Source: Streptomyces erythrochromogenes
GTDB lineage: Bacteria; Actinomycetota; Actinomycetes; Streptomycetales; Streptomycetaceae
NCBI RefSeq assembly: GCF_036170895.1
Contig: NZ_CP108036.1
Coordinates: 5,201,501-5,265,500, forward strand
Reading direction: 5' to 3'
Length of the DNA stretch: 64,000 bases
Within the stretch, counting starts at the first letter, position 1, and each line of letters starts with the position of its first letter. Made by a program: the position numbers and the translations under genes. This document shows positions 1-64,000 of this stretch, piece after piece. A model generated the notes under the pieces. The model was not told the origin of the DNA, searched no databases, and saw only the letters and a list, made by a program, of their open reading frames with translations.

Positions 1-85
1 CCCGCTGGTGGCCTTCGCGGTGTTCGTGCCCGCGTCGCTGGCCTGGCGCGCGGGAGTCCGTTCGTACCGGAGCACGGGGAGCTGA
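1..85 (+). CDS. ABC-2 transporter permease, C-terminal end only
   Basis: Only the last 27 residues are present, read in the frame that ends at the TGA at 83-85. They are hydrophobic (PLVAFAVFVPASLAW) and then become basic (RAGVRSYRSTGS), as expected for the last membrane helix and cytoplasmic tail of an integral membrane permease. The stop lies 3 nt before the GTG of the next gene, an ABC ATPase of the type that pairs with ABC-2 permeases. That spacing and partner are the main grounds for the call; the sequence itself shows only a membrane helix. Confidence 0.55.
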   Translation, partial: PLVAFAVFVPASLAWRAGVRSYRSTGS

Positions 86-88
86 GCC

Positions 89-1060
89 GTGGTGGATGAT
101 GCGCTGATCTCGCTGGACGGGGTCGAGAAGGTCTTTGACGTACGGCGCCGGGTGGGCCTGATGCGCCGGGAGAAACGCCAGGTCAGGGCGGTGGACGGGA
201 TCAGCTTCGCGGTCGCGCGGGGTGAGATGGTCGGCTACATCGGGCCCAACGGGGCCGGGAAGTCCACCACGATCAAGATGCTGACCGGGATCCTCACCCC
301 GAGCGGCGGCCGGCTGCGGGTGGCGGGCATCGACCCGGCGCGGGAGCGGGTGCGTCTCGCGCAGAGGATCGGTGTGGTCTTCGGACAGCGCACCACGCTG
401 TGGTGGGACCTGCCGCTGAAGGACTCGTACGGGCTGATGCGGCGGATGTACCGGGTGCCGAGGGCGCGGTTCGAGGAGAACCTGGAGCGGTGCGTGGACC
501 GCCTGGACCTGGGTGAGCTGCTCGACGTGCCGGTACGCCAGCTGTCGCTCGGGCAGCGGATGCGCGGGGACATCGCGGCGGCGCTGCTGCACGATCCGGA
601 CGTGCTGTACCTGGACGAGCCGACGATCGGGCTCGACGTGGTGAGCAAGGCGAAGGTACGGGGCTTCCTGCGGCAGTTGAACGAGGAGCGCGGCACGACG
701 GTGCTGCTGACCACGCACGACCTCCAGGACATCGAGCAGCTCTGCGAGCGGGTGATGGTGATCGACCACGGGCGGCTGATGTACGACGGGGCGCTGGGCG
801 GGCTGCACGCGGCGGGGTCGGTGGGGGAGAGCGAGCGGACGCTGGTGGTGGACCTGGAGCGGGAGCTGGGGCCGATCAGCGTGCCGGGGGCGCGGGTGGT
901 GAAGGTGGAGGGCCCCCGGCAGTGGCTGGCGTTCCCGGCGGGTGCGTCGGCCGCGCCGCTGGTGTCGGCGGTGGCTGCGGAGTACCCGCTGGTGGACCTG
1001 TCGGTGCGGGAGCCGGACATCGAGGACGTGATCGCGCGGATGTACGCGGGGCGGGGCTGA
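89..1060 (+). CDS. ABC exporter ATP-binding protein (COG4586 type)
   Basis: A complete 323-residue nucleotide-binding subunit. Walker A is GPNGAGKST at residues 52-60, the signature LSLGQ is at 152-156, Walker B VLYLDEP is at 172-178 and the H-loop His is H210. The stretch VVFGQRTTLWWDLP between Walker A and the signature is characteristic of the ATPases that serve ABC-2 type exporters of the COG4586/4587/3694 kind. The last ~80 residues form a separate C-terminal domain. It starts at GTG 89, 3 nt after the upstream permease, so the two form one operon. The substrate cannot be read from the sequence; drug or lipid efflux is possible. No defect is visible. Confidence 0.9.
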   Translation: MVDDALISLDGVEKVFDVRRRVGLMRREKRQVRAVDGISFAVARGEMVGYIGPNGAGKSTTIKMLTGILTPSGGRLRVAGIDPARERVRLAQRIGVVFGQRTTLWWDLPLKDSYGLMRRMYRVPRARFEENLERCVDRLDLGELLDVPVRQLSLGQRMRGDIAAALLHDPDVLYLDEPTIGLDVVSKAKVRGFLRQLNEERGTTVLLTTHDLQDIEQLCERVMVIDHGRLMYDGALGGLHAAGSVGESERTLVVDLERELGPISVPGARVVKVEGPRQWLAFPAGASAAPLVSAVAAEYPLVDLSVREPDIEDVIARMYAGRG

Positions 1061-1162
1061 CGGCCGGGGCCGGTCCTCGGGGACGCTCTCAGGGTTCGTT
1101 CGGGGACGGTCTCAGGGGTCGGGACCATACAACTCCCGCACGACGGTGCATAGTCTGGGCGC

Positions 1163-1819
1163 ATGAGTGACGAGCGGCCGGAGAAGCCGTTGCCGGAGTT
1201 GAGGGCGTCGGATGCCGACCGGGACCGGGTGGTGGAGCGTCTTCGGGACGCCGTCGCCGAGGGCCGGCTCGACATGGAGGAGTTCGAGGAGCGGCTGGAG
1301 GCGGCGTACAAGTCCCGTACGTACGCGGAGCTGGAACCCCTGACGGCCGACCTGCCGGCGGCCACGGGTGCGGCGGCGGCCGCGCCGGCGGCGGTGCCGT
1401 CCGGCTCCGCCTGGCCGGGCCGGATCGGCGGGACGGGCTCGTCGTCGCTGGCCGTCGCGGTTATGTCGGGCTTCCAGCGCAAGGGCCGGTGGACGGTCCC
1501 GGCGCGCTTCGACGCGGTGGCGTTCTGGGGCGGTGGCGAGCTGGACCTGCGCGAGGCGGACTTCGCGCAGCGCGAGGTGGTGATCAACTGCGTCGCGATC
1601 ATGGGCGGCATCGAGATCACGGTGCCGCCGGGGGTGGACGTGGACGTACGGGGCTTCGGCTTCATGGGCGCCTTCGACCAGCGCGACAGCCCGGGCCCGA
1701 CGGAGCCGGGTGCTCCGCGGGTGGTGGTGACGGGCTTCGCCTTCTGGGGCGGCGTGGAAGTCAAAATCAAGAAGCCCAAACGCCCGCTGGACGGCCCGTC
1801 CCTCCGCAAGGAGCTCTAA
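1163..1819 (+). CDS. DUF1707 and LiaF-like C-terminal domain protein
   Basis: 218 residues. Residues ~11-65 (RASDADRDRVVERL ... GRLDMEEFEERL) match the DUF1707 SHOCT-like domain found at the N-terminus of many actinobacterial membrane or regulatory proteins. After an Ala-rich linker, residues ~95-210 form a glycine-rich beta repeat (FWGGGELDL, AIMGGIEITVPPGVDVDV, FWGGVEVKIKKP) like the C-terminal cell-wall-active antibiotic response domain of LiaF/YvqF. No transmembrane helix is visible, so unlike LiaF it is probably soluble. It is monocistronic, 100 nt after the ABC gene, and is followed by the long repeat region. A role in sensing envelope stress is inferred from the family, not shown. Confidence 0.85.
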   Translation: MSDERPEKPLPELRASDADRDRVVERLRDAVAEGRLDMEEFEERLEAAYKSRTYAELEPLTADLPAATGAAAAAPAAVPSGSAWPGRIGGTGSSSLAVAVMSGFQRKGRWTVPARFDAVAFWGGGELDLREADFAQREVVINCVAIMGGIEITVPPGVDVDVRGFGFMGAFDQRDSPGPTEPGAPRVVVTGFAFWGGVEVKIKKPKRPLDGPSLRKEL

Positions 1820-1840
1820 CCCTCCGGGTGCCCTTCGGCT

Positions 1841-2156
1841 CCCGCCGGGGTGGCCGGGTTGTGGCGGGGTGGGTTCGGCGCGGCCGGGTGGAACGGTTCG
1901 GCTCCGGCCGGGTTGGGCGGTTTGCGTGGGGCCGGATGGGTCGGGTGGGGCGGTGCCCCGCCGGAGTGTCTCCTCGGCTCGGCGCGTGCCAGGTGGCTCC
2001 CGCCGGGGTGGCCGGGTTGTGGCGGGGTGGGTTCGGCGCGGCGGGGTGGAACGGTTCGGCTCCGGCCGGGTTGGGCGGTTTGCGTGGGGCTGGGTGGGTC
2101 GGGTGGGGGCGGTGCCCCGCCGGAGTGTCTCCTCGGCTCGGCGCGTGCGGGGTGTC
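1841..2156. repeat. 158-bp tandem duplication
   Basis: Two adjacent copies, 1841-1998 and 1999-2156, each beginning CCCGCCGGGGTGGCCGGG and ending in GGAGTGTCTCCTCGGCTCGG plus a short tail. They differ at only a few positions. The end of the second copy supplies the left arm of the palindromic element at 2100-2441. Confidence 0.85.
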
Positions 2157-2441
2157 TCGGCGAGGCGGCCTGGGTCGCGCGCTCGTCCTGCGGGGACACT
2201 CCGCCGTGTCCCCACCCCACGCCGGCGATCCGGTACTCCTGCCCGTGCAGGGGGATACGCCCGTACTGCGCGCTCCGGGCCGGCACGGATGGCGCCCCGG
2301 AACCGGGTTCGTACTGCTGGAGCGGGGACGGGGAGGGGTGTCCCCGCAGGACGAGCGCGCAACCACCCCGCACAACCGAGAAGTGCCCGCCTGGCGCGAG
2401 CCGAGGAGACACCCCTCCGCGGCACCGCGACCCGCCCGCAC
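2100..2441 (+). repeat. 342-bp nested-palindrome element, copy A
   Basis: This sequence matches the reverse complement of 56164-56504 with two substitutions and one single-base indel. Its core is a nested inverted repeat. A perfect 16-bp outer pair lies at 2125-2140 and 2397-2412 (GTGTCTCCTCGGCTCG and its complement). A perfect 23-bp inner pair lies at 2177-2199 and 2338-2360. There are also small local hairpins (GGGGACAC at 2192-2199 with GTGTCCCC at 2206-2213; CCTGC-CCGT-GCAGG near 2238-2251). It carries no convincing reading frame. It could be a non-autonomous mobile element, a structured RNA, or a structural/protein-binding site; nothing here decides between them. Confidence 0.85.
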
Positions 2442-2534
2442 CGAGCCCGGATCCCGCCCCGGCATCCCGCCCCGCGCGAGCGGCAAGGCGGCGGTCGGGG
2501 CGGGCCCGCAGCCCCAGGCGTACCCCGCCGCGCA

Positions 2535-2698
2535 GCGGCATCGCCGGGGGCTGGGCCCACCCGACCTGCTACCCCCGCGGGAGCGGAGAGGCGGGGCCGG
2601 GAGGCCCCCGGTGTACCCCAGCCGCGGAGCGGCATCGCCGGGGGCGGGCCCACCCGAACCGCTACCCCCGCGGGAGCGGAAGGGCGTGGCGGGAACTC
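2535..2698. repeat. 94-bp tandem duplication
   Basis: Units starting GCGGCATCGCCGGGGG at 2535 and again at 2629, both running through CTACCCCCGCGGGAGCGGA. The second copy is incomplete. They lie between the palindromic element and the DUF445 gene and have no coding sense. Confidence 0.75.
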
Positions 2699-2765
2699 CA
2701 CCGGCCTCCCAGGAGTCGGATGCTATGCAGACAAAACCGGCGCCCCCGGGGGAAGGCAGGAGCAC

Positions 2766-4139
2766 GTGGACAACCGCAGCACAGCTGGAGGCACAGCCGG
2801 CGGCACGGCCAGCGGCACGCCCGGAGGCGCCGCCCCGCCCGCGCCACCACCGCCATCGCCCCCCACCCGCGGAGCGTTCGTGTTCAACGCCGCCGACGAG
2901 GAGCGCCGCCGCGGCGTCCGCCGGATGAAGGCCATCGCGACCGGCCTGCTGCTCCTGGTCGCGCTGGTGTACGTACTGGCCAAGTACGCCCAGCACGCCT
3001 GGGGCGCCGGCGGCTGGGCCGGCTACGTGGCCGCCGCCGCGGAGGCCGGCATGGTCGGCGCGCTCGCGGACTGGTTCGCCGTCACCGCCCTCTTCAAGCG
3101 GCCGCTCGGCCTGCCCATCCCGCACACCGCGATCATCCCGACCAAGAAGGACCAGCTCGGCGTCACCCTCGGCGAGTTCGTCGGCGAGAACTTCCTCTCC
3201 TCCGACGTGGTCCGGGCCCGCCTCCACTCCCTCGGCATCGGCGGCCGCCTCGGCGCCTGGCTGGCGGAGCCCGCGCACGCCGACCGCGTCACGGCCGAAC
3301 TGGCCACGGCCCTGCGCGGCGCGCTGACCGTCCTGCGCGACTCCGACGTCCAGGCCGTGGTCGGCGAGGCCATCACCCGGCGCGCCGAGACCGCCGAGAT
3401 CGCGCCGGGCATCGGCAAGACCCTGCAGAAGGTCGTCGCCGACGGCGGTCACCGCCGCGGCGTCGACCTCATCTGCGCCAAGGCGCACGACTGGCTGGTC
3501 ACCCACGGGGACTCGATCACGGACGCCGTCCAGGGCGGAGCCCCCGGTTGGACCCCGCGGTTCGTGGACCGCAAGGTCGGGGAGCGCGTCTACAAGGAGC
3601 TGCTCCGCTTCGTCACGGAGATGCGGGACATGCCCGAGCATCCGGCGCGCGCGGCGGTGGACCGCTTCCTGCGGGACTTCGCGGCCGACCTCCAGTCGGA
3701 CACGGCGACGCGCGCGAAGGTGGAACGCCTGAAGTCCGAGATCCTGGCCCGCGACGAGGTCCAGGACGTCATCGCCTCCGCCTGGGCCGCGATCCGTTCG
3801 ATGATCATCTCGGCGGCGGAGGACGAGCAGAGCGAGCTGCGCCTGCGGGTCCGCGCCTCGCTGATGTCCCTGGGCGCGCGCCTGGCAACCGACGGGCGCC
3901 TCCAGGCGAAGGTGGAGGGCTGGATCGAGGGGGCGGTCGTCTACGTGGTCACCACCTACCGGAGGGAGATCACCTCGCTGATCACCGACACGGTGGCGGC
4001 CTGGGACGCCGAGCACACCTCCCGCAAGATCGAGGCCCACATCGGCCGCGACCTGCAGTTCATCCGTATCAACGGCACGGTTGTCGGCGCCCTGGCGGGC
4101 CTGCTGATCTACACGGTCTCCCGCGCCTTCGGCGCGTAG
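2766..4139 (+). CDS. DUF445 family membrane protein
   Basis: 457 residues starting at GTG 2766, preceded by GGGGGAAGG at 2749-2757. A short Pro/Ala/Gly-rich cytoplasmic segment (residues 1-40) is followed by one transmembrane helix (ATGLLLLVALVYVLAKYA), the DUF445 hallmark GALADWFAVTALFKRPLG, the conserved IPHTAIIPTKKDQLG, and a long helical domain. A second membrane helix (VVGALAGLLIYTV) sits at the very C-terminus, so the large central domain is anchored at both ends. The family (YheB/YjiN-like) has no established biochemical role. The reading frame extends far upstream into the repeat region, but that part is not credible protein. Its 3' end overlaps the convergent next gene by 31 nt. Confidence 0.85.
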   Translation: MDNRSTAGGTAGGTASGTPGGAAPPAPPPPSPPTRGAFVFNAADEERRRGVRRMKAIATGLLLLVALVYVLAKYAQHAWGAGGWAGYVAAAAEAGMVGALADWFAVTALFKRPLGLPIPHTAIIPTKKDQLGVTLGEFVGENFLSSDVVRARLHSLGIGGRLGAWLAEPAHADRVTAELATALRGALTVLRDSDVQAVVGEAITRRAETAEIAPGIGKTLQKVVADGGHRRGVDLICAKAHDWLVTHGDSITDAVQGGAPGWTPRFVDRKVGERVYKELLRFVTEMRDMPEHPARAAVDRFLRDFAADLQSDTATRAKVERLKSEILARDEVQDVIASAWAAIRSMIISAAEDEQSELRLRVRASLMSLGARLATDGRLQAKVEGWIEGAVVYVVTTYRREITSLITDTVAAWDAEHTSRKIEAHIGRDLQFIRINGTVVGALAGLLIYTVSRAFGA

Positions 4140-5134
4140 GGCGTGCCGGCGGACCTCGGGAGCGGCAGTTCCAGCTGGGCGTGTCCGCGGGCCGTGACCT
4201 CCGGCGGGGCGGGGCGGGCTGCGCCCAGGGCGAGGAGCGCGCGCAGGGCGGCGATCAGGTCCGCCGGCTCCTCCCGCAGGATCCCGGGCGTCGTGCTGAC
4301 CACCAGGACGCCCCGGGCTTCCATGCGCAGTCTCCGGCGCAGCGTGGCCTGCCAGGAGTCGCGCGTGTAGTGGTACTCCGCGGAGTCGATCTCCAGCGCC
4401 ACGCCCTCCTCGGGCCAGTACGCGTCGGGGCTGGCGAGGAAGGACCCGTCGGGTCCGTGGAGCCGGACGTTCCAGAGCGGGGCGGGCAGGTCCGTGGCCG
4501 ACAGGGCGTCGCGGGCGCGGCCCTCGGCGATCGACCGGACCCCGGCGACCAGTTCGGCGGCCGCCGTGCGGACGGCCGGGCGGTGCCGGACCCGGCCCGC
4601 GCGCAGCTCGGCGTGCAGGTCGTGCGGGTGGCACCAGCCGCCCTGGACGACGTTCGCGAGGACGGAGCGTACGAGGTCCGGGTCGTCGGTGCGGGCGGCG
4701 AAGTCGGTGGCCGCGCGGACGGGGCGGGTGCTGGGTACCCCGGCGATGGTGATGGTGGCGGGCCAGCGGGCGGTCGAGGCGGGCCGGACGCGGCCGGTGG
4801 CCGCGACCGACCGCGGGGCGCGGACGAGGACGTCCAGGGGTTCGGGCGGCGCGTCGCGGATGCCGAGGAGCGCGAGGGCGGCGCCGCCGGTGAGCGCGCA
4901 GGCGGTCCCGGAGAGCGGGTCCGCGGCGGGCGGGGCGGCGTACAGGACGGCGGAGAGGGCCTGCTGCCGGGTGTCGGGTGGGCCGGTCTGCAGGAGGTAC
5001 ACCCGGGGGAGGAGCCGCTGCCAGGGTCCTCCGCGGCGGCTGCGGCCGCTGATGGTGGCGGCCGGGATGCCGGCCTGCCGGAGCTGGTGGTGGGTGGCCA
5101 TGTTCAGCTGGCGCTGGGCGATACGAGTGATCAT
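4109..5134 (-). CDS. AbiEi-like N-terminal / DUF559-like nuclease-fold protein
   Basis: 341 residues. The N-terminal ~60 residues (TRIAQRQLNMATHHQLRQAG ... PWQRLLPRVYLL) resemble the winged-helix 'AbiEi antitoxin N-terminal' module common in actinobacteria. The C-terminal part (residues ~245-290; VALEIDSAEYHY, then LRRRLRMEARGVLVV) has the E-x-D / H pattern of the DUF559 branch of the PD-(D/E)XK fold. Such proteins are widespread in actinomycetes and are often annotated as type IV TA antitoxins, but no AbiEii nucleotidyltransferase toxin lies beside it, so I do not call a TA system. It is tail-to-tail with DUF445. DNA binding or cleavage is an inference only. Confidence 0.75.
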   Translation of the reverse strand: MITRIAQRQLNMATHHQLRQAGIPAATISGRSRRGGPWQRLLPRVYLLQTGPPDTRQQALSAVLYAAPPAADPLSGTACALTGGAALALLGIRDAPPEPLDVLVRAPRSVAATGRVRPASTARWPATITIAGVPSTRPVRAATDFAARTDDPDLVRSVLANVVQGGWCHPHDLHAELRAGRVRHRPAVRTAAAELVAGVRSIAEGRARDALSATDLPAPLWNVRLHGPDGSFLASPDAYWPEEGVALEIDSAEYHYTRDSWQATLRRRLRMEARGVLVVSTTPGILREEPADLIAALRALLALGAARPAPPEVTARGHAQLELPLPRSAGTPYAPKARETV

Positions 5135-5168
5135 GCCCCCGGTATGCCCGGTGGCGGGCGGCCGACGC

Positions 5169-5705
5169 TCAGGCCGAAGGGTGGTTCGGGGCGAGGAAGA
5201 CGACGACGCCGTTCTCCGTGCCGGGCAGCGGCTTGACCTCGTGCCAGCCGAGCCGGTGGTAGGTGGCCACGGTGTCGGTGGCCACCCGGGCGGTCAGCAG
5301 CCAGGCCCGGTCGTCCGGGGCGTCGGCGGTGATCTCGGCCAGCAGGGCGCGCCCGGTGCCGTGCCCGCGCGCGTGCGGGCGTACGGCGAGTTCGTCGATC
5401 TCCAGGGCGCCGATGAGCAGCTCCCGTACGCGCTGTCGGCCGAGCTGTGCGGCGACCTGTCCGTAGGCCCGGCCCGTGGGGAAGGCGCGGGGGGTCAGCC
5501 AGGCGGTGGCGAATCCGTCGACGCCGAGGGACGACTGCGCGAAGGCGGTGCGGAAGCCGGTGCGGCGGCTGTCGGCCTGCAGTCGGACGGCGAACTGGCG
5601 AATGGTTTCTTCATCTTCGTTCCACGGCGGGGCGGAGAAGACCTCGCCATAGGCGTCGGCCAGTTCGTCCGTGAGGTCGAGGACGGCCGGTCCGTAACAG
5701 ATCAC
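5169..5705 (-). CDS. GNAT family N-acetyltransferase
   Basis: 178 residues. The acetyl-CoA binding motif A is visible as IDELAVRPHARGHGTGRALL (R/Q-x-x-G-x-G/A pattern), followed by the beta-bulge region LLTARVATDTVATYHRLGW typical of GNAT enzymes. The substrate is unknown. It is transcribed away from the following small membrane-protein gene and lies 34 nt after the preceding minus-strand gene, so the two may be co-transcribed. Full length for the family; no anomaly. Confidence 0.85.
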   Translation of the reverse strand: MICYGPAVLDLTDELADAYGEVFSAPPWNEDEETIRQFAVRLQADSRRTGFRTAFAQSSLGVDGFATAWLTPRAFPTGRAYGQVAAQLGRQRVRELLIGALEIDELAVRPHARGHGTGRALLAEITADAPDDRAWLLTARVATDTVATYHRLGWHEVKPLPGTENGVVVFLAPNHPSA

Positions 5706-5891
5706 GTTTGCAGCTCCTTGGGCCGGCTTGGGTGCCTTGGGTCGGATCGCCCCTATCGAAGACCGAATCTACGCCCGGTGCGTTCCCTGGAGGGGAGGTC
5801 CGCAGATCCGGAGGGTGTGCGACAAATCCGACTTCCGTACGGTGTCGTGGGCCACCCGTATCGGCCCGCCCGGCCCGGCGTTGAGCCCGGT

Positions 5892-6083
5892 GTGCGCAAC
5901 AACCTCCTGAGCAGAGCCCTGATGGGCATCGCCGCATGCGCGGTGGCGTTCTTCGTGATCCTGGGGGTCATGGCGGTGCTTCCGCGGGCCCTCCAGGACG
6001 CGCTGCCCGACAACGTCCTGGGCGGGGCCGCCGTCGTGCTGGCGGTGGCGGCCGCGCGCCGGTTCGCCCGCCGGGCGCGTTAG
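5892..6083 (+). CDS. Small hydrophobic protein (63 aa)
   Basis: A short frame beginning GTG 5892 (alternative ATG 5922) that encodes two hydrophobic stretches, roughly residues 11-30 (MGIAACAVAFFVILGVMAVL) and 42-56 (VLGGAAVVLAVAAARRF), ending in a basic tail (ARRAR). This is consistent with a small two-helix membrane protein. No strong ribosome binding site precedes either start. It ends 39 nt before the next start, and together they could form a unit. Function unknown; it may be spurious. Confidence 0.4.
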   Translation: MRNNLLSRALMGIAACAVAFFVILGVMAVLPRALQDALPDNVLGGAAVVLAVAAARRFARRAR

Positions 6084-6122
6084 CCTCGTTCGGTGACGTT
6101 CGAACGGCAGGAGGCCCTCACG

Positions 6123-6434
6123 ATGGCGCAGTTCCCCACATCGGTCGTAGCCGCAGGCGGCCTCGTCGGCGGTTACGCCGCCGCCCGCTGGACCGGCAAG
6201 CGGCCCCTCGGCGGCGCGGTCCTCGCGGCGGCCGGCACCCTCGCCGCCCGCGAGTGGCACCGCCGCACGTCGCCGACGACGACGGCGCTGCTGGGCGCGG
6301 CCTACATCGCCGCGTTCGCGGGCTCGCACCCCCTGGCGAAGAGGATCGGCGCCTGGCCGGCGGTCTTCACGGCGGCAGCCGCAATGGCCGCCACGACCTA
6401 CGCCACGGCGGACCGCTTGCCCGCCGAAGCCTGA
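6123..6434 (+). CDS. Small membrane protein, unknown function (103 aa)
   Basis: ATG 6123 is chosen over an upstream in-frame GTG because GGCAGGAGG ends 10 nt before it. The 103-residue product has several Ala/Gly-rich hydrophobic segments (VVAAGGLVGGYAAARW, GAVLAAAGTLAAREW, TALLGAAYIAAFAGSHPLA, AWPAVFTAAAAMAATTYA), suggesting three or four short membrane helices. No catalytic motif is seen. It resembles conserved small streptomycete membrane proteins without an assigned role. It is the last typical high-GC gene before the AT-richer Vsr/DUF262 island. Confidence 0.7.
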   Translation: MAQFPTSVVAAGGLVGGYAAARWTGKRPLGGAVLAAAGTLAAREWHRRTSPTTTALLGAAYIAAFAGSHPLAKRIGAWPAVFTAAAAMAATTYATADRLPAEA

Positions 6435-6501
6435 GCCATCTTCGGGACTCTCGCGGTGGAAGGCGTACATGAGCAGCGGGTGCGGGTTCACCATCAGAGC
6501 C

Positions 6502-6891
6502 TCAGCGCGCGGGAGGCGCCACCGCCTGCTGTCTGCTCAGCGCAACCTTGCGTGCGACCGCGTCCGGGGACTCGTGTTCCCAGAACCGCAGCACCGTCCA
6601 CCCGGAGTTCTCCAGGTGGGTGGTCGTTTCGCGGTCTCTGGACATGTTCTTCTCGAGTTTGACCCGCCACCATTCGGCATTGGCCTTTGGTCGCGTCGCA
6701 TGCTCGGGGCAGCCGTGCCAGAAGCACCCGTCGAGAAAGACGGCGATCCTCGCGCGGGTGAAGGCGATGTCGATCGTTCGGCGGCGCATGCCTGGTACTG
6801 GCAGATTCACGCGATAGCGCAGCCCGGCCGCGTGAAGGAGACGGCGAACCGCAACCTCCTGCGTGGTGTCGCGCGAGGCCTGTCGGCTCAT
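6502..6891 (-). CDS. vsr: Very short patch repair endonuclease (Vsr)
   Basis: 129 residues. Vsr nicks 5' of T:G mismatches produced by deamination of 5-methylcytosine. The whole motif set is present: TxQE near the N-terminus, the catalytic Asp in TIDIAF (D41), the FLDGCFWHGCPEH block with the zinc/active-site residues C56, H59 and C61, the PKANAEWW segment, and WEHE near the C-terminus. The N-terminus is slightly shorter than usual but nothing catalytic is missing. Vsr genes normally sit beside a Dcm-type cytosine methyltransferase; none exists in this window. The upstream neighbour on the same strand is the DUF262 gene, 199 nt away, and both genes are less GC-rich than the surroundings, which suggests acquisition by transfer. 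Confidence 0.92.
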   Translation of the reverse strand: MSRQASRDTTQEVAVRRLLHAAGLRYRVNLPVPGMRRRTIDIAFTRARIAVFLDGCFWHGCPEHATRPKANAEWWRVKLEKNMSRDRETTTHLENSGWTVLRFWEHESPDAVARKVALSRQQAVAPPAR

Positions 6892-7090
6892 GCGCGCCGA
6901 GACAGCGGCGGAGGAAGGGACGGCACCAGGCGTGCACGCATGATGCCAGTCCCCTCGGACACGCGATCAGGTGGTTCCGTGGTGCTCCACGTGCGGCGGT
7001 CCGAGGGGCCGGCGAGCCGACTGACGGTCAGGATGTACGGCCTGAATCTCTGTTCGGCCGCACGGTGGATGCCACGCGATCATTCCCCGG

Positions 7091-8812
7091 CTAGCGGGCC
7101 GCTTCGCGCTGGATGGTCTTCCCCGTGGCCTCTTCGACGAGCTGGATGACGATCTCCAGTCGCTCGTCCAAGAACGTCGTGTAGTCGTCGTTCAGGAGCC
7201 CACTGGCCTGCTGACTCGCGATGGCATGAGATGCCAGTACGTCCGTCAGTCGCTGCTCGCCGTAGGCGGCCTTCATCTTCTCTACGTAAATGCTCGGTGC
7301 GTGGCTCGCGATGATTCGATTCGTCTCCCCGTCGATGAGGGAGCGGTTGAGCATCAGTTCGGAGCTCTCAGTACCTTGCTGCTTGGCCAGGTAGGCCTTC
7401 GGGAAGATGTGGTGCGACTCGGCTTCCAGCGCGCGACTGTTCGTCATGCTTTGGCCGGTGTGGAAGTCGGCTGCCTTGTTCTTGACGAGCAGGCAGATGA
7501 GCCCCGAGTAGAGGGCCTTGCGTCGTACCGTCGCCGCGCGCAACGTGGCTGCGTTGATGTGCAACTCGTCGATCGCTTCGGGAGCATCGCCCCCGCCGCC
7601 AGTGATCCACTGTGACAGCCGCGAATAGTCGGCCCCCATCTGGCTGTTGGCGCCCTGGTCGTAGTTGGTGGTGAAGGTACTCGCCCAGAAGAACCGCTGG
7701 AGCCGGCGGAGCGCCTGGGAGCGTTCCAGGGGCTTCAGGTCCTTCTGCTTGTCCCACACGGCGGCCATGGGGGTGAGCAGCATTCCGTAGGGGAGCCACT
7801 TCTGAGAGGTGACGCCGCAATCCGACTGGAGCATGTCGATCACGCCGGCGAAGCCTGCGGTCGCGCTCTCCCAGTGAGCCTTGATGTCGTCCCCGGTCAG
7901 CTTCTTGAGCACGTCCGAGCGCTGGGCGCTTCCGCGAACGCGCAGGCAGATGGCCTGGAGCACGTTGTACGGATCGATGCGGAAGTCCTTGAGGGCCCTG
8001 TGATTCGCCTCGGCTTCGTCCCACAGGTCCCGGAGGTTCACTCCTTGGGGGAAGAATCGTGCCGTGAGGAGCTCGAAGGGACCAAGGGGTTTGCCCGTTC
8101 GGTTCAGCGTCTCGAAGATGGTGCAGACGGCGTCCATGGAAGTCGAACTGGGGAGTGTGAGGACGGGAAGTCCGTAGGTCTTCAGAGGGCTGATGTATTT
8201 GTCGCGCATCTCCCGGTACAGGCTCTTCGCTTCCTTCGCGGTGAGTGGTATGCCCGGGTCGTTCTCGATGGTGTCGGCGTAGTCGTCCAGCCAGTCGTCG
8301 AACTGGTGGACTTCGGCTATGGGGAGGTGGGACGGCTTCAGCGACTGAGCGCGACGCCCGGTCTTCGTTATGGCGGGCATGGAGAAGATCGCCTGCTCGA
8401 AGTCCACGTCCGGCACCTCGCGGACGCTCCGTGACGGGATGTCGACGAACTCGTCGACCTTGATGAAGTACCGCTCGTCACCCGATCCCGTCAGCGCCTG
8501 ATAGAGCGACGTGAGTCGCTGTTGCCCGTCGAGGACCAGAACCGAAGGCGGCTTGACGGATGTGCTCGGAGCGCCGTCGAAGCTCCGACTGGCGAAGGCC
8601 TCCCCCTCTCCCTGCTCCCAGAAGAGGAGGGTTCCCACGGGGTAGCGCGACATGATGGAGCCGAGGAGTTCAGCTGTGCGCGTGGAATCCCATACGAAAT
8701 CGCGTTGAAAATCGGGGAGGGCGATCTCCTGGCTCTGAATGCGCGTCACGATATTCAGGACCTGAAGCGGATTGGTCTGGAATATCGGGTCCGACTCGTA
8801 TGCGCTGGTCAT
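7091..8812 (-). CDS. DUF262 / HNH protein, GmrSD-like
   Basis: 573 residues. The N-terminal DUF262 (ParB/Srx-like) domain shows ALPDFQRDFVWD at 31-42 and the diagnostic DGQQR at 95-99. The C-terminal part carries an HNH-like nuclease signature, HHIFP at 467-471 followed by N489 and N498 (LMLNRSLID, ETNRII), as in DUF1524-type proteins. The family includes GmrSD type IV restriction enzymes, which use NTP and cut DNA with glucosylated hydroxymethylcytosine, and other phage-defence proteins; the modification sensed here is unknown. It lies beside vsr and has lower GC and more relaxed codon use than neighbouring genes, consistent with a transferred defence module. A single gene carries both activities, so it is a fused GmrSD form. 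Confidence 0.85.
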   Translation of the reverse strand: MTSAYESDPIFQTNPLQVLNIVTRIQSQEIALPDFQRDFVWDSTRTAELLGSIMSRYPVGTLLFWEQGEGEAFASRSFDGAPSTSVKPPSVLVLDGQQRLTSLYQALTGSGDERYFIKVDEFVDIPSRSVREVPDVDFEQAIFSMPAITKTGRRAQSLKPSHLPIAEVHQFDDWLDDYADTIENDPGIPLTAKEAKSLYREMRDKYISPLKTYGLPVLTLPSSTSMDAVCTIFETLNRTGKPLGPFELLTARFFPQGVNLRDLWDEAEANHRALKDFRIDPYNVLQAICLRVRGSAQRSDVLKKLTGDDIKAHWESATAGFAGVIDMLQSDCGVTSQKWLPYGMLLTPMAAVWDKQKDLKPLERSQALRRLQRFFWASTFTTNYDQGANSQMGADYSRLSQWITGGGGDAPEAIDELHINAATLRAATVRRKALYSGLICLLVKNKAADFHTGQSMTNSRALEAESHHIFPKAYLAKQQGTESSELMLNRSLIDGETNRIIASHAPSIYVEKMKAAYGEQRLTDVLASHAIASQQASGLLNDDYTTFLDERLEIVIQLVEEATGKTIQREAAR

Positions 8813-8860
8813 GGATTCCTTTGCGGTGAAAACGGACTACGGGCTGGTTGGCGCCCGGTG

Positions 8861-9862
8861 TTAGTTGCTGACTCTGTGGCACTCCGAGTACGGCTTGCCC
8901 GAGGTGCACCAGCAGGGGGCCGTGGGGGTGGGGGGCCAGGGGGTGGCCTTGCCGCGGGCCGCGAGGGTCGTGGCGTATTCGGCCAGGAGGCTGGGGGAGG
9001 CCGGGGAGGTCTTCTCGGAGGCCGCGAAGGCCTCGTACGAGGGGACGCTCGCCGTGACGATGCCGAGGTTGGTGGTGCCCGAGGCGGCCAGGGCGCGCAG
9101 GGAGGTCTCGATCTCCCGCAGGTGGGCCTCGTGCGAGGCGTACTCCGAGCCGAGCGTCGGGTAGCTGGTCAGCAGCTCGGACAGTTCGCGCTGGGGCCAG
9201 TGGAGGATCGCCACCGGGAACGGGCGGGACAGGGCCGCGCGGCGGTCGCCCAGTTCGGCGCGCAGGCGGGCGATCTCGGCGCGCAGTTCGGCGGGGTCGT
9301 CGGAGCCCAGGGCCCAGATGCGCTTCGGGTCGTGGAGCTCGTCGAGCGGGATCGGGCCGATGTGGCGGGTGTCGGCGACCATGTCCCAGTCGTCGTGCGG
9401 GCGCCCCAGGAGCCGGCGCACGCGGTGGCGGCCCGTCAGGAGGGCGGTCGTGGCCGGGGTGAGCGGGGTCGAGTCCGCGATCAGGAGGGTGGTGGCCTGG
9501 GTGAAGCAGTCCTCCGAGGCCTCCAACTCGTCGTGGGCCTCCAGGGCTTCCGCGATGACCTCCCACGGAGCCGGGTCCTTGGGGGAGGCGGCGCGGATGC
9601 CCGCGATGAGGGCGCGGGCCTCGGCCTCGTGGCCGTACTCCCAGAGGTTCGCCGCCTGAAGGGCCTTGATCAGGTGGGGGTCGGACGGTGAGGAGGACAG
9701 GAGCTGGTCGTACAGGGCGCTCGCCCGGTCCCGTTCGTCGGCCAGTTCGAGGTGGGCCGCGGCCTGGAGGAGCAAGGGCTCCTGGTCCTCGGGGTAGCGG
9801 GTCGCCGTGCGGATGAGGCGCTCGGCTTCGGCGATGTGCTCGGCAGGCGTGTCGGGGCGCAT
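8861..9862 (-). CDS. TPR / SEC-C motif protein
   Basis: 333 residues. The N-terminal ~130 residues are helical with TPR-like periodicity (AEAERLIRTATRYPEDQEPLL; AALYDQLLSSSPSDPHLIKA). The C-terminus carries a SEC-C zinc motif, PCWCTSGKPYSECH (C-x-C-x8-C-H), as in SecA tails and in stand-alone proteins that bind ribosomes or SecB. Between them is an uncharacterised domain. The gene is GC-rich and typical of the host, 48 nt upstream (in minus-strand sense) of the DUF262 gene, and divergent from the sortase gene with only 47 nt between starts. A role in protein quality control is possible but not demonstrated. Confidence 0.85.
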   Translation of the reverse strand: MRPDTPAEHIAEAERLIRTATRYPEDQEPLLLQAAAHLELADERDRASALYDQLLSSSPSDPHLIKALQAANLWEYGHEAEARALIAGIRAASPKDPAPWEVIAEALEAHDELEASEDCFTQATTLLIADSTPLTPATTALLTGRHRVRRLLGRPHDDWDMVADTRHIGPIPLDELHDPKRIWALGSDDPAELRAEIARLRAELGDRRAALSRPFPVAILHWPQRELSELLTSYPTLGSEYASHEAHLREIETSLRALAASGTTNLGIVTASVPSYEAFAASEKTSPASPSLLAEYATTLAARGKATPWPPTPTAPCWCTSGKPYSECHRVSN

Positions 9863-9909
9863 GGTTCACACCGTACTGCTGCTGGTCAGTTGACGGGGGA
9901 GGACTTAGG

Positions 9910-10716
9910 GTGCCGCCCGTGCGGGATCACATACCTGTGGTGGTTCAGGGGAGGGGCCGGCGGGCGCGCCGGGCCGGTCTCGTGGGGGTCCTGTGGGCGA
10001 GCGCCGAGCTGACCGTCACCGTGGGCGTGGTGGTGTTGTTGCTGGTGGTGCACCAGGTGTGGTGGACCAACCGGCAGGCCGCCGCCGCGGCGCAGGAGCA
10101 GGTCCGGTCCCTGGAGCAGGCCTGGGACCAGGAGCGGGCCCGGGCCCTCGAGCGGGCCTCGGGAGATGATCCGCCCTCCTCCGGTGTTCCTGCTTCTTCG
10201 CCCGTTCCTTCCCCTCCCTCCGCGCCCGCGCCGGTTCCTTCCGAGGCCGCGGCCGCGCCCCGGCCACGCGCCGAGCCGTCGGGGGCGTACGCCGTCCTGC
10301 GCATCCCGCGTCTCGGCCTCGTCGTCCCCGTCGCGCAGGGCATCGACAAGCGGGCCGTCCTCGACAAGGGGTACGTGGGGCAGTACCCCGGGACCGCCGG
10401 GCCCGGGGCGCAGGGGAACTTCGCGCTGGCCGGGCACCGCAACACCCACGGCGAGCCGTTCCGGTACATCAACCGGCTGCGGGCGGGCGACGAGCTGATC
10501 GTCGACATGCGGGGGCGCAGGTACACGTACGTGGTGGGGAAGGTCCTCAGCGAGACGACCGAGCGGGACACCGGGGTGATCGCGCCGGTGCCGCGGAGCG
10601 TGGTGAAGCCGGAGCACGGGTACGGCGAACCCGGCGCCTACATCACCCTGACCACCTGCACGCCCGAGTACAGCTCGAAGTACCGGCTGGTGGTCTGGGG
10701 GACCCTCAGGCCGTGA
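9910..10716 (+). CDS. Class E sortase
   Basis: 268 residues starting GTG 9910. An N-terminal basic segment and one membrane helix (~residues 31-49, SAELTVTVGVVVLLLVVHQ) lead into a coiled, then Ser/Pro-rich, extracytoplasmic stalk (55-125) and a sortase domain. The catalytic triad is readable: H176 in LAGHRNTHG, C250 in TLTTCTPEYSS and R259 in KYRLVVWG. Class E sortases of streptomycetes attach LAXTG proteins to the cell wall; the protein at 15758-16510 carries LAHTG and is a plausible substrate. The domain is full length and the active site intact. Confidence 0.93.
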   Translation: MPPVRDHIPVVVQGRGRRARRAGLVGVLWASAELTVTVGVVVLLLVVHQVWWTNRQAAAAAQEQVRSLEQAWDQERARALERASGDDPPSSGVPASSPVPSPPSAPAPVPSEAAAAPRPRAEPSGAYAVLRIPRLGLVVPVAQGIDKRAVLDKGYVGQYPGTAGPGAQGNFALAGHRNTHGEPFRYINRLRAGDELIVDMRGRRYTYVVGKVLSETTERDTGVIAPVPRSVVKPEHGYGEPGAYITLTTCTPEYSSKYRLVVWGTLRP

Positions 10717-10788
10717 CCGCGCTCCGCCGTTGTCGGTGGTGCCGGTTACCATCGATCGAGAACAGCGTATGGAGAGGGGGAGGTTCGC

Positions 10789-11133
10789 GTGGATCGGTCA
10801 CGACGCTTCGACGTCACGTTCACCCGGATCGCCCGGGCCCTCTCCGTGCTGCTCCCGCTGGTGCTGGTCGGGGGAGCCCTCGGCCTGTTCGCCGGGGAGA
10901 GCGGGCTGGGCGCCGTGGTGGTCGCCCTCGCCGCGACCGTCGCCGCCGTCTCCGTGGGCGCCGAGGCCCTGGCCGCCGCCGCACGGCTCGTACGGCCCGT
11001 GCCGCCGCACCGCATACGCACCGCGATCCGTGATCGCGAGCAGCGCACGGCGTTCCTGCCTCAGCGCGATCCCGATGCCTCGGGCCGGTCGCGGCCCAGG
11101 GCGCCCGGCCGTCTCGTCCCGACGGCCGCGTAG
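10789..11133 (+). CDS. DUF6412-like small membrane protein
   Basis: 114 residues from GTG 10789, preceded by GAGAGGGGGAGG. Two hydrophobic helices are visible (ALSVLLPLVLVGGALGLFAG and GLGAVVVALAATVAAVSVGAEAL), followed by a basic, Pro/Arg-rich cytoplasmic tail. It matches the small proteins that lie immediately upstream of a YidC/Oxa1-like gene in streptomycetes, here 115 nt downstream. Function unknown; a link to membrane protein insertion is suggested only by that neighbourhood. Confidence 0.75.
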   Translation: MDRSRRFDVTFTRIARALSVLLPLVLVGGALGLFAGESGLGAVVVALAATVAAVSVGAEALAAAARLVRPVPPHRIRTAIRDREQRTAFLPQRDPDASGRSRPRAPGRLVPTAA

Positions 11134-11248
11134 GGGCGCGCAGTACTTCTCGCCTTCTGCTGACCGATCACTGTTGTCGCCCCTCGTGGGTCGTCACGCC
11201 GAAATGCACGTTCTTTCGACGTTCGACGAGTCCCTTCGGAGGGCCCAC

Positions 11249-11989
11249 GTGTCCGTTTTCACCCACCTTGTTGCTGAGCTGGGCCGGCTTCTGGAGCCGG
11301 TGCTGGCCGAGTCCGCGACCGCTGCCGCGATCGTGCTGTTCACCGTGCTCGTACGGCTCGCCCTCCACCCGCTGAGCAGGGCCGCCTTCCGCGGTGCGAC
11401 TCCGGTGGCCGGCTGCCTGCCGCTGCTGCTCCAGCTGCCGGTGTTCTTCCTCATGTACCAGGCGTTCACCTCGGGGAACGAGCTGCTGAGCCACCGGCTG
11501 TTCGCCGCGCCGCTGGGGTCCCGGTGGACCGACGCGCTCGGGGAGGGCGGCCTGTTCGGGGCGCAGGGGTCGGTGTTCCTCGCGCTGTTCGGGGCGATCG
11601 CGGTGGTGGCCGCGTAGAGTGCCGTGCGCGGGCGCCGGTCGGCGGCTGCGGCCGCGGCAGCCGCTGCCGCGGCCCCGAAGAAGCCGGCGAAGCCGGTGAA
11701 GCCGGTGAAGAAGGGGGGCGCCGGTGCCGGTGCTGCGGCCGCCGGTCTGCCCGAGTTGAGTGCCGAGCAGCAGGAGGCCATGCGCAAGCTGGGCGGCGTA
11801 CTGCCCCTGCTGTCCTTCGGGACGCTGATCACCGCCGCCGTCGTGCCGCTGGCCGCCGGGCTCTACCTGCTCACCACCACCGCCTGGTCGGTGGCGGAGC
11901 GGGTCTGGCTCGAGCACCGCAAGGCGCGCGTCGCGGCACGCGCCGCCACCGACCGGCCGGCCGACGGAGCAGTGCGTTCCAGCCTGTGA
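11249..11989 (+). pseudogene. YidC/Oxa1-like gene interrupted by an in-frame TAG
   Basis: GTG 11249 follows CGGAGGG and opens a frame with the insertase pattern: a first helix (AAAIVLFTVLVRLALHPLS), then FRGATPVAGCLPLLLQLPVFFLMYQAF, the classic YidC 'P-x-LLQ-x-PVFF' region. The frame stops at TAG 11615-11617 after GAIAVVAA. Translation then continues in the same frame (SAVRGRRSAAA...) through an Ala/Lys-rich linker to a second conserved half (EQQEAMRKLGGVLPLLSFG, then a helix and VWLEHRKARV) ending at 11989. Reading through the TAG gives a normal ~246-residue protein. A G-to-A change of TGG (Trp) to TAG is the simplest cause. It may be a pseudogene, a sequencing error or a site of readthrough. 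Confidence 0.75.
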
Positions 11990-12019
11990 ACAGGGTCTTG
12001 CGGATGGGGTGGACATCTT

Positions 12020-12039
12020 GGAGGATCGACCAATCCTCC
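12020..12039. promoter_or_regulatory. Palindromic operator candidate upstream of FAH-family gene
   Basis: GGAGGAT and ATCCTCC form perfect 7-bp arms around a 6-nt spacer, 72 nt before the ATG of the enzyme gene. Size and symmetry fit a GntR- or IclR-type operator; no such regulator gene is adjacent. Confidence 0.45.
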
Positions 12040-12111
12040 GATGGCCGCAACCCATCGTCCGGCCCGGGGCATGCCCATGGGCCGACCACCCACGACCACG
12101 GGAGAATGCCC

Positions 12112-12969
12112 ATGAAGCTGCTGCGTGTCGGACCGGTCGGGTCGGAGCGCCCCGCGCTGCTCGGCCAGGACGGGACCCTGCGGGACCTGTCCGGCCTGAT
12201 CACGGATGTGAACGGCGCGCTGCTCGCCGACGACTCCGCGCTGTCCCGGGTACGGGACGCGGCCGAGTCCGGTGAGCTTCCGGTCCTGGACGCCGAAGGG
12301 CTGCGCATCGGGGCGCCGGTCGGCCGCATCGGCAAGATCGTGGGCATCGGGCTGAACTACTTCGGGCACGCGGCGGAGATCGGCGCGGAGCCGCCGGCCG
12401 AGCCGATCCTCTTCCTGAAAGCCGCGGACACCGTGGTCGGCCCCGACGACACCGTCCTGATCCCGCGCGGCAGCGTGAAGACCGACTGGGAGGCCGAGCT
12501 CGGCGTCGTCATCGGCAGCACCGCCCGCTACCTGGACTCCGCGGAGCAGGGCCTGGCGCACGTCGCCGGCTACCTGGCGGTCAACGACGTCTCGGAGCGC
12601 GAGTTCCAGATCGAGCGCGGCGGCACCTGGGACAAGGGCAAGAACTGCGAGACCTTCACCCCGCTCGGCCCGTGGCTGGTCACCGCCGACGAGATCCCGG
12701 ACCCGCAGGTCCTGGACGTGAAACTGTGGGTCGACGGCGAGCTCAAGCAGGACGGCAACACCGCTGACCAGATCTTCCCGGTCGGCGAGGTCGTCCGGTA
12801 CCTGAGCCGGTTCATGACCCTGTACCCGGGTGACGTCATCGTCACGGGCACGCCGGCCGGTGTGGCGATGGGCCAGCCGGAGCCGAAGCCGTACCTGAGG
12901 GCCGGCGACGTCGTGGAGCTGGAGATCGAGGGGCTCGGCCGTCAGCGCCAGGAGTTCAAGAGCGCGTAG
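12112..12969 (+). CDS. Fumarylacetoacetate hydrolase family protein
   Basis: 285 residues from ATG 12112 (GGGAGA upstream). The C-terminal FAH fold is evident: GIGLNYFGHAAEIG (79-91), the metal ligands in DWEAELGVVIG (E127, E129) and NDVSERE (D159), and the terminal GTPAGV loop (246-251). Family members hydrolyse or decarboxylate 2-oxo-diacids in aromatic or sugar-acid catabolism (fumarylpyruvate hydrolase, 2-keto-3-deoxy-fuconate/arabinonate-type hydrolases). The N-terminal ~70 residues are the usual small beta domain. It stands alone as a cytoplasmic enzyme, with its own palindromic operator and a convergent terminator after it. The exact substrate cannot be inferred. Confidence 0.88.
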   Translation: MKLLRVGPVGSERPALLGQDGTLRDLSGLITDVNGALLADDSALSRVRDAAESGELPVLDAEGLRIGAPVGRIGKIVGIGLNYFGHAAEIGAEPPAEPILFLKAADTVVGPDDTVLIPRGSVKTDWEAELGVVIGSTARYLDSAEQGLAHVAGYLAVNDVSEREFQIERGGTWDKGKNCETFTPLGPWLVTADEIPDPQVLDVKLWVDGELKQDGNTADQIFPVGEVVRYLSRFMTLYPGDVIVTGTPAGVAMGQPEPKPYLRAGDVVELEIEGLGRQRQEFKSA

Positions 12970-13007
12970 CCGCCGCAGTGCAGGAGAAGGAACAGCAGGA
13001 GTGAGGG

Positions 13008-13042
13008 ACGGGTGGGGCTGCCATCGCGGCGGCCCCGCCCGT
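13008..13042. terminator. Bidirectional hairpin terminator
   Basis: 15-bp stem with one mismatch around loop ATCGC, between the convergent FAH-family and oxidoreductase genes. GC-rich, no T-tract. Confidence 0.65.
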
Positions 13043-13065
13043 TCCGCATGCGCGCGCCGGGGACG

Positions 13066-14172
13066 TCACGCGGTCCCGGGCTCGGTCGCGACGGGAAGTT
13101 CCACCGCCACGCCCTCCTGGGACGACATGCGGGCCGCCTCCAGTACGTCGAGGCAGCGCGCGGCCTCGTGCGCCGTGACCGGGGCCGGCCCGCCCGTACG
13201 CAGGGCGTCCGCCACCGCCGCGTAGTACGCCGGGTAGTCGCCCTGCTCGGTCGGCACCGGGGCCCCGCCGCCGGTCAGCGGGGACTCGCCCGAGCCCACC
13301 CGCCCCCACAGGTGCGGGGGTTCCTCGCCCCAGGGCAGCCGCCCGTCCGGCCGCAGCCCCTCGCGCAGGGCGCCCTCCTGCGGGTCCAGGCCGTACTTCA
13401 CGTAGCCGGCCCGCGAGCCGAGCACGCGGAACCGCGGTCCGAGCTGGGCGGTGGTCGCGCTGACGTAGAGGTGGGAGCGGACCCCGCTGGCGTGGGTGAG
13501 GGCGATGAAGGTGTCGTCGTCCGTCTCGGCGCCCGGGCGGCGCACGTCGGTCTCCGCGTAGACCCGTACGGCGGGCCCGAACAGTACGAGCGCCTGGTCC
13601 ACGACGTGGCTGCCGAGGTCGTACAGCAGACCGCCGATCTCCTCCGGGGCGCCCGACTCGCGCCAGCCGCCCTTCAGCTGCGGGCGCCAGCGCTCGAAGC
13701 GGGACTCGAAGCGCTGGATCTCGCCGAGTTCGTCGCCGGCGAGGAGGCGGCGCAGGGTGAGGAAGTCGTTGTCCCAGCGGCGGTTCTGGAAGACGGAGAG
13801 GAAGGTTCCGCGCCGGTCCGCCAGGGCGGCGAGCGCCCGGGCCTCGGCGGCGGTGGCGGCGAGCGGCTTGTCCACGACCACCGGGATGCCGGCTTCGAGG
13901 GCGATGGTGGCGAGCGGGACGTGCGTCTTGTTGGGCGAGGCGACCACGACGAGGTCGAGGTCGCGCTCCCACAGCTCGTCGGCCGTGGGGACGGTGCGGA
14001 CGTCGGGGAACTCCGCGCGGGCCTGGGCCTGCCGGGCCGGGTCGGAGGTGACGACCGTGTCGAGGACGAGTCCGTCCGTGGCGGCCACGAGGGGGGCGTG
14101 GAAGACGGAACCGGCGAGTCCGTAGCCGATGACGCCGACGCGAAGTGGTGCAGTGGAGGCGGGGGTGCTCAT
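13066..14172 (-). CDS. Gfo/Idh/MocA family NAD(P)-dependent oxidoreductase
   Basis: 368 residues from the ATG whose complement is at 14170-14172 (MSTPAST). A longer in-frame start at 14208 would lie across the operator and is disfavoured. The N-terminal Rossmann motif is GVIGYGLAGSVFHAPLV; VVVASPNKTH and VVDKPLAATAAEARAL correspond to the dinucleotide-binding and conserved K-P segments of the family, and the C-terminal domain carries EIGGLLYDLGSHVVDQ with the usual G..D.G.H catalytic pattern. It probably oxidises or reduces a sugar or cyclitol. It is divergent from a ROK regulator with a shared operator between them, so it is likely that regulator's target. Confidence 0.9.
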   Translation of the reverse strand: MSTPASTAPLRVGVIGYGLAGSVFHAPLVAATDGLVLDTVVTSDPARQAQARAEFPDVRTVPTADELWERDLDLVVVASPNKTHVPLATIALEAGIPVVVDKPLAATAAEARALAALADRRGTFLSVFQNRRWDNDFLTLRRLLAGDELGEIQRFESRFERWRPQLKGGWRESGAPEEIGGLLYDLGSHVVDQALVLFGPAVRVYAETDVRRPGAETDDDTFIALTHASGVRSHLYVSATTAQLGPRFRVLGSRAGYVKYGLDPQEGALREGLRPDGRLPWGEEPPHLWGRVGSGESPLTGGGAPVPTEQGDYPAYYAAVADALRTGGPAPVTAHEAARCLDVLEAARMSSQEGVAVELPVATEPGTA

Positions 14173-14184
14173 GGGGACCACTTT

Positions 14185-14199
14185 GGCAACAGTGTTGCC
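14185..14199. promoter_or_regulatory. Perfect palindromic operator, probable ROK regulator site
   Basis: GGCAACA-G-TGTTGCC is a perfect 7+1+7 palindrome in the 56-nt gap between the divergent oxidoreductase and ROK genes, placed to control both. Confidence 0.65.
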
Positions 14200-14228
14200 G
14201 AAGTGCAAGGAAGGTGGACAATGGGCCT

Positions 14229-15452
14229 GTGAACAGGGGTAGCGGGAGCGGGGACAGCGGCCACCGGGACGTGTACGGCCGGCGCGGCGGGGTGAACCTG
14301 CCGGCGCTGCGCGGCCACAACGACGCGCTGGTGCTGGACCTGCTGCGCGCCGCCGGACCGGCGGGCCTGGGCCGCACGGAACTCGCCGCCCGTACGGGGC
14401 TCACTCCGCAGGCCGTCAGCAAGATCACGGCGCGGCTCGGTGCGGAGGGCCTGGTCGCGGAGGCGGGCCGCGCCGCGTCCACCGGCGGCAAGCCGCGCAC
14501 CCTGCTGAGGCTGGTGCCGGACGTGCGGCACGCCGTCGGAGTGCACCTGGACCGCGACGAGCTCCTGGCGGTACGGGTGGACCTGGCGGGCCGCGTCGTC
14601 GCCGAGAGCGGCGGCCCGCTTGACTTCGGGGCCGGGCCGGAGGCGGCGGTCGAGGCCGTCGTACGGGCGGTCGCGCGGGTCGGCGACCCGTCCGGGCCGC
14701 CGCTCCTGGGTGTCGGGGTGGCCGCGCCGGGGCCGCTCGACCACCGGGCCGGGGTGATGGGGCGGGTGACGGGGTTCCCGAGTTGGAAGGACTTTCCGCT
14801 GAGGGGGGTACTGGAGGGGCGGCTGGGCCTGCCGGTGGTGCTGGACAAGGACACGAACGCCGGTGCGGCCGCGGCCGCCGGGGCGTGGCTCCGGGCTACT
14901 TGGCCGGATGCGGATGCGGATGCGGATGCTGGTGCGGACGCGTATGTCGGGCGCGGGATGGATGCCGGGCCGGATGCGGAGGTCGCGGAGGTCTATGCCG
15001 GGGGTGGGGCCCGTACCTGCGTGTACCTGCACATCGGGACCGGGCTCGGCGCGGGACTGTGGCTGGGCGGCGGGGTCTACCGGGGTGCCCGCTCGGCGGC
15101 GGGGGAGTTCGGCCACCAGGTGCTCCTGCTGGACGGCCCGCGGTGCCGGTGCGGTGCGCGCGGCTGCGTGGAGGCGCTGTGCCTGGAGGCGGTGGCCCGG
15201 GGTGATGTTCCCGAGGCGGCACGGATCGTCGGCGAGGCCGCGGCCAACCTGGTGGCGCTGCTGGACGTGGACCGTGTGCTGCTCGGCGGGCGTGTGGTGG
15301 CGGCGGCGCCGGACGTCTTCGTGGCCCGTGTCGGAGCCGTTCTCGCGGCCCGGGCGCTGGATCCGGCCCGGCCGGTGGTCGCCCTGGCGGGGGCGGGTGT
15401 GGCGCAGGGGGCGGCGGAGATGGCGTTGACGCCGTTGTTCGGGCGCGGGTAG
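14229..15452 (+). CDS. ROK family transcriptional regulator
   Basis: 407 residues from GTG 14229. An N-terminal winged helix (GLGRTELAARTGLTPQAVSKITARLGAEGL, ~41-70) precedes a ROK sugar-kinase-like domain with PGPLDHRAGVM, the DTNAGAAAA active-site-like segment, HIGTGLGAGLWLGG, and the zinc motif CRCGARGCVEAL. Between the DKDTNAG and HIGTG elements is an unusual ~35-residue Asp/Ala-rich insertion (PDADADADAGADA...) encoded by GATGCG hexamer repeats near 14907-15000. Members repress sugar-use genes and respond to sugars; here the divergent Gfo/Idh/MocA gene and the palindrome in the gap are the obvious targets. Confidence 0.9.
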   Translation: MNRGSGSGDSGHRDVYGRRGGVNLPALRGHNDALVLDLLRAAGPAGLGRTELAARTGLTPQAVSKITARLGAEGLVAEAGRAASTGGKPRTLLRLVPDVRHAVGVHLDRDELLAVRVDLAGRVVAESGGPLDFGAGPEAAVEAVVRAVARVGDPSGPPLLGVGVAAPGPLDHRAGVMGRVTGFPSWKDFPLRGVLEGRLGLPVVLDKDTNAGAAAAAGAWLRATWPDADADADAGADAYVGRGMDAGPDAEVAEVYAGGGARTCVYLHIGTGLGAGLWLGGGVYRGARSAAGEFGHQVLLLDGPRCRCGARGCVEALCLEAVARGDVPEAARIVGEAAANLVALLDVDRVLLGGRVVAAAPDVFVARVGAVLAARALDPARPVVALAGAGVAQGAAEMALTPLFGRG

Positions 15453-15510
15453 GCGTGCCGCGTGGCTCCGCCGGGGAGCCGGGCCGGTGCCGGTGCGTTG
15501 CCGGGTGCGG

Positions 15511-15567
15511 CGCCGTTGCGGGGGCTCTGCCCCCGGGCCCCGGCGCCTCAATCGTCGGCGGGGCTGG
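15511..15567. repeat. Streptomycete extragenic GC-rich repeat, copy 1
   Basis: A hairpin-forming intergenic sequence (GCCGTTGCGGGGGCTCTGCCCCCG...) with the same start and layout as 34731-34789. It is the main content of the 305-nt gap between the ROK gene and the LAHTG protein gene; the rest of that gap shows nothing else recognisable. Similar motifs are common between streptomycete genes. Confidence 0.65.
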
Positions 15568-15757
15568 TTGTGGTCGGCTGGGGTGGATGTGGCCGGTGGG
15601 GTGGGGGTTGACGTCTGCACCGTTCGGGCGTAAACCGGAACGACTCAGGCGTGGTGTGCGGTGAGGGCTCGCGCGTGCGTGGGAGGGTGCGGGCAGGTCG
15701 GGGTGATTGTCACCTCGTCCGACCATCGTCCTGTCCGGCGAGCAGCGAAGGTCTTCC

Positions 15758-16510
15758 ATGCGACTGCGCAAAGCCCTAGCCCTCACCGCCTTCCTCTCCG
15801 CCGTGTTGGCCGTCACCACCGCGCCCACCGCCGGCGCGGACATCGGCACCGGCGGCGGTGCCCGCCCCGCACCCGCGATGCCGTCCCGCGTCCAGGCCAC
15901 CTGCGGGGACGGCAAGAGTTCCGCCTTCCCCATCGGGGCGCGCATCCGCGGCGGCCCGGCCGTGTACCGCACCGGCGGCGAGCCGCAGACCTGGTACCTG
16001 GACCTGACCAACACCACCGACTCCGAGTGCACGGCCATCCACCCCGTCGTGGTCCTCACCGACAAGGCCCGCACCCTGCGCCCCGCCCACCTGCGGATGG
16101 AGTTCGACGCGCCGGGCGGCACCCTGCCCGCCGGCCTCGAACGCAGCGACCGCGACGAGATCATCGCCGTCTTCGACGGCGGCGACGCCTTCCCCGGCTT
16201 CACCGTCGGCCCCGGCGGCACCCGCACCGTCAAGGTCTCCCTCGCCTTCGCCCCCGACGCCCCCACCGGTGAGGTCCTCGCCGACGCCGCCCTCGTGCAG
16301 CGCAAGGGCGACGACGGGGACTGGATCGGCGAGGCGGGCGGCTACCGCTTCTCCGTCGAGCAGTCCGAGGACTCCGTCGAGGGCGGCTCCCTCGCCCACA
16401 CCGGTCCCCGCGAGTGGGTGTACGGCGCGGGCGCCCTGGCCGCCCTCGCCGCGGGCGGCGGTCTCCTGCTGGGGGCCCGCCGGCTCCGCATCCGCGCCCG
16501 CGCGCACTGA
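15758..16510 (+). CDS. Secreted LAXTG surface protein (sortase substrate)
   Basis: 250 residues from ATG 15758. A Sec signal peptide (MRLRKALALTAFLSAVLAVTTAPTAGA) is followed by a beta-rich extracellular domain (~45-205, with one Cys pair C49/C91) and a complete cell-wall sorting signal: LAHTG at 212-216, a hydrophobic helix (VYGAGALAALAAGGGLLLGA) and a basic tail (RRLRIRARAH). LAXTG rather than LPXTG is the class E sortase motif, so it is a probable substrate of the sortase at 9910-10716. The extracellular domain is not recognised; binding or structural roles are possible. Monocistronic. Confidence 0.88.
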   Translation: MRLRKALALTAFLSAVLAVTTAPTAGADIGTGGGARPAPAMPSRVQATCGDGKSSAFPIGARIRGGPAVYRTGGEPQTWYLDLTNTTDSECTAIHPVVVLTDKARTLRPAHLRMEFDAPGGTLPAGLERSDRDEIIAVFDGGDAFPGFTVGPGGTRTVKVSLAFAPDAPTGEVLADAALVQRKGDDGDWIGEAGGYRFSVEQSEDSVEGGSLAHTGPREWVYGAGALAALAAGGGLLLGARRLRIRARAH

Positions 16511-16569
16511 CCCCGCCCGCGCCCGGAGTCCCGTACGGCGGCCGCGACCGCCCCGCATAGAGTCCCGTT

Positions 16570-17334
16570 GTGGAAAAGAACCTCCAGGGTCACCGCCCCG
16601 GCTCGCCCGTGCGGTCCGGCATCCCCGAGCACGGCCGCATCCCCAAGTACTACGCCGTCAAGGCCCGGATCGCCGAGCTCCTCGACGAGCTCGGCGAGGG
16701 CGGGACGCTGCCCACCGAGCGGGATCTGGCCGAGCGGTACGAGGTGTCCCGCGAGACCGTCCGCCAGGCCCTGCGCGAGCTGCTGCTGGAGGGCCGGCTG
16801 CGCCGCTCCGGCCGGGGGACCGTCGTCGCCGGGCCCAAGCTGGAACAGCCGCTCTCCCTCGCCAGCTACACCGAGGGCGTGCGCCGCCAGGGCCGCCGCC
16901 CGGGCCGGCAGCTGATCGGGCTGGAGCAGTTCCCCTGCCCGCCCGACCTCGCGCCCGGCATCGGGGCCGAGCCCGGTGAGCCCGTCTGGCACCTGGAGCG
17001 GGTCCTGCTCGCCGACGACGAGCGCGTCGGCCTGGAGAGCACGTACATCCGGGTGGCCCGCGCCCCCCGGCTGAACGCCGATTTCCAGCCGGACTCCTCC
17101 TTCTACGGATACCTGCGCGACAGCCTCGGCATCTCCTTCGGGGAGGCCGACGAGAAGCTGGAGACCGTGCTCGCGACCCCCCGCGAGGCCCTGCTGATCG
17201 GCACCCCGCCGGCCCTTCCCATGCTGCTCATCCACCGCTTCTCGCGGGACCAGGAGGGCCGGCCCCTGGAACGGGTGCGTTCGCTCTACCGTGGTGACAG
17301 GTTCAGTTTCACGACCCGCCTGCGGGCCGAATAG
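16570..17334 (+). CDS. GntR/UTRA (HutC subfamily) regulator of phosphonate locus
   Basis: 254 residues from GTG 16570. A GntR winged helix (IPKYYAVKARIAELLDELGEGG, TLPTERDLAERYEVSRETVRQAL, ~25-75) is followed by a UTRA effector domain (~95-250: EPVWHLERVLLADDERVGLESTYI ... RSLYRGDRFSF). HutC-subfamily proteins, including DasR and PhnF, bind GGTCTAGACC-like palindromes. Such sites occur just downstream at 17391-17406 and 23722-23737, flanking the phosphonate genes. It is most probably their local regulator, repressing until a phosphonate or breakdown product binds. It is 148 nt upstream of the oxidase gene, same strand. Confidence 0.87.
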   Translation: MEKNLQGHRPGSPVRSGIPEHGRIPKYYAVKARIAELLDELGEGGTLPTERDLAERYEVSRETVRQALRELLLEGRLRRSGRGTVVAGPKLEQPLSLASYTEGVRRQGRRPGRQLIGLEQFPCPPDLAPGIGAEPGEPVWHLERVLLADDERVGLESTYIRVARAPRLNADFQPDSSFYGYLRDSLGISFGEADEKLETVLATPREALLIGTPPALPMLLIHRFSRDQEGRPLERVRSLYRGDRFSFTTRLRAE

Positions 17335-17390
17335 CCCAGCAGTAAACCACCCGCACCAACTGAAATGGGGCGAAGTGAAGTCACAAAAAG

Positions 17391-17406
17391 ATAACGGGTC
17401 TAGTCC
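17391..17406. promoter_or_regulatory. HutC/GntR-type operator upstream of phosphonate genes
   Basis: ATAACGGGTCTAGTCC: imperfect palindrome GGTCTAGTCC at 17397-17406, 77 nt before the FAD oxidase start. The first 11 bases are identical to the site at 23722. The decamer is also identical to the one before the chitinase gene. Confidence 0.65.
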
Positions 17407-17482
17407 AAGCGTCGAGGGTTGTTCACCGACGCGTCGCCGGACTGACCCTTCCGGGTCATGGTCCGCGCCCACCGTTGGCGGC

Positions 17483-18610
17483 GTGAGAGTCATAGTCGTC
17501 GGAGGCGGCGTGGTCGGCACCATGCACGCCTGGCAAGCAGTCGAACGCGGCCACGAGGTCGTCCAGATCGAGCGGGAGGCCGAGGCGCGCGGCGCCTCAC
17601 TGCGCAATTTCGGCCAGATCTGGGTCAGCGGACGGGCCGGGGGAGAGGAGCTCGACACCGCCCTGCGGGCCCGCGAGCTCTGGGAGCGCATCGGCGCGGA
17701 GGTGCCCGGCCTGGGCTTCCGAGCCATCGGCTCCCTCACCCCCGTCCGCAACGCCCGTGAGTACGCCGTCGCCGAGGCGGCCCTGGCCCGCCCGGACGCC
17801 GCCGCCCGCGGCTACGAACTGGTCGGCGCCGACGAGGCACGCAAGATCAACCCGGCCCTGCGCGGCGACTTCGAAGCCGCCCTGTGGTGCGGGCGGGACG
17901 CGGCCGTCGAACCGCGCACCGCCCAACTGCACCTGCGCGAAGCCCTGCGCGCCAAGGCCGGCGGCCGCTACACCTTCCTCCCCGGCCGCGAGGTCCGCGA
18001 GGTCACCGGCCCCGGAGCGGTCCGCGACGACCACGGCGACGTCCACCGCGGCGACGTCGTGATCCTCGCCACCGGCGCCTGGCTGTCCGGGCTGGTCCGC
18101 GAACTGGCCCCCGACCTGCCCGTGCGCCGGGTCCGGCTCCAGATGATGCAGACCGCCCCGCTCGGGGAGGACCTCACCACCTCCGTCGCGGACGCCGACA
18201 GCTTCCGCTACTACCCCGCCTACCGGTCCGCGGCCCTCGACGAGCTGAACGCCGGCCAGGCCCAGACGCCGATCGCCGCCGCGCACAAGATGCAACTGCT
18301 GATGGTCCAGCGCCGCGATGGCGGGCTGACCATCGGCGACACCCACGAATACGAGCACCCCTTCGCCTTCGACACCCTCGAGGACCCCTACGAGCACCTC
18401 ACCGAGGTCGTCGAGTCCTTCCTGGGCCGCCCCCTGCCGAAGATCAGGCACCGCTGGGCGGGCGTGTACGCGCAGTGCACGGACACCTCCCGCGTCGTCC
18501 ACCGCCAGCAGGTCGCCGACGGCGTCTGGCTGGTGACCGGACCCGGTGGGCGCGGCATGACCTGCTCGCCCGCCATAGCCGATACCACCGCGAACGAACT
18601 GGGCTGGTAA
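17483..18610 (+). CDS. FAD-dependent oxidoreductase of phosphonate loci (TIGR03364 type)
   Basis: 375 residues from GTG 17483. A D-amino-acid-oxidase-like fold: dinucleotide motif VIVVGGGVVGTMHAW at the N-terminus, RGASLRNFGQIW, and the C-terminal FAD-closing segment GVWLVTGPGGRGMTCSP. This subfamily occurs with AEP transporters and phosphonatase-like HADs. A flavin amine oxidase at this position would oxidatively deaminate AEP or an N-alkylated AEP to phosphonoacetaldehyde, the substrate expected for the next gene. That reaction is inferred from fold and neighbours. The stop is 5 nt before the next start, and all genes to 22483 overlap or nearly touch, so it opens the operon. Confidence 0.85.
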   Translation: MRVIVVGGGVVGTMHAWQAVERGHEVVQIEREAEARGASLRNFGQIWVSGRAGGEELDTALRARELWERIGAEVPGLGFRAIGSLTPVRNAREYAVAEAALARPDAAARGYELVGADEARKINPALRGDFEAALWCGRDAAVEPRTAQLHLREALRAKAGGRYTFLPGREVREVTGPGAVRDDHGDVHRGDVVILATGAWLSGLVRELAPDLPVRRVRLQMMQTAPLGEDLTTSVADADSFRYYPAYRSAALDELNAGQAQTPIAAAHKMQLLMVQRRDGGLTIGDTHEYEHPFAFDTLEDPYEHLTEVVESFLGRPLPKIRHRWAGVYAQCTDTSRVVHRQQVADGVWLVTGPGGRGMTCSPAIADTTANELGW

Positions 18611-18615
18611 CTCCG

Positions 18616-19365
18616 ATGACCGACACCGCCACCGACACCACCGACACCACCACCGACACCACCGACGTGACCGGCACCCCAGGCCCCCGCGGGCTGGTCG
18701 TCCTCGACATGGCCGGCACCACCGTCGCCGACGGCGGCCTCGTCGAGCGCGCCTTCGAGCGGGCCGCCGAGCGCCTCGGCGTCGAGCCCGGCACCCCCGA
18801 CCACACCGAGAAGCTCCGGTACGTACTCGCCACCATGGGCGAGTCCAAGATCTCCGTCTTCCGCCACCTCTTCGGTACGGAGGAACTCGCCCGGCGCGCC
18901 AACTCCGCCTTCGAGGAGGCGTACGCGGAGCTCGTCGACGGCGGCCTCGTCACCCCCGTCCCCGGCGCCCGCGCCGCGATCGAGGAGCTCCGCGCCGGGG
19001 GCCGGACCGTCGCCCTGACCACGGGCTTCGCCCGCGTCACCCAGGACGCCATCCTCGACGCCCTCGGCTGGCAGGACCTCGCCGACCTGACCCTCTGCCC
19101 CGCCGACGCGGGCGGCCGCGGCCGCCCCTACCCCGACATGGTGCTGACCGCGTTCCTGCGCACCGGCGCCGTGGCCGACGTGACCGACGTCGTGGTCGTC
19201 GGCGACACCGCCTACGACATGCTCAGCGGGCGGCGCGCCGGCGCCGGCACGGTGGCGGGAGTCCTCACCGGCGCCCACGACCGCGCGACGCTGACGCGGA
19301 ACGGTGCGACCCACGTCCTCGACTCCGTCGCCGAACTCCCGCACCTCCTCGCGGAGTCGGCGTGA
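18616..19365 (+). CDS. Phosphonatase-like HAD hydrolase
   Basis: 249 residues. HAD motif I is DMAGTT (31-36), the variant typical of phosphonoacetaldehyde hydrolases. The cap segment MGESK places K78 where PhnX has its Schiff-base lysine in MGxxK. Motif II is ALTTGFA, and motif III/IV is VVVGDTAYDML. The enzyme is expected to cleave the C-P bond of phosphonoacetaldehyde to acetaldehyde and phosphate. The first ~20 residues are a Thr/Asp low-complexity leader (DTTDTTTDTT) encoded by a GACACC-type repeat, and so are probably disordered. It overlaps the following ATPase gene by 4 nt. Confidence 0.87.
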   Translation: MTDTATDTTDTTTDTTDVTGTPGPRGLVVLDMAGTTVADGGLVERAFERAAERLGVEPGTPDHTEKLRYVLATMGESKISVFRHLFGTEELARRANSAFEEAYAELVDGGLVTPVPGARAAIEELRAGGRTVALTTGFARVTQDAILDALGWQDLADLTLCPADAGGRGRPYPDMVLTAFLRTGAVADVTDVVVVGDTAYDMLSGRRAGAGTVAGVLTGAHDRATLTRNGATHVLDSVAELPHLLAESA

Positions 19366-20411
19366 GCGGCATCCGCTTCGACGGGGTCAGCGTCGCCTAC
19401 GACGGCAACACCGTCCTGGACCGCCTCGACCTGACCGTCGAACCGGGCGAGGTGATGGCGCTCCTCGGCCCCTCCGGTTCGGGCAAGACCACCGCCCTGC
19501 GCGCGGTCGCCGGCTTCGTGCGGCCCGTCGCGGGCCGGGTGCTCATCGGCGGCCGGGACGTCACCGCGCTCCCGCCGCACAAGCGCGGCATCGGCATGGT
19601 CGTCCAGCAGTACGCGCTCTTCCCGCACATGCGGGTCGAGGACAACGTCGCCTTCGGCCTCAAGGCCCAGAAGGCGCCGAAGGCCGGGATACCCGCCCGG
19701 GTCGCCGAGGCCCTGGAGATGACGGGCATGGCGGCCTACGCCCGGCGCTACCCGCGCGAGCTGTCGGGCGGCCAGCAGCAGCGGGTCGCCATCGCCCGCG
19801 CCCTCGCCATCCGCCCCGGCGTGCTGCTGCTGGACGAACCCCTGTCCGCCCTCGACGCGCAACTGCGCTCGGGGATGCTCGCCGAACTGGCCCGGCTGCA
19901 CCGCGAACTGCCCGACGTGTCCATCCTGTACGTCACCCACGACCAGGTGGAGGCCCTCACCCTGGCCGACCGGATCGCCGTCATGGACCGGGCCCGCCTC
20001 CAGGACTGCGGGACACCGCAGGAGCTGTACCGGGCGCCGCGTACGGAGTTCACCGCGTCCTTCGTCGGCAACGCCAACCTGCTCCCGGTCACGGTGGCCG
20101 AGGGCGGCGCCGTCTTCGAGGGCCGCGCGCTGACCCTCGACCGCGGGCGCGCGGCGCCGGGCGCCGCGGCCACCCTGTGCGTACGTCCGCACCTGCTCGG
20201 ACTCGGCGCCGGACCCAACGCGCTGAGCGGCACCATCGCCGAGGTGCAGTGGCGGGGCTCGACGCACCGGCTGTACGTGGACGTCGACGGCCACCGGGTG
20301 AAGGCGGACCTCCCCGAACTGCGGGAGACCCCCGCGCTGGGGGACCGGGTCACCCTGCACTTCGAGCCGCGCGACGCCGTGCTGCTGGCGGCAGGAGTGA
20401 CCAGTGTCTGA
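19362..20411 (+). CDS. 2-aminoethylphosphonate-type ABC importer, ATP-binding subunit
   Basis: 349 residues from GTG 19362. Walker A is GPSGSGKTT, the signature LSGGQQQRVAIARAL, Walker B LLLDEP and the switch His in YVTHDQ. A C-terminal TOBE-like regulatory domain follows (VRPHLLGL, IAEVQWRGSTHRLYVD), as in CysA/PotA/PhnT importers. It energises the two permeases encoded next. With the phosphonate enzymes on one side and the cognate binding protein on the other, AEP or a related aminophosphonate is the likely substrate. It overlaps both neighbours (4 and 8 nt), implying translational coupling. Confidence 0.9.
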   Translation: MSGIRFDGVSVAYDGNTVLDRLDLTVEPGEVMALLGPSGSGKTTALRAVAGFVRPVAGRVLIGGRDVTALPPHKRGIGMVVQQYALFPHMRVEDNVAFGLKAQKAPKAGIPARVAEALEMTGMAAYARRYPRELSGGQQQRVAIARALAIRPGVLLLDEPLSALDAQLRSGMLAELARLHRELPDVSILYVTHDQVEALTLADRIAVMDRARLQDCGTPQELYRAPRTEFTASFVGNANLLPVTVAEGGAVFEGRALTLDRGRAAPGAAATLCVRPHLLGLGAGPNALSGTIAEVQWRGSTHRLYVDVDGHRVKADLPELRETPALGDRVTLHFEPRDAVLLAAGVTSV

Positions 20412-21699
20412 CGCCGCGCGGCGAGCCCTGCCGCCCCCACTGCCGGACTCCGCCGTGCCCGGCGAGCCCCCGCCCCCCGAACCGGAGTCCCCGGCCGTTC
20501 CCGTCCCCGGTCCGGCCCGCCCGGCCTCCGGCCGGGAGGGCGCCGACGTGGCCGCACCGTTCCCCGACCCGGCGGCCTGCGCCGTGCCCGGCGGGGTCCC
20601 GGTCCCTGGACGGGAGGGCGCCCGCGGGGCAGCCGTGGGCTCCGGGCCGGCGGGCCCGGGCCCGATCGGCGCCGCCGCATCCGCGCGGCGCAACGCGTGC
20701 CCGGTCGGCCCGGCCCCCGACCGCCCGTCCGGCGGGGCCGGACACGGGGCCGGACACGGAGCCGGACCGGCCGGTACCGCGGAGTTCGCGCCCGGTGCGG
20801 CACCGGCCCCCCGCCCGGAGGGCCCGGCTTCCGGCACGGCAGGGGGCACCGCGGCCCCGGAAGAGGCCCGGAAGGGGTGGGCGGTGCCGCGCAGCGTGTG
20901 GGCGCTGCCGCCCGTGGCCGCGCTCGCGCTGCTGTTCCTCTATCCCCTCGCCCTGGTCGTCCAGCAGTCCCTCACCCCCGACAACGGCGGCGGCGCCTTC
21001 GACGCCTACGCCCGCGTCTTCGGGTCGCGGGCCTTCCACGACGCCCTCGGCACCACCGTCTGGCTGGCCGTCGGAGCCACCCTCGGCTGCCTGGTCCTCG
21101 GGTTCACGCTCGCGCTGATCATCGCCTTCGTGCCGTTCCCCGGAGCCCGCGCCGTCGCGAAGTTCATCGACGTCTTCCTCTCCTTCCCCTCCTTCCTCAT
21201 CACCCTCGCCCTCCTCTTCCTCTACGGCACCGTCGGCATGGCCAACGGCCTCGTCACCGAGTTCACCGGCGCCGCCGAGGGGCCCTTCCACTTCCTCACC
21301 ACCCCCTGGGGCGTCCTCCTCGCGGAGATCACGTACTTCACGCCCTTCGTGATCCGCCCGCTCCTCGCCGCGTTCTCCCAGCTGGACACCGCCCAGCTGG
21401 AGGTCGCCGCGGGTCTCGGCGCCCGCCCCGCCCGCATCGTGCGGCAGGTGATCCTGCCCGAGGCCCTCCCGGCGCTCGGCGCCGGCGGCAGCCTCGTCCT
21501 CGTCATGTGCCTCAACGAGTTCGGGATCGTCCTGTTCACCGGGGCCAAGGACGTCACGACCCTGCCGATGCTCATCTACGGAAAGGCCATCCTCGAATCC
21601 GACTACCCGGCAGCCTGCGTGGTCGCCGTCGTCAACATCGCGATCTCCGTCGGCCTGTTCGGCCTCTACCGGGTGGTGAGCAAGCGTGCTGGTGCATAG
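20404..21699 (+). CDS. Aminophosphonate ABC importer permease 1
   Basis: 431 residues. The real permease occupies about residues 160-431: a first helix (LPPVAALALLFLYPLALVVQQSL), further helices, and the EAA loop DTAQLEVAAGLGARPARIVRQVILP typical of PotB/PhnU permeases. It carries an extraordinary ~155-residue N-terminal extension almost entirely of Pro, Ala, Gly and charged residues (PPPLPDSAVPGEPPPPEPES ... GHGAGHGAGPAG) that is absent from ordinary family members (~270-300 aa). The overlap of its start with the ATPase gene argues that this extension is really translated. It would lie in the cytoplasm. Confidence 0.87.
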   Translation: MSDAARRALPPPLPDSAVPGEPPPPEPESPAVPVPGPARPASGREGADVAAPFPDPAACAVPGGVPVPGREGARGAAVGSGPAGPGPIGAAASARRNACPVGPAPDRPSGGAGHGAGHGAGPAGTAEFAPGAAPAPRPEGPASGTAGGTAAPEEARKGWAVPRSVWALPPVAALALLFLYPLALVVQQSLTPDNGGGAFDAYARVFGSRAFHDALGTTVWLAVGATLGCLVLGFTLALIIAFVPFPGARAVAKFIDVFLSFPSFLITLALLFLYGTVGMANGLVTEFTGAAEGPFHFLTTPWGVLLAEITYFTPFVIRPLLAAFSQLDTAQLEVAAGLGARPARIVRQVILPEALPALGAGGSLVLVMCLNEFGIVLFTGAKDVTTLPMLIYGKAILESDYPAACVVAVVNIAISVGLFGLYRVVSKRAGA

Positions 21700-22483
21700 C
21701 AAGGCCGGGCGCTGGGCCGCCTGGAGCCTCTTCGGCCTCCTCTTCCTGCCGCTCTTCGCGCTGCCCCTGCTCGTCGTGGTCGCCGCGTCCTTCGCCACCC
21801 ACTGGTCCGGCGCCCTGCCCTCCGGCCCGACCACCGAGAACTACGCCGCCGCCGTGCGCGGCGAATCCCTCCAGGCCCTCACCACCAGCCTGGTCACCGC
21901 CGTCGTCGCCAGCCTGCTCGCGCTCACCGTCGGCACCTGGGCCGCGCTGGCCGGGGCGGCGCTGAAGAAGCGGGGCAGGCGGCTCCTGGACGCGCTGTTC
22001 ATGCTGCCCGTCGCCGTGCCGTCCGTGGTCGTCGGCCTCGCCGTGCTCGTCGCCTTCAGCCGCCCGCCCGTCCTGCTCAACGGCACGGCTTCCATCGTCG
22101 TCCTGGCCCACACCGTCCTCGTCACGGCGTTCGCCCACCAGTCGGTGTCGGCCGCGATCGTCCGGCTCGACCCCGCCTACGAGCAGGCGGCCGCCTCCCT
22201 GGGCGCCCGCCCCGCGTACGTGCTGTGGCGGGTCCGGCTCCCCCTCCTGCTGCCGTCCCTCACGGCCGCCGCCGGCCTCTGCTTCGCCCTGTCCATGGGC
22301 GAGCTCAGCGCCACGATGATGCTCTACCCGCCGGACTGGATGCCCCTCCCGGTCCGCATCTTCACCGCCACCGACCGCGGTTCGCTCTTCAGCGGCTCCG
22401 CCGTCGCGGTGGTCCTGATGGCCACCACCCTGCTGGTCCTGCTGGCCGTCTCCCGCGTCCGCACCAAGGCCTCGTACCGCTGA
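21686..22483 (+). CDS. Aminophosphonate ABC importer permease 2
   Basis: 265 residues from GTG 21686, overlapping the first permease gene by 14 nt. Six hydrophobic segments are evident, starting with AAWSLFGLLFLPLFALPLLVV. The cytoplasmic EAA loop is LDPAYEQAAASLGARPAYVLWRVRLP. It is of normal length, without the extension seen on its partner. With the ATPase and the lipoprotein it completes a PhnSTUV-like importer. The stop codon is itself the first unit of a decamer repeat array. Confidence 0.9.
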   Translation: MLVHSKAGRWAAWSLFGLLFLPLFALPLLVVVAASFATHWSGALPSGPTTENYAAAVRGESLQALTTSLVTAVVASLLALTVGTWAALAGAALKKRGRRLLDALFMLPVAVPSVVVGLAVLVAFSRPPVLLNGTASIVVLAHTVLVTAFAHQSVSAAIVRLDPAYEQAAASLGARPAYVLWRVRLPLLLPSLTAAAGLCFALSMGELSATMMLYPPDWMPLPVRIFTATDRGSLFSGSAVAVVLMATTLLVLLAVSRVRTKASYR

Positions 22484-22548
22484 CCCCCGCTGACCCCCGC
22501 TGACCCCCGCTGGTCCCCGCTGACCCCTGCTGATCCCGCTGACTCCCT
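22481..22548. repeat. Decamer tandem array in intergenic gap
   Basis: TGACCCCCGC repeated at 22481, 22491 and 22501, then degenerate copies (TGGTCCCCGC, TGACCCCTGC, TGATCCCGC, TGACTCCCT). It fills most of the 84 nt between permease 2 and the binding-protein gene. It contains stop codons every ten bases and starts with the stop of the permease. Confidence 0.85.
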
Positions 22549-22567
22549 TTCCCCGTGAGGAAGTTCC

Positions 22568-23665
22568 ATGTCCAGCACGCCCATGCCCAGAACCCTCCTG
22601 CTCCGCGGCGCCGCCGCCGTCACCGGCAGCCTCGCCCTCACCGCCTCCCTCACCGCCTGCGGCGGCTCCTCCCCGGCCGGCTCGGCCGACTCCAAGGGCG
22701 CCGAGAAGGTCGTCACCGTCTACAGCGCCGACGGCCTCAAGAGCGAGAAGGGCGACGGCTGGTACGACCGGGTCTTCGCCGACTTCACCAAGAAGACCGG
22801 CATCGAGGTCAAGTACGTCGAGGGCGGCTCGGGCGAGATGGTGCAGCGCGCCGTCCGCGAGAGGACCAACACCCAGGCGGACGTGCTGATCACCCTGCCG
22901 CCCTTCATCCAGCAGGCCGACGGCAAGGGTCTGCTCCAGTCCTACGTGCCCCAGGGCGCCGACAAGGTCAACGGCGCGGACAAGTCCACCGCGGGCAAGT
23001 GGACCTCGGTCGTCAACAACTACTTCGGCTTCGTCTACAACAAGAAGGAGCTCGCCGAGGCCCCCAAGACCTGGGAAGAGCTGCTGGACGCCCGCTACAA
23101 GGGCAAGCTGCAGTACTCCACGCCCGGCGTCGCGGGCGACGGCACCGCCGTCCTCATCAAGTCGATGCACGACTTCGGCGGCAAGGAGCCGGCGATGGAG
23201 TACCTGAAGAAGCTCCAGGCCAACAACGTCGGCCCGTCCTCCTCCACCAGCAAGCTCGCGCCCAAGACCGACAAGGGCGAGCTGCTCGTGGCCAACGGCG
23301 ACGTCCAGATGAACTTCGCGCAGTCCAAGTCCATGCCGAACCTGGGCATCTGGTTCCCCGCGAAGGAGGGCGGCAGGCCCACCACCTTCGCCCTGCCGTA
23401 CGCCGCGGGCCTGGTCGACAAGGCCCCGCACTCCGAGAACGGCAAGAAGCTCCTCGACCACCTGCTGAGTGAGGAGGCGCAGAGGCTGGTCAGCGAGGTG
23501 GGCGGCGGCTTCCCGGCCCGCAGCGACGTCAAGCCGACCGACGCCAACGCAGTCGAACTCACCAAGCTCATGACGGGTGTCGAGATATTCGAGCCGGACT
23601 GGGCCGACATCGACAAGAACCTCACCGCGTACGTCGACGCGTGGAAGTCGGCAACCGGAAGCTGA
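22568..23665 (+). CDS. Aminophosphonate ABC importer substrate-binding lipoprotein
   Basis: 365 residues. A lipoprotein signal peptide ends in the lipobox LTAC (Cys31), so the mature protein is anchored on the outer face of the membrane. The mature part is an iron/AEP-type periplasmic-binding fold: VVTVYSADGL, FADFTKKTGIEVKYVEGGSGEM, NNYFGFVYNKKELAEAPKTWEELLD, and the C-terminal AQRLVSEVGGGFPARSD. It lies 84 nt after the permeases, across the decamer array, with GTGAGGAAG as RBS. It delivers the substrate to the importer. A small hairpin (GGTTGC/GCAACC) follows the stop. Confidence 0.9.
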   Translation: MSSTPMPRTLLLRGAAAVTGSLALTASLTACGGSSPAGSADSKGAEKVVTVYSADGLKSEKGDGWYDRVFADFTKKTGIEVKYVEGGSGEMVQRAVRERTNTQADVLITLPPFIQQADGKGLLQSYVPQGADKVNGADKSTAGKWTSVVNNYFGFVYNKKELAEAPKTWEELLDARYKGKLQYSTPGVAGDGTAVLIKSMHDFGGKEPAMEYLKKLQANNVGPSSSTSKLAPKTDKGELLVANGDVQMNFAQSKSMPNLGIWFPAKEGGRPTTFALPYAAGLVDKAPHSENGKKLLDHLLSEEAQRLVSEVGGGFPARSDVKPTDANAVELTKLMTGVEIFEPDWADIDKNLTAYVDAWKSATGS

Positions 23666-23721
23666 CTGGTTGCTTCCAGGCAACCCTCCTGGCCACCCAC
23701 GACCGGCAGAGTGACTGATGC

Positions 23722-23737
23722 ATAACGGGTCTGGACC
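23722..23737. promoter_or_regulatory. Second HutC/GntR-type operator of the phosphonate locus
   Basis: ATAACGGGTCTGGACC: palindromic GGTCTGGACC at 23728-23737, sharing ATAACGGGTCT with the site at 17391. It lies ~87 nt before the secreted phosphatase gene, which places that gene in the same regulon. Confidence 0.65.
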
Positions 23738-23823
23738 GAGGACCGCACCTTCGGTCCGGGCCCGGCGCATGTCCCCAGCGCCTCTCCCCAGTGTCTTTCC
23801 CACGATCACTCCCGGAGGAGTTC

Positions 23824-25344
23824 GTGTCCCCTGCCGTCCCTGCCGGACGTACCCTCGCCGTGGCCGTCACCGCCACCGCCCTGCTCGCCGCCGCTCTCGG
23901 CGCCCACACCGCCACCGCCGCCGCGGCCGCCGCCACCGACAAGGTCCTCGTCATCGGCGTCGACGGCGCGGTCCTCGACCGCGTCAAGGCCGCCAACGCC
24001 CCCTACCTGCAGGGCCTGATGGCCCAGGGGCTGACCGCCCGCAGCACCCTCTACGCGGGCCCGATGGCCGCCACCTCCTCGGGCCCCGGCTGGTCCACCA
24101 TCGCCACCGGGGTCTGGCCCGACAAGCACGGGGTGAAGGACAACTCCTTCACCGGCAAGAACTACGCCGCCCACCCCGACTTCCTCACCCGCATCGAAAC
24201 CGCCAAGCCGGCGCTCAACACGTACGCGGCCGCCGACTGGGAGCCGATCACCTCCACCGACCAGAACGGCCCGATCTTCTCCGCCAAGGTCGACAAGCGC
24301 CTCTCCCTCAAGGGCGACCGCGACGGCTACCGCAACGAGGACCCGAAGGTGGCCGCCGCGGCCGCCACGGAACTGCGCACCCAGAACCCGGACGCCGCCT
24401 TCGTCTACCTCGGCGAGATCGACGCCGCCGGCCACTCCCACGGCGCCGCCAGCCAGCAGTACCTCGACGCCGTCGCCCGCGTCGACGCCCTGGTCGGCCA
24501 GCTCCTCACCGCCGTCCAGAACCGCCCGACGTACGGCCAGGAGAACTGGAAGATCCTGGTCACCACCGACCACGGCCACACCTCCTCCGGCGGCCACGGC
24601 GGCTCGACCATCGCCGAGCGCGGCACCTTCGTCATCGCCAAGGGCGCCGGGATCCCCGCCGGTTCGGTCCGCGACGACGTCAGGCTGGCCGACGTGGCCG
24701 CGACCGCGCTCACCCAGGTCGGCGTCGCCGCCCCCGGCATCGACGGCGTCCCGCTGGGCTCCCCGGACAGCGACCCCTTCGACACCCTGCGCCCGGCCCT
24801 CCAGGCCCGGGTGGACGAGACCGGCATCCCGGCCGGGGTGAAGGGCTTCACGCACACCCCGCCCGCCGGGTGGGCCGTCGACAACTCGAAGATGGGCACG
24901 GGCGGGGTCACCGAGTGGGCCGGCTGGGCCTTCGCGACCGACGAGTTCTGGACCCAGTCGCAGCGCGACCAGTGGCGCGAGCTGAACGTCCGCTCCCGTG
25001 ACGTCTTCGCCGTCGCCGACTCCGACGAGTGGGACGACAAGACCCGAACCGGCACCTTCGACTCCACCCTCGTCACCCCCAAGTGGCCGGTCGCGGGCGG
25101 CAGTACGCGCACCCTCACGTTCCAGACGCACTACCGCCACGAGGCCGGCCAGACCGCGCAGGTCCTCGTCTCCTACAACGGCGCCGCCCCGACGGTGGTG
25201 AAGACGTACACCGCAGACGCCGTCGCCAAGGCCGACTCCGTCGCCCTCCAGGTCCCGGCCGGTGCCACCGACGTCCAGGTCCGCTTCCGCTACAGCGGCA
25301 ACAACAACTGGTTCTGGACCGTCGACAACGTCCGCCTGGGCTGA
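23824..25344 (+). CDS. Secreted alkaline phosphatase / phosphodiesterase family enzyme
   Basis: 506 residues. GTG 23824 is preferred because GGAGGAG lies just before it; an in-frame ATG 33 nt upstream would add a leader before the signal peptide. Residues 1-35 are a Sec signal peptide. The catalytic domain shows the metal and nucleophile layout of the superfamily: VIGVDGA, SSGPGWSTIATG (nucleophile Thr/Ser), GEIDAAGHSHG and TTDHGHTSSGGHGG. Residues ~390-506 form a beta-sandwich with a C-terminal jelly-roll look (DVQVRFRYSGNNNWFWTVDNV). Related enzymes include phosphonoacetate hydrolase and nucleotide pyrophosphatases. Its shared operator ties it to phosphonate use, releasing phosphate or substrate outside the cell. 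Confidence 0.87.
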   Translation: MSPAVPAGRTLAVAVTATALLAAALGAHTATAAAAAATDKVLVIGVDGAVLDRVKAANAPYLQGLMAQGLTARSTLYAGPMAATSSGPGWSTIATGVWPDKHGVKDNSFTGKNYAAHPDFLTRIETAKPALNTYAAADWEPITSTDQNGPIFSAKVDKRLSLKGDRDGYRNEDPKVAAAAATELRTQNPDAAFVYLGEIDAAGHSHGAASQQYLDAVARVDALVGQLLTAVQNRPTYGQENWKILVTTDHGHTSSGGHGGSTIAERGTFVIAKGAGIPAGSVRDDVRLADVAATALTQVGVAAPGIDGVPLGSPDSDPFDTLRPALQARVDETGIPAGVKGFTHTPPAGWAVDNSKMGTGGVTEWAGWAFATDEFWTQSQRDQWRELNVRSRDVFAVADSDEWDDKTRTGTFDSTLVTPKWPVAGGSTRTLTFQTHYRHEAGQTAQVLVSYNGAAPTVVKTYTADAVAKADSVALQVPAGATDVQVRFRYSGNNNWFWTVDNVRLG

Positions 25345-25375
25345 TCGTCCGGCCCCGCCCCCGGGACCCCGGCGT

Positions 25376-25410
25376 CCGGGCTGTGGACGGCAAGGACGTC
25401 CACAGCCCGG
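25376..25410 (+). terminator. Strong hairpin terminator
   Basis: Perfect 14-bp arms (CCGGGCTGTGGACG and complement) around a 7-nt loop, 31 nt after the phosphatase stop; no T-tract. Confidence 0.8.
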
Positions 25411-25468
25411 CCCGGATAGGGTGGTACAGACCAGAGGCAGCAGGTCAGCGAGAGCGGAGAACAGTCCA

Positions 25469-26248
25469 GTGGCAGAGCGCAAGCCGATCGAATCCTGGCT
25501 CACCGACATGGACGGGGTCCTCATCCACGAGGGCACCCCGATCCCGGGCGCCGATGCCTTCATCAAGCGGCTGCGCGACTCCGGCAAGCCCTTCCTGGTG
25601 TTGACCAACAACTCCATCTACACCCCGCGCGACCTCCAGGCCCGCCTGGCCCGCATGGGTCTGGACGTCCCCGTGGAGAACATCTGGACCTCCGCCCTGG
25701 CCACCGCGAAGTTCCTCGACGACCAGCGCCCGGGCGGCACGGCGTACGTCATCGGCGAGGCCGGTCTGACGACCGCCCTGCACGACATCGGCTACATCCT
25801 CACCGACCACGAGCCCGACTACGTGGTCCTGGGCGAGACCCGCACCTACAGCTTCGAGGCCATGACCAAGGCGGTCCGCCTGATCAACGCCGGTGCGCGC
25901 TTCATCTGCACCAACCCGGACGAGACCGGCCCCTCCACCGAGGGCCCGCTCCCGGCCACCGGCGCCGTCGCCGCCCTGATCACCAAGGCGACCGGCAAGC
26001 AGCCGTACTTCGCGGGCAAGCCGAACCCGCTGATGATGCGTACGGGCCTCAACGCCATCGGCGCGCACTCGGAGACCAGCGCGATGATCGGCGACCGGAT
26101 GGACACCGACGTGCTGGCCGGCCTGGAGGCGGGCATGCAGACCTTCCTCGTCCTGACCGGTCTGACCAGCGAGCAGGACACCGAGAAGTTCCCGTACCGC
26201 CCGACCAAGACGGTCGCCTCGATCGCGGACCTGGTCGACCTGGTCTGA
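25469..26248 (+). CDS. HAD-IIA (NagD-like) hydrolase
   Basis: 259 residues from GTG 25469, the standard length for this conserved streptomycete enzyme. Motif I is DMDGVL (13-18), motif II FLVLTNNS, motif III near FAGKPNP and motif IV MIGDRMDTDV. The C2-type cap between motifs II and III classifies it as HAD-IIA, like E. coli NagD (UMP/GMP phosphatase) and p-nitrophenylphosphatases. It dephosphorylates a small cytoplasmic metabolite, identity unknown. It is isolated by hairpins on both sides, so it is not part of the phosphonate operon despite the HAD link. Confidence 0.9.
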   Translation: MAERKPIESWLTDMDGVLIHEGTPIPGADAFIKRLRDSGKPFLVLTNNSIYTPRDLQARLARMGLDVPVENIWTSALATAKFLDDQRPGGTAYVIGEAGLTTALHDIGYILTDHEPDYVVLGETRTYSFEAMTKAVRLINAGARFICTNPDETGPSTEGPLPATGAVAALITKATGKQPYFAGKPNPLMMRTGLNAIGAHSETSAMIGDRMDTDVLAGLEAGMQTFLVLTGLTSEQDTEKFPYRPTKTVASIADLVDLV

Positions 26249-26334
26249 CGGACGGCCGTGCGGTCGGCAGTGCGGACGCGGGCCGTACGGCCGTCCGGGC
26301 GTACCGCGTTTGGGGCGTACGGCTGACACGTACG

Positions 26335-26360
26335 GCGCCGCTCCGGATGCGGAGCGGCGC
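26335..26360 (+). terminator. Hairpin terminator
   Basis: 10-bp perfect arms (GCGCCGCTCC and complement) with loop GGATGC, between the HAD gene and the sortase-linked operon. Confidence 0.6.
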
Positions 26361-26395
26361 GCCGCGCGTGAATCTCCTTGTCGAGGAGGTTCACC

Positions 26396-27016
26396 ATGCG
26401 CAGTGTTCCGATCGCTGTCCGCACCGCCGCCGTGGCCGCCGCCCTGGCGGCGTTCTCCGCGGTCACCGTCGTGTCCGCGCCCACCGCCCTCGCGGGTGAG
26501 GAGGACCGCGGCGACCGCGGCAGCATCACGGTCGACCCGAACCCGGCCAACCCGGGAGCGCAGGTCAAGCTGCGGGTCCACGGCTGCGAGGGCAACAAGG
26601 GGGCGGCCAAGTCCTCCGTCTTCGTGTCGGACGCCGACCTCTACGGGCGGGACGGCGGACGCCGCAGCCCGCTCTACGGCGACGCGATGATCAGCTCGCA
26701 CGCCTCGCCGGGCTGGCACGCCGTCCGGGTGTACTGCGACGGGGACGAGAAGTTCACCGGCTCCGTGCAGATCTCCGCCTACCGCCACCCCTCCCACCAC
26801 GCCTCGCCGATCTGGCCGGTCCACGCGGGCGGCGGCGGCATGGCGGACCGCCCGGCCGAGGCACCCGGCCTGCTCACCGCGGCGAAGAAGGAGCACACCG
26901 GCGGCGACGGCCCGGGGATGCCCCACACGGTGATCGGCGCCGTGCTCGCCGCGGTGGCCACGCTGGCCGTCGCGGGCCGGGCGCTGGCGCTTCGCCGCCG
27001 TCGCAGCGGCGAGTGA
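26396..27016 (+). CDS. Secreted membrane-anchored protein paired with class F sortase
   Basis: 206 residues. ATG 26396 follows CGAGGAGG. A signal peptide (to VSAPTALA) leads into an Ig-like beta domain (SITVDPNPANPGAQVKLRVHGCEG, with Cys pair in HGCEG and VYCDG). A low-complexity linker, a C-terminal hydrophobic helix (VIGAVLAAVATLAVAGRALAL) and RRRRSGE tail follow. The region before the helix contains EHTGG, a degenerate sorting-like motif, so wall attachment is possible but not sure. It lies 12 nt before the class F sortase gene, a pairing that is common in streptomycetes. Confidence 0.8.
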   Translation: MRSVPIAVRTAAVAAALAAFSAVTVVSAPTALAGEEDRGDRGSITVDPNPANPGAQVKLRVHGCEGNKGAAKSSVFVSDADLYGRDGGRRSPLYGDAMISSHASPGWHAVRVYCDGDEKFTGSVQISAYRHPSHHASPIWPVHAGGGGMADRPAEAPGLLTAAKKEHTGGDGPGMPHTVIGAVLAAVATLAVAGRALALRRRRSGE

Positions 27017-27028
27017 GGCGGGCGCCGC

Positions 27029-27709
27029 GTGAGCGAGCAGTGGCGGACGGACGAGGCCAAGGCCTCCGCCGGGGGCCGGATGCTGACCTTCGCGGCCTGG
27101 TCGGTGCTGGTGCTGGGCCTGTGGCTGTGGGGCCGTGAGCTGACCGTGGCGCCGGCCCCGCTCTCCGGGCAGGCCGGCGGGGCGCTGAGCGCGGGGCTGC
27201 CGGCCGCGCACGCCCCCGTCGCGGGATCGCTGCCGCAGCGCGTCGACGTCCCGTCCATAGGCATCCAGGCCCCGGTGGTCTCCCGGGGCCTGGACAAGGA
27301 CGGCGCGATCGATCCGCCGCCGTACGACAGCCCGGGCACGGTGGGCTGGTGGGGGCAGGGCGTCCAGCCGGGGGCGGCGGGGACGGCGCTGATGGTGGGC
27401 CACGTGGACACGCGGTCCAAGCCGGCGGTCTTCTACGGCCTGAGCTCGGCGCAGCCGGGCGACAAGGTGCGGGTGGTGCGGGCGGACGGGTCCGTGGCCG
27501 AGTTCACGATCGAGGACGTACGGGTCTACGAGCGCGCGGCCTTCGACGCGCACAAGGCGTACGGTCCGCGGGTGCGGGGCCGCGCGGAACTGCGGCTGGT
27601 GACCTGCGGGGGAACGTACGACAAGGCGGCCAAGGAGTACACGGCGAACGTGGTGGTCTCCGCCTACCTGACGGGCGTGGGAGCCCGCCCCGGGACGACG
27701 GCGGTCTAG
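27029..27709 (+). CDS. Class F sortase
   Basis: 226 residues from GTG 27029. One N-terminal membrane helix (MLTFAAWSVLVLGLWLWG) and a short stalk precede the sortase domain. The conserved N-terminal block is VPSIGIQAPVV. The catalytic His is H125 in LMVGHVDT, Cys is C193 in LVTCGGTY, and the following YTANVVVSAY is the class F ending. It acts on the outer face of the membrane; substrates of class F enzymes are poorly known, and the co-transcribed upstream protein is the first candidate. A strong terminator follows, shared with the opposing tRNA. Confidence 0.92.
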   Translation: MSEQWRTDEAKASAGGRMLTFAAWSVLVLGLWLWGRELTVAPAPLSGQAGGALSAGLPAAHAPVAGSLPQRVDVPSIGIQAPVVSRGLDKDGAIDPPPYDSPGTVGWWGQGVQPGAAGTALMVGHVDTRSKPAVFYGLSSAQPGDKVRVVRADGSVAEFTIEDVRVYERAAFDAHKAYGPRVRGRAELRLVTCGGTYDKAAKEYTANVVVSAYLTGVGARPGTTAV

Positions 27710-27734
27710 CGCGCTCGTCACGCGGAGAACGAAG

Positions 27735-27766
27735 AAGCCCCTCACAGCTTTCGCTGTGAGGGGCTT
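27735..27766. terminator. Bidirectional terminator, sortase F / tRNA-Lys
   Basis: Perfect 14-bp arms (AAGCCCCTCACAGC) with TTTC loop between convergent transcription units. Confidence 0.9.
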
Positions 27767-27776
27767 CCTCCGTCTG

Positions 27777-27850
27777 TGCGCCGCCAGGGACTCGAACCCC
27801 GGACCCGCTGATTAAGAGTCAGCTGCTCTAACCAACTGAGCTAGCGGCGC
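27777..27850 (-). tRNA. tRNA-Lys (CTT), copy 1
   Basis: 74 nt on the minus strand, no encoded CCA. All arms fold: acceptor GCGCCGC/GCGGCGC, D-arm GCTC/GAGC, anticodon loop CTCTTAA with anticodon CTT (reads AAG), T-arm CGGGG-TTCGAGT-CCCTG, discriminator A. Identical to the genes at 37007-37080 and 48411-48484. The sequence GCTTGCTGAC just upstream is shared with copy 3. Confidence 0.97.
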
Positions 27851-27963
27851 TTGCTGACAGGGAAAACTCTACCCCACCTCTGCGGGTGCTCGTGACCAGC
27901 CACGCCCGCCCTGTCCGATTAACCCATGTTTGAGCGGTTTATCGTGCACGATATGTCTGCGCC

Positions 27964-27994
27964 GACCGCATCTGATGCTTTATCAGGTGCGGTC
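27964..27994. promoter_or_regulatory. Leader hairpin before cell-wall hydrolase gene
   Basis: 13-bp arms (GACCGCATCTGAT / ATCAGGTGCGGTC, one G-U compatible pair) with a GCTTT loop, 41 nt before the ATG. It could be a 5'-UTR regulatory stem or an operator. I looked for the conserved elements of the c-di-AMP riboswitch and did not find them. Confidence 0.4.
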
Positions 27995-28035
27995 CCGGTC
28001 GACCACTGGAACAGCAGGGGAGTGGACGGAACCGC

Positions 28036-29421
28036 ATGACGATGCAGCCCCCGACGCGTGTGCAGATGCCGATGCCCGCTTTCGAGGAGTACGAGCCCGC
28101 GGGCGACTGCGTGTGCCGGGGATGCGCCGAGCGCCGCCGCGCCCTCGCCCGCGCCAGGGTTATACCGCTCCGGGACGGCGGTCACCCCGCCGCGCGCGGC
28201 GCGCGCCGGGCGCTGGTCCTGGCCACCGCCGCCGGAGTGGTCCTCGGCGGCGGCAGCGGGACCGCGGTGGCCCTGAGCACGCCGGCCACCGGACCGGCGG
28301 CCGGCGACGACCCCGGCAGCCCGCAGGGCGGCCGCACCCCCCTGCACGGCCCGCAGGGCAAGCCGGGCAGCCCCGGAGCCCCGGGCCGGCCCGGGGCCGT
28401 GAAGCGGATCGACCGCACGACGATCATCAACAGGGCGAAGCTGTGGCTGGACGCGGAGGTCCCCTACAGCATGTCCACCTACTGGTCGGACGGCTACCGG
28501 CAGGACTGCTCCGGCTACGTCTCCATGGCCTGGAACCTCGGCTCGAACGAGTGGACCGGCAGCCTCGACAAGTTCGCCACCAAGATCACCAAGGATGACC
28601 TGCTGCCGGGGGACATGCTGCTCTTCCACAACCCGGCGGACCCCACCAACGGCTCGCACGTGGTCCTCTTCGGCGGCTGGGTCGACGAGACGCGCACCCA
28701 CTACGTCGCCTACGAGCAGACGCGCCCCACGACGCGGAAGCTTGCCACGCCCTACGGGTACTGGGCCAACGCGGCGAAGTACGTCCCCTACCGGTTCAAC
28801 GGGGTGACCGGCGGCATCGTCCCGGAGGTCCCGGGCGCCGTGCCCGCCCCCGAACCGCCGGCGGCCGGTCCGGAGCCGGGCGACGCGCCCAAGACCTTCC
28901 CGGGCGCGGACAAGTTCGCCCCGGGCGCCGTCAACGACCATGTGGCCCAGCTGGGCCGGATGCTGATCGAGCGCGGCGCGTACCGCTTCTACCCCAAGGG
29001 GGTGGCCGACCGGACGTGGAGCGACCACGACCGGCTCGCCACCCAGGCGTTCCAGCGCGCACAGGGCTGGACGGGCGCCGATGCCGACGGCGTCCCCGGC
29101 GCGCACACCTGGCGCCTGCTCGTCGACAAGCAGGGCAAGAACATCGCGCCGCTGGTGGGCGCGGCGCCCGGCCCGGGCGGCGTACGGGCCTACCCGGGGG
29201 CCGCGGTGTTCCGCCCGGGGCGGTCGCACCCGGCCGTCGAGGCCCTCGGCCGGCAGCTGGTGAAGAAGGGCTTCGGCAAGTACTACACGTCCGGCCCCGG
29301 CGCCCGCTGGGGCGAGGCAGACCGCCGCAACGTCGAGGCCTTCCAGCGCGCGCAGGGCTGGCGCGGGGCCGCGGCCAATGGCTACCCGGGCCCGGAAACC
29401 TGGCGCCGGCTGTTCGCATGA
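28036..29421 (+). CDS. NlpC/P60-like cell-wall hydrolase with two peptidoglycan-binding repeats
   Basis: 461 residues. A Cys-containing cytoplasmic leader (CVCRGCAERRR) and a membrane helix (ALVLATAAGVVLGGG) are followed by a short collagen-like stretch (GPQGKPGSPGAPGRPG, ~105-120). Next is a NlpC/P60-type domain with catalytic C158 in YRQDCSGYVSMAW and H208 in NGSHVVLFGGW. Two C-terminal repeats (~300-370 and ~395-461), each ending FQRAQGW ... G-x-P-G-x-x-T-W-R-x-L, are peptidoglycan-binding modules. It should cleave stem peptides outside the membrane. The stop overlaps a possible ATG of the following SPFH gene, so the two are co-transcribed. Confidence 0.87.
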   Translation: MTMQPPTRVQMPMPAFEEYEPAGDCVCRGCAERRRALARARVIPLRDGGHPAARGARRALVLATAAGVVLGGGSGTAVALSTPATGPAAGDDPGSPQGGRTPLHGPQGKPGSPGAPGRPGAVKRIDRTTIINRAKLWLDAEVPYSMSTYWSDGYRQDCSGYVSMAWNLGSNEWTGSLDKFATKITKDDLLPGDMLLFHNPADPTNGSHVVLFGGWVDETRTHYVAYEQTRPTTRKLATPYGYWANAAKYVPYRFNGVTGGIVPEVPGAVPAPEPPAAGPEPGDAPKTFPGADKFAPGAVNDHVAQLGRMLIERGAYRFYPKGVADRTWSDHDRLATQAFQRAQGWTGADADGVPGAHTWRLLVDKQGKNIAPLVGAAPGPGGVRAYPGAAVFRPGRSHPAVEALGRQLVKKGFGKYYTSGPGARWGEADRRNVEAFQRAQGWRGAAANGYPGPETWRRLFA

Positions 29422-29432
29422 CGGAGGTAACG

Positions 29433-32228
29433 ATGTTTCCCACGCGCACCACCTCGACGACGGGCACCCTCCGCGTACCGGCCGCGCCCAAGCCCGCCCC
29501 GACCTCCTTCGGCTGGGCCACCACCACCCCGACCCTGTCCCTCCGGACCCCGACCCCGCCCGGGCCGGCGTCGCCGACGGGCGCCGAGCCTCCCGTCCCG
29601 ACCCCTGGCGTGGAGGCTTTGCCCGGGGCGGCGGACCTGGGCGCCGCGCCCTCCGCCCCGGCGGCCGCCCCCGCCCCGTCGCCCGCGGCAGCACCGCAAT
29701 CCGCCCCGACCCCGGCCGCGGCAGCACCGCCCCGGGCGGCGGACCCGGAGGTCGTCCCGTCGCCTGCGGAGCCGCGTGAGGCCCCAGCCGGTTGGGCCTC
29801 GCACGGAGCGGGGTATCCGGGGGCCGCGCCCGCCTCTGTCCCGTCCCCCGCGGCGTCGGCGGAGCCGGTGGGGGCCCCGGCCGGATACCGCTCGCCGGCG
29901 GCGCCGACCGGTCAGGCTCCGCTCCGGGCGGGAAGCCCGGAGGCCGTGCCTGCCTTCGGGCCCGCACCGCACGCGGTTCCGGCTCCTGCCGGGGAGGCTC
30001 CGCCCCGGGCGGGGAGCCCGGAGGCCGTGCCTGCCTTCGGGCCCGCGCCGCACGCGGTTCCGGCTCCTGCCGGGGAGGCTCCGCCCCGGGCGGGGAGCCC
30101 GGAGACCGTGCCTGCCTCCGGGCCCGCACCGCACGCGGTTCCGGCGCCGACCGGTCAGGCTCCGCCCCGGGCGGGAAGCCCGGAGACCGTGCCTGCCTCC
30201 GGGCCCGCACCGCACGCCGCGCCGGCGGAGTCGCCGGACGGCCCGGCCGATTGGGCCTCGTCCCGAGCGGCGCACCGGGGCGCTCCGCAGTCCGTGCCCG
30301 CTGCTGTCCCCGCGCCGTATGCCGCGTCGGCGGAGCCGATGGAGGGCCCGACCGGTCAGGCTCCGCCCCGGGCGGGAAGCCCGGAGGCCGTCCCCGCCTC
30401 TGTCTCGGCGCCCGCGGCGGCTCCGCACACCGCGCCGGTGGAACCGGGTGACGGTGCGGCTCCCGCGGTGTGGGCCCCGCAGGCCGTTCCGCTCGGCACG
30501 TACGCCTCGCCCCGCGCCGCGGAGCCGTCGGCCGAACCCGCCCCCGCCTCGCTCGCCGTACCGGCGCGTGCGGCGGAGCCGCTGGAGACGCCGACCGCCG
30601 CCCCGCGAGTGGAGGGCGTTCCCGCTGCCGTTCCGGCGCCTGCCGGTGAGGCTGCGTCTCGGGCGGCGGACCGGGTGGCCGCGCCGGCCCCGCACGCCGT
30701 ACCCGCGCCGCTGGAGCGGCCCGCCGTGAACCGTGCCGTGCGTGCGGCGGAGCCCGGGGCGGCCCCTGCCCCGGCGCCGTTCGGGCAGGCTCCGCCTCCG
30801 GCGACGGGCCCGGGGGCCGGCGGCGCACCGGCGTTCGCCGGGCACGGCGCGGATCCGGCGGACGGGTCCGCGCGGCGCTGCGCGACGGCGGGGGCGGAGG
30901 GCGTTCCCGCCTCCGGCCCGGCCGCGCAGGAGCCCACGGCGGCGGCCGTGCCCGCGGCGCGGGGGGAGTCCGAGCCCGAGCCCGTGCACACCACGGCCGA
31001 CTCCGCGCCCGACAGCCCGTACATCCCGCACCCGCACCCGCAGCACGAGGACGACGAACGGCGCGAGGAACCCGACACCGCGCCCGACTCCGGCGTGCCC
31101 GGCCCCGGCGTCGCCGAGATCGTCGCCCAGGCGGTGGCGCGCGCCATGGAGGAGGGCGACACGCAGGACCTCCCGCACGTCTCCGCCCCCCACCGCGGCA
31201 CCGCCGTCACCGAGGTACCGGTGAGCCTCCCGTTCCGGGCCGCGTCGACCACCCTCCTGCCGAAGCGCGAGCCCGCCGCCACGCCCCCGCCCGCGCGCCC
31301 CGCGCGTCCCACCCCCGGCCGCCGCGTCCCCCGCGGGGACGACCGCCTCCGCGAGCACCGCGGCCCGGTGCTCCCCGGCTGGGTCGGCGTGGCCGTCGGC
31401 GGGCTCGCCCTGGCCGGCTGCACGGCAGTGCTCTGGCGGGCCGGGGCCGTCCCCGACGCGTTCGCGGCCGCCTTCGGTGCGGCCCCCCGCGCCTACCACG
31501 GCCTGCGCGCCACCCACTGGCCGCCGCTCGCCTTCCTCGGCATCGTCGCCCTCGTGGCGCTCGGCGGCCTCGGCCGGGCCCGTACCGGCCACGCCTGGGT
31601 GCTGACCCTCTTCGGCCGCTACCGCGGCACGGTCCGCCGTACCGGCCTGACCTGGGTCAGCCCCCTCCTGCTGCGCCGCCGGGTCGACGTACGCCTGCGC
31701 CACTGGCGCAGCGACCCGATGCCCGCCGTCGACTCCGGCGGCCTCGCCCTCCAGGTCGTCGTCCAGGTCGTCTGGCAGGTCAAGGACACCGCCCGGGCCA
31801 CGCTCGCCGTCGCGGACCACACCGAGTACCTCGCCGAGCAGGTCGAGTCGGCCATGGCCCGCGTGCTGTCCCAGCTCCCGGCGGACGCCTTCCACGAGGA
31901 CGCCCCGACCCTGCGCGACGCCGAGGCCGTCGGCGACGCGCTGACCCGGATGCTGGCGGCCGAGACCGAGGCGGTCGGGATCGAGGTGTTCTCGGCCCAG
32001 CCGACCCGGATCGAGTACGCGGCCGAGGTCGCCGAGGCCATGCGCCGCCGCCGGGTCGCCGCGATCGACGCCAAGCACCGGGACACCGTGCTCACCTCGG
32101 TGGTGGACGCGGTGGACGACACCGTGCACCGGCTGACCTCGCGCGGACTCGTCGAGCTCGACGACTACGAGCGCAAGGCCCTGGTGAGGGACCTCACGGT
32201 CGCCTTCTGCACGGGCCGCACCGAATAG
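29433..32228 (+). CDS. SPFH/Band 7 protein with very long Pro/Ala repeat region
   Basis: 931 residues from ATG 29433 (GGAGGTAACG directly upstream; an in-frame ATG at 29418 overlaps the previous stop). Residues ~30-600 are Pro/Ala/Glu-rich low complexity, including four near-identical 27-residue repeats (APPRAGSPE-x-VPA-x-GPAPHA). After a charged segment (HPHPQHEDDERREEPD), two membrane helices (~650-720) lead into a Band 7/SPFH domain: GRYRGTVRRTGLTWVSPLLLRRRVDVR, ALQVVVQVVWQVKD, VLSQLPADAFHED and IEYAAEVAEAMRRRRVAAIDAK. Such proteins build membrane scaffolds and recruit proteases. Co-transcription with a cell-wall hydrolase suggests an envelope role. Confidence 0.85.
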   Translation: MFPTRTTSTTGTLRVPAAPKPAPTSFGWATTTPTLSLRTPTPPGPASPTGAEPPVPTPGVEALPGAADLGAAPSAPAAAPAPSPAAAPQSAPTPAAAAPPRAADPEVVPSPAEPREAPAGWASHGAGYPGAAPASVPSPAASAEPVGAPAGYRSPAAPTGQAPLRAGSPEAVPAFGPAPHAVPAPAGEAPPRAGSPEAVPAFGPAPHAVPAPAGEAPPRAGSPETVPASGPAPHAVPAPTGQAPPRAGSPETVPASGPAPHAAPAESPDGPADWASSRAAHRGAPQSVPAAVPAPYAASAEPMEGPTGQAPPRAGSPEAVPASVSAPAAAPHTAPVEPGDGAAPAVWAPQAVPLGTYASPRAAEPSAEPAPASLAVPARAAEPLETPTAAPRVEGVPAAVPAPAGEAASRAADRVAAPAPHAVPAPLERPAVNRAVRAAEPGAAPAPAPFGQAPPPATGPGAGGAPAFAGHGADPADGSARRCATAGAEGVPASGPAAQEPTAAAVPAARGESEPEPVHTTADSAPDSPYIPHPHPQHEDDERREEPDTAPDSGVPGPGVAEIVAQAVARAMEEGDTQDLPHVSAPHRGTAVTEVPVSLPFRAASTTLLPKREPAATPPPARPARPTPGRRVPRGDDRLREHRGPVLPGWVGVAVGGLALAGCTAVLWRAGAVPDAFAAAFGAAPRAYHGLRATHWPPLAFLGIVALVALGGLGRARTGHAWVLTLFGRYRGTVRRTGLTWVSPLLLRRRVDVRLRHWRSDPMPAVDSGGLALQVVVQVVWQVKDTARATLAVADHTEYLAEQVESAMARVLSQLPADAFHEDAPTLRDAEAVGDALTRMLAAETEAVGIEVFSAQPTRIEYAAEVAEAMRRRRVAAIDAKHRDTVLTSVVDAVDDTVHRLTSRGLVELDDYERKALVRDLTVAFCTGRTE
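29915..30238 (+). repeat. 81-bp tandem repeat inside SPFH gene (4 copies)
   Basis: Units begin GGCTCCGC at 29915, 29996, 30077 and 30158, exactly 81 nt apart, encoding a 27-residue repeat. A diverged fifth unit starts near 30357. Confidence 0.9.
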
Positions 32229-32270
32229 CGGGACGCGCATCACGCCTCACGCATCACGCATCACGACGGG

Positions 32271-32305
32271 AAACGGGTGGCCGGAAGCGACCGGACCACC
32301 CGTTT
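32271..32305 (+). terminator. Hairpin terminator with T-rich tail
   Basis: Arms AAACGGGTGGCCGG and CCGGACCACCCGTTT (one bulge) followed by TTCTC, after the SPFH gene. Just before it a CGCATCACG-type short repeat occurs three to four times (32236-32265). Confidence 0.8.
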
Positions 32306-32352
32306 TCTCATTGGTATGGACATGGCCAACTCTCGTCAATAATCTGGGACTT

Positions 32353-32362
32353 GGTCTAGACC
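32353..32362. promoter_or_regulatory. DasR-type dre site before LPMO gene
   Basis: Perfect palindrome GGTCTAGACC within TTGGTCTAGACCTG, 54 nt before the ATG. It matches the core of the known DasR-responsive element (TGGTCTAGACCA) that couples chitin genes to N-acetylglucosamine supply in streptomycetes. Confidence 0.8.
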
Positions 32363-32415
32363 TGAATCCCCACACGCGCGCGCTCGCCGAACTCCCCCCA
32401 CGTTCAAGGAGCATC

Positions 32416-33024
32416 ATGCGTATCGTCCGCATGCCCGGACGGGCCGGCGTCGCCGCGCTCGGCCTCGGCCTCGTCGCCGGAATCACCCTCATCGGCGCCC
32501 CCAGTGCCAGCAGCCACGGCTACACCGACACCCCCATCAGCCGCCAGAAGCTCTGCGCCAACAAGACCGTGTCCGACTGTGGCGCGATCCAGTGGGAGCC
32601 GCAGAGCGTCGAGGGCTTCAAGGGCTTCCCGGCCGCCGGCCCCGCCGACGGCAGGATATGTTCCGGAGGCCTCTCGCAGTTCGCCGAGCTCGACAACCCG
32701 CGCGGCGGCGCCTGGCCCACCACCAAGGTGACCAGCGGCCAGAGCTACGCCTTCCGGTGGCAGTTCACCGCCAACCACTCCACCACCGACTTCAAGTACT
32801 ACGTCACCAAGAACGGCTGGACCGGCACCAAGGCCCTCACCCGCGCCGACCTCGAACCCCAGCCCTTTCTCACCGTCGCCTACAACGGCGCCCGCCCCGC
32901 CATGACCACCGTCCACCAGGGCGCCATGCCGAGCGGCAAGTCGGGCCGGCACCTGATCCTGGCGGTCTGGACCGTCAACGACACCCCGATGGCCTTCTAC
33001 GCCTGCTCGGACGTTCAGTTCTGA
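32416..33024 (+). CDS. AA10 lytic polysaccharide monooxygenase, chitin-binding
   Basis: 202 residues from ATG 32416 (AAGGAGC upstream). A signal peptide ends at PSASS, exposing His34 (HGYTD) as the mature N-terminal residue needed for the copper histidine brace. The second copper His is H121 in FTANHSTTDFKYYVTK and the axial Phe is in the terminal CSDVQF. Two disulfides are likely (Cys47/Cys55, Cys82/C197). Single domain with no added binding module, as in CBP21/CHB-type proteins. It oxidatively cleaves crystalline chitin outside the cell, working with chitinases such as that at 39596-41281. The dre site upstream implies GlcNAc control through DasR. Confidence 0.95.
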   Translation: MRIVRMPGRAGVAALGLGLVAGITLIGAPSASSHGYTDTPISRQKLCANKTVSDCGAIQWEPQSVEGFKGFPAAGPADGRICSGGLSQFAELDNPRGGAWPTTKVTSGQSYAFRWQFTANHSTTDFKYYVTKNGWTGTKALTRADLEPQPFLTVAYNGARPAMTTVHQGAMPSGKSGRHLILAVWTVNDTPMAFYACSDVQF

Positions 33025-33050
33025 CGGTACGTCAGCTACCCTCCGGCGGC

Positions 33051-34811
33051 ATGCGGACGACGACAGCACCCGAAACCGTCGCGGAGCTCATAGCGCGCCA
33101 ATGGGGCGACCACCGGCCCGGGCTGAAACACGAAGATGGTGTCCTCACCCACCACCGGACCGCCCAGGAAGCCGCCGCACGCGCCGCGCTCCTCGTCGAC
33201 CTCATGCCCGCGGAGGCCGAGCCGCACCTCGGGGTCCTGCTCGACAACACCCCCGAGTTCCCGTTCTGGCTCGGCGCGGCGGCCCTGGCCGGGGCCGCCG
33301 TCGCCGGGATCAACCCCACCCGGCGCGGCCCCGAGCTGGCCCGCGACATCCTGCACACCGACTGCCGGCTCCTGATCACCGAGCCCGCCCACCTGCCCCT
33401 GCTGCGCGGCCTGGACCTGCCGGGCGTACGGGTCCTGGTCACCGGCACCGAGGAGTACGAGGCCCTCCTCGCGCCCTACGCCGCAGCAAAGCCCGGCGAG
33501 GCCGCACTGCGCGCCCCCGGCCCCGACTCCCGCCTCCTCCTCTACTTCACCTCCGGCTCCACCGGCGCCCCGAAGGCCGCCATCTGCAGCCAGGGCCGGC
33601 TCGCGGCCGCCGGAGCCTCGCTGGCCCGCCAGTTCTCCGTCGGCCCGGACGACGTCCACTACGTCTGCATGCCGCTCTTCCACGGCAACGCCGTCATCGC
33701 CGACTGGCTCCCGGCACTCGTCGGCGGGGCCGCGGTGGCGCTGCGCAGGCGCTTCTCCGCCTCGGCGTTCCTGGACGACGTACAGGCCTACGGCGCCACC
33801 TACTTCACCTACGTCGGCCGGGCGATCCAGTACCTCCTGGCCACCGAGCCCCGCCCCGACGACCGCGTCCACCGCCTGCGGCTCGGCTTCGGCACCGAGG
33901 CCGGTGCGGTGGACGCGGCACGCTTCGCCGAACGCTTCGGGGTCCGCCTGGTGGAGGGCTACGGAGCCACCGAGGGCGGCGCCTCCGTCCAGCGGACGCC
34001 GGACACCCCGCCGGGCGCCCTGGGCCGGGCGGGCGCGGGGGACGACCTGGCGGTGATCGACCCGGAGACGGGCACCGAATGCCCTCCGGCCGTCCTGGAC
34101 GGGGACGGCCGCCTCCTCAACGGCTCGGCCGCGATCGGCGAACTCGTCAACCGGGGCCGCAGCCTGTTCGAGGGCTACTGGCGCAACCCGGACGCGGAGG
34201 CCGACCGCACCCGCGACGGCTGGTACTGGACGGGCGACCTCTTCTTCCGCGACGCGGCGGGCTTCCTCTACTTCGCCGGCCGCACCGACGACCGGCTCCG
34301 CGTCGACAGCGAGAACCTCGCCGCGGCCGTGATCGAGAACATCCTGGCCCGCTGGCCGGACGCGGCCGCGGTGGCCGTCTACGGCGTCCCGGACGAGGTC
34401 GCCGGCGACCAGGTGATGGCGGCCCTGTCCCTCCGGGACGGTGCCGTGTTCTCCCCGGAGGCCTTCGAGGCCTTCCTCGCCCGCCAGCCGGACCTGGGCA
34501 CGAAGATGGCCCCGCGCTACGTCCGCATCGTCCCGCGCATGCCGGTCACCGCGACGAACAAGGTCCACCGCGTGGCCCTCCGCCGCGCCGGCTTCCACTG
34601 CGAAGACCCGGTCTGGCACCGCACCCCTGCCGGGGGCTACACCGTTCTGACCGCCTCGGCCCGGTCCGCCCTCCTGGCCCGGTACGAAGCCCAAGGCCGC
34701 CGCGGCCTCCTGCAGCACCAGGCGCGCACCGCCGTTGCGGGGGCCCTGCCCCCGAACCCCCGCGCCTCGAACGCCGGCGAGGCTGGAACGGTCAGCTCCG
34801 CCGGCGATTGA
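33051..34811 (+). CDS. Acyl-CoA synthetase (FadD17-like AMP-binding enzyme)
   Basis: 586 residues. ANL-superfamily motifs are complete: P-loop YFTSGSTGAPKAAI, PLFHGNAV, the A5-like YGATEGG, WYWTGDL (A7) and DRLRVDSENLA (A8). K in ATNKVHR is the probable catalytic lysine. It activates a carboxylate (fatty or steroid side-chain acid) to the acyl-CoA; the layout resembles actinobacterial FadD17. The last ~35 residues (AVAGALPPNPRASNAGEAGTVSSAGD) are encoded by the extragenic GC-rich repeat at 34731-34789, so the frame runs past the normal end of the fold into what elsewhere is intergenic DNA. The core enzyme is intact. Confidence 0.88.
   Translation: MRTTTAPETVAELIARQWGDHRPGLKHEDGVLTHHRTAQEAAARAALLVDLMPAEAEPHLGVLLDNTPEFPFWLGAAALAGAAVAGINPTRRGPELARDILHTDCRLLITEPAHLPLLRGLDLPGVRVLVTGTEEYEALLAPYAAAKPGEAALRAPGPDSRLLLYFTSGSTGAPKAAICSQGRLAAAGASLARQFSVGPDDVHYVCMPLFHGNAVIADWLPALVGGAAVALRRRFSASAFLDDVQAYGATYFTYVGRAIQYLLATEPRPDDRVHRLRLGFGTEAGAVDAARFAERFGVRLVEGYGATEGGASVQRTPDTPPGALGRAGAGDDLAVIDPETGTECPPAVLDGDGRLLNGSAAIGELVNRGRSLFEGYWRNPDAEADRTRDGWYWTGDLFFRDAAGFLYFAGRTDDRLRVDSENLAAAVIENILARWPDAAAVAVYGVPDEVAGDQVMAALSLRDGAVFSPEAFEAFLARQPDLGTKMAPRYVRIVPRMPVTATNKVHRVALRRAGFHCEDPVWHRTPAGGYTVLTASARSALLARYEAQGRRGLLQHQARTAVAGALPPNPRASNAGEAGTVSSAGD
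34731..34789. repeat. Streptomycete extragenic GC-rich repeat, copy 2
   Basis: Begins GCCGTTGCGGGGGC and forms the same GGGGGC/GCCCCC hairpin as 15511-15567. Here it lies inside the 3' end of the acyl-CoA synthetase frame. The 240 nt after that frame (34812-35051) contain further GC-rich inverted repeats but no gene. Confidence 0.65.
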
Positions 34812-35051
34812 GCAGGGGGCACCTCCCGGCGGTAGCCGGGGGAGGGTCCGGGCAGCGCCCGGGAAACGGAGAAAGGGCGGGGCGGGGAGAGAGCCCCGCG
34901 CAGCGGCCACCGCACCACTGCCCCGGATCCCGGCTCCGCGCAGCGACACAGCCGCAGCCGCCCGCCGGGGCCAGGGGTAGGGCCGGCCATACCCTCCGCC
35001 CGCCCCCTGGGGCCATGGTCACGGCGCGGGCACCGCCGTTAGCGTGCCCGC

Positions 35052-36320
35052 ATGGACGATCACGCCAGCACCCCCTGGCAGGCCCTGGCCCGCGGCCGTT
35101 ACCTCCGGTCCGCCTGGCCCTGGCGCGCCGCCGGGTACCTCGCCGGAGGCGCCCTCACCGGCCCGCCCCTCCTCCTCGGCCTCGTCCTGCTCGCCGCCGT
35201 CGGCGTCATCGCCTTCCCCCTCCTGGCCCTCCTCGGCCTCGCCGGACTCCCCACCGGCGCCGTCGAGCGCCGCCGCCTGCGGATCGTCGATGCCGACCCC
35301 GCCCCCACCCCCCACCGCACACCCGCCGAGCCCGGCCCCCTCGCCTGGGCCCGGCTGCGCTACCGCGAGCAGGCCACCTGGCGGGAGCTCGCCTACGCCG
35401 TCCTGCACGGCTTCGTGCTCTGGTGGGTCGACCTCGCCGCCGTCGCGGCCCTCCTCGGCCTGCCCCTCCTCCTGCTCACGACCCCGCTCCAGCTCGCCCT
35501 CGCCGCCGACGGCGAGGTCAAGGTGCTCAAGCTCTGGCTCGTCACCTCCCAGCCCGGGGCGTTGGCCTTCGCCGCCGCCGGAGCCGTGCTCCTGCCCGTG
35601 CTCCTCCACCCCCTCGGCGCCCTCGCCGGGGCCCGCGCCGCCCTGACCCGCGCCCTCCTCGCGCCCCGCGAGCGCGAGCTCCGCGCCCGGCTCGCCGAGG
35701 TCACCCGCTCCCGCGCCCGGCTCGTCGCCGCCTTCGAGTCCGAGCGCCGCCGGATCGAGCGCGACCTCCACGACGGTGCCCAGCAGCGGCTGGTCGCCCT
35801 CACCATGGCCCTCGGCCTCGCCCGCCTCGACGCCCCGCCCGGCCCGCTCGCCGACCGGCTGGCCACCGCCCACGCGGAAGCCGGCCGGGTCCTCGCCGAG
35901 CTGCGCGAACTGATCCACGGCATCCACCCCCAGGTGCTCACCGACTACGGCCTCACCGGCGCCCTCGCCGACATCGCCGAGCGCTCCGCCGTCCCCGTCG
36001 CCACCGACCTGTCCGCCGCCCTGCCGCGCCTGCCCGAGTCCGTCGAGGCCGCCGCGTACTTCGGTGTCTGCGAGGCCCTCGCCAACGTCGGCCGGCACAG
36101 CGGCGCCGGCCGCGCCGCCCTCACCGCCCGGCACACCGGCGAGGCGCTCCTGATCGACGTGAGCGACGACGGCCGCGGCGGCGCCGATCCGGCCACCGGC
36201 TCCGGACTGACCGGACTGGCCGACCGGGTCGCGGTCCTCGATGGCACACTGACGATCACCAGCCCGCCCGGCGGCCCCACCGTCCTGAGCCTGGAGATCC
36301 CGTGCCCGGTGAGCCCTTGA
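35052..36320 (+). CDS. Sensor histidine kinase (HisKA_3, NarL-type partner)
   Basis: 422 residues. Four hydrophobic helices lie in the N-terminal ~195 residues (residues ~27-65, 118-150, 168-192), with no large extracellular loop, so it senses within or at the membrane. The dimerisation/phosphoacceptor motif is ERRRIERDLHDGAQQRLVAL with H240. The ATPase domain shows N in CEALANVGRHS and G-boxes DDGRGGADPATGSGLTGLADRV. The downstream LuxR-type regulator overlaps it by 19 nt. Signal unknown. Confidence 0.92.
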   Translation: MDDHASTPWQALARGRYLRSAWPWRAAGYLAGGALTGPPLLLGLVLLAAVGVIAFPLLALLGLAGLPTGAVERRRLRIVDADPAPTPHRTPAEPGPLAWARLRYREQATWRELAYAVLHGFVLWWVDLAAVAALLGLPLLLLTTPLQLALAADGEVKVLKLWLVTSQPGALAFAAAGAVLLPVLLHPLGALAGARAALTRALLAPRERELRARLAEVTRSRARLVAAFESERRRIERDLHDGAQQRLVALTMALGLARLDAPPGPLADRLATAHAEAGRVLAELRELIHGIHPQVLTDYGLTGALADIAERSAVPVATDLSAALPRLPESVEAAAYFGVCEALANVGRHSGAGRAALTARHTGEALLIDVSDDGRGGADPATGSGLTGLADRVAVLDGTLTITSPPGGPTVLSLEIPCPVSP

Positions 36321-36958
36321 AGATCGTCCTGGCCGAGGACGGGGTCCTGCTCCGCGAAGGGCTCGTCGGTCTGCTGACGCGTTTCGGCCACGAGGTGGCC
36401 GCCGCAGTCGGGGACGCGGACGCGCTCCGCACGGCCGTCGCCGCCCACGACCCGGACATCGTCGTGACCGACGTGCGGATGCCCCCGGGCTTCGGCGACG
36501 AGGGACTGCGCGCCGCCGTGGAGCTGCGCACGGCCCGCCCGGCCCTGCCCGTCCTCGTGCTGAGCCAGTACGTGCAGCGCTCGTACGCGGCCGACCTGCT
36601 GGACTCCGGCGACGGCAGCGGCGTCGGCTACCTCCTCAAGGACCGGGTCGGTCATGTGGAGCAGTTCCTCGACGCGGTGGTCACGGTGGCCGGCGGCGGC
36701 ACCGTGGTCGACCCGGAGGTCGTGCGCCAGCTGCTGCGCCGGCGGCGCGATCCGCTGGCCGCGCTGACCCCGCGCGAGCGGGAGGTGCTGGGCCTGGTCG
36801 CGGAGGGGAGGTCCAACGGGTCCATCGCCAGGGAGCTGGTGGTGTCCGAGGCGGCCGTGGGCAAACACATCGGGAACATCCTGGGAAAGCTGGACCTGCC
36901 GCCCGCCGAGGACACCCACCGCCGGGTGCTGGCGGTCCTCGCCTACCTGCGCGGGTAA
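36302..36958 (+). CDS. LuxR/NarL family response regulator
   Basis: 218 residues from GTG 36302, overlapping the kinase gene. The receiver domain has D13 and phospho-acceptor D57 in VVTDVRMPPG, the switch Ser/Thr region LVLSQY and conserved Lys in YLLKDRVGH. The C-terminal LuxR helix-turn-helix is LTPREREVLGLVAEGRSNGSIARELVVSEAAVGKHI. It is the partner of the preceding kinase and a DNA-binding transcription factor; no target site could be identified. Confidence 0.93.
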   Translation: MPGEPLKIVLAEDGVLLREGLVGLLTRFGHEVAAAVGDADALRTAVAAHDPDIVVTDVRMPPGFGDEGLRAAVELRTARPALPVLVLSQYVQRSYAADLLDSGDGSGVGYLLKDRVGHVEQFLDAVVTVAGGGTVVDPEVVRQLLRRRRDPLAALTPREREVLGLVAEGRSNGSIARELVVSEAAVGKHIGNILGKLDLPPAEDTHRRVLAVLAYLRG

Positions 36959-36962
36959 TGGT

Positions 36963-36991
36963 TTGGAGCACCCCCGAGGACCGGGTAGTAT
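36963..36991 (+). promoter_or_regulatory. tRNA-Lys promoter
   Basis: -35 TTGGAG (36963-36968) and -10 TAGTAT (36986-36991) with 17-nt spacing, 15 nt before the tRNA. Confidence 0.7.
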
Positions 36992-37006
36992 TTTCTCTGT
37001 CAGCAG

Positions 37007-37080
37007 GCGCCGCTAGCTCAGTTGGTTAGAGCAGCTGACTCTTAATCAGCGGGTCCGGGGTTCGAGTCCCTGGCGGCGCA
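37007..37080 (+). tRNA. tRNA-Lys (CTT), copy 2
   Basis: Plus strand, 74 nt, anticodon CTT at 37041-37043, identical in sequence to copies 1 and 3 but in opposite orientation. No CCA is encoded. Confidence 0.97.
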
Positions 37081-37166
37081 CCTGTCCTTCGGGCGGTTTC
37101 CGGTTCACCGGGAACCGCCCGCAGTGTTTTCCGGCCCGGACCGGCCCCGCCGGGCCCGGCGCAGTC

Positions 37167-37925
37167 CTAGAGCGTGAGCGACAGCAGCAGCGGTGCGGCC
37201 TTCCGGTTCAGGGTGTCGGCCGCGGCCCGCAACCGGTGCGCGTGCTCGACCGGCATCGACAGCGCCAGGCAGCCGACCGAGGCGCCCGCCGTGATCGGGA
37301 CCGCCGCGCAGACCGTGCCTACGGCGTACTCCTGCAGGTCCAGCATGGGAACGGTGGCCGGCTGGGCGTCCAGCTTGGAGAAGAGGATCCGCTCGTTCAC
37401 GATCGTCTTCGACGTGAGCCGGGCGATCTTGTGTCGGGACAGGTGGTCGCGCCGCCCGTTCAGGTCGAGCTGCGTGAGCAGGCACTTGCCGACCGCGCTG
37501 GCGTGCGCCGCGGACCGGAAGTCGACCCACTCGTGGACCTTCGGGGTACGCGGGCTGTCCGCGAACTGCGTGATCCTGACCTCGCCGTCCACGTACCGGC
37601 TGATGTAGACGGCCGCGCCGACCGAGTCGCGCAGCCGGTCGAGGGTCTCCTGGAGCTTGTCGGTCAGGGCCTGCTGGCGGTCGGTGCCGGACCCGAGCAG
37701 GACGAGGGAATCCCCTATGGCGTACGCGCCGTCCGCCACCTGCAGGACGTATCCCTCCCGGCGCAGCATGAGCAGCATCGGGGCGAGATGGACTGCGGGC
37801 AGGCCGGTCTCACGCGCGATCTGCACGTCGGTCACACCACCGGCGTGCCGTGCGATCGTTTCGAGTACGCGCAGTGCGTACTGCACCGAGTGGAACGGCG
37901 CGGTCGGCTCGGGCTTCAGCGCCAC
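37167..37925 (-). CDS. IclR family transcriptional regulator
   Basis: 252 residues. An N-terminal winged helix (SVQYALRVLETIARHAGGVTDVQIARETGLPAVHLAPMLLMLRREGYV, ~13-60) precedes the IclR effector domain (VYISRYVDGEVRI, FRSAAHASAVGKCLL, VPITAGASVGCLALSMP). IclR proteins respond to small acids or aromatics. It is divergent from the luciferase-like gene; the 251-nt gap between them contains a 9-bp inverted repeat (AGCCATCAA 37968-37976 / TTGATGGCT 38007-38015) that could be its operator. No metabolic neighbour points to its ligand. Confidence 0.9.
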   Translation of the reverse strand: MALKPEPTAPFHSVQYALRVLETIARHAGGVTDVQIARETGLPAVHLAPMLLMLRREGYVLQVADGAYAIGDSLVLLGSGTDRQQALTDKLQETLDRLRDSVGAAVYISRYVDGEVRITQFADSPRTPKVHEWVDFRSAAHASAVGKCLLTQLDLNGRRDHLSRHKIARLTSKTIVNERILFSKLDAQPATVPMLDLQEYAVGTVCAAVPITAGASVGCLALSMPVEHAHRLRAAADTLNRKAAPLLLSLTL

Positions 37926-38047
37926 GGTTTCCCCCTAGCAGGTTGTTACCGCTTGCCCTACCACGATAGCCATCAAGAGGCCCATGTGGAGCGCCTGTTG
38001 GGGAGATTGATGGCTCGATCACGTCTGTCTGCCTGGATCTACGCCAT

Positions 38048-38059
38048 TGGCATATGCCA
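38048..38059. promoter_or_regulatory. 12-bp perfect palindrome in divergent gap
   Basis: TGGCATATGCCA, in the 251-nt region between the IclR and luciferase-like genes; a possible regulator site. The rest of the gap holds the AGCCATCAA/TTGATGGCT inverted repeat and no gene. Confidence 0.4.
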
Positions 38060-38176
38060 CAGGCATGCGCACGGCCCCGCGGTACCGGGAATGCCGGGCG
38101 GTCCCTCACGGTTCGAGTTCTTCGTACGGTTTCGCACGGACGTCGTGCGGGCGTGGAGCACGGGACGGGAGCGACG

Positions 38177-39340
38177 ATGAGTGACACCGGGGACGCGAGC
38201 GGCGGGGCGAACGGGTTGCCCGACGGCCGGACCGGCGGCGCGCAGGAGAGCCGTAGCGATGGTGGTAGCGGTATCCGGGGCACCGCCCTCGGCCGGGCAG
38301 CCGTACCGCTGTCCGTCCTGGACCTCGTCACCGTCGGCGCCGGCAGCACCGCGTACGACTCCCTGCGCACCAGCGTGGCCATGGCCCGCCTCGCCGAATC
38401 CCGCGGCTACCACCGCCACTGGGTCGCCGAGCACCACTCCATGCCCGGCGTCGCCAGTTCCTCGCCGGCCGTGATCCTGGCCCACCTCGCCGCGCACACC
38501 TCCCGCATCCGGCTCGGTTCCGGCGGCGTGATGCTGCCCAACCACGCCCCGCTCGCCGTCGCCGAGCAGTTCGGCACCCTGGAGGCGCTCGCCCCGGGGC
38601 GGATCGACCTCGGACTCGGCCGGGCCCCCGGCACCGACGGCCGGACCGCCGCCGCACTGCGCGGGCCCGGACGCATCGAAGAGGGCGCGGACGAGTTCCC
38701 GCGCCGGCTCGCGGAGCTCACCCGATTCCTCGACGACGACTTCCCCGACGGGCACCCGTACGCCCGCGTGCACGCCGTACCCGGCCCGGTGCAGGGCTCG
38801 GCCGGGCGGCCGCCGCTGTGGCTGCTCGGCTCCTCCGGCTTCAGCGCGAGGCTCGCCGGCGAGCTCGGCCTGCCCTTCGCCTACGCCCACCACTTCTCCG
38901 CGGCCGGCACCCTGCCCGCTCTCGACCTCTACCGGGAGAGCTTCCGACCCTCGGCGGTCCTGGACGCCCCCTACGCCGTCATCGGGGTCTCGGCGCTCGC
39001 CGCCGACACCGACGGGGAGGCCCGCGCCCAGGTGCTCACGGGCGCGCTGTCGATGCTGCGGCTGCGCACCGGGCGCCCGGGGCTGGTGCCCACGCCCGAG
39101 GAGGCGGCGGCCTACCCCTACACCCCGCTGGAGCGGGAGTTCGTGGACGGCTGGCTCGCCAACATCGTCCACGGCACCCCCGACGCGGTCGCCGACGGCC
39201 TCGACGGCCTCGCCAAGCGCACCGGCGCGGACGAGTTGATGCTCACCGCCAACGCCCACAGCGGGGCCGCGCGACTGCGCTCGTACGGTCTGGTCGCAGA
39301 TGCGTACGGCATGCCGACGGCAGCGCCCGAGGCCGACTGA
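38177..39340 (+). CDS. Luciferase-like flavin monooxygenase (LLM class)
   Basis: 387 residues from ATG 38177. After a ~35-residue Gly/Ser-rich leader comes the bacterial-luciferase TIM barrel: VPLSVLDLVTVGAGSTAYDSLR, HRHWVAEHHSMPGVASSSPAV, RIRLGSGGVMLPNHAPLAVAEQF, GRIDLGLGRAPGTDG and the C-terminal NIVHGTPDAVADGLDGLAKRTGADELMLTAN. This is the MsnO8/'VPLSVLDL' group of FMN-dependent oxidoreductases. Substrate unknown. A strong terminator follows. Confidence 0.9.
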   Translation: MSDTGDASGGANGLPDGRTGGAQESRSDGGSGIRGTALGRAAVPLSVLDLVTVGAGSTAYDSLRTSVAMARLAESRGYHRHWVAEHHSMPGVASSSPAVILAHLAAHTSRIRLGSGGVMLPNHAPLAVAEQFGTLEALAPGRIDLGLGRAPGTDGRTAAALRGPGRIEEGADEFPRRLAELTRFLDDDFPDGHPYARVHAVPGPVQGSAGRPPLWLLGSSGFSARLAGELGLPFAYAHHFSAAGTLPALDLYRESFRPSAVLDAPYAVIGVSALAADTDGEARAQVLTGALSMLRLRTGRPGLVPTPEEAAAYPYTPLEREFVDGWLANIVHGTPDAVADGLDGLAKRTGADELMLTANAHSGAARLRSYGLVADAYGMPTAAPEAD

Positions 39341-39408
39341 CCGCAGGGGAACGGGGTTTGGCTGGTTTGTTGCCGAAACCTTGCCGGAGCATGTCTCAAG
39401 GGAGCCTT

Positions 39409-39441
39409 AAACCGCTCGTCACCCGGGGTGGCGAGCGGTTT
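39409..39441 (+). terminator. Hairpin terminator after luciferase-like gene
   Basis: 10-bp arms AAACCGCTCG/CGAGCGGTTT enclosing CACC/GGTG, followed by TCTG. Confidence 0.8.
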
Positions 39442-39486
39442 CTGATGCGCGCTCAAGTCTCTGACTTGGGTAAATGGCACGGGAGT

Positions 39487-39543
39487 GGTCTAGTCCTTCT
39501 TTGGTCCGAACCATTGACGCGGGGCTGGAGTGATCGCTATCAC
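39487..39543 (+). promoter_or_regulatory. Chitinase promoter with DasR-type site
   Basis: GGTCTAGTCC (39487-39496) and a second half-palindrome GGTCCGAACC (39503-39512) lie directly before -35 TTGACG (39514-39519) and -10 TATCAC (39538-39543; 18-nt spacing). The paired sites upstream of the -35 follow the known plan of streptomycete chitinase promoters. Confidence 0.75.
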
Positions 39544-39595
39544 TTCTCTCACCCGAACCTCCAGCACTCTCCTCCCAGCCCCCCGGAGGCAGTTC

Positions 39596-41281
<1,686 letters not shown>

Positions 41282-41313
41282 TCTCCCCCCACCCCGCGCC
41301 GAGCGACGCCCCC

Positions 41314-41341
41314 GCCCCGCCCCCTCTCCCGGGGGCGGGGC
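41314..41341 (+). terminator. GC-rich hairpin terminator after chitinase
   Basis: 11-bp perfect arms GCCCCGCCCCC/GGGGGCGGGGC, loop TCTCCC. Confidence 0.75.
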
Positions 41342-41371
41342 GGAGGTGTGTGACATGGTTGCCGAATTTCG

Positions 41372-41393
41372 GACACCGGGTGGTAGCGGTGTC
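41372..41393. promoter_or_regulatory. Inverted repeat before XRE-DUF397 operon
   Basis: GACACCG-N8-CGGTGTC, 47 nt before the start of the XRE gene; a candidate autoregulatory site. Confidence 0.45.
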
Positions 41394-41439
41394 GTTACGC
41401 TCGGCCACAAGCCCGTTTCCCGCTTGGGGGTGCCGTTCC

Positions 41440-42288
41440 ATGGTCCTGGCCCGCGACATCGATCCCAGCGCCTCGCCGCTGGACTACTACAGCTACGAGC
41501 TGCGCCGGCTGAGAGAGGAAGCGGGCCTGAAGCAGTCGCAGCTGGGCGCGATCATCTTCTGCACGGGCTCCCTGATCGGCATGGTGGAGAACGGCCGCCG
41601 CGTCCCGACCAGGGACTTCTCGGAGCGGGTCGATGCGGCCCTGGGTACGGGTGGAGTGTTCTCCCGCCTGGTGGGGCTCGTCCTGCGCAGCCAGCTGCCG
41701 AGCTGGTTCCAGCCGTACGCGGAGATGGAGGGCCAAGCTGCGTTCATCTCCACCTACCAGTGCCAGCTGGTCCACGGGCTGCTCCAGACTGAGGCCTATG
41801 CGCGGGCCGTTCTCGGGGTTGAGAAGCCCGACAAGCTCGATGCCGCTGTGGCGGCACGCATGGATCGACAGCGCATTCTGAAGCGGGAGAGCCCGCCAGT
41901 GCTGTGGGCGGTGCTTGATGAAGCAGCTCTGCATCGGCAGATCGGAGGCCGCGAGGTGATGAGCGGCCAACTGGCTCATCTGCTGGGTCTCGTAGAGCGG
42001 CGATGGCTGGAAATCCAGGTGCTGCCCTTCAGCGCTGGGCAGCACGCTGGGATGATGGGCTCGTTCACCTTGCTGCGCTTCGACGGCGCCCCGGACATCC
42101 ACTACAGCGAGAGCTACGACTCCGGGCACATGACGGCCAACGCGCAAGTGATCAAGGAGCGTTCGGTCGGCTACGCTCGCTTGCAAGCCGAGGCCCTCCC
42201 ACTCCGGGCGTCGGCTGAGCTGATCGCTCGCGTAATGGAGGAACGCTATGGCAAGCATCCAGAAGCTGACGGGCGCACAGTGGCGTAA
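41440..42288 (+). CDS. XRE-type regulator with DUF5753 (Scr1-like)
   Basis: 282 residues from ATG 41440. The helix-turn-helix (YELRRLREEAGLKQSQLGAIIFCTGSLIGMVENGRRVPT, ~18-58) is followed by the DUF5753 domain (FQPYAEMEGQAAFISTYQCQLVHGLLQTEAYARAVL ... LPFSAGQHAGMMGSFTLLRF). These are streptomycete-specific regulators nearly always paired with a DUF397 protein, here overlapping by 41 nt. In S. coelicolor the Scr1/Scr2 pair is such a couple and affects antibiotic production. Regulation by its own upstream inverted repeat is plausible. Confidence 0.92.
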   Translation: MVLARDIDPSASPLDYYSYELRRLREEAGLKQSQLGAIIFCTGSLIGMVENGRRVPTRDFSERVDAALGTGGVFSRLVGLVLRSQLPSWFQPYAEMEGQAAFISTYQCQLVHGLLQTEAYARAVLGVEKPDKLDAAVAARMDRQRILKRESPPVLWAVLDEAALHRQIGGREVMSGQLAHLLGLVERRWLEIQVLPFSAGQHAGMMGSFTLLRFDGAPDIHYSESYDSGHMTANAQVIKERSVGYARLQAEALPLRASAELIARVMEERYGKHPEADGRTVA

Positions 42289-42508
42289 GTCGTCCTACAG
42301 CGGCTCCAACGGCGGCGAGTGCGTCGAGTGCGCACCCCTCGGCGGCGCCGCCTGGCGCAAGGCTTCCTACAGCGGAGGGACCGGCGGCGACTGCGTCGAG
42401 GTGGCCGCTCAGCCCTGCCGAGTAGCGGTGCGGGACTCCAAGAACCCCGACGGGCCCACCTTCACCATCGCCCCGGAGGCGTTCGCCGCTTTGGTGCGGA
42501 GTCTCTGA
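42248..42508 (+). CDS. DUF397 protein with duplicated N-terminal half (Scr2-like)
   Basis: 86 residues. Family members are usually ~60-70 residues with one WRKSSYSG...ECVE motif. Here the motif is present twice: WRKSSYSGSNGGECVE (12-27) and WRKASYSGGTGGDCVE (36-51), followed by one normal C-terminal part (VAVRDSKNPDGPTFTIAPEAF). The start lies inside the XRE gene (41-nt overlap), indicating coupled translation. In related pairs the DUF397 protein binds the XRE partner. The extra copy probably arose by a 72-nt duplication. Confidence 0.9.
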   Translation: MASIQKLTGAQWRKSSYSGSNGGECVECAPLGGAAWRKASYSGGTGGDCVEVAAQPCRVAVRDSKNPDGPTFTIAPEAFAALVRSL

Positions 42509-42645
42509 GGCAATCGCCCGTCAGCCCTGGGATGCGGGGCCGTCGGGAATGGTCGACGCTGGAAGAGCGGGCCTGTGGAGCCTCCGTGGACTTCTTCCGG
42601 TCAGGGCTCGCCGTTCCTCCCTCCCCTCGCGTGAGGAGTCGACCC

Positions 42646-44895
42646 ATGCGCGACGACTTCCGTTTGGCGATCCGCGGAGCCCCGACCTACAGCCGGGGCG
42701 AACCGGTGTCCTTCACCTTCGAGCTGGAGAACGTCGGCGACAGGGACTACAGGCTGCTCGTCTGGAACACCCCGCTCGAAGGTGAAGTCTTCAACTTCCT
42801 GGAGGTGCGGTACGGGGACGACGTCGTTCCCTACGACGGGCGGATGGTCAGCCGCACCGACCCCGATGCCGACTCATACCGCACCCTTCGCGTCGGCGAG
42901 ACCATCGTCGAAGAGCTCGACATATCGATGTCGTACGCGCTGGCCGAGCCCGGCGGGTACGAGGTCACCCTGCTGGTGCGGTTCGCCGACGTCATCCCCG
43001 CCGTCGGGACCGAGGTCATCACCGCACGCCCCAGGCACGAGCACCAAGGACTCACTCTCGGCCCGGTCAGTACGTCCTTCGAACTCCTGCCGGACGGCCC
43101 CCCTCGCTCCACGGCGGGAGAGCGAGCGCGCAGCGAGCAGCCAAGGGACGGCGCCCGGCGGATCGTGATCGACCCGGACACGGAACGGCCGTCGGCCCTG
43201 CTGCGGGACTTCCCCCTTCCCCCTGGATTCGCCGAGGTGTTCGCCGCGCACGACAACGCGTGCGCATGGCTGGACGCGTCCATTGCCGAGCTGGACAGCT
43301 GGAGCGGTCGGACGGACAACACCCTCTACAGGGAATGGTTCGGAGCGGACAGCGTTTCCCGCCACAAGACCGTGCGGGACCGCATGGCCGGGACCCGCGC
43401 CTGGATGAACAGGCGGATCACCTACGATCTGAGCCCTCCGAGCTGCGGGGCCAACACCACCAATTACACCCACCTCGGATCGGACACCGTCTACGTCTGT
43501 CCGGCCTTCTACGGGATGCCGGCGACCGGTACCGATTCACGGTTCGGGGCCATCGTGCACGAGTGGAGCCACGCGGCCACGAACGTCGACACCGACGACA
43601 TCGTCTACGGCCTGCCGGCCTCGCGCACCCTCGCGATCAGCAACCCGGACAAGGCGGCGAAGAATGCCGACAACTACAGCTCCTTCGTCGAAACGCTCAG
43701 CCTCCGCATGCTGACCGCGCCCGTCTTCTGGCCCAACGGCAAGGTGTACGTGTTCGCGGGTGGCCAGTACTACCGAATCGACCCCGGCACCCGACGGGTC
43801 GACCCCGGCTACCCGCTGCCCATCAACCCGAACTGGCCCGGTCTGTGGAGCGACCGGGTCGACGCGGGTGTGGTGTGGCCCAACGGCAAGGCGTATTTCT
43901 TCCGCGACGGCCAGTACATGCGCTACGACATCGCGACCGACAAGGTGGACGCGGGCTACCCGCTGCCCACCGGCCAGTACTGGCCCGGTCTGTGGGGCGA
44001 CCGGGTCGACGCGGGGATCGTCTGGAACAACGGCAAGGCGTACTTCTTCCGCGACGACCAGTACATGCGCTACGACATCGCAGCCGACAAGGTGGACCCC
44101 GGATACCCCAAGCCGATCGCCGGCAACTGGCCCGGCCTGTGGGGCGACGGCATCCAGGGCGCTGTGATGTGGAACGACGGCAAGGCGTACCTGATGCGCG
44201 GCTGGCAGTACGTCGGCTACGACGTCACGGCAGACCGGGTCGCGCCGGCCTATCCCCGGGCGATCGGCGAGAACTGGCCAGGCCTCTGGAGCGGCGGAGG
44301 CATCGACGCGGCGATCATGTACAACAACGGCAACGCCTACTTCATGCGTGGCACCCTCTACAGGGGCTACGACATCGCGGAGGACCGGGTCATCGACCCC
44401 GCCTACGTACTGACCATCGCCGGGAACTGGCCGGGCCTGTGGGACACCGTGGATTCGGGCATCCCGTGGCCCAACGGGAAGGTGTACTTCTTCCGCGGCC
44501 CGCAGTACATGCGCTGGGACATCGCGGCCAACCGGGTGGACCCCGGATACCCGAAGCCGATCGCCGGCAATTGGCCCGGACTCTGGAGCGACCGGATCGA
44601 TGCCGCCGTCCTGTGGCCCAACGGCAAGGCGTACTTCTTCCGCGGCGATCAGTACATGCGGTACGACGTGGCCGCCGACCGGGTGGACCCCGGCTACCCC
44701 CTGCCGGTCAACCCGTACTGGCCCGGCCTGTGGGGCGACGGGGTCGATGCCGGGATCGTGTGGAACAACGGCAAGGCGTACTTCTTCAAGGGCTCCCAGT
44801 ACATGCGGTACGACATCGCCGCCGACCGCGTCGACGACGGCTATCCGCTGCCCATCGGGTCGAACTGGCCGGGCCTGCCGGGCCGCACCGGATAG
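42646..44895 (+). CDS. Aspzincin (M35-like) metalloprotease fused to eight hemopexin repeats
   Basis: 749 residues from ATG 42646 (GAGGAG upstream). Residues 1-150 are a beta-sandwich (VSFTFELENVGDRDYRLLVWNTPLE) like the N-terminal domain of peptidyl-Lys metalloendopeptidases. Residues ~195-355 are the catalytic domain with HEWSH (305-309) and DTDDIVYG (315-322), i.e. the aspzincin HExxH + (G)TxDxxYG pattern, with D318 as probable third zinc ligand. From ~357 to the end are eight hemopexin-type repeats of ~45-55 residues (WPNGKAYFF-x-x-x-QYMRYD ... YPLPI-x-x-NWPGLW), enough for two four-bladed propellers. No signal peptide or membrane helix is visible, unusual for this protease class. Confidence 0.85.
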   Translation: MRDDFRLAIRGAPTYSRGEPVSFTFELENVGDRDYRLLVWNTPLEGEVFNFLEVRYGDDVVPYDGRMVSRTDPDADSYRTLRVGETIVEELDISMSYALAEPGGYEVTLLVRFADVIPAVGTEVITARPRHEHQGLTLGPVSTSFELLPDGPPRSTAGERARSEQPRDGARRIVIDPDTERPSALLRDFPLPPGFAEVFAAHDNACAWLDASIAELDSWSGRTDNTLYREWFGADSVSRHKTVRDRMAGTRAWMNRRITYDLSPPSCGANTTNYTHLGSDTVYVCPAFYGMPATGTDSRFGAIVHEWSHAATNVDTDDIVYGLPASRTLAISNPDKAAKNADNYSSFVETLSLRMLTAPVFWPNGKVYVFAGGQYYRIDPGTRRVDPGYPLPINPNWPGLWSDRVDAGVVWPNGKAYFFRDGQYMRYDIATDKVDAGYPLPTGQYWPGLWGDRVDAGIVWNNGKAYFFRDDQYMRYDIAADKVDPGYPKPIAGNWPGLWGDGIQGAVMWNDGKAYLMRGWQYVGYDVTADRVAPAYPRAIGENWPGLWSGGGIDAAIMYNNGNAYFMRGTLYRGYDIAEDRVIDPAYVLTIAGNWPGLWDTVDSGIPWPNGKVYFFRGPQYMRWDIAANRVDPGYPKPIAGNWPGLWSDRIDAAVLWPNGKAYFFRGDQYMRYDVAADRVDPGYPLPVNPYWPGLWGDGVDAGIVWNNGKAYFFKGSQYMRYDIAADRVDDGYPLPIGSNWPGLPGRTG

Positions 44896-44902
44896 GCGCT
44901 GC

Positions 44903-46786
44903 TCAGACCCGCGGGTGCGCGGCCGGTTCGTCCGGCGCGGAGGCGGCGGTCGTCGCCGCCTCCACCCGGCGGCCGATCATGCGGGCGATCACGTCCGGGG
45001 CCACCGCGCGGGAGTACAGCCAGCCCTGGCCCGTGTCGCAGCCGACTCGGCGCAGCCGCGCGGCCTGTCCCGCGGTCTCCACGCATTCCGCGGTCACCGT
45101 GAGGCCCAGCCGGTGGGCGAGCTGGACCAGGGCCTCGACGATGGTCTCGTCGGCCGGGTTCGGGTGCGCGCCCTCGTCGTAGCGGAAGCCGCGTACGAAG
45201 GAGCCGTCCAGCTTCAGCACCGAGACCGGTAGCCGGCTGAGGTAGGCCAGGTTCGAGTAGCCGGTGCCGAAGTCGTCGATGGCGATGCGGACGCCCATGT
45301 CGCTCAGCGCCTGGAGGGCCTGGAGCGGCCTTCCGGCGGAGCCCATCACCGCAGACTCGGTGAGCTCCAGCTGGAGCAGCTGCGGCGCCAGGCCCGTCTC
45401 GGCGAGGATCTCCGCGACGTCGCCCACCAGGTCCGAGTCCCACACCTGCCGCACGGCGACGTTGACGGACACGAAGACCGGGGTGTCGCTGGGCTGTTCG
45501 ATCTGCCAGCGGCGCGCCTGCCGGCACGCGGTCCGCAGGACCCACTGCCCCAGCTGGACGATGGACCCGTCCTCTTCGGCGATGCCGATGAACCGATTCG
45601 GCGTCAGCGTGCCGAACTGCGGGTGCCGCCAGCGCACCAGGGCCTCGACGCCGCGCAGCGCACCGCTCTCCAGGTCCACCAGCGGCTGGTACTCCAGGGC
45701 GAACTCGCCCCGCTCCACGGCCGGACGCAGCGTCGACGACAGTGCCTGCCGGGTCATGCGGTGCGCGTTGCGCTCCGGGTCGAAGAGGGTCCAGCGGGCC
45801 TTGCCGTCCGCCTTGGCCCAGTACAGGGTCGTGTCGGCGGCCTGCATCAGCCCCGTCGCCGAGGTCCCGTCCGTGGCCCGCTCCACCACGCCGATGGACG
45901 CGGAGACCGACAGCCGCTGCCCGGCCAGGTCGAAGGGCTCCTGTACGGCGGCCAGGACGCTGCGCGCCAGGTCCGCGAGCTGCTCGGTGCCGGTGGAGTC
46001 CTCCACGAGCAGGGCGAACTCGTCGCCGCCGAGCCGTGCGACCAGGTGCCCGCCCGTGCGCCCGTAGCCGGACTGGTCGGCGCACTGGGTCAGCCGGGAG
46101 GCGACGGCCGTCAGCAGCCGGTCGCCGACGCGGTGGCCGAGGGTGTCGTTGACGGCCTTGAAGCCGTCGAGGTCGAGGTAGCACAGGCCGATCCGGCCGG
46201 TGCCGCCCCCGTGGTCGTACGAGGACGCCTCCAGGGCGGCGGAGAGCCGCTCGAAGAACAGCGCCCGGTTGGGCAGCCGCGTGACCGGGTCGTGCATCTG
46301 GAGGTGCCGCAGCCGGGCCTGGAGGTCGCGCCGGTCGCTGATGTCGGAGACGGACAGCAGGACGTTCCCGGTACCCGGTACGGGCCCCAGGGTGACCTCG
46401 GTCCACAGCGAGTGCCCGTCGGGGTGCTTGAGGCGGCGGGTGCAGCGCAGCCGTGCCTGCCGGCCGCGCAGGACCTCCTGGTAGGCGGCCCAGGTGCGGG
46501 CCTCCGCGGCCAGGTCCACCAGGTCTGCGGCGCAGCGGTGGACGAGCAGGTGCGGTTCGCTGCCCAGCAGGCCGGCGAAGGCCTGATTGGCCGTCACCAC
46601 GTAGCCCTCGCGGTCCACGACCGCCATGGCGAGGTGCGCCGCGTTGAAGGCGGCCCGGTAGTCGCGCAGCTCGGACTCGGCGCGATGGGGCGCCGAAGGC
46701 ACTGCCGGCACTGCCGGGTGACGCTCCGTAGTGGCCGATCGGATGCTGTCGGCCGCCGAACCGGTTCCTTCTGAGGTTCCGCTCAC
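44903..46786 (-). CDS. PAS-GGDEF-EAL cyclic-di-GMP enzyme
   Basis: 627 residues. A PAS domain (~40-150: FNAAHLAMAVVDREGYVVTANQAFAGLLG ... LLSVSDISDRRDLQAR) is followed by GGDEF with an intact active site (RLGGDEFALL, 253-257) and EAL (EALVRWRH, then ELTESAVMG, IDDFGTGYSNLAYL, KLDGSFVR, AECVE). Both catalytic signatures are present, so it may make and degrade c-di-GMP; no RxxD inhibitory site is seen just before GGDEF. No membrane helix is visible. The architecture is that of streptomycete CdgA/RmdA proteins, which influence sporulation through BldD. It is convergent with the hemopexin protein (7 nt apart). Confidence 0.93.
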   Translation of the reverse strand: MSGTSEGTGSAADSIRSATTERHPAVPAVPSAPHRAESELRDYRAAFNAAHLAMAVVDREGYVVTANQAFAGLLGSEPHLLVHRCAADLVDLAAEARTWAAYQEVLRGRQARLRCTRRLKHPDGHSLWTEVTLGPVPGTGNVLLSVSDISDRRDLQARLRHLQMHDPVTRLPNRALFFERLSAALEASSYDHGGGTGRIGLCYLDLDGFKAVNDTLGHRVGDRLLTAVASRLTQCADQSGYGRTGGHLVARLGGDEFALLVEDSTGTEQLADLARSVLAAVQEPFDLAGQRLSVSASIGVVERATDGTSATGLMQAADTTLYWAKADGKARWTLFDPERNAHRMTRQALSSTLRPAVERGEFALEYQPLVDLESGALRGVEALVRWRHPQFGTLTPNRFIGIAEEDGSIVQLGQWVLRTACRQARRWQIEQPSDTPVFVSVNVAVRQVWDSDLVGDVAEILAETGLAPQLLQLELTESAVMGSAGRPLQALQALSDMGVRIAIDDFGTGYSNLAYLSRLPVSVLKLDGSFVRGFRYDEGAHPNPADETIVEALVQLAHRLGLTVTAECVETAGQAARLRRVGCDTGQGWLYSRAVAPDVIARMIGRRVEAATTAASAPDEPAAHPRV

Positions 46787-47131
46787 CGTTGGCCCCGCAG
46801 TGTTCGTGAGTGTCCGTGCAGGAAAGTGTGCCGATCATAGAGGCTGCCGGGAGGCCCTATCCAGCGGCGTCACCGGTTGAGACGCGGGAGTTCGGCGTGA
46901 TGACGGATCGTCGGACCAAGATCGCGTGATCGTTTCTGCGCGCCGATGAGCGGGACGGGGTCCCTGCTGATCCCGGGTGATCGGTCGTGACGTTCTGTAG
47001 GCACCCGCGTGAAGTCCGGGGGTCACCGGCTTGCCTCGCCCCTCACTCGTGCGGGGCACTGGAACTGGGCATTAGTAAGACAATCGCCTCAAGGTGGCTA
47101 AACAGGTACTAATCCACCACCGGAGGTCGAT
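46787..47131. other. Divergent regulatory gap with inverted repeat
   Basis: 345 nt without a gene. Near the protease start, ATTAGTA (47071-47077) and TACTAAT (47107-47113) form a perfect 7-bp inverted repeat with a 29-nt spacer, in an AT-rich patch that probably contains the protease promoter. The rest shows several GATC-centred short palindromes (46905-46985) but nothing I can name. Confidence 0.4.
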
Positions 47132-48367
47132 GTGACGCGACAGCAGACACCCGGGGGAGTGGACCGCTCTCGCGTCCGAAGTACCGCCGCGGCGCTCACT
47201 TCCTTGACGGCGCTCGCCGCCATGTCGCTCGTCGCGGGTCCCGCGGTGGCCGACTCGGGTGCCGGGCCCTGCGCACTGACCCGCACGAGGGCGCACCACT
47301 CCCTGGGGCTGGACACCTGGAACGGCGCCTACCCCAAGCCCGAACGCACGCTCGACGCGGTGATGGTCTTCCTCTCCTTCCCCGACCACCAGGGCACCCT
47401 GACGCCCGAACTGCTCACCCGTGACTACTTCCCCGCCACCAGCGACTTCTTCGAGCAGGCCTCGTACGGTCGGTTCCGCCTGGTCCCGCACCCGCAGAAG
47501 CAGTGGATCCAGATGCCCCGGCCGTCCACCGCGTACGGGATAAAGCGTGACTGGGCCCCCGGTGACCGGGCCGCCTACCTGCGCGACGCGGTCGCCGCCG
47601 CCGACGCGCGGGTGGACTTCGGCAAGTACGACGTCGTCTACTTCGTCGCCGACCCGGACGCACCCGGGGTGGACTCCGACGCCACGAAGGTCGTGAACTT
47701 CGACCGCCCGATCGTCGCGGACGGCGCGGAACTGCGCCGGATCGTCACCGTCTTCGAGCGCCACCCGCCGGACCGCAACGTCCTGGCCCACGAGACCGGG
47801 CACGTCTTCGACCTGCCGGACCTCTACCACCGGCCCACGGACGGCAAGGGCGACTGGGACACCTACGTCGGGGACTGGGACGTCATGGGCAGCCAGTTCG
47901 GGATGTCCCCGGACCTCTTCGCCTGGCACAAGTGGAAGCTCGGCTGGCTGGACGCCTCCCAGGTGGACTGCGTGCAGTCGGGCTCGTCGCTGCACACCCT
48001 GCAGCCGCTGGGGCAGGCCCCGCCGAGCGGCGGCACGGGCGGGACCCGGCTCGCCGTCGTCCGTACGGGGCCCGGCAGCGCGATCGCCGTCGAGGCGCGT
48101 GGCTCGTCCGGCAACGACGGCGACACCTGCACCGAAGGGGTCCTCGTCTACCGGGTGCGCAACGAGGCGGCGTCGGGCGGCGGCCCCATCGAGGTGCTGG
48201 ACGCGCACCCGCAGACGGAGGCCTGCTGGGACCGCTCGGTGTACCCGCCGCTGGCGGACGCTCCGCTGGAGGTGGGCGAGACGTACACGGTACCGGGGGA
48301 GCGGATCACCATCGAAGTGGCCGACCGCACCCGGTCCGGCGCGTACACGGTGAAGATCACGACATGA
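47132..48367 (+). CDS. Secreted M6-like zinc metalloprotease
   Basis: 411 residues from GTG 47132 (GGAGGTCGAT). A Sec signal peptide runs to GPAVADS (~41). The catalytic domain has HETGHVFDLPD (220-230), the HExxHxxGxxD-like zinc motif of M6/immune-inhibitor-A type proteases (G replaced by D at 227), and a DVMG turn near 253. The C-terminal ~130 residues are beta-rich with a Cys pair. Secreted proteases of this type degrade extracellular protein. It is monocistronic; its terminator is shared with a convergent tRNA. Confidence 0.88.
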   Translation: MTRQQTPGGVDRSRVRSTAAALTSLTALAAMSLVAGPAVADSGAGPCALTRTRAHHSLGLDTWNGAYPKPERTLDAVMVFLSFPDHQGTLTPELLTRDYFPATSDFFEQASYGRFRLVPHPQKQWIQMPRPSTAYGIKRDWAPGDRAAYLRDAVAAADARVDFGKYDVVYFVADPDAPGVDSDATKVVNFDRPIVADGAELRRIVTVFERHPPDRNVLAHETGHVFDLPDLYHRPTDGKGDWDTYVGDWDVMGSQFGMSPDLFAWHKWKLGWLDASQVDCVQSGSSLHTLQPLGQAPPSGGTGGTRLAVVRTGPGSAIAVEARGSSGNDGDTCTEGVLVYRVRNEAASGGGPIEVLDAHPQTEACWDRSVYPPLADAPLEVGETYTVPGERITIEVADRTRSGAYTVKITT

Positions 48368-48369
48368 CG

Positions 48370-48403
48370 AAGAAGGCCCCCCACTCGCGTGGGGGGCCTT
48401 CTT
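48370..48403. terminator. Bidirectional terminator, protease / tRNA-Lys
   Basis: Perfect 15-bp arms (AAGAAGGCCCCCCAC) around TCGC, two nt after the protease stop; TTCTT/AAGAA ends serve both strands. Confidence 0.9.
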
Positions 48404-48410
48404 CCGTCTG

Positions 48411-48484
48411 TGCGCCGCCAGGGACTCGAACCCCGGACCCGCTGATTAAGAGTCAGCTGCTCTAACCAACTGAGCTAGCGGCGC
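48411..48484 (-). tRNA. tRNA-Lys (CTT), copy 3
   Basis: Minus strand, 74 nt, same sequence as copies 1 and 2. With copy 1 it shares flanks TCCGTCTG on one side and GCTTGCTGAC on the other, so ~90 bp are identical between two loci 20.6 kb apart in direct orientation. Confidence 0.97.
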
Positions 48485-48502
48485 TTGCTGACGAGGAAGA
48501 CA

Positions 48503-49099
48503 TTAGCAGGAGGATCGGCGGAACGAAAAATCGATATCCCCAGGTCCCGTCGCTGCGGCGGTGCGGGCCGCCCGTACGAAGGCCCAGAGCAGGGCCTCGG
48601 GCCCGGGGAGCCAGGGCTCCCGGGCATCGGGGGCCACGAGCCACCGCGACGGGCCGGGGACGGCGGCCAGCGGCGGCACGGTGACGGCGTCGCCGCGGCC
48701 GTGGCACAGGGGCGCCGGGGCGCTGCGGGAGGCCCCCCACTCCTCCCACGCCAGCAGGGCGGGCAGCCGGTGGGCGGTGCCGGGGGCTGCGAAGAGCAGC
48801 ATCCGGCCGCGGTGCACGGCGACCGGCCCGGAGCCGGGGCCCTCGGCCCAGAGCAGGTCCAGGACGCGGCGCCCGAGGACCAGCGGGACGTTGACGACGT
48901 CGAAGGCGTTCCCGCAGGGCAGCGTCGCCGGCAGCCCCGGCCGGGCCTCCCACAGCGCCAGGGTGCGCCGGGGGTGCGCGGAGGCCGAGGCGAGCCAGGC
49001 GGCTCCCTGCGGAGTGACGTGCGTGGCGGGCGCGGTGCGCGTGCGCTCGCCGGGCGCGTGGAGGGCGGTGCATCCGTGGGCCGTCGTCAGCGTCGTCAT
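48503..49099 (-). CDS. Prim-pol-like ('bifunctional DNA primase/polymerase') domain protein
   Basis: 198 residues from the ATG complementary to 49097-49099. It resembles the short streptomycete proteins annotated as bifunctional primase/polymerase N-terminal domain: LALWEARPGLPATLPCGNAFDVVNVP, VLDLLWAEGPGSGPVAVHRGRMLLFAAPGTAHRLPALLAWEEWG, PSRWLVAPDAREPWLPGPEALLWAFVRAA. It lacks the helicase part of plasmid or phage Prim-Pol proteins, and the DxD catalytic pattern is not obvious, so polymerase activity is doubtful. It ends 18 nt from the tRNA on the same strand. Confidence 0.75.
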   Translation of the reverse strand: MTTLTTAHGCTALHAPGERTRTAPATHVTPQGAAWLASASAHPRRTLALWEARPGLPATLPCGNAFDVVNVPLVLGRRVLDLLWAEGPGSGPVAVHRGRMLLFAAPGTAHRLPALLAWEEWGASRSAPAPLCHGRGDAVTVPPLAAVPGPSRWLVAPDAREPWLPGPEALLWAFVRAARTAAATGPGDIDFSFRRSSC

Positions 49100-49206
49100 A
49101 TGCCAAGGTCTACCCGCCGTAGCGATCCGAACTCCCGGAGTTACCGAAAACTCGGACAGGGCGAGTAGGTCTGGAGTACATTGCCCCCGCATATGACAGT
49201 CGGCTG

Positions 49207-49551
49207 TCACGCCAGGTCGGCGCGGCCTCGCTGGAGGGTCTCGCCGAATTCGATCATCTTGAGGGCGTAGTCCTCGGTCCACTCCGCCCGTTCGGCGATG
49301 GCCCCCGGGGTGAGCCGGTCGAAGCGCCGCGGATCCGCCAGCTGCGCCGCGGCCAGGGCCTGGAACTCCACCGCCCGCTCCTGCGCCGCCCGGAAGGCCA
49401 GCGTCAGCTCGGTCGCACGGGCCAGCAGCTCGCGCGGGTCCTCGATCGACTCCAGGTCGAAGAAGTGCTCCGGATCCGCCACGGCCTCCGAGGGCTCGAA
49501 GAGCAGCGGCGCCGGCCGCAGCCGTCGCTCGGTCCGCTCGGGCTCTGCCAT
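49207..49551 (-). CDS. Conserved hypothetical protein (114 aa)
   Basis: ATG at 49551 is chosen because GCAGGAGGAC precedes it. The 114-residue product is acidic and largely helical (DPRELLARATELTLAFRAAQERAVEFQALAAAQLADPRRFDRLTPGAIAERAEWTEDYALKMIEFGETL). The segment LTPGAIAERAEWTEDYALKMIEFG could form a helix-turn-helix, but evidence is weak. No signal, membrane helix or catalytic motif is visible. Function unknown. Confidence 0.7.
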   Translation of the reverse strand: MAEPERTERRLRPAPLLFEPSEAVADPEHFFDLESIEDPRELLARATELTLAFRAAQERAVEFQALAAAQLADPRRFDRLTPGAIAERAEWTEDYALKMIEFGETLQRGRADLA

Positions 49552-49755
49552 TCCTGTCCTCCTGCTGCGCGTGCGAAATCCTTCCGGGCCACCGTCCATT
49601 GTCCAACGCCCCGCAAGAGCGCGCCCCGACGGGTCGGAACACCTGTGCGGCCGATGGGGCGCGCGTGCAGAGGGGCGGACCGAGTGGCGGGGGAGTCGCT
49701 CAGGTGATCGGCCGTCAGTCGCGCACTGCGGAAAGACCACCCGGCCGGGGGCCGC

Positions 49756-50340
49756 TCAGACGGTGGCGACGGCTGCCGCGGCGAGCTCCGCCTCGCGCCG
49801 GGCCGCCAGCTCGGCCACGTCGGCCAGTACGGCGGCCAGCTCGCCCGCGAGGGCCTCGGGGGCCTCGAAGCCCTCGGCGCCGATCAGCTTCGGGATGCCC
49901 GGGATCGCGACGGAGTGCTCGGCGGGCAGCATGCCGAGGCGGGTCAGGACCGGGAGCAGCATCTCGGCGGCCGGGGCGCCGCCGGTGGGGCCGGCGCTGT
50001 AGCTGACGATGCCGACCGGCTTGCCCTTCCACTCGTTGTAGAGGAAGTCGATGGCGTTCTTGAAGGGCGCGGTGAAGCCGCCGTTGTACATCGGCAGGAC
50101 GAAGAGGAAGGCGTCGGCGGAGTCGACCAGGGCGCTCCAGTCGCGGGTGTGCTGGTGGGCGTAGTTGCCGGTGGAGGCGTACTCGGGCTCGTCCAGGAAG
50201 GGCAGTGCGATCTCGGCGAGGTCGACGGGGGTGACCTCGAAGCCGCCGTGCTCGCGGGCCCGGCCGGTGACCCACTGGGCGAGCGGGCGGCCGGAGGAGG
50301 TGGGGCGGGTGGCGGCGGAGACGACGTGCAGGCGGGTCAT
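49756..50340 (-). CDS. NADPH-dependent FMN reductase family protein
   Basis: 194 residues from the ATG at 50340 (MTRLHVV); an upstream ATG would lie over the operator. Flavodoxin-like fold: VVSAATRPTSSGRPLAQW binds FMN phosphate, and PMYNGGFTAPFKNAIDFLYNEWKGKPVGIVSYSAG is the diagnostic central block of this family. It reduces FMN, quinones or azo compounds in the cytoplasm. It is divergent from a MarR regulator gene with an inverted repeat between them, a typical stress or xenobiotic-responsive pair. Confidence 0.9.
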   Translation of the reverse strand: MTRLHVVSAATRPTSSGRPLAQWVTGRAREHGGFEVTPVDLAEIALPFLDEPEYASTGNYAHQHTRDWSALVDSADAFLFVLPMYNGGFTAPFKNAIDFLYNEWKGKPVGIVSYSAGPTGGAPAAEMLLPVLTRLGMLPAEHSVAIPGIPKLIGAEGFEAPEALAGELAAVLADVAELAARREAELAAAAVATV

Positions 50341-50375
50341 GGAAGCGACTCCCGGTCGGTACGGTTGTTGATGTG

Positions 50376-50422
50376 TCATCTATCAAAGCGTTATGTGAGT
50401 GACGTGTCAACAAGGTAGATGA
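50376..50422. promoter_or_regulatory. Inverted repeat between FMN reductase and MarR genes
   Basis: TCATCTA (50376-50382) and TAGATGA (50416-50422), each followed or preceded by a TGTGTCA half-motif, in the 112-nt divergent gap. This is the probable MarR operator. Confidence 0.6.
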
Positions 50423-50452
50423 TGTGTCACCGATCTGGCTAAAGTGGAAGAC

Positions 50453-50935
50453 ATGACCCCCGCATCCGAGCCCCGCTGGCTCACCGAGGCCGAGCAGGAC
50501 GCCTGGTACGCGTGGCGGCGGATGTTCCCGCTGGTCAACGCCGAGATCGCACGCGACCTGGGCCAGGACAGCGGGCTCTCGGAAGCCGACTACGACGTGC
50601 TGTCCGTACTCGGCTCCACGGACGGCCACCGCATGCGGATCAGCGCACTGGCCGAGCTGATGCAGTGGTCCCGCAGCCGGCTGTCCCACCAGCTCACGCG
50701 CATGGAACAGCGCGGCATCGTCCGCCGCGAGGACGTCGCGAGCGACGGCCGGGGCGCCGAGGTGGTCCTCACCGGGGCCGGGGTGGCCGCGATCACGGAC
50801 GCCGCCCCGCTCCACGTCGAATCGGTGCGCCGCCACCTCATAGACGTCCTGAGCCCGCAGCAGCTCCAGACCCTGGCCGAGGTGGGAGAGGTGTTCCGGC
50901 ACCGGTTCTCCGCCCACCGCAAGGGCAGGGACTGA
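50453..50935 (+). CDS. MarR family transcriptional regulator
   Basis: 160 residues from ATG 50453 (a GTG 9 nt upstream is possible). The winged helix is clear: LSEADYDVLSVLGSTDGHRMRISALAELMQWSRSRLSHQLTRMEQRGIVRREDVASDGRGAEVVLTGAG. Flanking helices form the dimer interface. Probably represses the divergent FMN reductase and itself, releasing on binding a phenolic or redox-active ligand. Its 3' end is only 17 nt from the end of the convergent helicase gene. Confidence 0.93.
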   Translation: MTPASEPRWLTEAEQDAWYAWRRMFPLVNAEIARDLGQDSGLSEADYDVLSVLGSTDGHRMRISALAELMQWSRSRLSHQLTRMEQRGIVRREDVASDGRGAEVVLTGAGVAAITDAAPLHVESVRRHLIDVLSPQQLQTLAEVGEVFRHRFSAHRKGRD

Positions 50936-50951
50936 ACGGACCGGGCGCCCC

Positions 50952-52301
50952 CTACGGCCGCCAGGACACCCGGTGCTCCGCCAGGTGCGCCAGGACCGAG
51001 TGGTTCGCCTCCCAGCCGTCCGGGAACTTCACCGTCACGCCCAGCTGCACCGGCTCCGTCGACGGATGGTCGTCCAGCAGCTCCGCTATGCCCGCCCGGG
51101 CCACCACCACGCAGGCGTGCCGGTGCCGCGAGGCCAGCACGCACAGCCGGCCCGTCTCCAGGTGGAAGGCCGTCGCGTCCGGGCGCCCCGACAGCGGGTG
51201 CAGCACCACCGTGAGGTCGTACTCGCGGCCCTGCAGCCGGTTCGCCGTGTCCACCGTGACGCCGGAGACCCCGAGCGAGGCCAGCGCCGCCCGGACCGCG
51301 GCCGCCTGGTCGCGGTGGGCCGTGCCGACCGCGATCCGGTCGGCCGTCAGTGCCACCGGGCCCGAGGTCTGCTCGTCGGAGGTCACCGCACCGCGGTCCA
51401 GGGCCCGGCGCACCACCAGGGCCACCGCGCCGACCGCCTCCGGGTCGGTGCGCGGCGTGTGCCGCGCGGGCAGCTCCAGCAGGCCCCAGCCCGCCTCGGC
51501 GGCCTCGTCCAGCACCCGGTCCGGGCCCGACCCGTCCGAGGGCACCCCGTACGAGAGCTTCCGGTCGCCCGGACCCGTACCGCTGCGGAACTGCGTGTAC
51601 GGGTAGAACGCGCGGGAGACCAGCGGCGCCGCCGTCGCCGGGAGCCGCCAGGACACCGGCAACCGGTGCTGCGGCAGCTGCGGGTTGTGCGCGAGCAGCG
51701 TGCTCACCGCCGACGCCGACGGGTCGTAGGACAGCCCCGCCCACTGCTCCGCGCCGACCACGCTGAACGGGTCCAGCTGGCCCGGGTCGCCCACGAACAG
51801 CGCCCGCTCGAAGAGCCCGGCCACGGCCAGCAGCGCGTCGGAGCGCATCTGGTACGCCTCGTCGACGATGGCGTGCTGCCACGGCTCGACGTCCTTCACG
51901 AAGGCCCACTTCGCCGCCGTGGAGATGGTGATCGGCAGCTCCGCGAGGTCCCCCGGCTTGGCCGAGAGGGTCACCGACGGCAGTTCCCGCAGCGCCGGAT
52001 CGTAGGAGTCCCCCTCACTGCTGTGCAGCCGGCCGACCTTCAGCTCCGGATCCTTGTCGGCCAGCCGCAGCACCAGGTCGTCGACCTGAGCGTTCGTCTG
52101 CGCCACCACCATCAGCCGGCGCCCCGCCGCGGCCAGCTCCCGGGACGCGCGGACGACGAGCGTGGACTTGCCGGCCCCCGGCGGGGAGTCGACGACGACA
52201 CCCCGCTCGGTGCCGTGCAGGGTGTCGTGCAGGATCGCGGCGGTCGCCCGGGCGGCCGCGGCACCCGGGTCGAAGGCGGCGGGCGCGGACACAGGAGTCA
52301 C
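50952..52301 (-). CDS. UPF1/DNA2-type superfamily 1 helicase
   Basis: 449 residues from GTG 52301. The SF1 motif series is complete: Walker A SPPGAGKST (39-47), motif Ia AQTNAQVDDL, motif II VDEAY (146-150, DEAx not DEAD), motif III GDPGQLDPF (171-179), motif IV LPVSWRLP (214-221), motif V VTVDTANRLQGREYDLTVV and motif VI LASRHRHACVVVAR. The order and DEAx/GDPxQL signatures match the UPF1/DNA2 branch (SF1B). The family translocates 5'-3' on single-stranded nucleic acid. The start overlaps the stop of the upstream gene by 4 nt. With the Fe-S nuclease two genes upstream, this forms a split Dna2-like set. Confidence 0.88.
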   Translation of the reverse strand: MTPVSAPAAFDPGAAAARATAAILHDTLHGTERGVVVDSPPGAGKSTLVVRASRELAAAGRRLMVVAQTNAQVDDLVLRLADKDPELKVGRLHSSEGDSYDPALRELPSVTLSAKPGDLAELPITISTAAKWAFVKDVEPWQHAIVDEAYQMRSDALLAVAGLFERALFVGDPGQLDPFSVVGAEQWAGLSYDPSASAVSTLLAHNPQLPQHRLPVSWRLPATAAPLVSRAFYPYTQFRSGTGPGDRKLSYGVPSDGSGPDRVLDEAAEAGWGLLELPARHTPRTDPEAVGAVALVVRRALDRGAVTSDEQTSGPVALTADRIAVGTAHRDQAAAVRAALASLGVSGVTVDTANRLQGREYDLTVVLHPLSGRPDATAFHLETGRLCVLASRHRHACVVVARAGIAELLDDHPSTEPVQLGVTVKFPDGWEANHSVLAHLAEHRVSWRP

Positions 52302-53881
52302 AGGATGTCCTCGTCGGTGACGGCATCGGGAAGGTGGACGGCGGCCCCGGACCCCGGCGGGCCGCCATGGGTCCACGGCGTCTGCTCCGGGTCCGGGAGC
52401 TTCGGGCCGCCGCGCGCGTCGTGCTCGAAGAGCGTCCAGCACACGCGGTCGCCCTCCTCCGGCACGGAACCCGGCTCCGGGTCCCGGCCGCGCCCCATCT
52501 TGTCGAGGAGCCGCAGCACCACCTGCCCGCCCTCCTCGAAACGGACGAACTGCGCGCTCTGCGGTCGCCCGTCCAGCGACCGGTACACCTTCGTGCCGGC
52601 GCCGTCCGCGAGCTGCGGCCGGTCCTCCGTGGACACCGTCACCAGCGGCCGCGGACTCGGCCGCTTCGACTCCGTCCACTCCATCACCACCTCGGTGACC
52701 TCGCCCGCGAACGCCTCGCCCGACAGCCGCCGCCCCGCCATGACCAGCGGATCGTCCAGCGCCTCCTGCGCGTCCAGCCGTACCTGCTCCGTCTCCCGCG
52801 TGGCCAGCTTCTGCGCCGCGGTCACCGCGTCGTCGCGGCGCGGCTGCGGCGGCTCGCCCGCCCGTACCCGGTCCCGGTGCCCGGTGTACGACCAGCGGTC
52901 GCGCGTCCAGCGCTCCTCCGCCCGCTCGCCCGGCGGCAGCGCGCGGACCAGGTCGATCGCCTCCCACGTCGCCCACCAGGTGCTCGACATCTGGTTCACG
53001 ACCAGTCGGCGCACCGCCCGCTCGGCCGTGCGCACCTCGCGGTCGTCGTCCCCGGACCCGGCCGCCAGGGCCGCGCGCGCCGCGTCGTAGCGGGCGATGG
53101 CCGGCGCCAGCAGCTTGTTGTCGAAGGCCGGATCGGTCGCCGGGCCGGCCGGCGGGCACAGCAACTGGCCGTGCTCGTCACGGCCCAGCTCCGCACGAAG
53201 GGCCGCCTCGGCCCCCGACCCGCCCGGCGGCGGGGCGATCCACGCCATGAGCGCGCCCAGGTGCTGGTCCTCCAGATTGCTCTGGCCCGTCGCCCAGTGC
53301 CGGGACAGCAGGTCCGTCGCCGACAGCAGCATCGAGGACCCGGGCACCCGAGCCCGCTCGCCGAGGTGCGTGAACCAGCGGCCCAGCAACGGCACCCTCG
53401 ACGGCGCCGGATAGGGATTGTCCGGATCCTCCTCCGCGGTGCGCCGGAAGCGCATCGACCGCCCCAGCAGGCGTACGTACTCGATGCCCGCCCGGCTCGG
53501 CACGATCAGCTGCGGGGCGTCCACGCACAGCTCGGTCTCCACCTTGACCCGCTTGCCCGTCTCCGGGTCGGTCTCGCTGCGCTCGGCCGGCTCCACGTCG
53601 TCGGCGTACGCGTCGATGTGCGCCAGCACGTGGACCGCCAGGTCCGCCAGGAAAGCCCAGCGCAGGTCCCGGTCGCGGGGCTGGGGTATCACGAAGACCC
53701 GCGGCTCGTTCGGATCGGTGCCGACCAGCGCGCCCAGCGGGGCTCCGGCCTCACCGGCCGTGGTCAGCGGCACGAAGACGAGCGGCTTGTCGCTCAGGTG
53801 GCGGTGGCGCACCGTCGCGAGCGGCTGGGCGCGGCCGGCGCGGACGGCCTCCAGCCGGGCCAGGGTGCTCAGCAGGGGCAT
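52298..53881 (-). CDS. Unknown protein linking nuclease and helicase genes (527 aa)
   Basis: 527 residues from ATG 53881. I recognise no domain. The N-terminal half contains PLVFVPLTTAGEAGAPLGALVGTD, VFVIPQPRDRDLRWAFLADLAVHVLAHIDAYADD and VDAPQLIVPSRAGIEYVRLLGRSMRFRRT. The middle has a helical, Trp-rich stretch (NQMSSTWWATWEAIDLVRAL). The C-terminal part looks like a small beta domain (GTKVYRSLDGRPQSAQFVRFEEGGQVVLRLLDKMGRG) ending in an acidic tail. No membrane segment or metal-binding cluster. It overlaps the nuclease gene by 13 nt and the helicase gene by 4 nt, so it is made in step with both and is probably a third subunit. Confidence 0.85.
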   Translation of the reverse strand: MPLLSTLARLEAVRAGRAQPLATVRHRHLSDKPLVFVPLTTAGEAGAPLGALVGTDPNEPRVFVIPQPRDRDLRWAFLADLAVHVLAHIDAYADDVEPAERSETDPETGKRVKVETELCVDAPQLIVPSRAGIEYVRLLGRSMRFRRTAEEDPDNPYPAPSRVPLLGRWFTHLGERARVPGSSMLLSATDLLSRHWATGQSNLEDQHLGALMAWIAPPPGGSGAEAALRAELGRDEHGQLLCPPAGPATDPAFDNKLLAPAIARYDAARAALAAGSGDDDREVRTAERAVRRLVVNQMSSTWWATWEAIDLVRALPPGERAEERWTRDRWSYTGHRDRVRAGEPPQPRRDDAVTAAQKLATRETEQVRLDAQEALDDPLVMAGRRLSGEAFAGEVTEVVMEWTESKRPSPRPLVTVSTEDRPQLADGAGTKVYRSLDGRPQSAQFVRFEEGGQVVLRLLDKMGRGRDPEPGSVPEEGDRVCWTLFEHDARGGPKLPDPEQTPWTHGGPPGSGAAVHLPDAVTDEDIL

Positions 53882-55038
53882 TCGGGGGTCTCCGGGACGT
53901 GCGGACGGGGAAGGGCGGCGGCCGGCTCCAGCGCCTCGGCGCGCAGCCGGGCCGCGCGGTGCAGGGCGGCGGCGGTGGGGTCCTCGGCGCAGCCGGCGCC
54001 GGCGGCCGCCGCGAGGGCCTCCTCGACGGTGGTCAGCGCGCCCAGCTCGCCCCGTACGGACCGGCCCAGAGCCGTCACCTCGTCGGCGGCGCGGGCCCGC
54101 TCCCGGCAGTGGAAGGCCAGCTCGCAGGCGGCCAGGCACTCGGGCGCGTAGGCGGCGTCCACCGCGGACACCGCCTCGGCCAGCTCCTCGGCGGTCCGCT
54201 CCGGGTCGAAGCTGAGCCCCTCGGGCAGCGCGGCGGCCAGCTCCTCGACCCGCGTCAGCCGGTCCAGCTGGCGGCGGGTCACCGAGCGCTCGCGTCGGAT
54301 GTCGACGGGGGCGGCGGTCGGCAGGTTGGAGAAGTCCTTCGGGCAGACCAGCAGCACGGTGTGCCCGACCTCGGCGCCGGCCAGCTTCCCGGCGATCCGC
54401 TCCAGGGCCAGGACGTAGACGGCGGCCTGGCGGGCCGCCGCGCCCACCTTCGCCGCGTCCGCGGCCGCGTCGATCATGGGGAACGACTTGATCTCCACCA
54501 CGGTCCAGCGGCCGTCGGGGTGCACGACGACGGCGTCCGGCTCCAGGTACGCCGGGGTGCCGGCCACCTCCAGGGCCAGCATCGGGTGGTCCAGCAGGGT
54601 CCAGTCCTTCGCCGAGGTGGCCTCGCGCAGGGCGAGGGCGGTCCGGGCGGCGCGGCCCTCCGGCCCGGCGGCCGTCAGGTCGGGGACCAGGGCGCCGGCC
54701 CCGGGCGGCTCGGCGGCCGTGTCGAGGTGCGCGTGCACCAGCCGCAGCAGCTCGGCCCCGCCGTCGCCCTTGACCTTCGCCTCGAAGGAGTTCCCGCGGA
54801 CGATGGCGAACTGCGACTGACCGAAGGCGGCGGGCGAGCCGAGGGCCGTGGCGAGGGCGTTCTTGTCCACACCGGCGCCGTCGAGCAGTGCGCGTCTGCC
54901 GCAGCCGGGGTTGGCGGCGAGGGCCGCGAGCGCCCGGGCGTCGAGCGGGCGGGGCGGCACGGAGGGGCCTCGCAGGCCGGCGAGCCGCTGCCGCAGCGTG
55001 GTCGGCTGCGCGGGGCTGCTGGGCGGGTAAGAGCTCAC
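53869..55038 (-). CDS. Cas4/RecB-like PD-(D/E)XK nuclease with Fe-S cysteines
   Basis: 389 residues from GTG 55038 (the frame extends to 55200 but the extra N-terminus is not conserved-looking). Nuclease motifs: E86 in RGNSFE, D168 in LEPDAVVV, E182-x-K184 in VVEIKSFP and Q204/Y208 in RQAAVYVL, i.e. the RecB-family D-ExK-Q-Y order. Four cysteines are placed as in Cas4, AddB and Dna2 nucleases: C46 before the core, then C301-x3-C305-x5-C311 after it, suggesting a 4Fe-4S cluster. Such proteins cut single-stranded DNA ends. It is the first gene of the three-gene overlapping operon, divergent from the histidine phosphatase. Confidence 0.85.
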   Translation of the reverse strand: MSSYPPSSPAQPTTLRQRLAGLRGPSVPPRPLDARALAALAANPGCGRRALLDGAGVDKNALATALGSPAAFGQSQFAIVRGNSFEAKVKGDGGAELLRLVHAHLDTAAEPPGAGALVPDLTAAGPEGRAARTALALREATSAKDWTLLDHPMLALEVAGTPAYLEPDAVVVHPDGRWTVVEIKSFPMIDAAADAAKVGAAARQAAVYVLALERIAGKLAGAEVGHTVLLVCPKDFSNLPTAAPVDIRRERSVTRRQLDRLTRVEELAAALPEGLSFDPERTAEELAEAVSAVDAAYAPECLAACELAFHCRERARAADEVTALGRSVRGELGALTTVEEALAAAAGAGCAEDPTAAALHRAARLRAEALEPAAALPRPHVPETPECPC

Positions 55039-55186
55039 CCGCGGAAGTGTCCCATCCGCCACTGACAATCGTGTGCGGAGCGCGGAAACGGGCCGGTGGG
55101 AGAGCCGGGCGGGGGCGTGATGGATGATGGACACACGAGGAAACCATCGTAAAAACGCACAATCTCGCACTGATCGGGAGATTCGC

Positions 55187-55783
55187 ATGGCCCCCCGCAT
55201 CCTGCTGGCCCGTCACGGCCAGACGGCGTGGTCCCAGCTCGGCAAGCACACCGGACGCACGGACGTGCCGCTGCTGGAGGAGGGCAGGCAGGGCGCGAAA
55301 CTGCTCGGCGAGCGCCTGGCCCGCGACCCGTGGCGGGGCCTGCCCGGCCTGGAGGTGCGCACCAGCCCGCTGCTCCGCGCGAGCGAGAGCTGCGACCTGG
55401 CGGGCTTCGGCGCCCGGGCCGAGCCGTGGGACGCGCTGCTGGAGTGGGACTACGGCGACTACGAGGGCATGACCCCGGCCGAGATCCAGGCGGTCCGGCC
55501 GGGCTGGCTGATCTGGCGCGACGGCGTCCCGGGCGGCGAGTCCGTCGCCGACGTCTCGGCGCGCGCCGACGAGGTGGTGGCGTGGGCGCGCTCGGCGGAG
55601 CGGGACGTGCTCGTCTTCGCCCACGGGCACGTCCTGCGCACCCTGGCTGCGCGCTGGCTGGGCTTCGAAGCCTCCTTCGGAGCCCGGATCCGCCTGGAGC
55701 CGACGTCCCTCTCGGTCCTGGGCTGGGCGTACGGGGCGCCGGCGCTGGAACGCTGGAACGACACGGGCCACCTGGACGTGTAG
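55187..55783 (+). CDS. Histidine phosphatase (phosphoglycerate mutase-like) family protein
   Basis: 198 residues from ATG 55187 (GGGAG upstream). The phosphohistidine motif is [10 protein letters not shown] (RHG at ~10-12); the second conserved Arg is in [12 protein letters not shown], the acid in [15 protein letters not shown], and the second catalytic His in [18 protein letters not shown]. The family includes acid phosphatases and cofactor-phosphate phosphatases; the substrate is not evident. Normal length. It is divergent from the nuclease operon and followed by the second repeat region. Confidence 0.92.
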
Positions 55784-55870
55784 CACTGGCTTCGGCGGAT
55801 CGGGCCCTTCCGCTCCCGCGGGGGCAGCAGCTTGAGGGCCGGCCCTCGAACCCGCCCTTTCCTGCAGACC

Positions 55871-56175
55871 GGGATCCGGGCGCGGTGCCGTTCCCCTCCC
55901 GGGGGGCGGGCGGATCCGGGCGCGGTGTGGCCGGGCCGTGGCGTCGCGGTACAGCGGAATCCATGCCCCGTGCGGGCGGGTCGCGGTGCCGTTCCCCTCG
56001 CGGGAGGCGGGGCGGATCCGGGCGCGGTGTGGCCGGGCCGTGGCATCGCGGTACGGCGGAATCCAGGGCGGGTCGCGGTGCCGTTCCCCTCCCGGGGGGC
56101 TGGGCAGATCCGGGCGCGGTGTGGCCGGGCCGTGGCGTCGCGGTACAGCGGAATCCATGCCCCGTGCGGGCGGGT
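55871..56175. repeat. ~92-102-bp tandem repeat, three units
   Basis: Units carry (C)GATCCGGGCGCGGTGTGG followed by CCGGGCCGTGGC(G/A)TCGCGG, starting at 55911, 56013 and 56105 (steps 102 and 92). Each includes GCGGAATCCA and ends with GGTCGCGGTGCCGTTCCCCT. Not present in the left region. Confidence 0.8.
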
Positions 56176-56504
56176 CGCGGTGCCGCGGAGGGGTGTCTCC
56201 TCGGCTCGCGCCAGGCGGGCACTTCTCGGTTGTGCGGGGTGGTTGCGCGCTCGTCCTGCGGGGACACCCCTCCCCGTCCCCGCTCCAGCAGTACGAGCCC
56301 GGTTCCGGGGCGCCATCCGTGCCGGCCCGGAGCGCGCAGTACGGGCGTATCCCCCTGCACGGGCAGGAGTACCGGAGCGCCGGCGTGGGGTGGGGACACG
56401 GCGGAGTGTCCCCGCAGGACGAGCGCGCGACCCAGGCCGCCTCGCCGAGACACCCCGCACGCGCCGAGCCGAGGAGACACTCCGGCGGGGCACCGCCCCA
56501 CCCG
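56164..56504 (-). repeat. 342-bp nested-palindrome element, copy B (inverted)
   Basis: Reverse complement of 2100-2441; I count two substitutions (near 56297 and 56375) and one G-run indel over 341 nt. The same 16-bp outer and 23-bp inner inverted repeats are conserved. Flanking DNA differs from copy A, so identity is confined to the element. Confidence 0.85.
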
Positions 56505-56611
56505 GCCGCACCGAAGCCACCCCGCGACAACCGGCCACCCCCGGCGGGAGCCACCTGGCACGCGCCGAGCCGAGGAGACACTCCGGCGGGGCACCGCCCC
56601 ACCCGGCACAT
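56461..56611. repeat. 101-bp tandem duplication
   Basis: GCGCCGAGCCGAGGAGACAC begins at 56461 and again at 56562, both followed by TCCGGCGGGGCACCGCCCCA. It is a shortened version of the 158-bp unit in the left region, in inverse orientation. Confidence 0.75.
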
Positions 56612-56702
56612 CCCGCCCCGCGGAAACCCCGCAACCCGGCGGTAGCCGAGCCGAGTCATCCCGCCCGCGGAAACCCGGCCACCCCGGCGGGAGCCGACGG
56701 GT

Positions 56703-58046
56703 TCAGGCGGTCACCCCGGCGGGAGCCGAGCGGTGGCGGGTCAGGAACGCGCCCACGCGGGGGGACCGCTGGTGGGGGACCAGGGTCGCGGCCGTCTCCG
56801 CGAGCATCGAGCGGACCCGCGTCGACTGGACCTCGCCCAGGAGGTCCAGCACCCGCCCGCCCGCCCACGCGGCCTCGTCGGGGGCGTCCGCCCGCGCCAG
56901 GTCACCGGCCAGCTCGGCGGTGTAGAGGGCCACGTTCCGGGCGAAGTGCGGATCCTGGAGGTCGGCCGCCCGCCGCGCGTGCCGCGCCGCGCGGGCGTGT
57001 TCCCCGAGCGCCGACCAGCACCGCGCCTCCAGCGACTCCAGCTCCGCCTCCCCGAAGAAGGACATCCACTCGGGGTCGGCCTCCGCCGGCCCCCGGGAGA
57101 ACTCCCGGTGCGCCCGCGCCAGCGACTCCTCGCAGGCCTTGCGGTCCTCCAGACCCGCCCACCCGCCCGCCTCCCGCAGGGCCAGCAGTGACAGCAGTCG
57201 GGGCGAGCCGAGGGAGGACGCGGCGCGCCGGCCCGCCTGGGCCGCGCGTACCGCCTCGCGAGCGCGCCCGGTGTCGCGGGCCAGGAAGGACATGTTGCTG
57301 AAGGCGTGCGCCTCCAGGCCCGAGTCCCGCGCCACCCGGGCCGTGGCCAGCGCCTCCGCGTAGTGCGAGCGGGCGTCGTCGAAGCGGCCGGAGTCGTGGG
57401 CCAGCCAGCCGACCGAGACGGCCAGTTCACCGGCGCCCGAGTGCAGCCGGTCCTCGGTGGACTGCCGCGTCGCCCCGGCGTCGAGCAGGGCGTAGGCGGT
57501 GCGCAGGGGCTCGGAGGCCCGGCGGTACAGGGCGTCCGCGCCGTGCCGGTCGTCCAGGAGCCGGATCCGGCGTACGGCGTCCTCGACGGCGGCGGCCTCG
57601 GACTCGCCGGCGCGCGCGGGCAGCCGGCGGTTGTCGCCGAGCACGGTGAGGCCGAGCGTCGCGGCCGCCACGGTGGCGGAGCCGCCCGCCATGAACGCGC
57701 GACGCAGCACGTCGCTCTCCTTGGCACTGGAAGGGGAACGGGGGACGGAGCAGGAGGAGGGGCCCGGGCCGCGTTGCGCGGCGCGCCCGCGGACGCTCTC
57801 GCGGGGGGAGAAGCCCAGGTCGGCCAGGGTGCGGCCGGGGAACATGTGGAGGAAGACCCGCTCGTAGGCGTAGTTGGGGCAGCGGATCTCGCCGGACTCG
57901 ACCCGGCCGATGTAGCGCGCGTCGCAGGAAACCGTTTCTCCGATCTCCTTCGCCGCCCGTCGTACCAGGGCCGCGAACTCGGCAGGGGAGTGCTGCCCGC
58001 GCAGCCGCCGGAACGTGGAGTTGGGTGAGTGGGGGAACGCCGCCAT
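56703..58046 (-). CDS. HTH/TPR transcriptional regulator
   Basis: 447 residues from ATG 58046 (GAGAGGTCACG upstream). The N-terminal HTH segment is FRRLRGQHSPAEFAALVRRAAKEIGETVSCDARYIGRVESGEIRCPNYAYERVFLHMF (~13-70). A hydrophobic stretch (AFMAGGSATVAAATLGLTVLG, ~118-140) follows, then a long helical TPR-like domain (DSGRFDDARSHYAEALATARVARDSGLEAHAF; GEHARAARHARRAADLQDPHFARNVALYTAELAGDLA). This layout matches the streptomycete HTH-TPR regulators of the NsdA type, some of which repress antibiotic production. It is divergent from the following small gene. Confidence 0.82.
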   Translation of the reverse strand: MAAFPHSPNSTFRRLRGQHSPAEFAALVRRAAKEIGETVSCDARYIGRVESGEIRCPNYAYERVFLHMFPGRTLADLGFSPRESVRGRAAQRGPGPSSCSVPRSPSSAKESDVLRRAFMAGGSATVAAATLGLTVLGDNRRLPARAGESEAAAVEDAVRRIRLLDDRHGADALYRRASEPLRTAYALLDAGATRQSTEDRLHSGAGELAVSVGWLAHDSGRFDDARSHYAEALATARVARDSGLEAHAFSNMSFLARDTGRAREAVRAAQAGRRAASSLGSPRLLSLLALREAGGWAGLEDRKACEESLARAHREFSRGPAEADPEWMSFFGEAELESLEARCWSALGEHARAARHARRAADLQDPHFARNVALYTAELAGDLARADAPDEAAWAGGRVLDLLGEVQSTRVRSMLAETAATLVPHQRSPRVGAFLTRHRSAPAGVTA

Positions 58047-58296
58047 GGACGTGACCTCTCTGGCAAGGAACGCAGCGCCGGTGCGGTGGCTGGTGCAGTT
58101 GGGCCCGGCGCGCATGAACGTACCGCCAGCGACGGGGTGTTCACGCGATGTTTAGCTACAAAACGGATATCTCACCCGTGATCCGCCATGAACTGCCATC
58201 CTTTGCGGCGTCTTGGTGCCGCACCCGTTGACGTTCCCGTGCGTTGAACCCATGCGGATACGGATCGAGGAGGGGTTCCCCTTGGTGGAGGCCGGC

Positions 58297-58698
58297 ATGG
58301 AGAGCACTGGAACGAACACCGCGCCCGGGCCCGGCGCGGGCCCGGACCTGGACCTGGTGACCGTGCCCGCGCGGCAGGGCCTGGAGGCGGTGGACATCAT
58401 CCGCCGCTCCGCCGGCCGGTCCGGCCCGGTGGGGCCCGTCCTGCACGACGGGTCCGGCGACACCCTCGGCTTCCTCGTCCCGTCCGGCACCGCCGACGCC
58501 TGGGACCTCCCGGGCAGCGCGTGTACGCAGACCAACGGGCGCGGGATGCGCTTCGGCGACGCCGTCTCGCCCACCGCGGGTGCCACGGGCTGGCTGCTCC
58601 CGCCGGAGGCGGTCGGGCCGGTCACCGACCCCGAGGTGCTGCGCGCGGCGCTCGGCGAGGCGGCCCGGCTGATCGAGGCCGCGGACAACTGCCGCTGA
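58297..58698 (+). CDS. Conserved hypothetical protein (133 aa)
   Basis: ATG 58297 is preceded by GGTGGAGGCC; in-frame starts at 58285 (GTG) and 58252 (ATG) are possible. The 133-residue product has no signal peptide or membrane helix. It begins with a Pro/Gly-rich segment and then a compact alpha/beta part (LDLVTVPARQGLEAVDIIRRSAG ... GPVLHDGSGDTLGFLVPSGTADAWDLPGSACTQTNGRGMRF ... WLLPPEAVGPVTDPEVLRAALGEAARLIEAADN). It resembles streptomycete proteins without assigned function encoded next to HTH/TPR regulators. The 250-nt divergent gap upstream contains an AT-rich promoter-like patch (58150-58175). Confidence 0.7.
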   Translation: MESTGTNTAPGPGAGPDLDLVTVPARQGLEAVDIIRRSAGRSGPVGPVLHDGSGDTLGFLVPSGTADAWDLPGSACTQTNGRGMRFGDAVSPTAGATGWLLPPEAVGPVTDPEVLRAALGEAARLIEAADNCR

Positions 58699-58729
58699 CC
58701 GCTCCCGGCCGGCCGGCCCGCACAATGGG

Positions 58730-59611
58730 GTGGTGGCAGGCAAGGACAGGAACAAGGGCAGGCAGCGCGGGCGGGGCGGCGCGGAGGCGGTCGTCGGGCA
58801 GGTGGACGGCGGCCGGGCGGAGCTGGAGCCGGACCGCGAGCGCCCCGGCGCCTGGACCCTGCTGATCGACGGCGCCCCGCAGTCGCACGTGGACCTCGAC
58901 GATCCCGCGTACCTGGACTTCTCCTACCAGCGGCGGATCGGCCACCTCATCGATCTCGCCGCGCCCGCACGCCAGCCCCTGAACGTCGTGCACCTGGGCG
59001 GCGGCGCCTTCACCCTCGCCCGCTACACCGCGGCGTCCCGGCCCCGCTCCACGCAGCAGGTCGTGGAGATCGACGCCGCCCTGGTGGCCTTCGTACGGGA
59101 GCACCTGCCGCTGGACCCGCAGGCGCGGGTCCGGGTCCGGGCGGTGGACGCGCGGGCCGGCCTGGCCAAGGTCCCGGACGGCTGGGCGGACCTGGTGATC
59201 GCGGACGTGTTCAGCGGGGCGCGCACCCCGGCGCACCTGACGAGCACCGAGTTCCTGGACGACGTACGCCGGGCCCTGGCGCCCGCCGGGTGGTACGTGG
59301 CGAACCTCGCGGACGGGCCGCCGCTGACCCACCTGCGCGGCCAGATCGCGACGGCGGCGTCCCGCTTCACGGAGCTGGCGCTGGCCGCGGACCCGGTGGT
59401 GTGGCGAGGGAAACGTTTCGGCAATGCCGTGCTGGTCGCGGCGGACCGGGAACTGCCCGTCGCCGAATTCACCCGCCGGGTCGCGAGCGACCCGCATCCG
59501 GGCCGGGTCGAGCACGGCCGGGCGCTCGCGGACTTCGCGGGCGGCGCGGCCCCGGTCGCCGACGCCTCCTCGGTGGCCTCGCCGCAGCCGCCGTCCTCCG
59601 TCTTCCGCTAG
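58730..59611 (+). CDS. Spermidine-synthase-like methyltransferase-fold protein
   Basis: 293 residues from GTG 58730 (or GTG 58733). The spermidine synthase fold is recognisable: YLDFSYQRRIGHLIDLAAP, the nucleotide-binding VVHLGGGAFTLARY, VVEIDAALVAFVREHL (acidic loop), DARAGLAKVPDGWADLVIADVFSGARTP, and FLDDVRRALAPAGWYVANLADG. The catalytic Asp is in the D-V-F-S position. Polyamine synthesis is possible, but many actinobacterial members lack proven aminopropyltransferase activity and are called 'spermidine synthase-like'. Convergent with the LysR gene. Confidence 0.87.
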   Translation: MVAGKDRNKGRQRGRGGAEAVVGQVDGGRAELEPDRERPGAWTLLIDGAPQSHVDLDDPAYLDFSYQRRIGHLIDLAAPARQPLNVVHLGGGAFTLARYTAASRPRSTQQVVEIDAALVAFVREHLPLDPQARVRVRAVDARAGLAKVPDGWADLVIADVFSGARTPAHLTSTEFLDDVRRALAPAGWYVANLADGPPLTHLRGQIATAASRFTELALAADPVVWRGKRFGNAVLVAADRELPVAEFTRRVASDPHPGRVEHGRALADFAGGAAPVADASSVASPQPPSSVFR

Positions 59612-59627
59612 GCCGCCTCTTGCGCCG

Positions 59628-60521
59628 TCACACGGAAGGGCTCCCGAGTTCTTCTGCCACCCGGGCGAAGGCGCGCACGACCCCGCTCCGGTACGTGGTG
59701 CTGGACCACACGAGGGCCCACTGGGTGCTCGGGGCCTCGCGGAGCGGCACGTAGGTGATGTCCGGATGGGAGAAGTACCGGGTGGAGTGCTCGTGCAGTG
59801 GGCTGATGACCTTTCCGTCCGCGACCAGGGCGAGGACCTCCTGGATGGTGCACGCGGCCGGACCCCGCTTGATGAGGCGCCCGTTCGGTGTCCGCCGCGG
59901 CGCCAGCGCCTCCCCCCAGTAGGGCGGCGCCATGCTGCCGATGTCGGCGACCGGGTGGCCGTCGAGCTGCTCCCAGGTGACGGAGTCCAGGCAGGCCATT
60001 TCGGACCCGGTCGGCACGGCGAGCACACGCCCTTCGGTCAGTACCACCGGGCCGACGATCAGATCCGGTTCCTGGACCGGCAGCCACAGGACCTGGGCGT
60101 CGACTTGATTGGCGCGGAGGGGGCCGAACGGATCGGAAAGGCGGGACTCCAGCAATTGGACTTCACCGCCCGGATGGCGTGACCGGAATTCCTCGATCAA
60201 AGGCCGAATTTCATGCCCCATGGCTCCGGGGACTCCCAGCCGCAATGCTCCGCCCACCCCCTGGGCCGCGCAGTTGGCCCTCACGAGCGCGTCCTGGAAC
60301 AGGTCCCGCGCATGTGCGAGGTCGTCGCGCAGGCGGCGGCCGATCAGCGTGAGGTGCACGGTGCGGGTGGTGCGCTCGAACAGGGCTGCCCCGGTGGCCC
60401 GTTCCAGCTTCTTGACGACCTGGCTGACCCGGGCCTGGGAGATGTGCAGCCGCTCGGCCGTCCGCCCGAAGTGGAGCTCGTCCGCCAGTGCCAAAAAGAC
60501 CTCTACGTCTCGCAGTTCCAA
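59628..60521 (-). CDS. LysR family transcriptional regulator
   Basis: 297 residues. The N-terminal winged helix is MELRDVEVFLALADELHFGRTAERLHISQARVSQVVKKLERATGAALFERTTRTVHLT, followed by a periplasmic-binding-like effector domain (RLGVPGAMGHEIRPLIEEF ... VLALVADGKVISPL). Standard length. It is divergent from a small secreted-protein gene; GATAA-N7-TTATC at 60541-60557 is a T-N11-A type site placed just before its start. It probably controls the secreted protein and itself. Confidence 0.93.
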   Translation of the reverse strand: MELRDVEVFLALADELHFGRTAERLHISQARVSQVVKKLERATGAALFERTTRTVHLTLIGRRLRDDLAHARDLFQDALVRANCAAQGVGGALRLGVPGAMGHEIRPLIEEFRSRHPGGEVQLLESRLSDPFGPLRANQVDAQVLWLPVQEPDLIVGPVVLTEGRVLAVPTGSEMACLDSVTWEQLDGHPVADIGSMAPPYWGEALAPRRTPNGRLIKRGPAACTIQEVLALVADGKVISPLHEHSTRYFSHPDITYVPLREAPSTQWALVWSSTTYRSGVVRAFARVAEELGSPSV

Positions 60522-60540
60522 GTCGGAGCCCCCGGTTATT

Positions 60541-60557
60541 GATAAATCGCGCTTATC
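60541..60557. promoter_or_regulatory. LysR-type binding site
   Basis: GATAA-ATCGCGC-TTATC, flanked by T/G and A to give TTGATAA...TTATCGA, 20 nt before the LysR start, in the divergent gap to the secreted-protein gene. Confidence 0.65.
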
Positions 60558-60657
60558 GAGATGGCCCCAGATCTTACGTAGATCCCCCTCCGGTCAACTG
60601 GATAGCGTGAAGTCGGCCAGTGAGGCAGATTCATCGCAAAAGGGAGCCATTCCAACC

Positions 60658-61071
60658 ATGCACAAGCTCGTCAGGGCTGCAGCGACAGCAGCCTCCGCCA
60701 CCGCCCTTCTCGCACTCGCCGGGGCCCCCGCGGAGGCGTCCGCCACGGCGTACAACACGCGCACGGTGACCCTGGCCGCGAACCCGAAGGAGGGCATGCC
60801 GAACGCCTGTGTGACCAGGGAGATCTACCTTGCGGCCGGCGACTACACGTGGTCGCAGGTCCTCGGCGGCGCGCGCGTTCCCAACCGTGACATCCACCTG
60901 GTGGCCGGCTGGTACATGTGGAACGACTGCATGATCCCCTACGACGGGTACTACAACCAGCACTCCTGGCTGTCCAAGCAGGGCTCGGCGACCGCCACCC
61001 TGGCCGACACCGGCCGGCTGCACCTCTCGGGGACCTACACCTTCGGTTCGGAGCTCGCGCCGAAGTCCTGA
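60658..61071 (+). CDS. Small secreted protein, unknown function
   Basis: 137 residues from ATG 60658 (AAAAGGGAG upstream). A clear Sec signal peptide (MHKLVRAAATAASATALLALAGAPAEASA) is followed by a ~108-residue mature domain rich in Tyr/Trp and with two Cys (NACVTREI, WNDCMIPY), probably one disulfide. Segments: YNTRTVTLAANPKEGMPNACVTREIYLAAGDYTWSQVLGG, DIHLVAGWYMWNDCMIPYDGYYNQHSWLSKQGSATATLADTGRLHLSGTYTFGS. The fold looks like a small beta barrel; no family recognised. Divergent from, and likely controlled by, the LysR regulator. Confidence 0.85.
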   Translation: MHKLVRAAATAASATALLALAGAPAEASATAYNTRTVTLAANPKEGMPNACVTREIYLAAGDYTWSQVLGGARVPNRDIHLVAGWYMWNDCMIPYDGYYNQHSWLSKQGSATATLADTGRLHLSGTYTFGSELAPKS

Positions 61072-61141
61072 GACAGGGTGTGATCCGTGCAGGGCCGGTG
61101 CCAACGGGGGTGCGGCCCTTCACGGCGTCCCCCGCGCTGCC

Positions 61142-61684
61142 TCAGGGATCGACGATCTCGACCACCGGCGGGTGGTCGTGCCAGGTGCAGAACACCGACA
61201 CCTCACGGCCGTCCCGGGTGAAGGTGACCCGGATCCAGAAGTCCTGCTTCCATACCTGCATCCGCCAGCCGGCGGCCGGCGTCGCCGAGACCAGCTCGGC
61301 CGAGGAGGCGGCCAGGGAGAAGGTGACCCGGCCGCCGGAGACCGGATAGGCCTGCACCTTCCCCGCGTCCTGGCCGTCCGCCTGCCGGCGGCCGTCCGGG
61401 GAGGCGGAGGGCTTCTGCGAAGGCTTGTCGGCGGAGGCTCCGGCGGTCGGCGACGCGGTCGGGCCGGGCGAGTCCGAGGGCGAGGCGGACGGGGTCGGCG
61501 ACGGGGACCCCTGGGGCTGTGCGCGCTGGGTCGAGGAGGACAGCGGCTGCCCGGTCAGGGGCACCGCGAGCGGCCGGTCGTAGGCCGTGCCCGACATGAC
61601 GGTATGGACACCCCACCAACACAGCGTCACCGCCGCCCCGGTCGCGAGCATCCACGCCATGGCATGCACAAGTCCTCTTCGCAT
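61142..61684 (-). CDS. Membrane-anchored protein with Ser/Pro-rich stalk
   Basis: 180 residues from ATG 61684. One N-terminal membrane helix (VHAMAWMLATGAAVTLCWWGVHTVM) is followed by a long Ser/Pro/Ala-rich linker (~45-100) and a C-terminal extracytoplasmic beta domain (VQAYPVSGGRVTFSLAASSAELVSATPAAGWRMQVWKQDFWIRVTFTRDGREVSVFCTWHDHPPVVEIVD). Divergent from a two-component system by 79 nt, a neighbourhood suggesting an accessory or target protein of that system. Function unknown. Confidence 0.8.
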   Translation of the reverse strand: MRRGLVHAMAWMLATGAAVTLCWWGVHTVMSGTAYDRPLAVPLTGQPLSSSTQRAQPQGSPSPTPSASPSDSPGPTASPTAGASADKPSQKPSASPDGRRQADGQDAGKVQAYPVSGGRVTFSLAASSAELVSATPAAGWRMQVWKQDFWIRVTFTRDGREVSVFCTWHDHPPVVEIVDP

Positions 61685-61763
61685 CAGGGCACATACTGCA
61701 CCACGCGCCACAACAGTGGCCCGACACCCCGTGCAGTCGCCCGGATGGACTACCGTGCGGCCC

Positions 61764-62453
61764 ATGGCAAGTGTGCTCGTGGTCGAGGACGACCAGTTCG
61801 TACGTTCCGCCCTCATCCGGCACCTGACCGAGGCCTCGCACACCGTGCGGAGCGTCGGCACGGCCCTGGAGGCCCTGCGCGAGGTCGCGCACCACCGCTT
61901 CGACGTGGTCATCCTCGACCTCGGCCTGCCCGACCTGGACGGGTCCGAGGCACTTAAGATGCTGCGCGGCATCACCGACGTGCCCGTGATCATCGCCACC
62001 GCGCGCGACGACGAGGCCGAGATCGTCCGGCTGCTCAACGACGGCGCCGACGACTACCTGACCAAACCCTTCTCCGTCGAACACCTCTCCGCCCGCATGG
62101 CCGCCGTCCTGCGCCGCGCCCGGGCCGCCGCCGGCGCCGAACCGCCCTCGCGCGTCCTGCGCGTCGGCGGCCTCGCCATCGACCCGCTGCGCCGCCAGGC
62201 CGAGCTCGACGGGGCCGTACTGGACCTCACCCGCCGCGAGTTCGACCTGCTGGCCTTCCTCGCCGGGCGGCCCGGAGTGGTCGTGGCCCGGCGCGAACTG
62301 CTCGCCGAGGTCTGGCAGCAGTCGTACGGCGACGACCAGACCATCGACGTCCACCTGTCCTGGCTGCGCCGCAAACTCGGCGAGACCGCCGCCCGGCCGC
62401 GGTACCTGCACACCCTGCGCGGCGTCGGCGTGAAGCTGGAGCCACCGCAGTGA
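61764..62453 (+). CDS. OmpR/PhoB family response regulator
   Basis: 229 residues from ATG 61764. The receiver shows VVEDDQFVR (acid pair), phospho-acceptor Asp in VVILDLGLPDLDGSE, the switch Thr in IIATARDD and conserved Lys in YLTKPFSV. The C-terminal winged helix is of the OmpR type (LTRREFDLLAFLAGRPGVVVARRELLAEVWQQ ... TIDVHLSWLRRKLGE ... YLHTLRGVGVKLE). Its kinase partner follows after 25 nt containing a TGACCGCAG 9-mer repeated three times (62450-62470). Confidence 0.95.
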   Translation: MASVLVVEDDQFVRSALIRHLTEASHTVRSVGTALEALREVAHHRFDVVILDLGLPDLDGSEALKMLRGITDVPVIIATARDDEAEIVRLLNDGADDYLTKPFSVEHLSARMAAVLRRARAAAGAEPPSRVLRVGGLAIDPLRRQAELDGAVLDLTRREFDLLAFLAGRPGVVVARRELLAEVWQQSYGDDQTIDVHLSWLRRKLGETAARPRYLHTLRGVGVKLEPPQ

Positions 62454-62478
62454 CCGCAGTGACCGCAGTGATGCCGCG

Positions 62479-63879
62479 ATGAGATGGGCCCTGGTCAAGG
62501 TGTGCCTCGCGGTCACGGCCATGGTGGTCGTCGCCTTCGCCGTACCGCTCGGACTCGTCGTCCAGGAGATGGCCAGCGACCGCGCCTTCTCCAACGCCGA
62601 GCGGCAGGCCGCCACCATCGGGCCGACGCTGTCGATCACCACCGACCCGACGCAGCTGAGCAAGGCGGTGGAGTCCACGCAGATGGGCGCCGCCCGGCGG
62701 ATGGCCGTCCACGTGCCCGCGATCGGCGACAGCCCGCCGGTGAGCATCGGCGAGGGCCGGGCCGGGGAACGCGCCGTCGCCGAGACCCGGCGGATGGGGC
62801 GGGCCACGACGGCCAAGGTGTCCGGCGGCGGCTCGGCACTGCTCCAGCCGACCGCGCTCGGGTCCGGGGACATCGCCGTGGTGGAGATCTTCGTACCGGA
62901 GAGCGAGGTCAGCAACGGCGTCGCGACCGCCTGGCTGGTGCTGGCGGGCGTCGGACTGGCCCTGATCGTGGGCTCGGTCGCGGTGGCCGACCGGCTCGGC
63001 GCCCGGCTGGTCCGGCCGGCCGAACGGCTCGCGGACGCCGCGCACCAGCTCGGCGAGGGGCGGCTCGGGGCGCGCGTGCCGGAGGCTGGCCCGAAGGAGC
63101 TGCGCTCCGCGGCCGTCGCGTTCAACGCGATGGCGGACCAGGTGGTCGAGCTCCTCGCCAACGAGCGGGAACTGGCCGCGGACCTCTCGCACCGGCTGCG
63201 CACCCCGCTGACGGTGCTCCGGCTCAACACCGCCTCGCTCGGGGACGGCCCGGCCGCCGAGCAGACCCGGGCGGCGGTGGAGCAGCTGGAGCGCGAGGTC
63301 GACACGATCATCCGCACCGCCCGGGAGCAGCGCCCGGCCACCGGCCTGGTCGGGGCCGGTGCGGGATGCGACGCCTCCGAGGTGATCCGCGACCGGATGG
63401 ACTTCTGGTCGGCGCTCGCGGAGGACGAGGGCCGCGAGGTGCGGCTCGCGGGAGTGGACCGCACGGTACGGATCCCCGTGGCGCGGCCCGAACTCGCCGC
63501 CGCCCTGGACGCCATGCTCGGGAACGTCTTCCGGCACACCCCCGAGGGCACCCCCTTCGCGGTGGACGTGCACGACGCGGGCGACGCGGTGATCGTGCTG
63601 GTCTCGGACGCGGGCCCCGGCATCTCCGACCCGGACGCCGCCCTGCGCCGCGGCAACGACGGCGGCCGCGACGGGTCCACGGGCCTCGGCCTGGACATCG
63701 TGCGCCGGGTCGCGGAGTCGACCGGCGGCGACGTGCGGCTGGGGCGTTCGGTGCTCGGCGGCACCGAGGTCCGGGTGTGGATCGGCCTGGACGGCCGGAG
63801 CGCGGGCGGCCCGGGCGGGGGGCGGCCCGGGCGCGGCCGACGCGGCAACCGACGTAACCGGGGGCGCGCCACGCCGTGA
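62479..63879 (+). CDS. HAMP-containing sensor histidine kinase
   Basis: 466 residues. Two membrane helices (VKVCLAVTAMVVVAFAVPLGLVV and TAWLVLAGVGLALIVGSVAVADRLG) flank a ~120-residue extracytoplasmic sensor. HAMP (RLVRPAERLADAAHQLGEGRLGARV) leads to the HisKA motif ELAADLSHRLRTPLTVLRLN and an ATPase domain with N in MLGNVFRHTPEG, VLVSDAGPGIS and DGSTGLGLDIVRRV. It ends in a very basic Gly/Arg tail (GGRPGRGRRGNRRNRGRA), probably disordered or nucleic-acid-binding. Partner of the upstream OmpR-type regulator; signal unknown. Confidence 0.94.
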   Translation: MRWALVKVCLAVTAMVVVAFAVPLGLVVQEMASDRAFSNAERQAATIGPTLSITTDPTQLSKAVESTQMGAARRMAVHVPAIGDSPPVSIGEGRAGERAVAETRRMGRATTAKVSGGGSALLQPTALGSGDIAVVEIFVPESEVSNGVATAWLVLAGVGLALIVGSVAVADRLGARLVRPAERLADAAHQLGEGRLGARVPEAGPKELRSAAVAFNAMADQVVELLANERELAADLSHRLRTPLTVLRLNTASLGDGPAAEQTRAAVEQLEREVDTIIRTAREQRPATGLVGAGAGCDASEVIRDRMDFWSALAEDEGREVRLAGVDRTVRIPVARPELAAALDAMLGNVFRHTPEGTPFAVDVHDAGDAVIVLVSDAGPGISDPDAALRRGNDGGRDGSTGLGLDIVRRVAESTGGDVRLGRSVLGGTEVRVWIGLDGRSAGGPGGGRPGRGRRGNRRNRGRATP

Positions 63880-63931
63880 CCGGGGGCGCGCCTAGCAGGC
63901 GGGATGTCCTCGTCTGGGTACGGTCCGCGGC

Positions 63932-64000
63932 ATGGACACCCTCATCTTCGGCGGGCTCCTCGCCACGCTGGTCGCCATGTACCGGGAGACGTCCCGGATG
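63932..64000 (+). CDS. Start of a gene cut by the window edge
   Basis: ATG 63932 opens a frame of 23 codons that is still open at the end of the window (MDTLIFGGLLATLVAMYRETSRM). The segment is hydrophobic at its start, suggesting a small membrane protein or a leading helix. No clear ribosome binding site. Nothing more can be said. Confidence 0.4.
   Translation, partial: MDTLIFGGLLATLVAMYRETSRM

Follow-up and report, generated by a model that had tools for sequence, protein, structure and literature searches.

Eukaryotic Dna2 comprises a nuclease, a barrel on a two-helix stalk and two motor domains, 1A and 2A; the DNA lies in a tunnel that runs through nuclease and motor (PMC4716839). Proteins of the TM0106 family are likewise one chain, in which TIGR03491 and RNase_H_2 (PF13482) are followed by AAA_11/AAA_12 in the examples inspected. 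Moreover, a Cas4-like nuclease is tied to a helicase in UvrD-Cas4 and COG1205-Cas4, partly in defence contexts (PMC5704561), HamAB (Hachiman) pairs a helicase-sensor with a nuclease-effector (PMC12278908), and nuclease-protease pairs have been acquired repeatedly by unrelated immune systems (PMC12799240).

The window, that is, the whole stretch of DNA analysed (64,000 nucleotides; bases 5,201,501-5,265,500 of an 8.5-Mb Streptomyces contig, a chromosome), harbours three minus-strand ORFs arranged head to tail, named here NUC, MID and HEL, which are compared below with these systems.

Gene content, motifs and predicted folds of the operon

NUC (55038-53869; GTG start, 389 aa), MID (53881-52298; ATG start, 527 aa) and HEL (52301-50952; GTG start, 449 aa) overlap by 13 nt (NUC-MID) and 4 nt (MID-HEL), as the original prediction had stated and as the ORF coordinates bear out. 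Among 16 loci in which the three genes are adjacent, and with starts chosen by script, overlaps were found in 13 (NUC-MID) and 12 (MID-HEL); their recurrence in most of these loci thus fits translational coupling. No Rfam match was found within the operon.

The residues that the original prediction had assigned to the NUC core and to its Cas4-like cysteines (D168, E182, K184, Q204, C46, C301, C305 and C311) are correctly placed. Across an alignment of 29 NUC sequences, 11 of which are close Streptomyces homologues, C46, C301, C305, C311, D168 and Q204 are invariant (29/29), and E182 and K184 are conserved in at least 90%. The active site D168 ... E182-x-K184 lies at 54487..54537 (minus strand), the first putative Fe-S ligand, C46 in the motif NPGC, at 54901..54903 and the other three, C301-x3-C305-x5-C311, at 54106..54138. 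The predicted fold resembles the Cas4/AddB nucleases: the top Foldseek match is ACE1, an Argonaute-associated Cas4 protein (E 4.6e-4), and the top VIA match is the Cas4 of 7mi5. A core other than PD-(D/E)XK had been named as grounds for abandoning the prediction; the model fold is Cas4/RecB-like. The first helix of NUC is preceded by only 13 residues, and its alignment to 5ean begins at residue 28; no counterpart of the OB domain at the N terminus of Dna2 was assigned. At E 0.001, 2964 of the approximately 8000 proteins scored match NUC, and at E 0.1 neither NCBIfam nor PADLOC-DB 2.0.0 gave a match; two PDB profile matches were discarded, being designed proteins aligned over 29 residues. Judging from sequence and model, NUC would be a PD-(D/E)XK nuclease of the Cas4/AddB/Dna2 type, probably with a 4Fe-4S cluster on the four cysteines.

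HEL carries the motifs DEAY, GDPGQLDP and QGREYD, as predicted, together with a Walker A motif, GAGKS. The Walker A motif (residues 42-46; 52164..52178, minus strand) is invariant at G42, A43, G44 and K45, and the Walker B motif DEAY (residues 147-150; 51852..51863, minus strand) at D147, E148 and A149, each in 18/18 sequences. The best profile matches are Dna2 (E 1.3e-14), IGHMBP2 (residues 204-610; E 3.3e-13) and UPF1, and the Pfam family AAA_11 matches at E 2.4e-11, while AddA reaches E 6e-4 over 78 residues only. In PADLOC-DB 2.0.0, HEL has partial helicase matches only, such as MkoA and MkoC. The proteins matching HEL at E 0.001 (4701 of approximately 8000 scored) may include helicases at large, and a weak PDB match, 9kwf, was dropped, its source paper dealing with acidophile helicases (PMC12724130). 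HEL is thus classed as a UPF1/Dna2-type SF1 motor (1A, 2A) without a barrel of its own, and would provide both RecA-like motor domains.

MID, the bridging protein, had been called unknown in the original prediction; this stands as far as sequence families are concerned, since Pfam, NCBIfam and PADLOC offered nothing convincing (no NCBIfam or PADLOC match at E 0.1) and no match of its profile to PDB sequences, but its AlphaFold model (pLDDT 86) reveals two recognizable parts. The C-terminal part (residues 349-502; 52376..52837, minus strand) forms a stalk helix and a beta-barrel of the UPF1/Dna2 helicase type, best matched by IGHMBP2 residues 4-159. The N-terminal half (residues 31 to about 250; 53132..53791, minus strand) adopts a DnaQ/RNase-H-like fold, probably without catalytic acids. 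MID has no PF13482 match and no similarity to the TM0106 family by hhalign (E 0.79). Proteins matching MID at E 0.001 number 3171 of approximately 8000 scored. Since the MID barrel corresponds to IGHMBP2 4-159 and HEL to IGHMBP2 204-610, the gene break separates barrel from motor. The C-terminal part of MID would therefore supply the stalk and barrel that IGHMBP2, UPF1 and Dna2 carry in the same chain, and MID and HEL may jointly constitute one UPF1-type helicase, 5'-3' by analogy with its family. The N-terminal half, its catalysis probably lost, may serve as a scaffold linking nuclease and motor, in the slot held by the RNase_H_2 domain in TM0106-family proteins.

Distribution and the core chromosomal site

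Of 197 Actinomycetes genomes searched, 29 have NUC, MID and HEL alike: every Streptomyces (16/16) and 13 genomes of other genera, which span four families; homologues that never co-occur would have spoken against the prediction. Weak extra matches were found for HEL in nine more of the 197 genomes and for NUC in one. Among the 29, HEL is located 36 and 49 kb away from NUC-MID in two genomes, and the genes are on separate contigs in one. The suggested conservation in streptomycetes was confirmed on a larger set of 199 Streptomyces genomes, of which 187 have MID.

The chromosomal copy occupies a shared core site in all eight loci read. Compared with the window, the flank on the NUC side is common to 7/7 other core loci and that on the HEL side to 6/7 (the exception being L126); the NUC-side flank consists of a phosphoglycerate-mutase-like gene and, further out, a response regulator and a sensor kinase (names assigned by eye). 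Sixteen defence markers, all derived from the other loci discussed below, were found in 0/8 core windows and 0/15 non-Streptomyces split windows, and no phage record contains MID. A mobile-island origin of the window's copy was rejected, given the shared flanks and the lack of any such marker in the eight core windows. For the window's copy the role may be either of the two originally proposed, repair or phage defence, with defence less likely than not; extra copies do adjoin defence genes. The near-universal Streptomyces core copy would most likely serve general end processing, that is, repair and the clearing of broken or incoming DNA.

The same observations invite a stricter account, in which the Streptomyces core operon is pure housekeeping repair (end resection, or care of replication forks and chromosome ends), with the copies linked to defence representing a distinct use that arose later. 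The shared site, the near-universality in Streptomyces and the single clade formed by the eight core HEL rows (SH-aLRT 99) agree with it, as does the distribution of the one-chain counterpart TM0106, which is present in 59/197 Actinomycetes genomes but in only 1/29 of those with the split set, versus 58/168 of those without (P=3e-4). This complementarity, however, is non-significant by genus (P=0.43) and was given no weight. Furthermore, the subtype-A copies described below branch outside both the core and the non-Streptomyces copies, and the defence link may therefore be the older state, although the tree was a quick one whose root branches are very long, and the fork in question has SH-aLRT 88. 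Pure housekeeping is an account that we regard as rather unlikely beside the preferred one, in which general end processing in the core coexists with recruitment elsewhere.

Extra copies, the fused form and a proposed mechanism

On two Streptomyces plasmids, NUC-MID-HEL is located directly upstream of, and co-directional with, the Wadjet genes jetABCD (confirmed by PADLOC on one). Directly upstream of NUC on both plasmids, and in several non-Streptomyces loci, is a gene of about 255-290 aa, designated UPX, for which no Pfam, PADLOC (two proteins searched) or convincing PDB match was found. When the 199 Streptomyces genomes were searched for UPX, it turned up at 19 places in 17 of them, and NUC-MID-HEL follows at all 19; as the extra copies were located through this search, the presence of UPX in each is by construction. 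Eighteen further Streptomyces genomes with at least two MID matches stand outside this count, some of them representing one gene in pieces (G112).

Based on the gene that diverges from UPX, the 19 places can be classified into two subtypes: A (13 places), with an SbcD gene, accompanied by SbcC matches in 12; and B (6 places), with a gene for a PD-(D/E)XK nuclease, identified by PADLOC as PprPDDEXK in L093. The markers were derived from L092, L093, L169 and L170; two of these, L092 and L093, themselves belong to the 19 places, so that the neighbour assignment is independent for 15 new places plus two exact terminal-repeat duplicates (L206 and L207).

Downstream of HEL, the neighbours vary. L193 harbours Wadjet I, as on the two plasmids, L093 harbours HmaA-HmaB and L092 an HA-repeat helicase. 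In L191, L194 and L195 a DUF2397 gene directly follows HEL and precedes a JetC2-like gene (Wadjet II-like): the JetC2 model matches this 1669-aa gene piecewise along its length in all three genomes, each of which has a better JetC2 elsewhere. The label 'Wadjet III' was rejected for this cluster, as the JetC3 model found nothing, and no paper naming DUF2397 together with Wadjet was found in open-licence PMC text. The genes after HEL in L201 and L204 we tentatively take to be type III-like, on weak matches and the hallmarks of such systems. The gene or system that follows HEL is named in four of the 17 new regions and tentatively in two, the remainder having other or unassigned genes there. In two genomes the locus is present in both terminal inverted repeats, approximately 24-25 kb from the chromosome ends; Wadjet occurs in 42% of Actinobacteria genomes and is enriched toward Streptomyces chromosome ends (PMC10482375).

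The NUC sequences of the two subtypes differ at the active site. The E-x-K motif is intact at 13/13 subtype-A places and on both plasmids, whereas catalytic residues are substituted at 6/6 subtype-B places: K184 is replaced by R in all six, E182 by L in four (L093, L201, L202 and L204) and D168 by Q in two (L203 and L205). The three clustered cysteines are retained in all 21 sequences (the 19 places and the two plasmids), and subtype B forms one clade (SH-aLRT 100) adjacent to the core clade (94). The simplest reading of these sequences is that in subtype B the neighbouring PD-(D/E)XK nuclease took over cutting, with NUC kept as a structural, cluster-bearing part.

These copies also bear on a second account, in which the module would provide defence autonomously, HEL and MID sensing damaged or invading DNA and releasing NUC to degrade DNA, the neighbours being fellow passengers of defence islands. 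Such a system would resemble HamAB, and the extra copies are patchy (17/199 Streptomyces), on plasmids and in terminal inverted repeats, like many defence genes; yet NUC could hardly be the sole effector in subtype B, where its catalytic residues are substituted in 6/6, and the presence of MID in 187/199 Streptomyces, at a chromosomal site shared by 8/8 loci with common flanks, also argues against it. We regard autonomy as improbable and prefer recruitment of an end-processing module by partner systems.

A distant fused form, in which HEL is preceded by a single 868-966-aa protein that combines NUC with a MID-like part, was found at 37 named loci across Actinomycetota and on two Rhodococcus plasmids. 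HEL immediately follows the fusion gene in the same orientation at 36/37 loci (one HEL being cut by the contig end), while the last locus stops at the fusion gene. Homology of the first part to NUC is clear (hhalign E 2.3e-9), while the second half reaches E 0.041 against MID, to which it is assigned by position only. These loci, retrieved with two short peptide patterns, are relatives of at least 47% identity and do not amount to a census; the fused form is present in 1/246 genomes of the phylum and 2/61 of one family. A type ISP restriction-modification gene abuts 12 of the 37 loci and a type III Mod/Res pair nine, and restriction genes therefore stand beside 21/37 fused loci versus 0/23 split windows, core and non-Streptomyces together (P=2.5e-6, relatedness ignored). 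The markers were taken from the fused loci, so that this control covers those families only, and two genomes are represented twice among its 23 windows. The restriction genes were named by PADLOC or Pfam in L130, L131, L139, L145 and L155 and by similarity to these in the others.

From the gene content, motifs, predicted folds, distribution and neighbourhoods observed, we infer complex formation, an Fe-S cluster, polarity, activity and a biological role along the following lines. The product of the operon is probably a machine of the Dna2 type that processes DNA ends and is divided among three polypeptides, and end processing itself is quite probably the activity of NUC-MID-HEL. Such a machine would be loaded at free DNA ends; MID-HEL would translocate and pull one strand through, and NUC, or a replacement nuclease, would cut that strand, so that DNA is cleared once a break has formed. 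For the core copy, breaks may arise from damage, replication trouble or incoming DNA; for the extra copies, the partner system would make the break and the module would degrade the cut invader, the UPX-bearing copies and the fused form having been recruited beside systems that cut or draw in DNA, namely Wadjet, Hma, restriction of types III and ISP, and SbcCD. Whether the link to these partners is specific is evenly balanced in our judgement. The full reading is put forward tentatively, as one that falls somewhat short of probable: a portable 'Dna2 in three pieces' (with UPX), repeatedly recruited by unrelated actinobacterial systems, namely Wadjet I, Wadjet II-like, Hma, type III/ISP restriction and SbcCD to destroy cut or captured DNA, with one branch in which NUC is disabled beside a next-door PD-(D/E)XK nuclease and one copy domesticated as a near-universal Streptomyces core machine.

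UPF1, IGHMBP2 and Senataxin act on RNA or RNA-DNA hybrids, the match of HEL to IGHMBP2 and UPF1 is almost as good as that to Dna2, and the MID barrel is structurally closer to IGHMBP2 and Setx than to Dna2, but a role in clearing R-loops or RNA primers is very improbable, as the partner NUC is by its predicted fold a Cas4/AddB-type DNA nuclease and the nameable recurrent neighbours act on DNA.

Comparison with known systems

The motor of AddAB, AdnAB and RecBCD is UvrD-like SF1A, unlike HEL, which is nearest to Dna2, IGHMBP2 and UPF1. Cas4 and ACE1 share the fold and cysteine arrangement of NUC, which differs in being accompanied by MID and HEL. In UvrD-Cas4 and COG1205-Cas4 the helicases are UvrD-like SF1 or SF2 (YprA-like; PMC5704561, in whose main text the words Actinobacteria and Streptomyces are absent), whereas the operon has a UPF1-type motor with the barrel on a third protein. 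The nuclease-protease pairs are alike in that a portable enzyme unit joins several unrelated defence systems and unlike in consisting of an MBL-fold nuclease and a protease (PMC12799240, whose main text contains neither Wadjet nor Hma). PADLOC-DB 2.0.0 holds no full-length system-model match for NUC, MID, HEL, one fused protein or two UPX proteins, open-licence PMC text gave no earlier description of NUC-MID-HEL among the matches listed, and the words Cas4 and Dna2 are absent from the extract of an actinobacterial defence-system survey (PMC10482375). The pattern of recruitment by defence systems thus appears undescribed in the literature searched. It suggests a second step for several defence systems, the clearance of DNA after cutting by Wadjet, Hma or restriction, and would bring a function within reach for three un- or vaguely annotated genes of nearly every Streptomyces examined, a genus whose barriers against incoming DNA cause difficulties in practice.

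TM0106-family proteins, to which six long proteins of other Actinomycetes matched by HEL belong (1140-1267 aa), share with the operon the order of nuclease, RNase-H-like part and motor (NUC-MID-HEL), and their motor aligns strongly with HEL (hhalign E 6.8e-24), while NUC aligns weakly (E 0.067). They differ in being a fused chain whose RNase_H_2 part has an intact-looking DxE motif (by eye), and NUC and MID fall below the TIGR03491 family-model cut-off (no NCBIfam match at E 0.1). Since both Dna2 and TM0106 are single chains, and given this cut-off, the operon is filed as a member of neither.

The likeness to Dna2 (PDB 5eaw/5ean) extends to the order of PD-(D/E)XK nuclease, stalk with barrel and UPF1-type motor, to a match, by structure or by profile, for each of the three parts, and to a Cas4-like PD-(D/E)XK nuclease with four Fe-S cysteines, putative here. 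The operon differs in comprising three genes, with NUC and HEL as separate chains in the loci read, and in having a DnaQ/RNase-H-like domain between nuclease and stalk. The original view of a split Dna2-like nuclease/helicase is supported by MID, whose stalk and barrel are the very parts missing from the short HEL, and the architecture is very likely that of a Dna2-type machine in pieces. If so, it would represent a bacterial Dna2-type machine in which nuclease, bridge and motor can be removed individually, unlike the one-chain Dna2.

UPX and terminal copies

Extra copies of the split Dna2-like operon were traced through UPX, a fourth gene encoding a protein of ~255–290 amino acids with a conserved core (RRDE-x-RS ... 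ARPYY). UPX (2318–3160 in L169; relatives in loci L092, L093, L098–L100, L102, L170, L171 and L191–L207) precedes the Cas4/RecB-like nuclease gene NUC in each of these loci, and was not found adjoining the Streptomyces core copies that were read. In two Streptomyces chromosomes, both terminal inverted repeats carry an extra copy ~25 kb from each chromosome end (L199/L206 and L200/L207), the duplicates being 100% identical across >19 kb.

In three Streptomyces genomes (G495:C44, G506:C2 and G659:C3), a second, stronger JetC2/DUF2397 Wadjet cluster was found on a different contig from the divergent one adjoining the NUC-MID-HEL module, where MID is the bridging protein and HEL the helicase.

A 21-kb span of the window contains three tRNA-Lys(CTT) genes (27776–27850, 37007–37082 and 48410–48484) that are identical in sequence and differ in their flanks, each with a terminator-like hairpin recognized by eye. 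These look like ordinary duplicates rather than the ends of one inserted element.

Separated helicase genes

In one family (L094–L097; genomes G095 and G196), HEL has shifted to a position 36–49 kb from NUC-MID; as it is kept despite this separation, the functional link between them may outlive the operon. Separately, a HEL-like remnant interrupted by three stop codons (L121; G107:C17:23037–23699), perhaps a decayed split copy, occurs in a genome that also has a protein of the one-chain TM0106 family.

The fused form beside restriction-modification genes

In 21 of the 37 loci, restriction-modification genes of type ISP or type III lie immediately next to those for the fused NUC-MID-like protein and its helicase (L091, 9157–11844, and L130–L166), which makes the pair look like a fixed accessory to ATP-dependent restriction. 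At another fused-form locus (L113, 7902–17593), an HNH-like gene, recognized by eye, lies before it and more genes follow, including a DUF6361-like gene and ZacB; the whole is possibly one larger defence operon.
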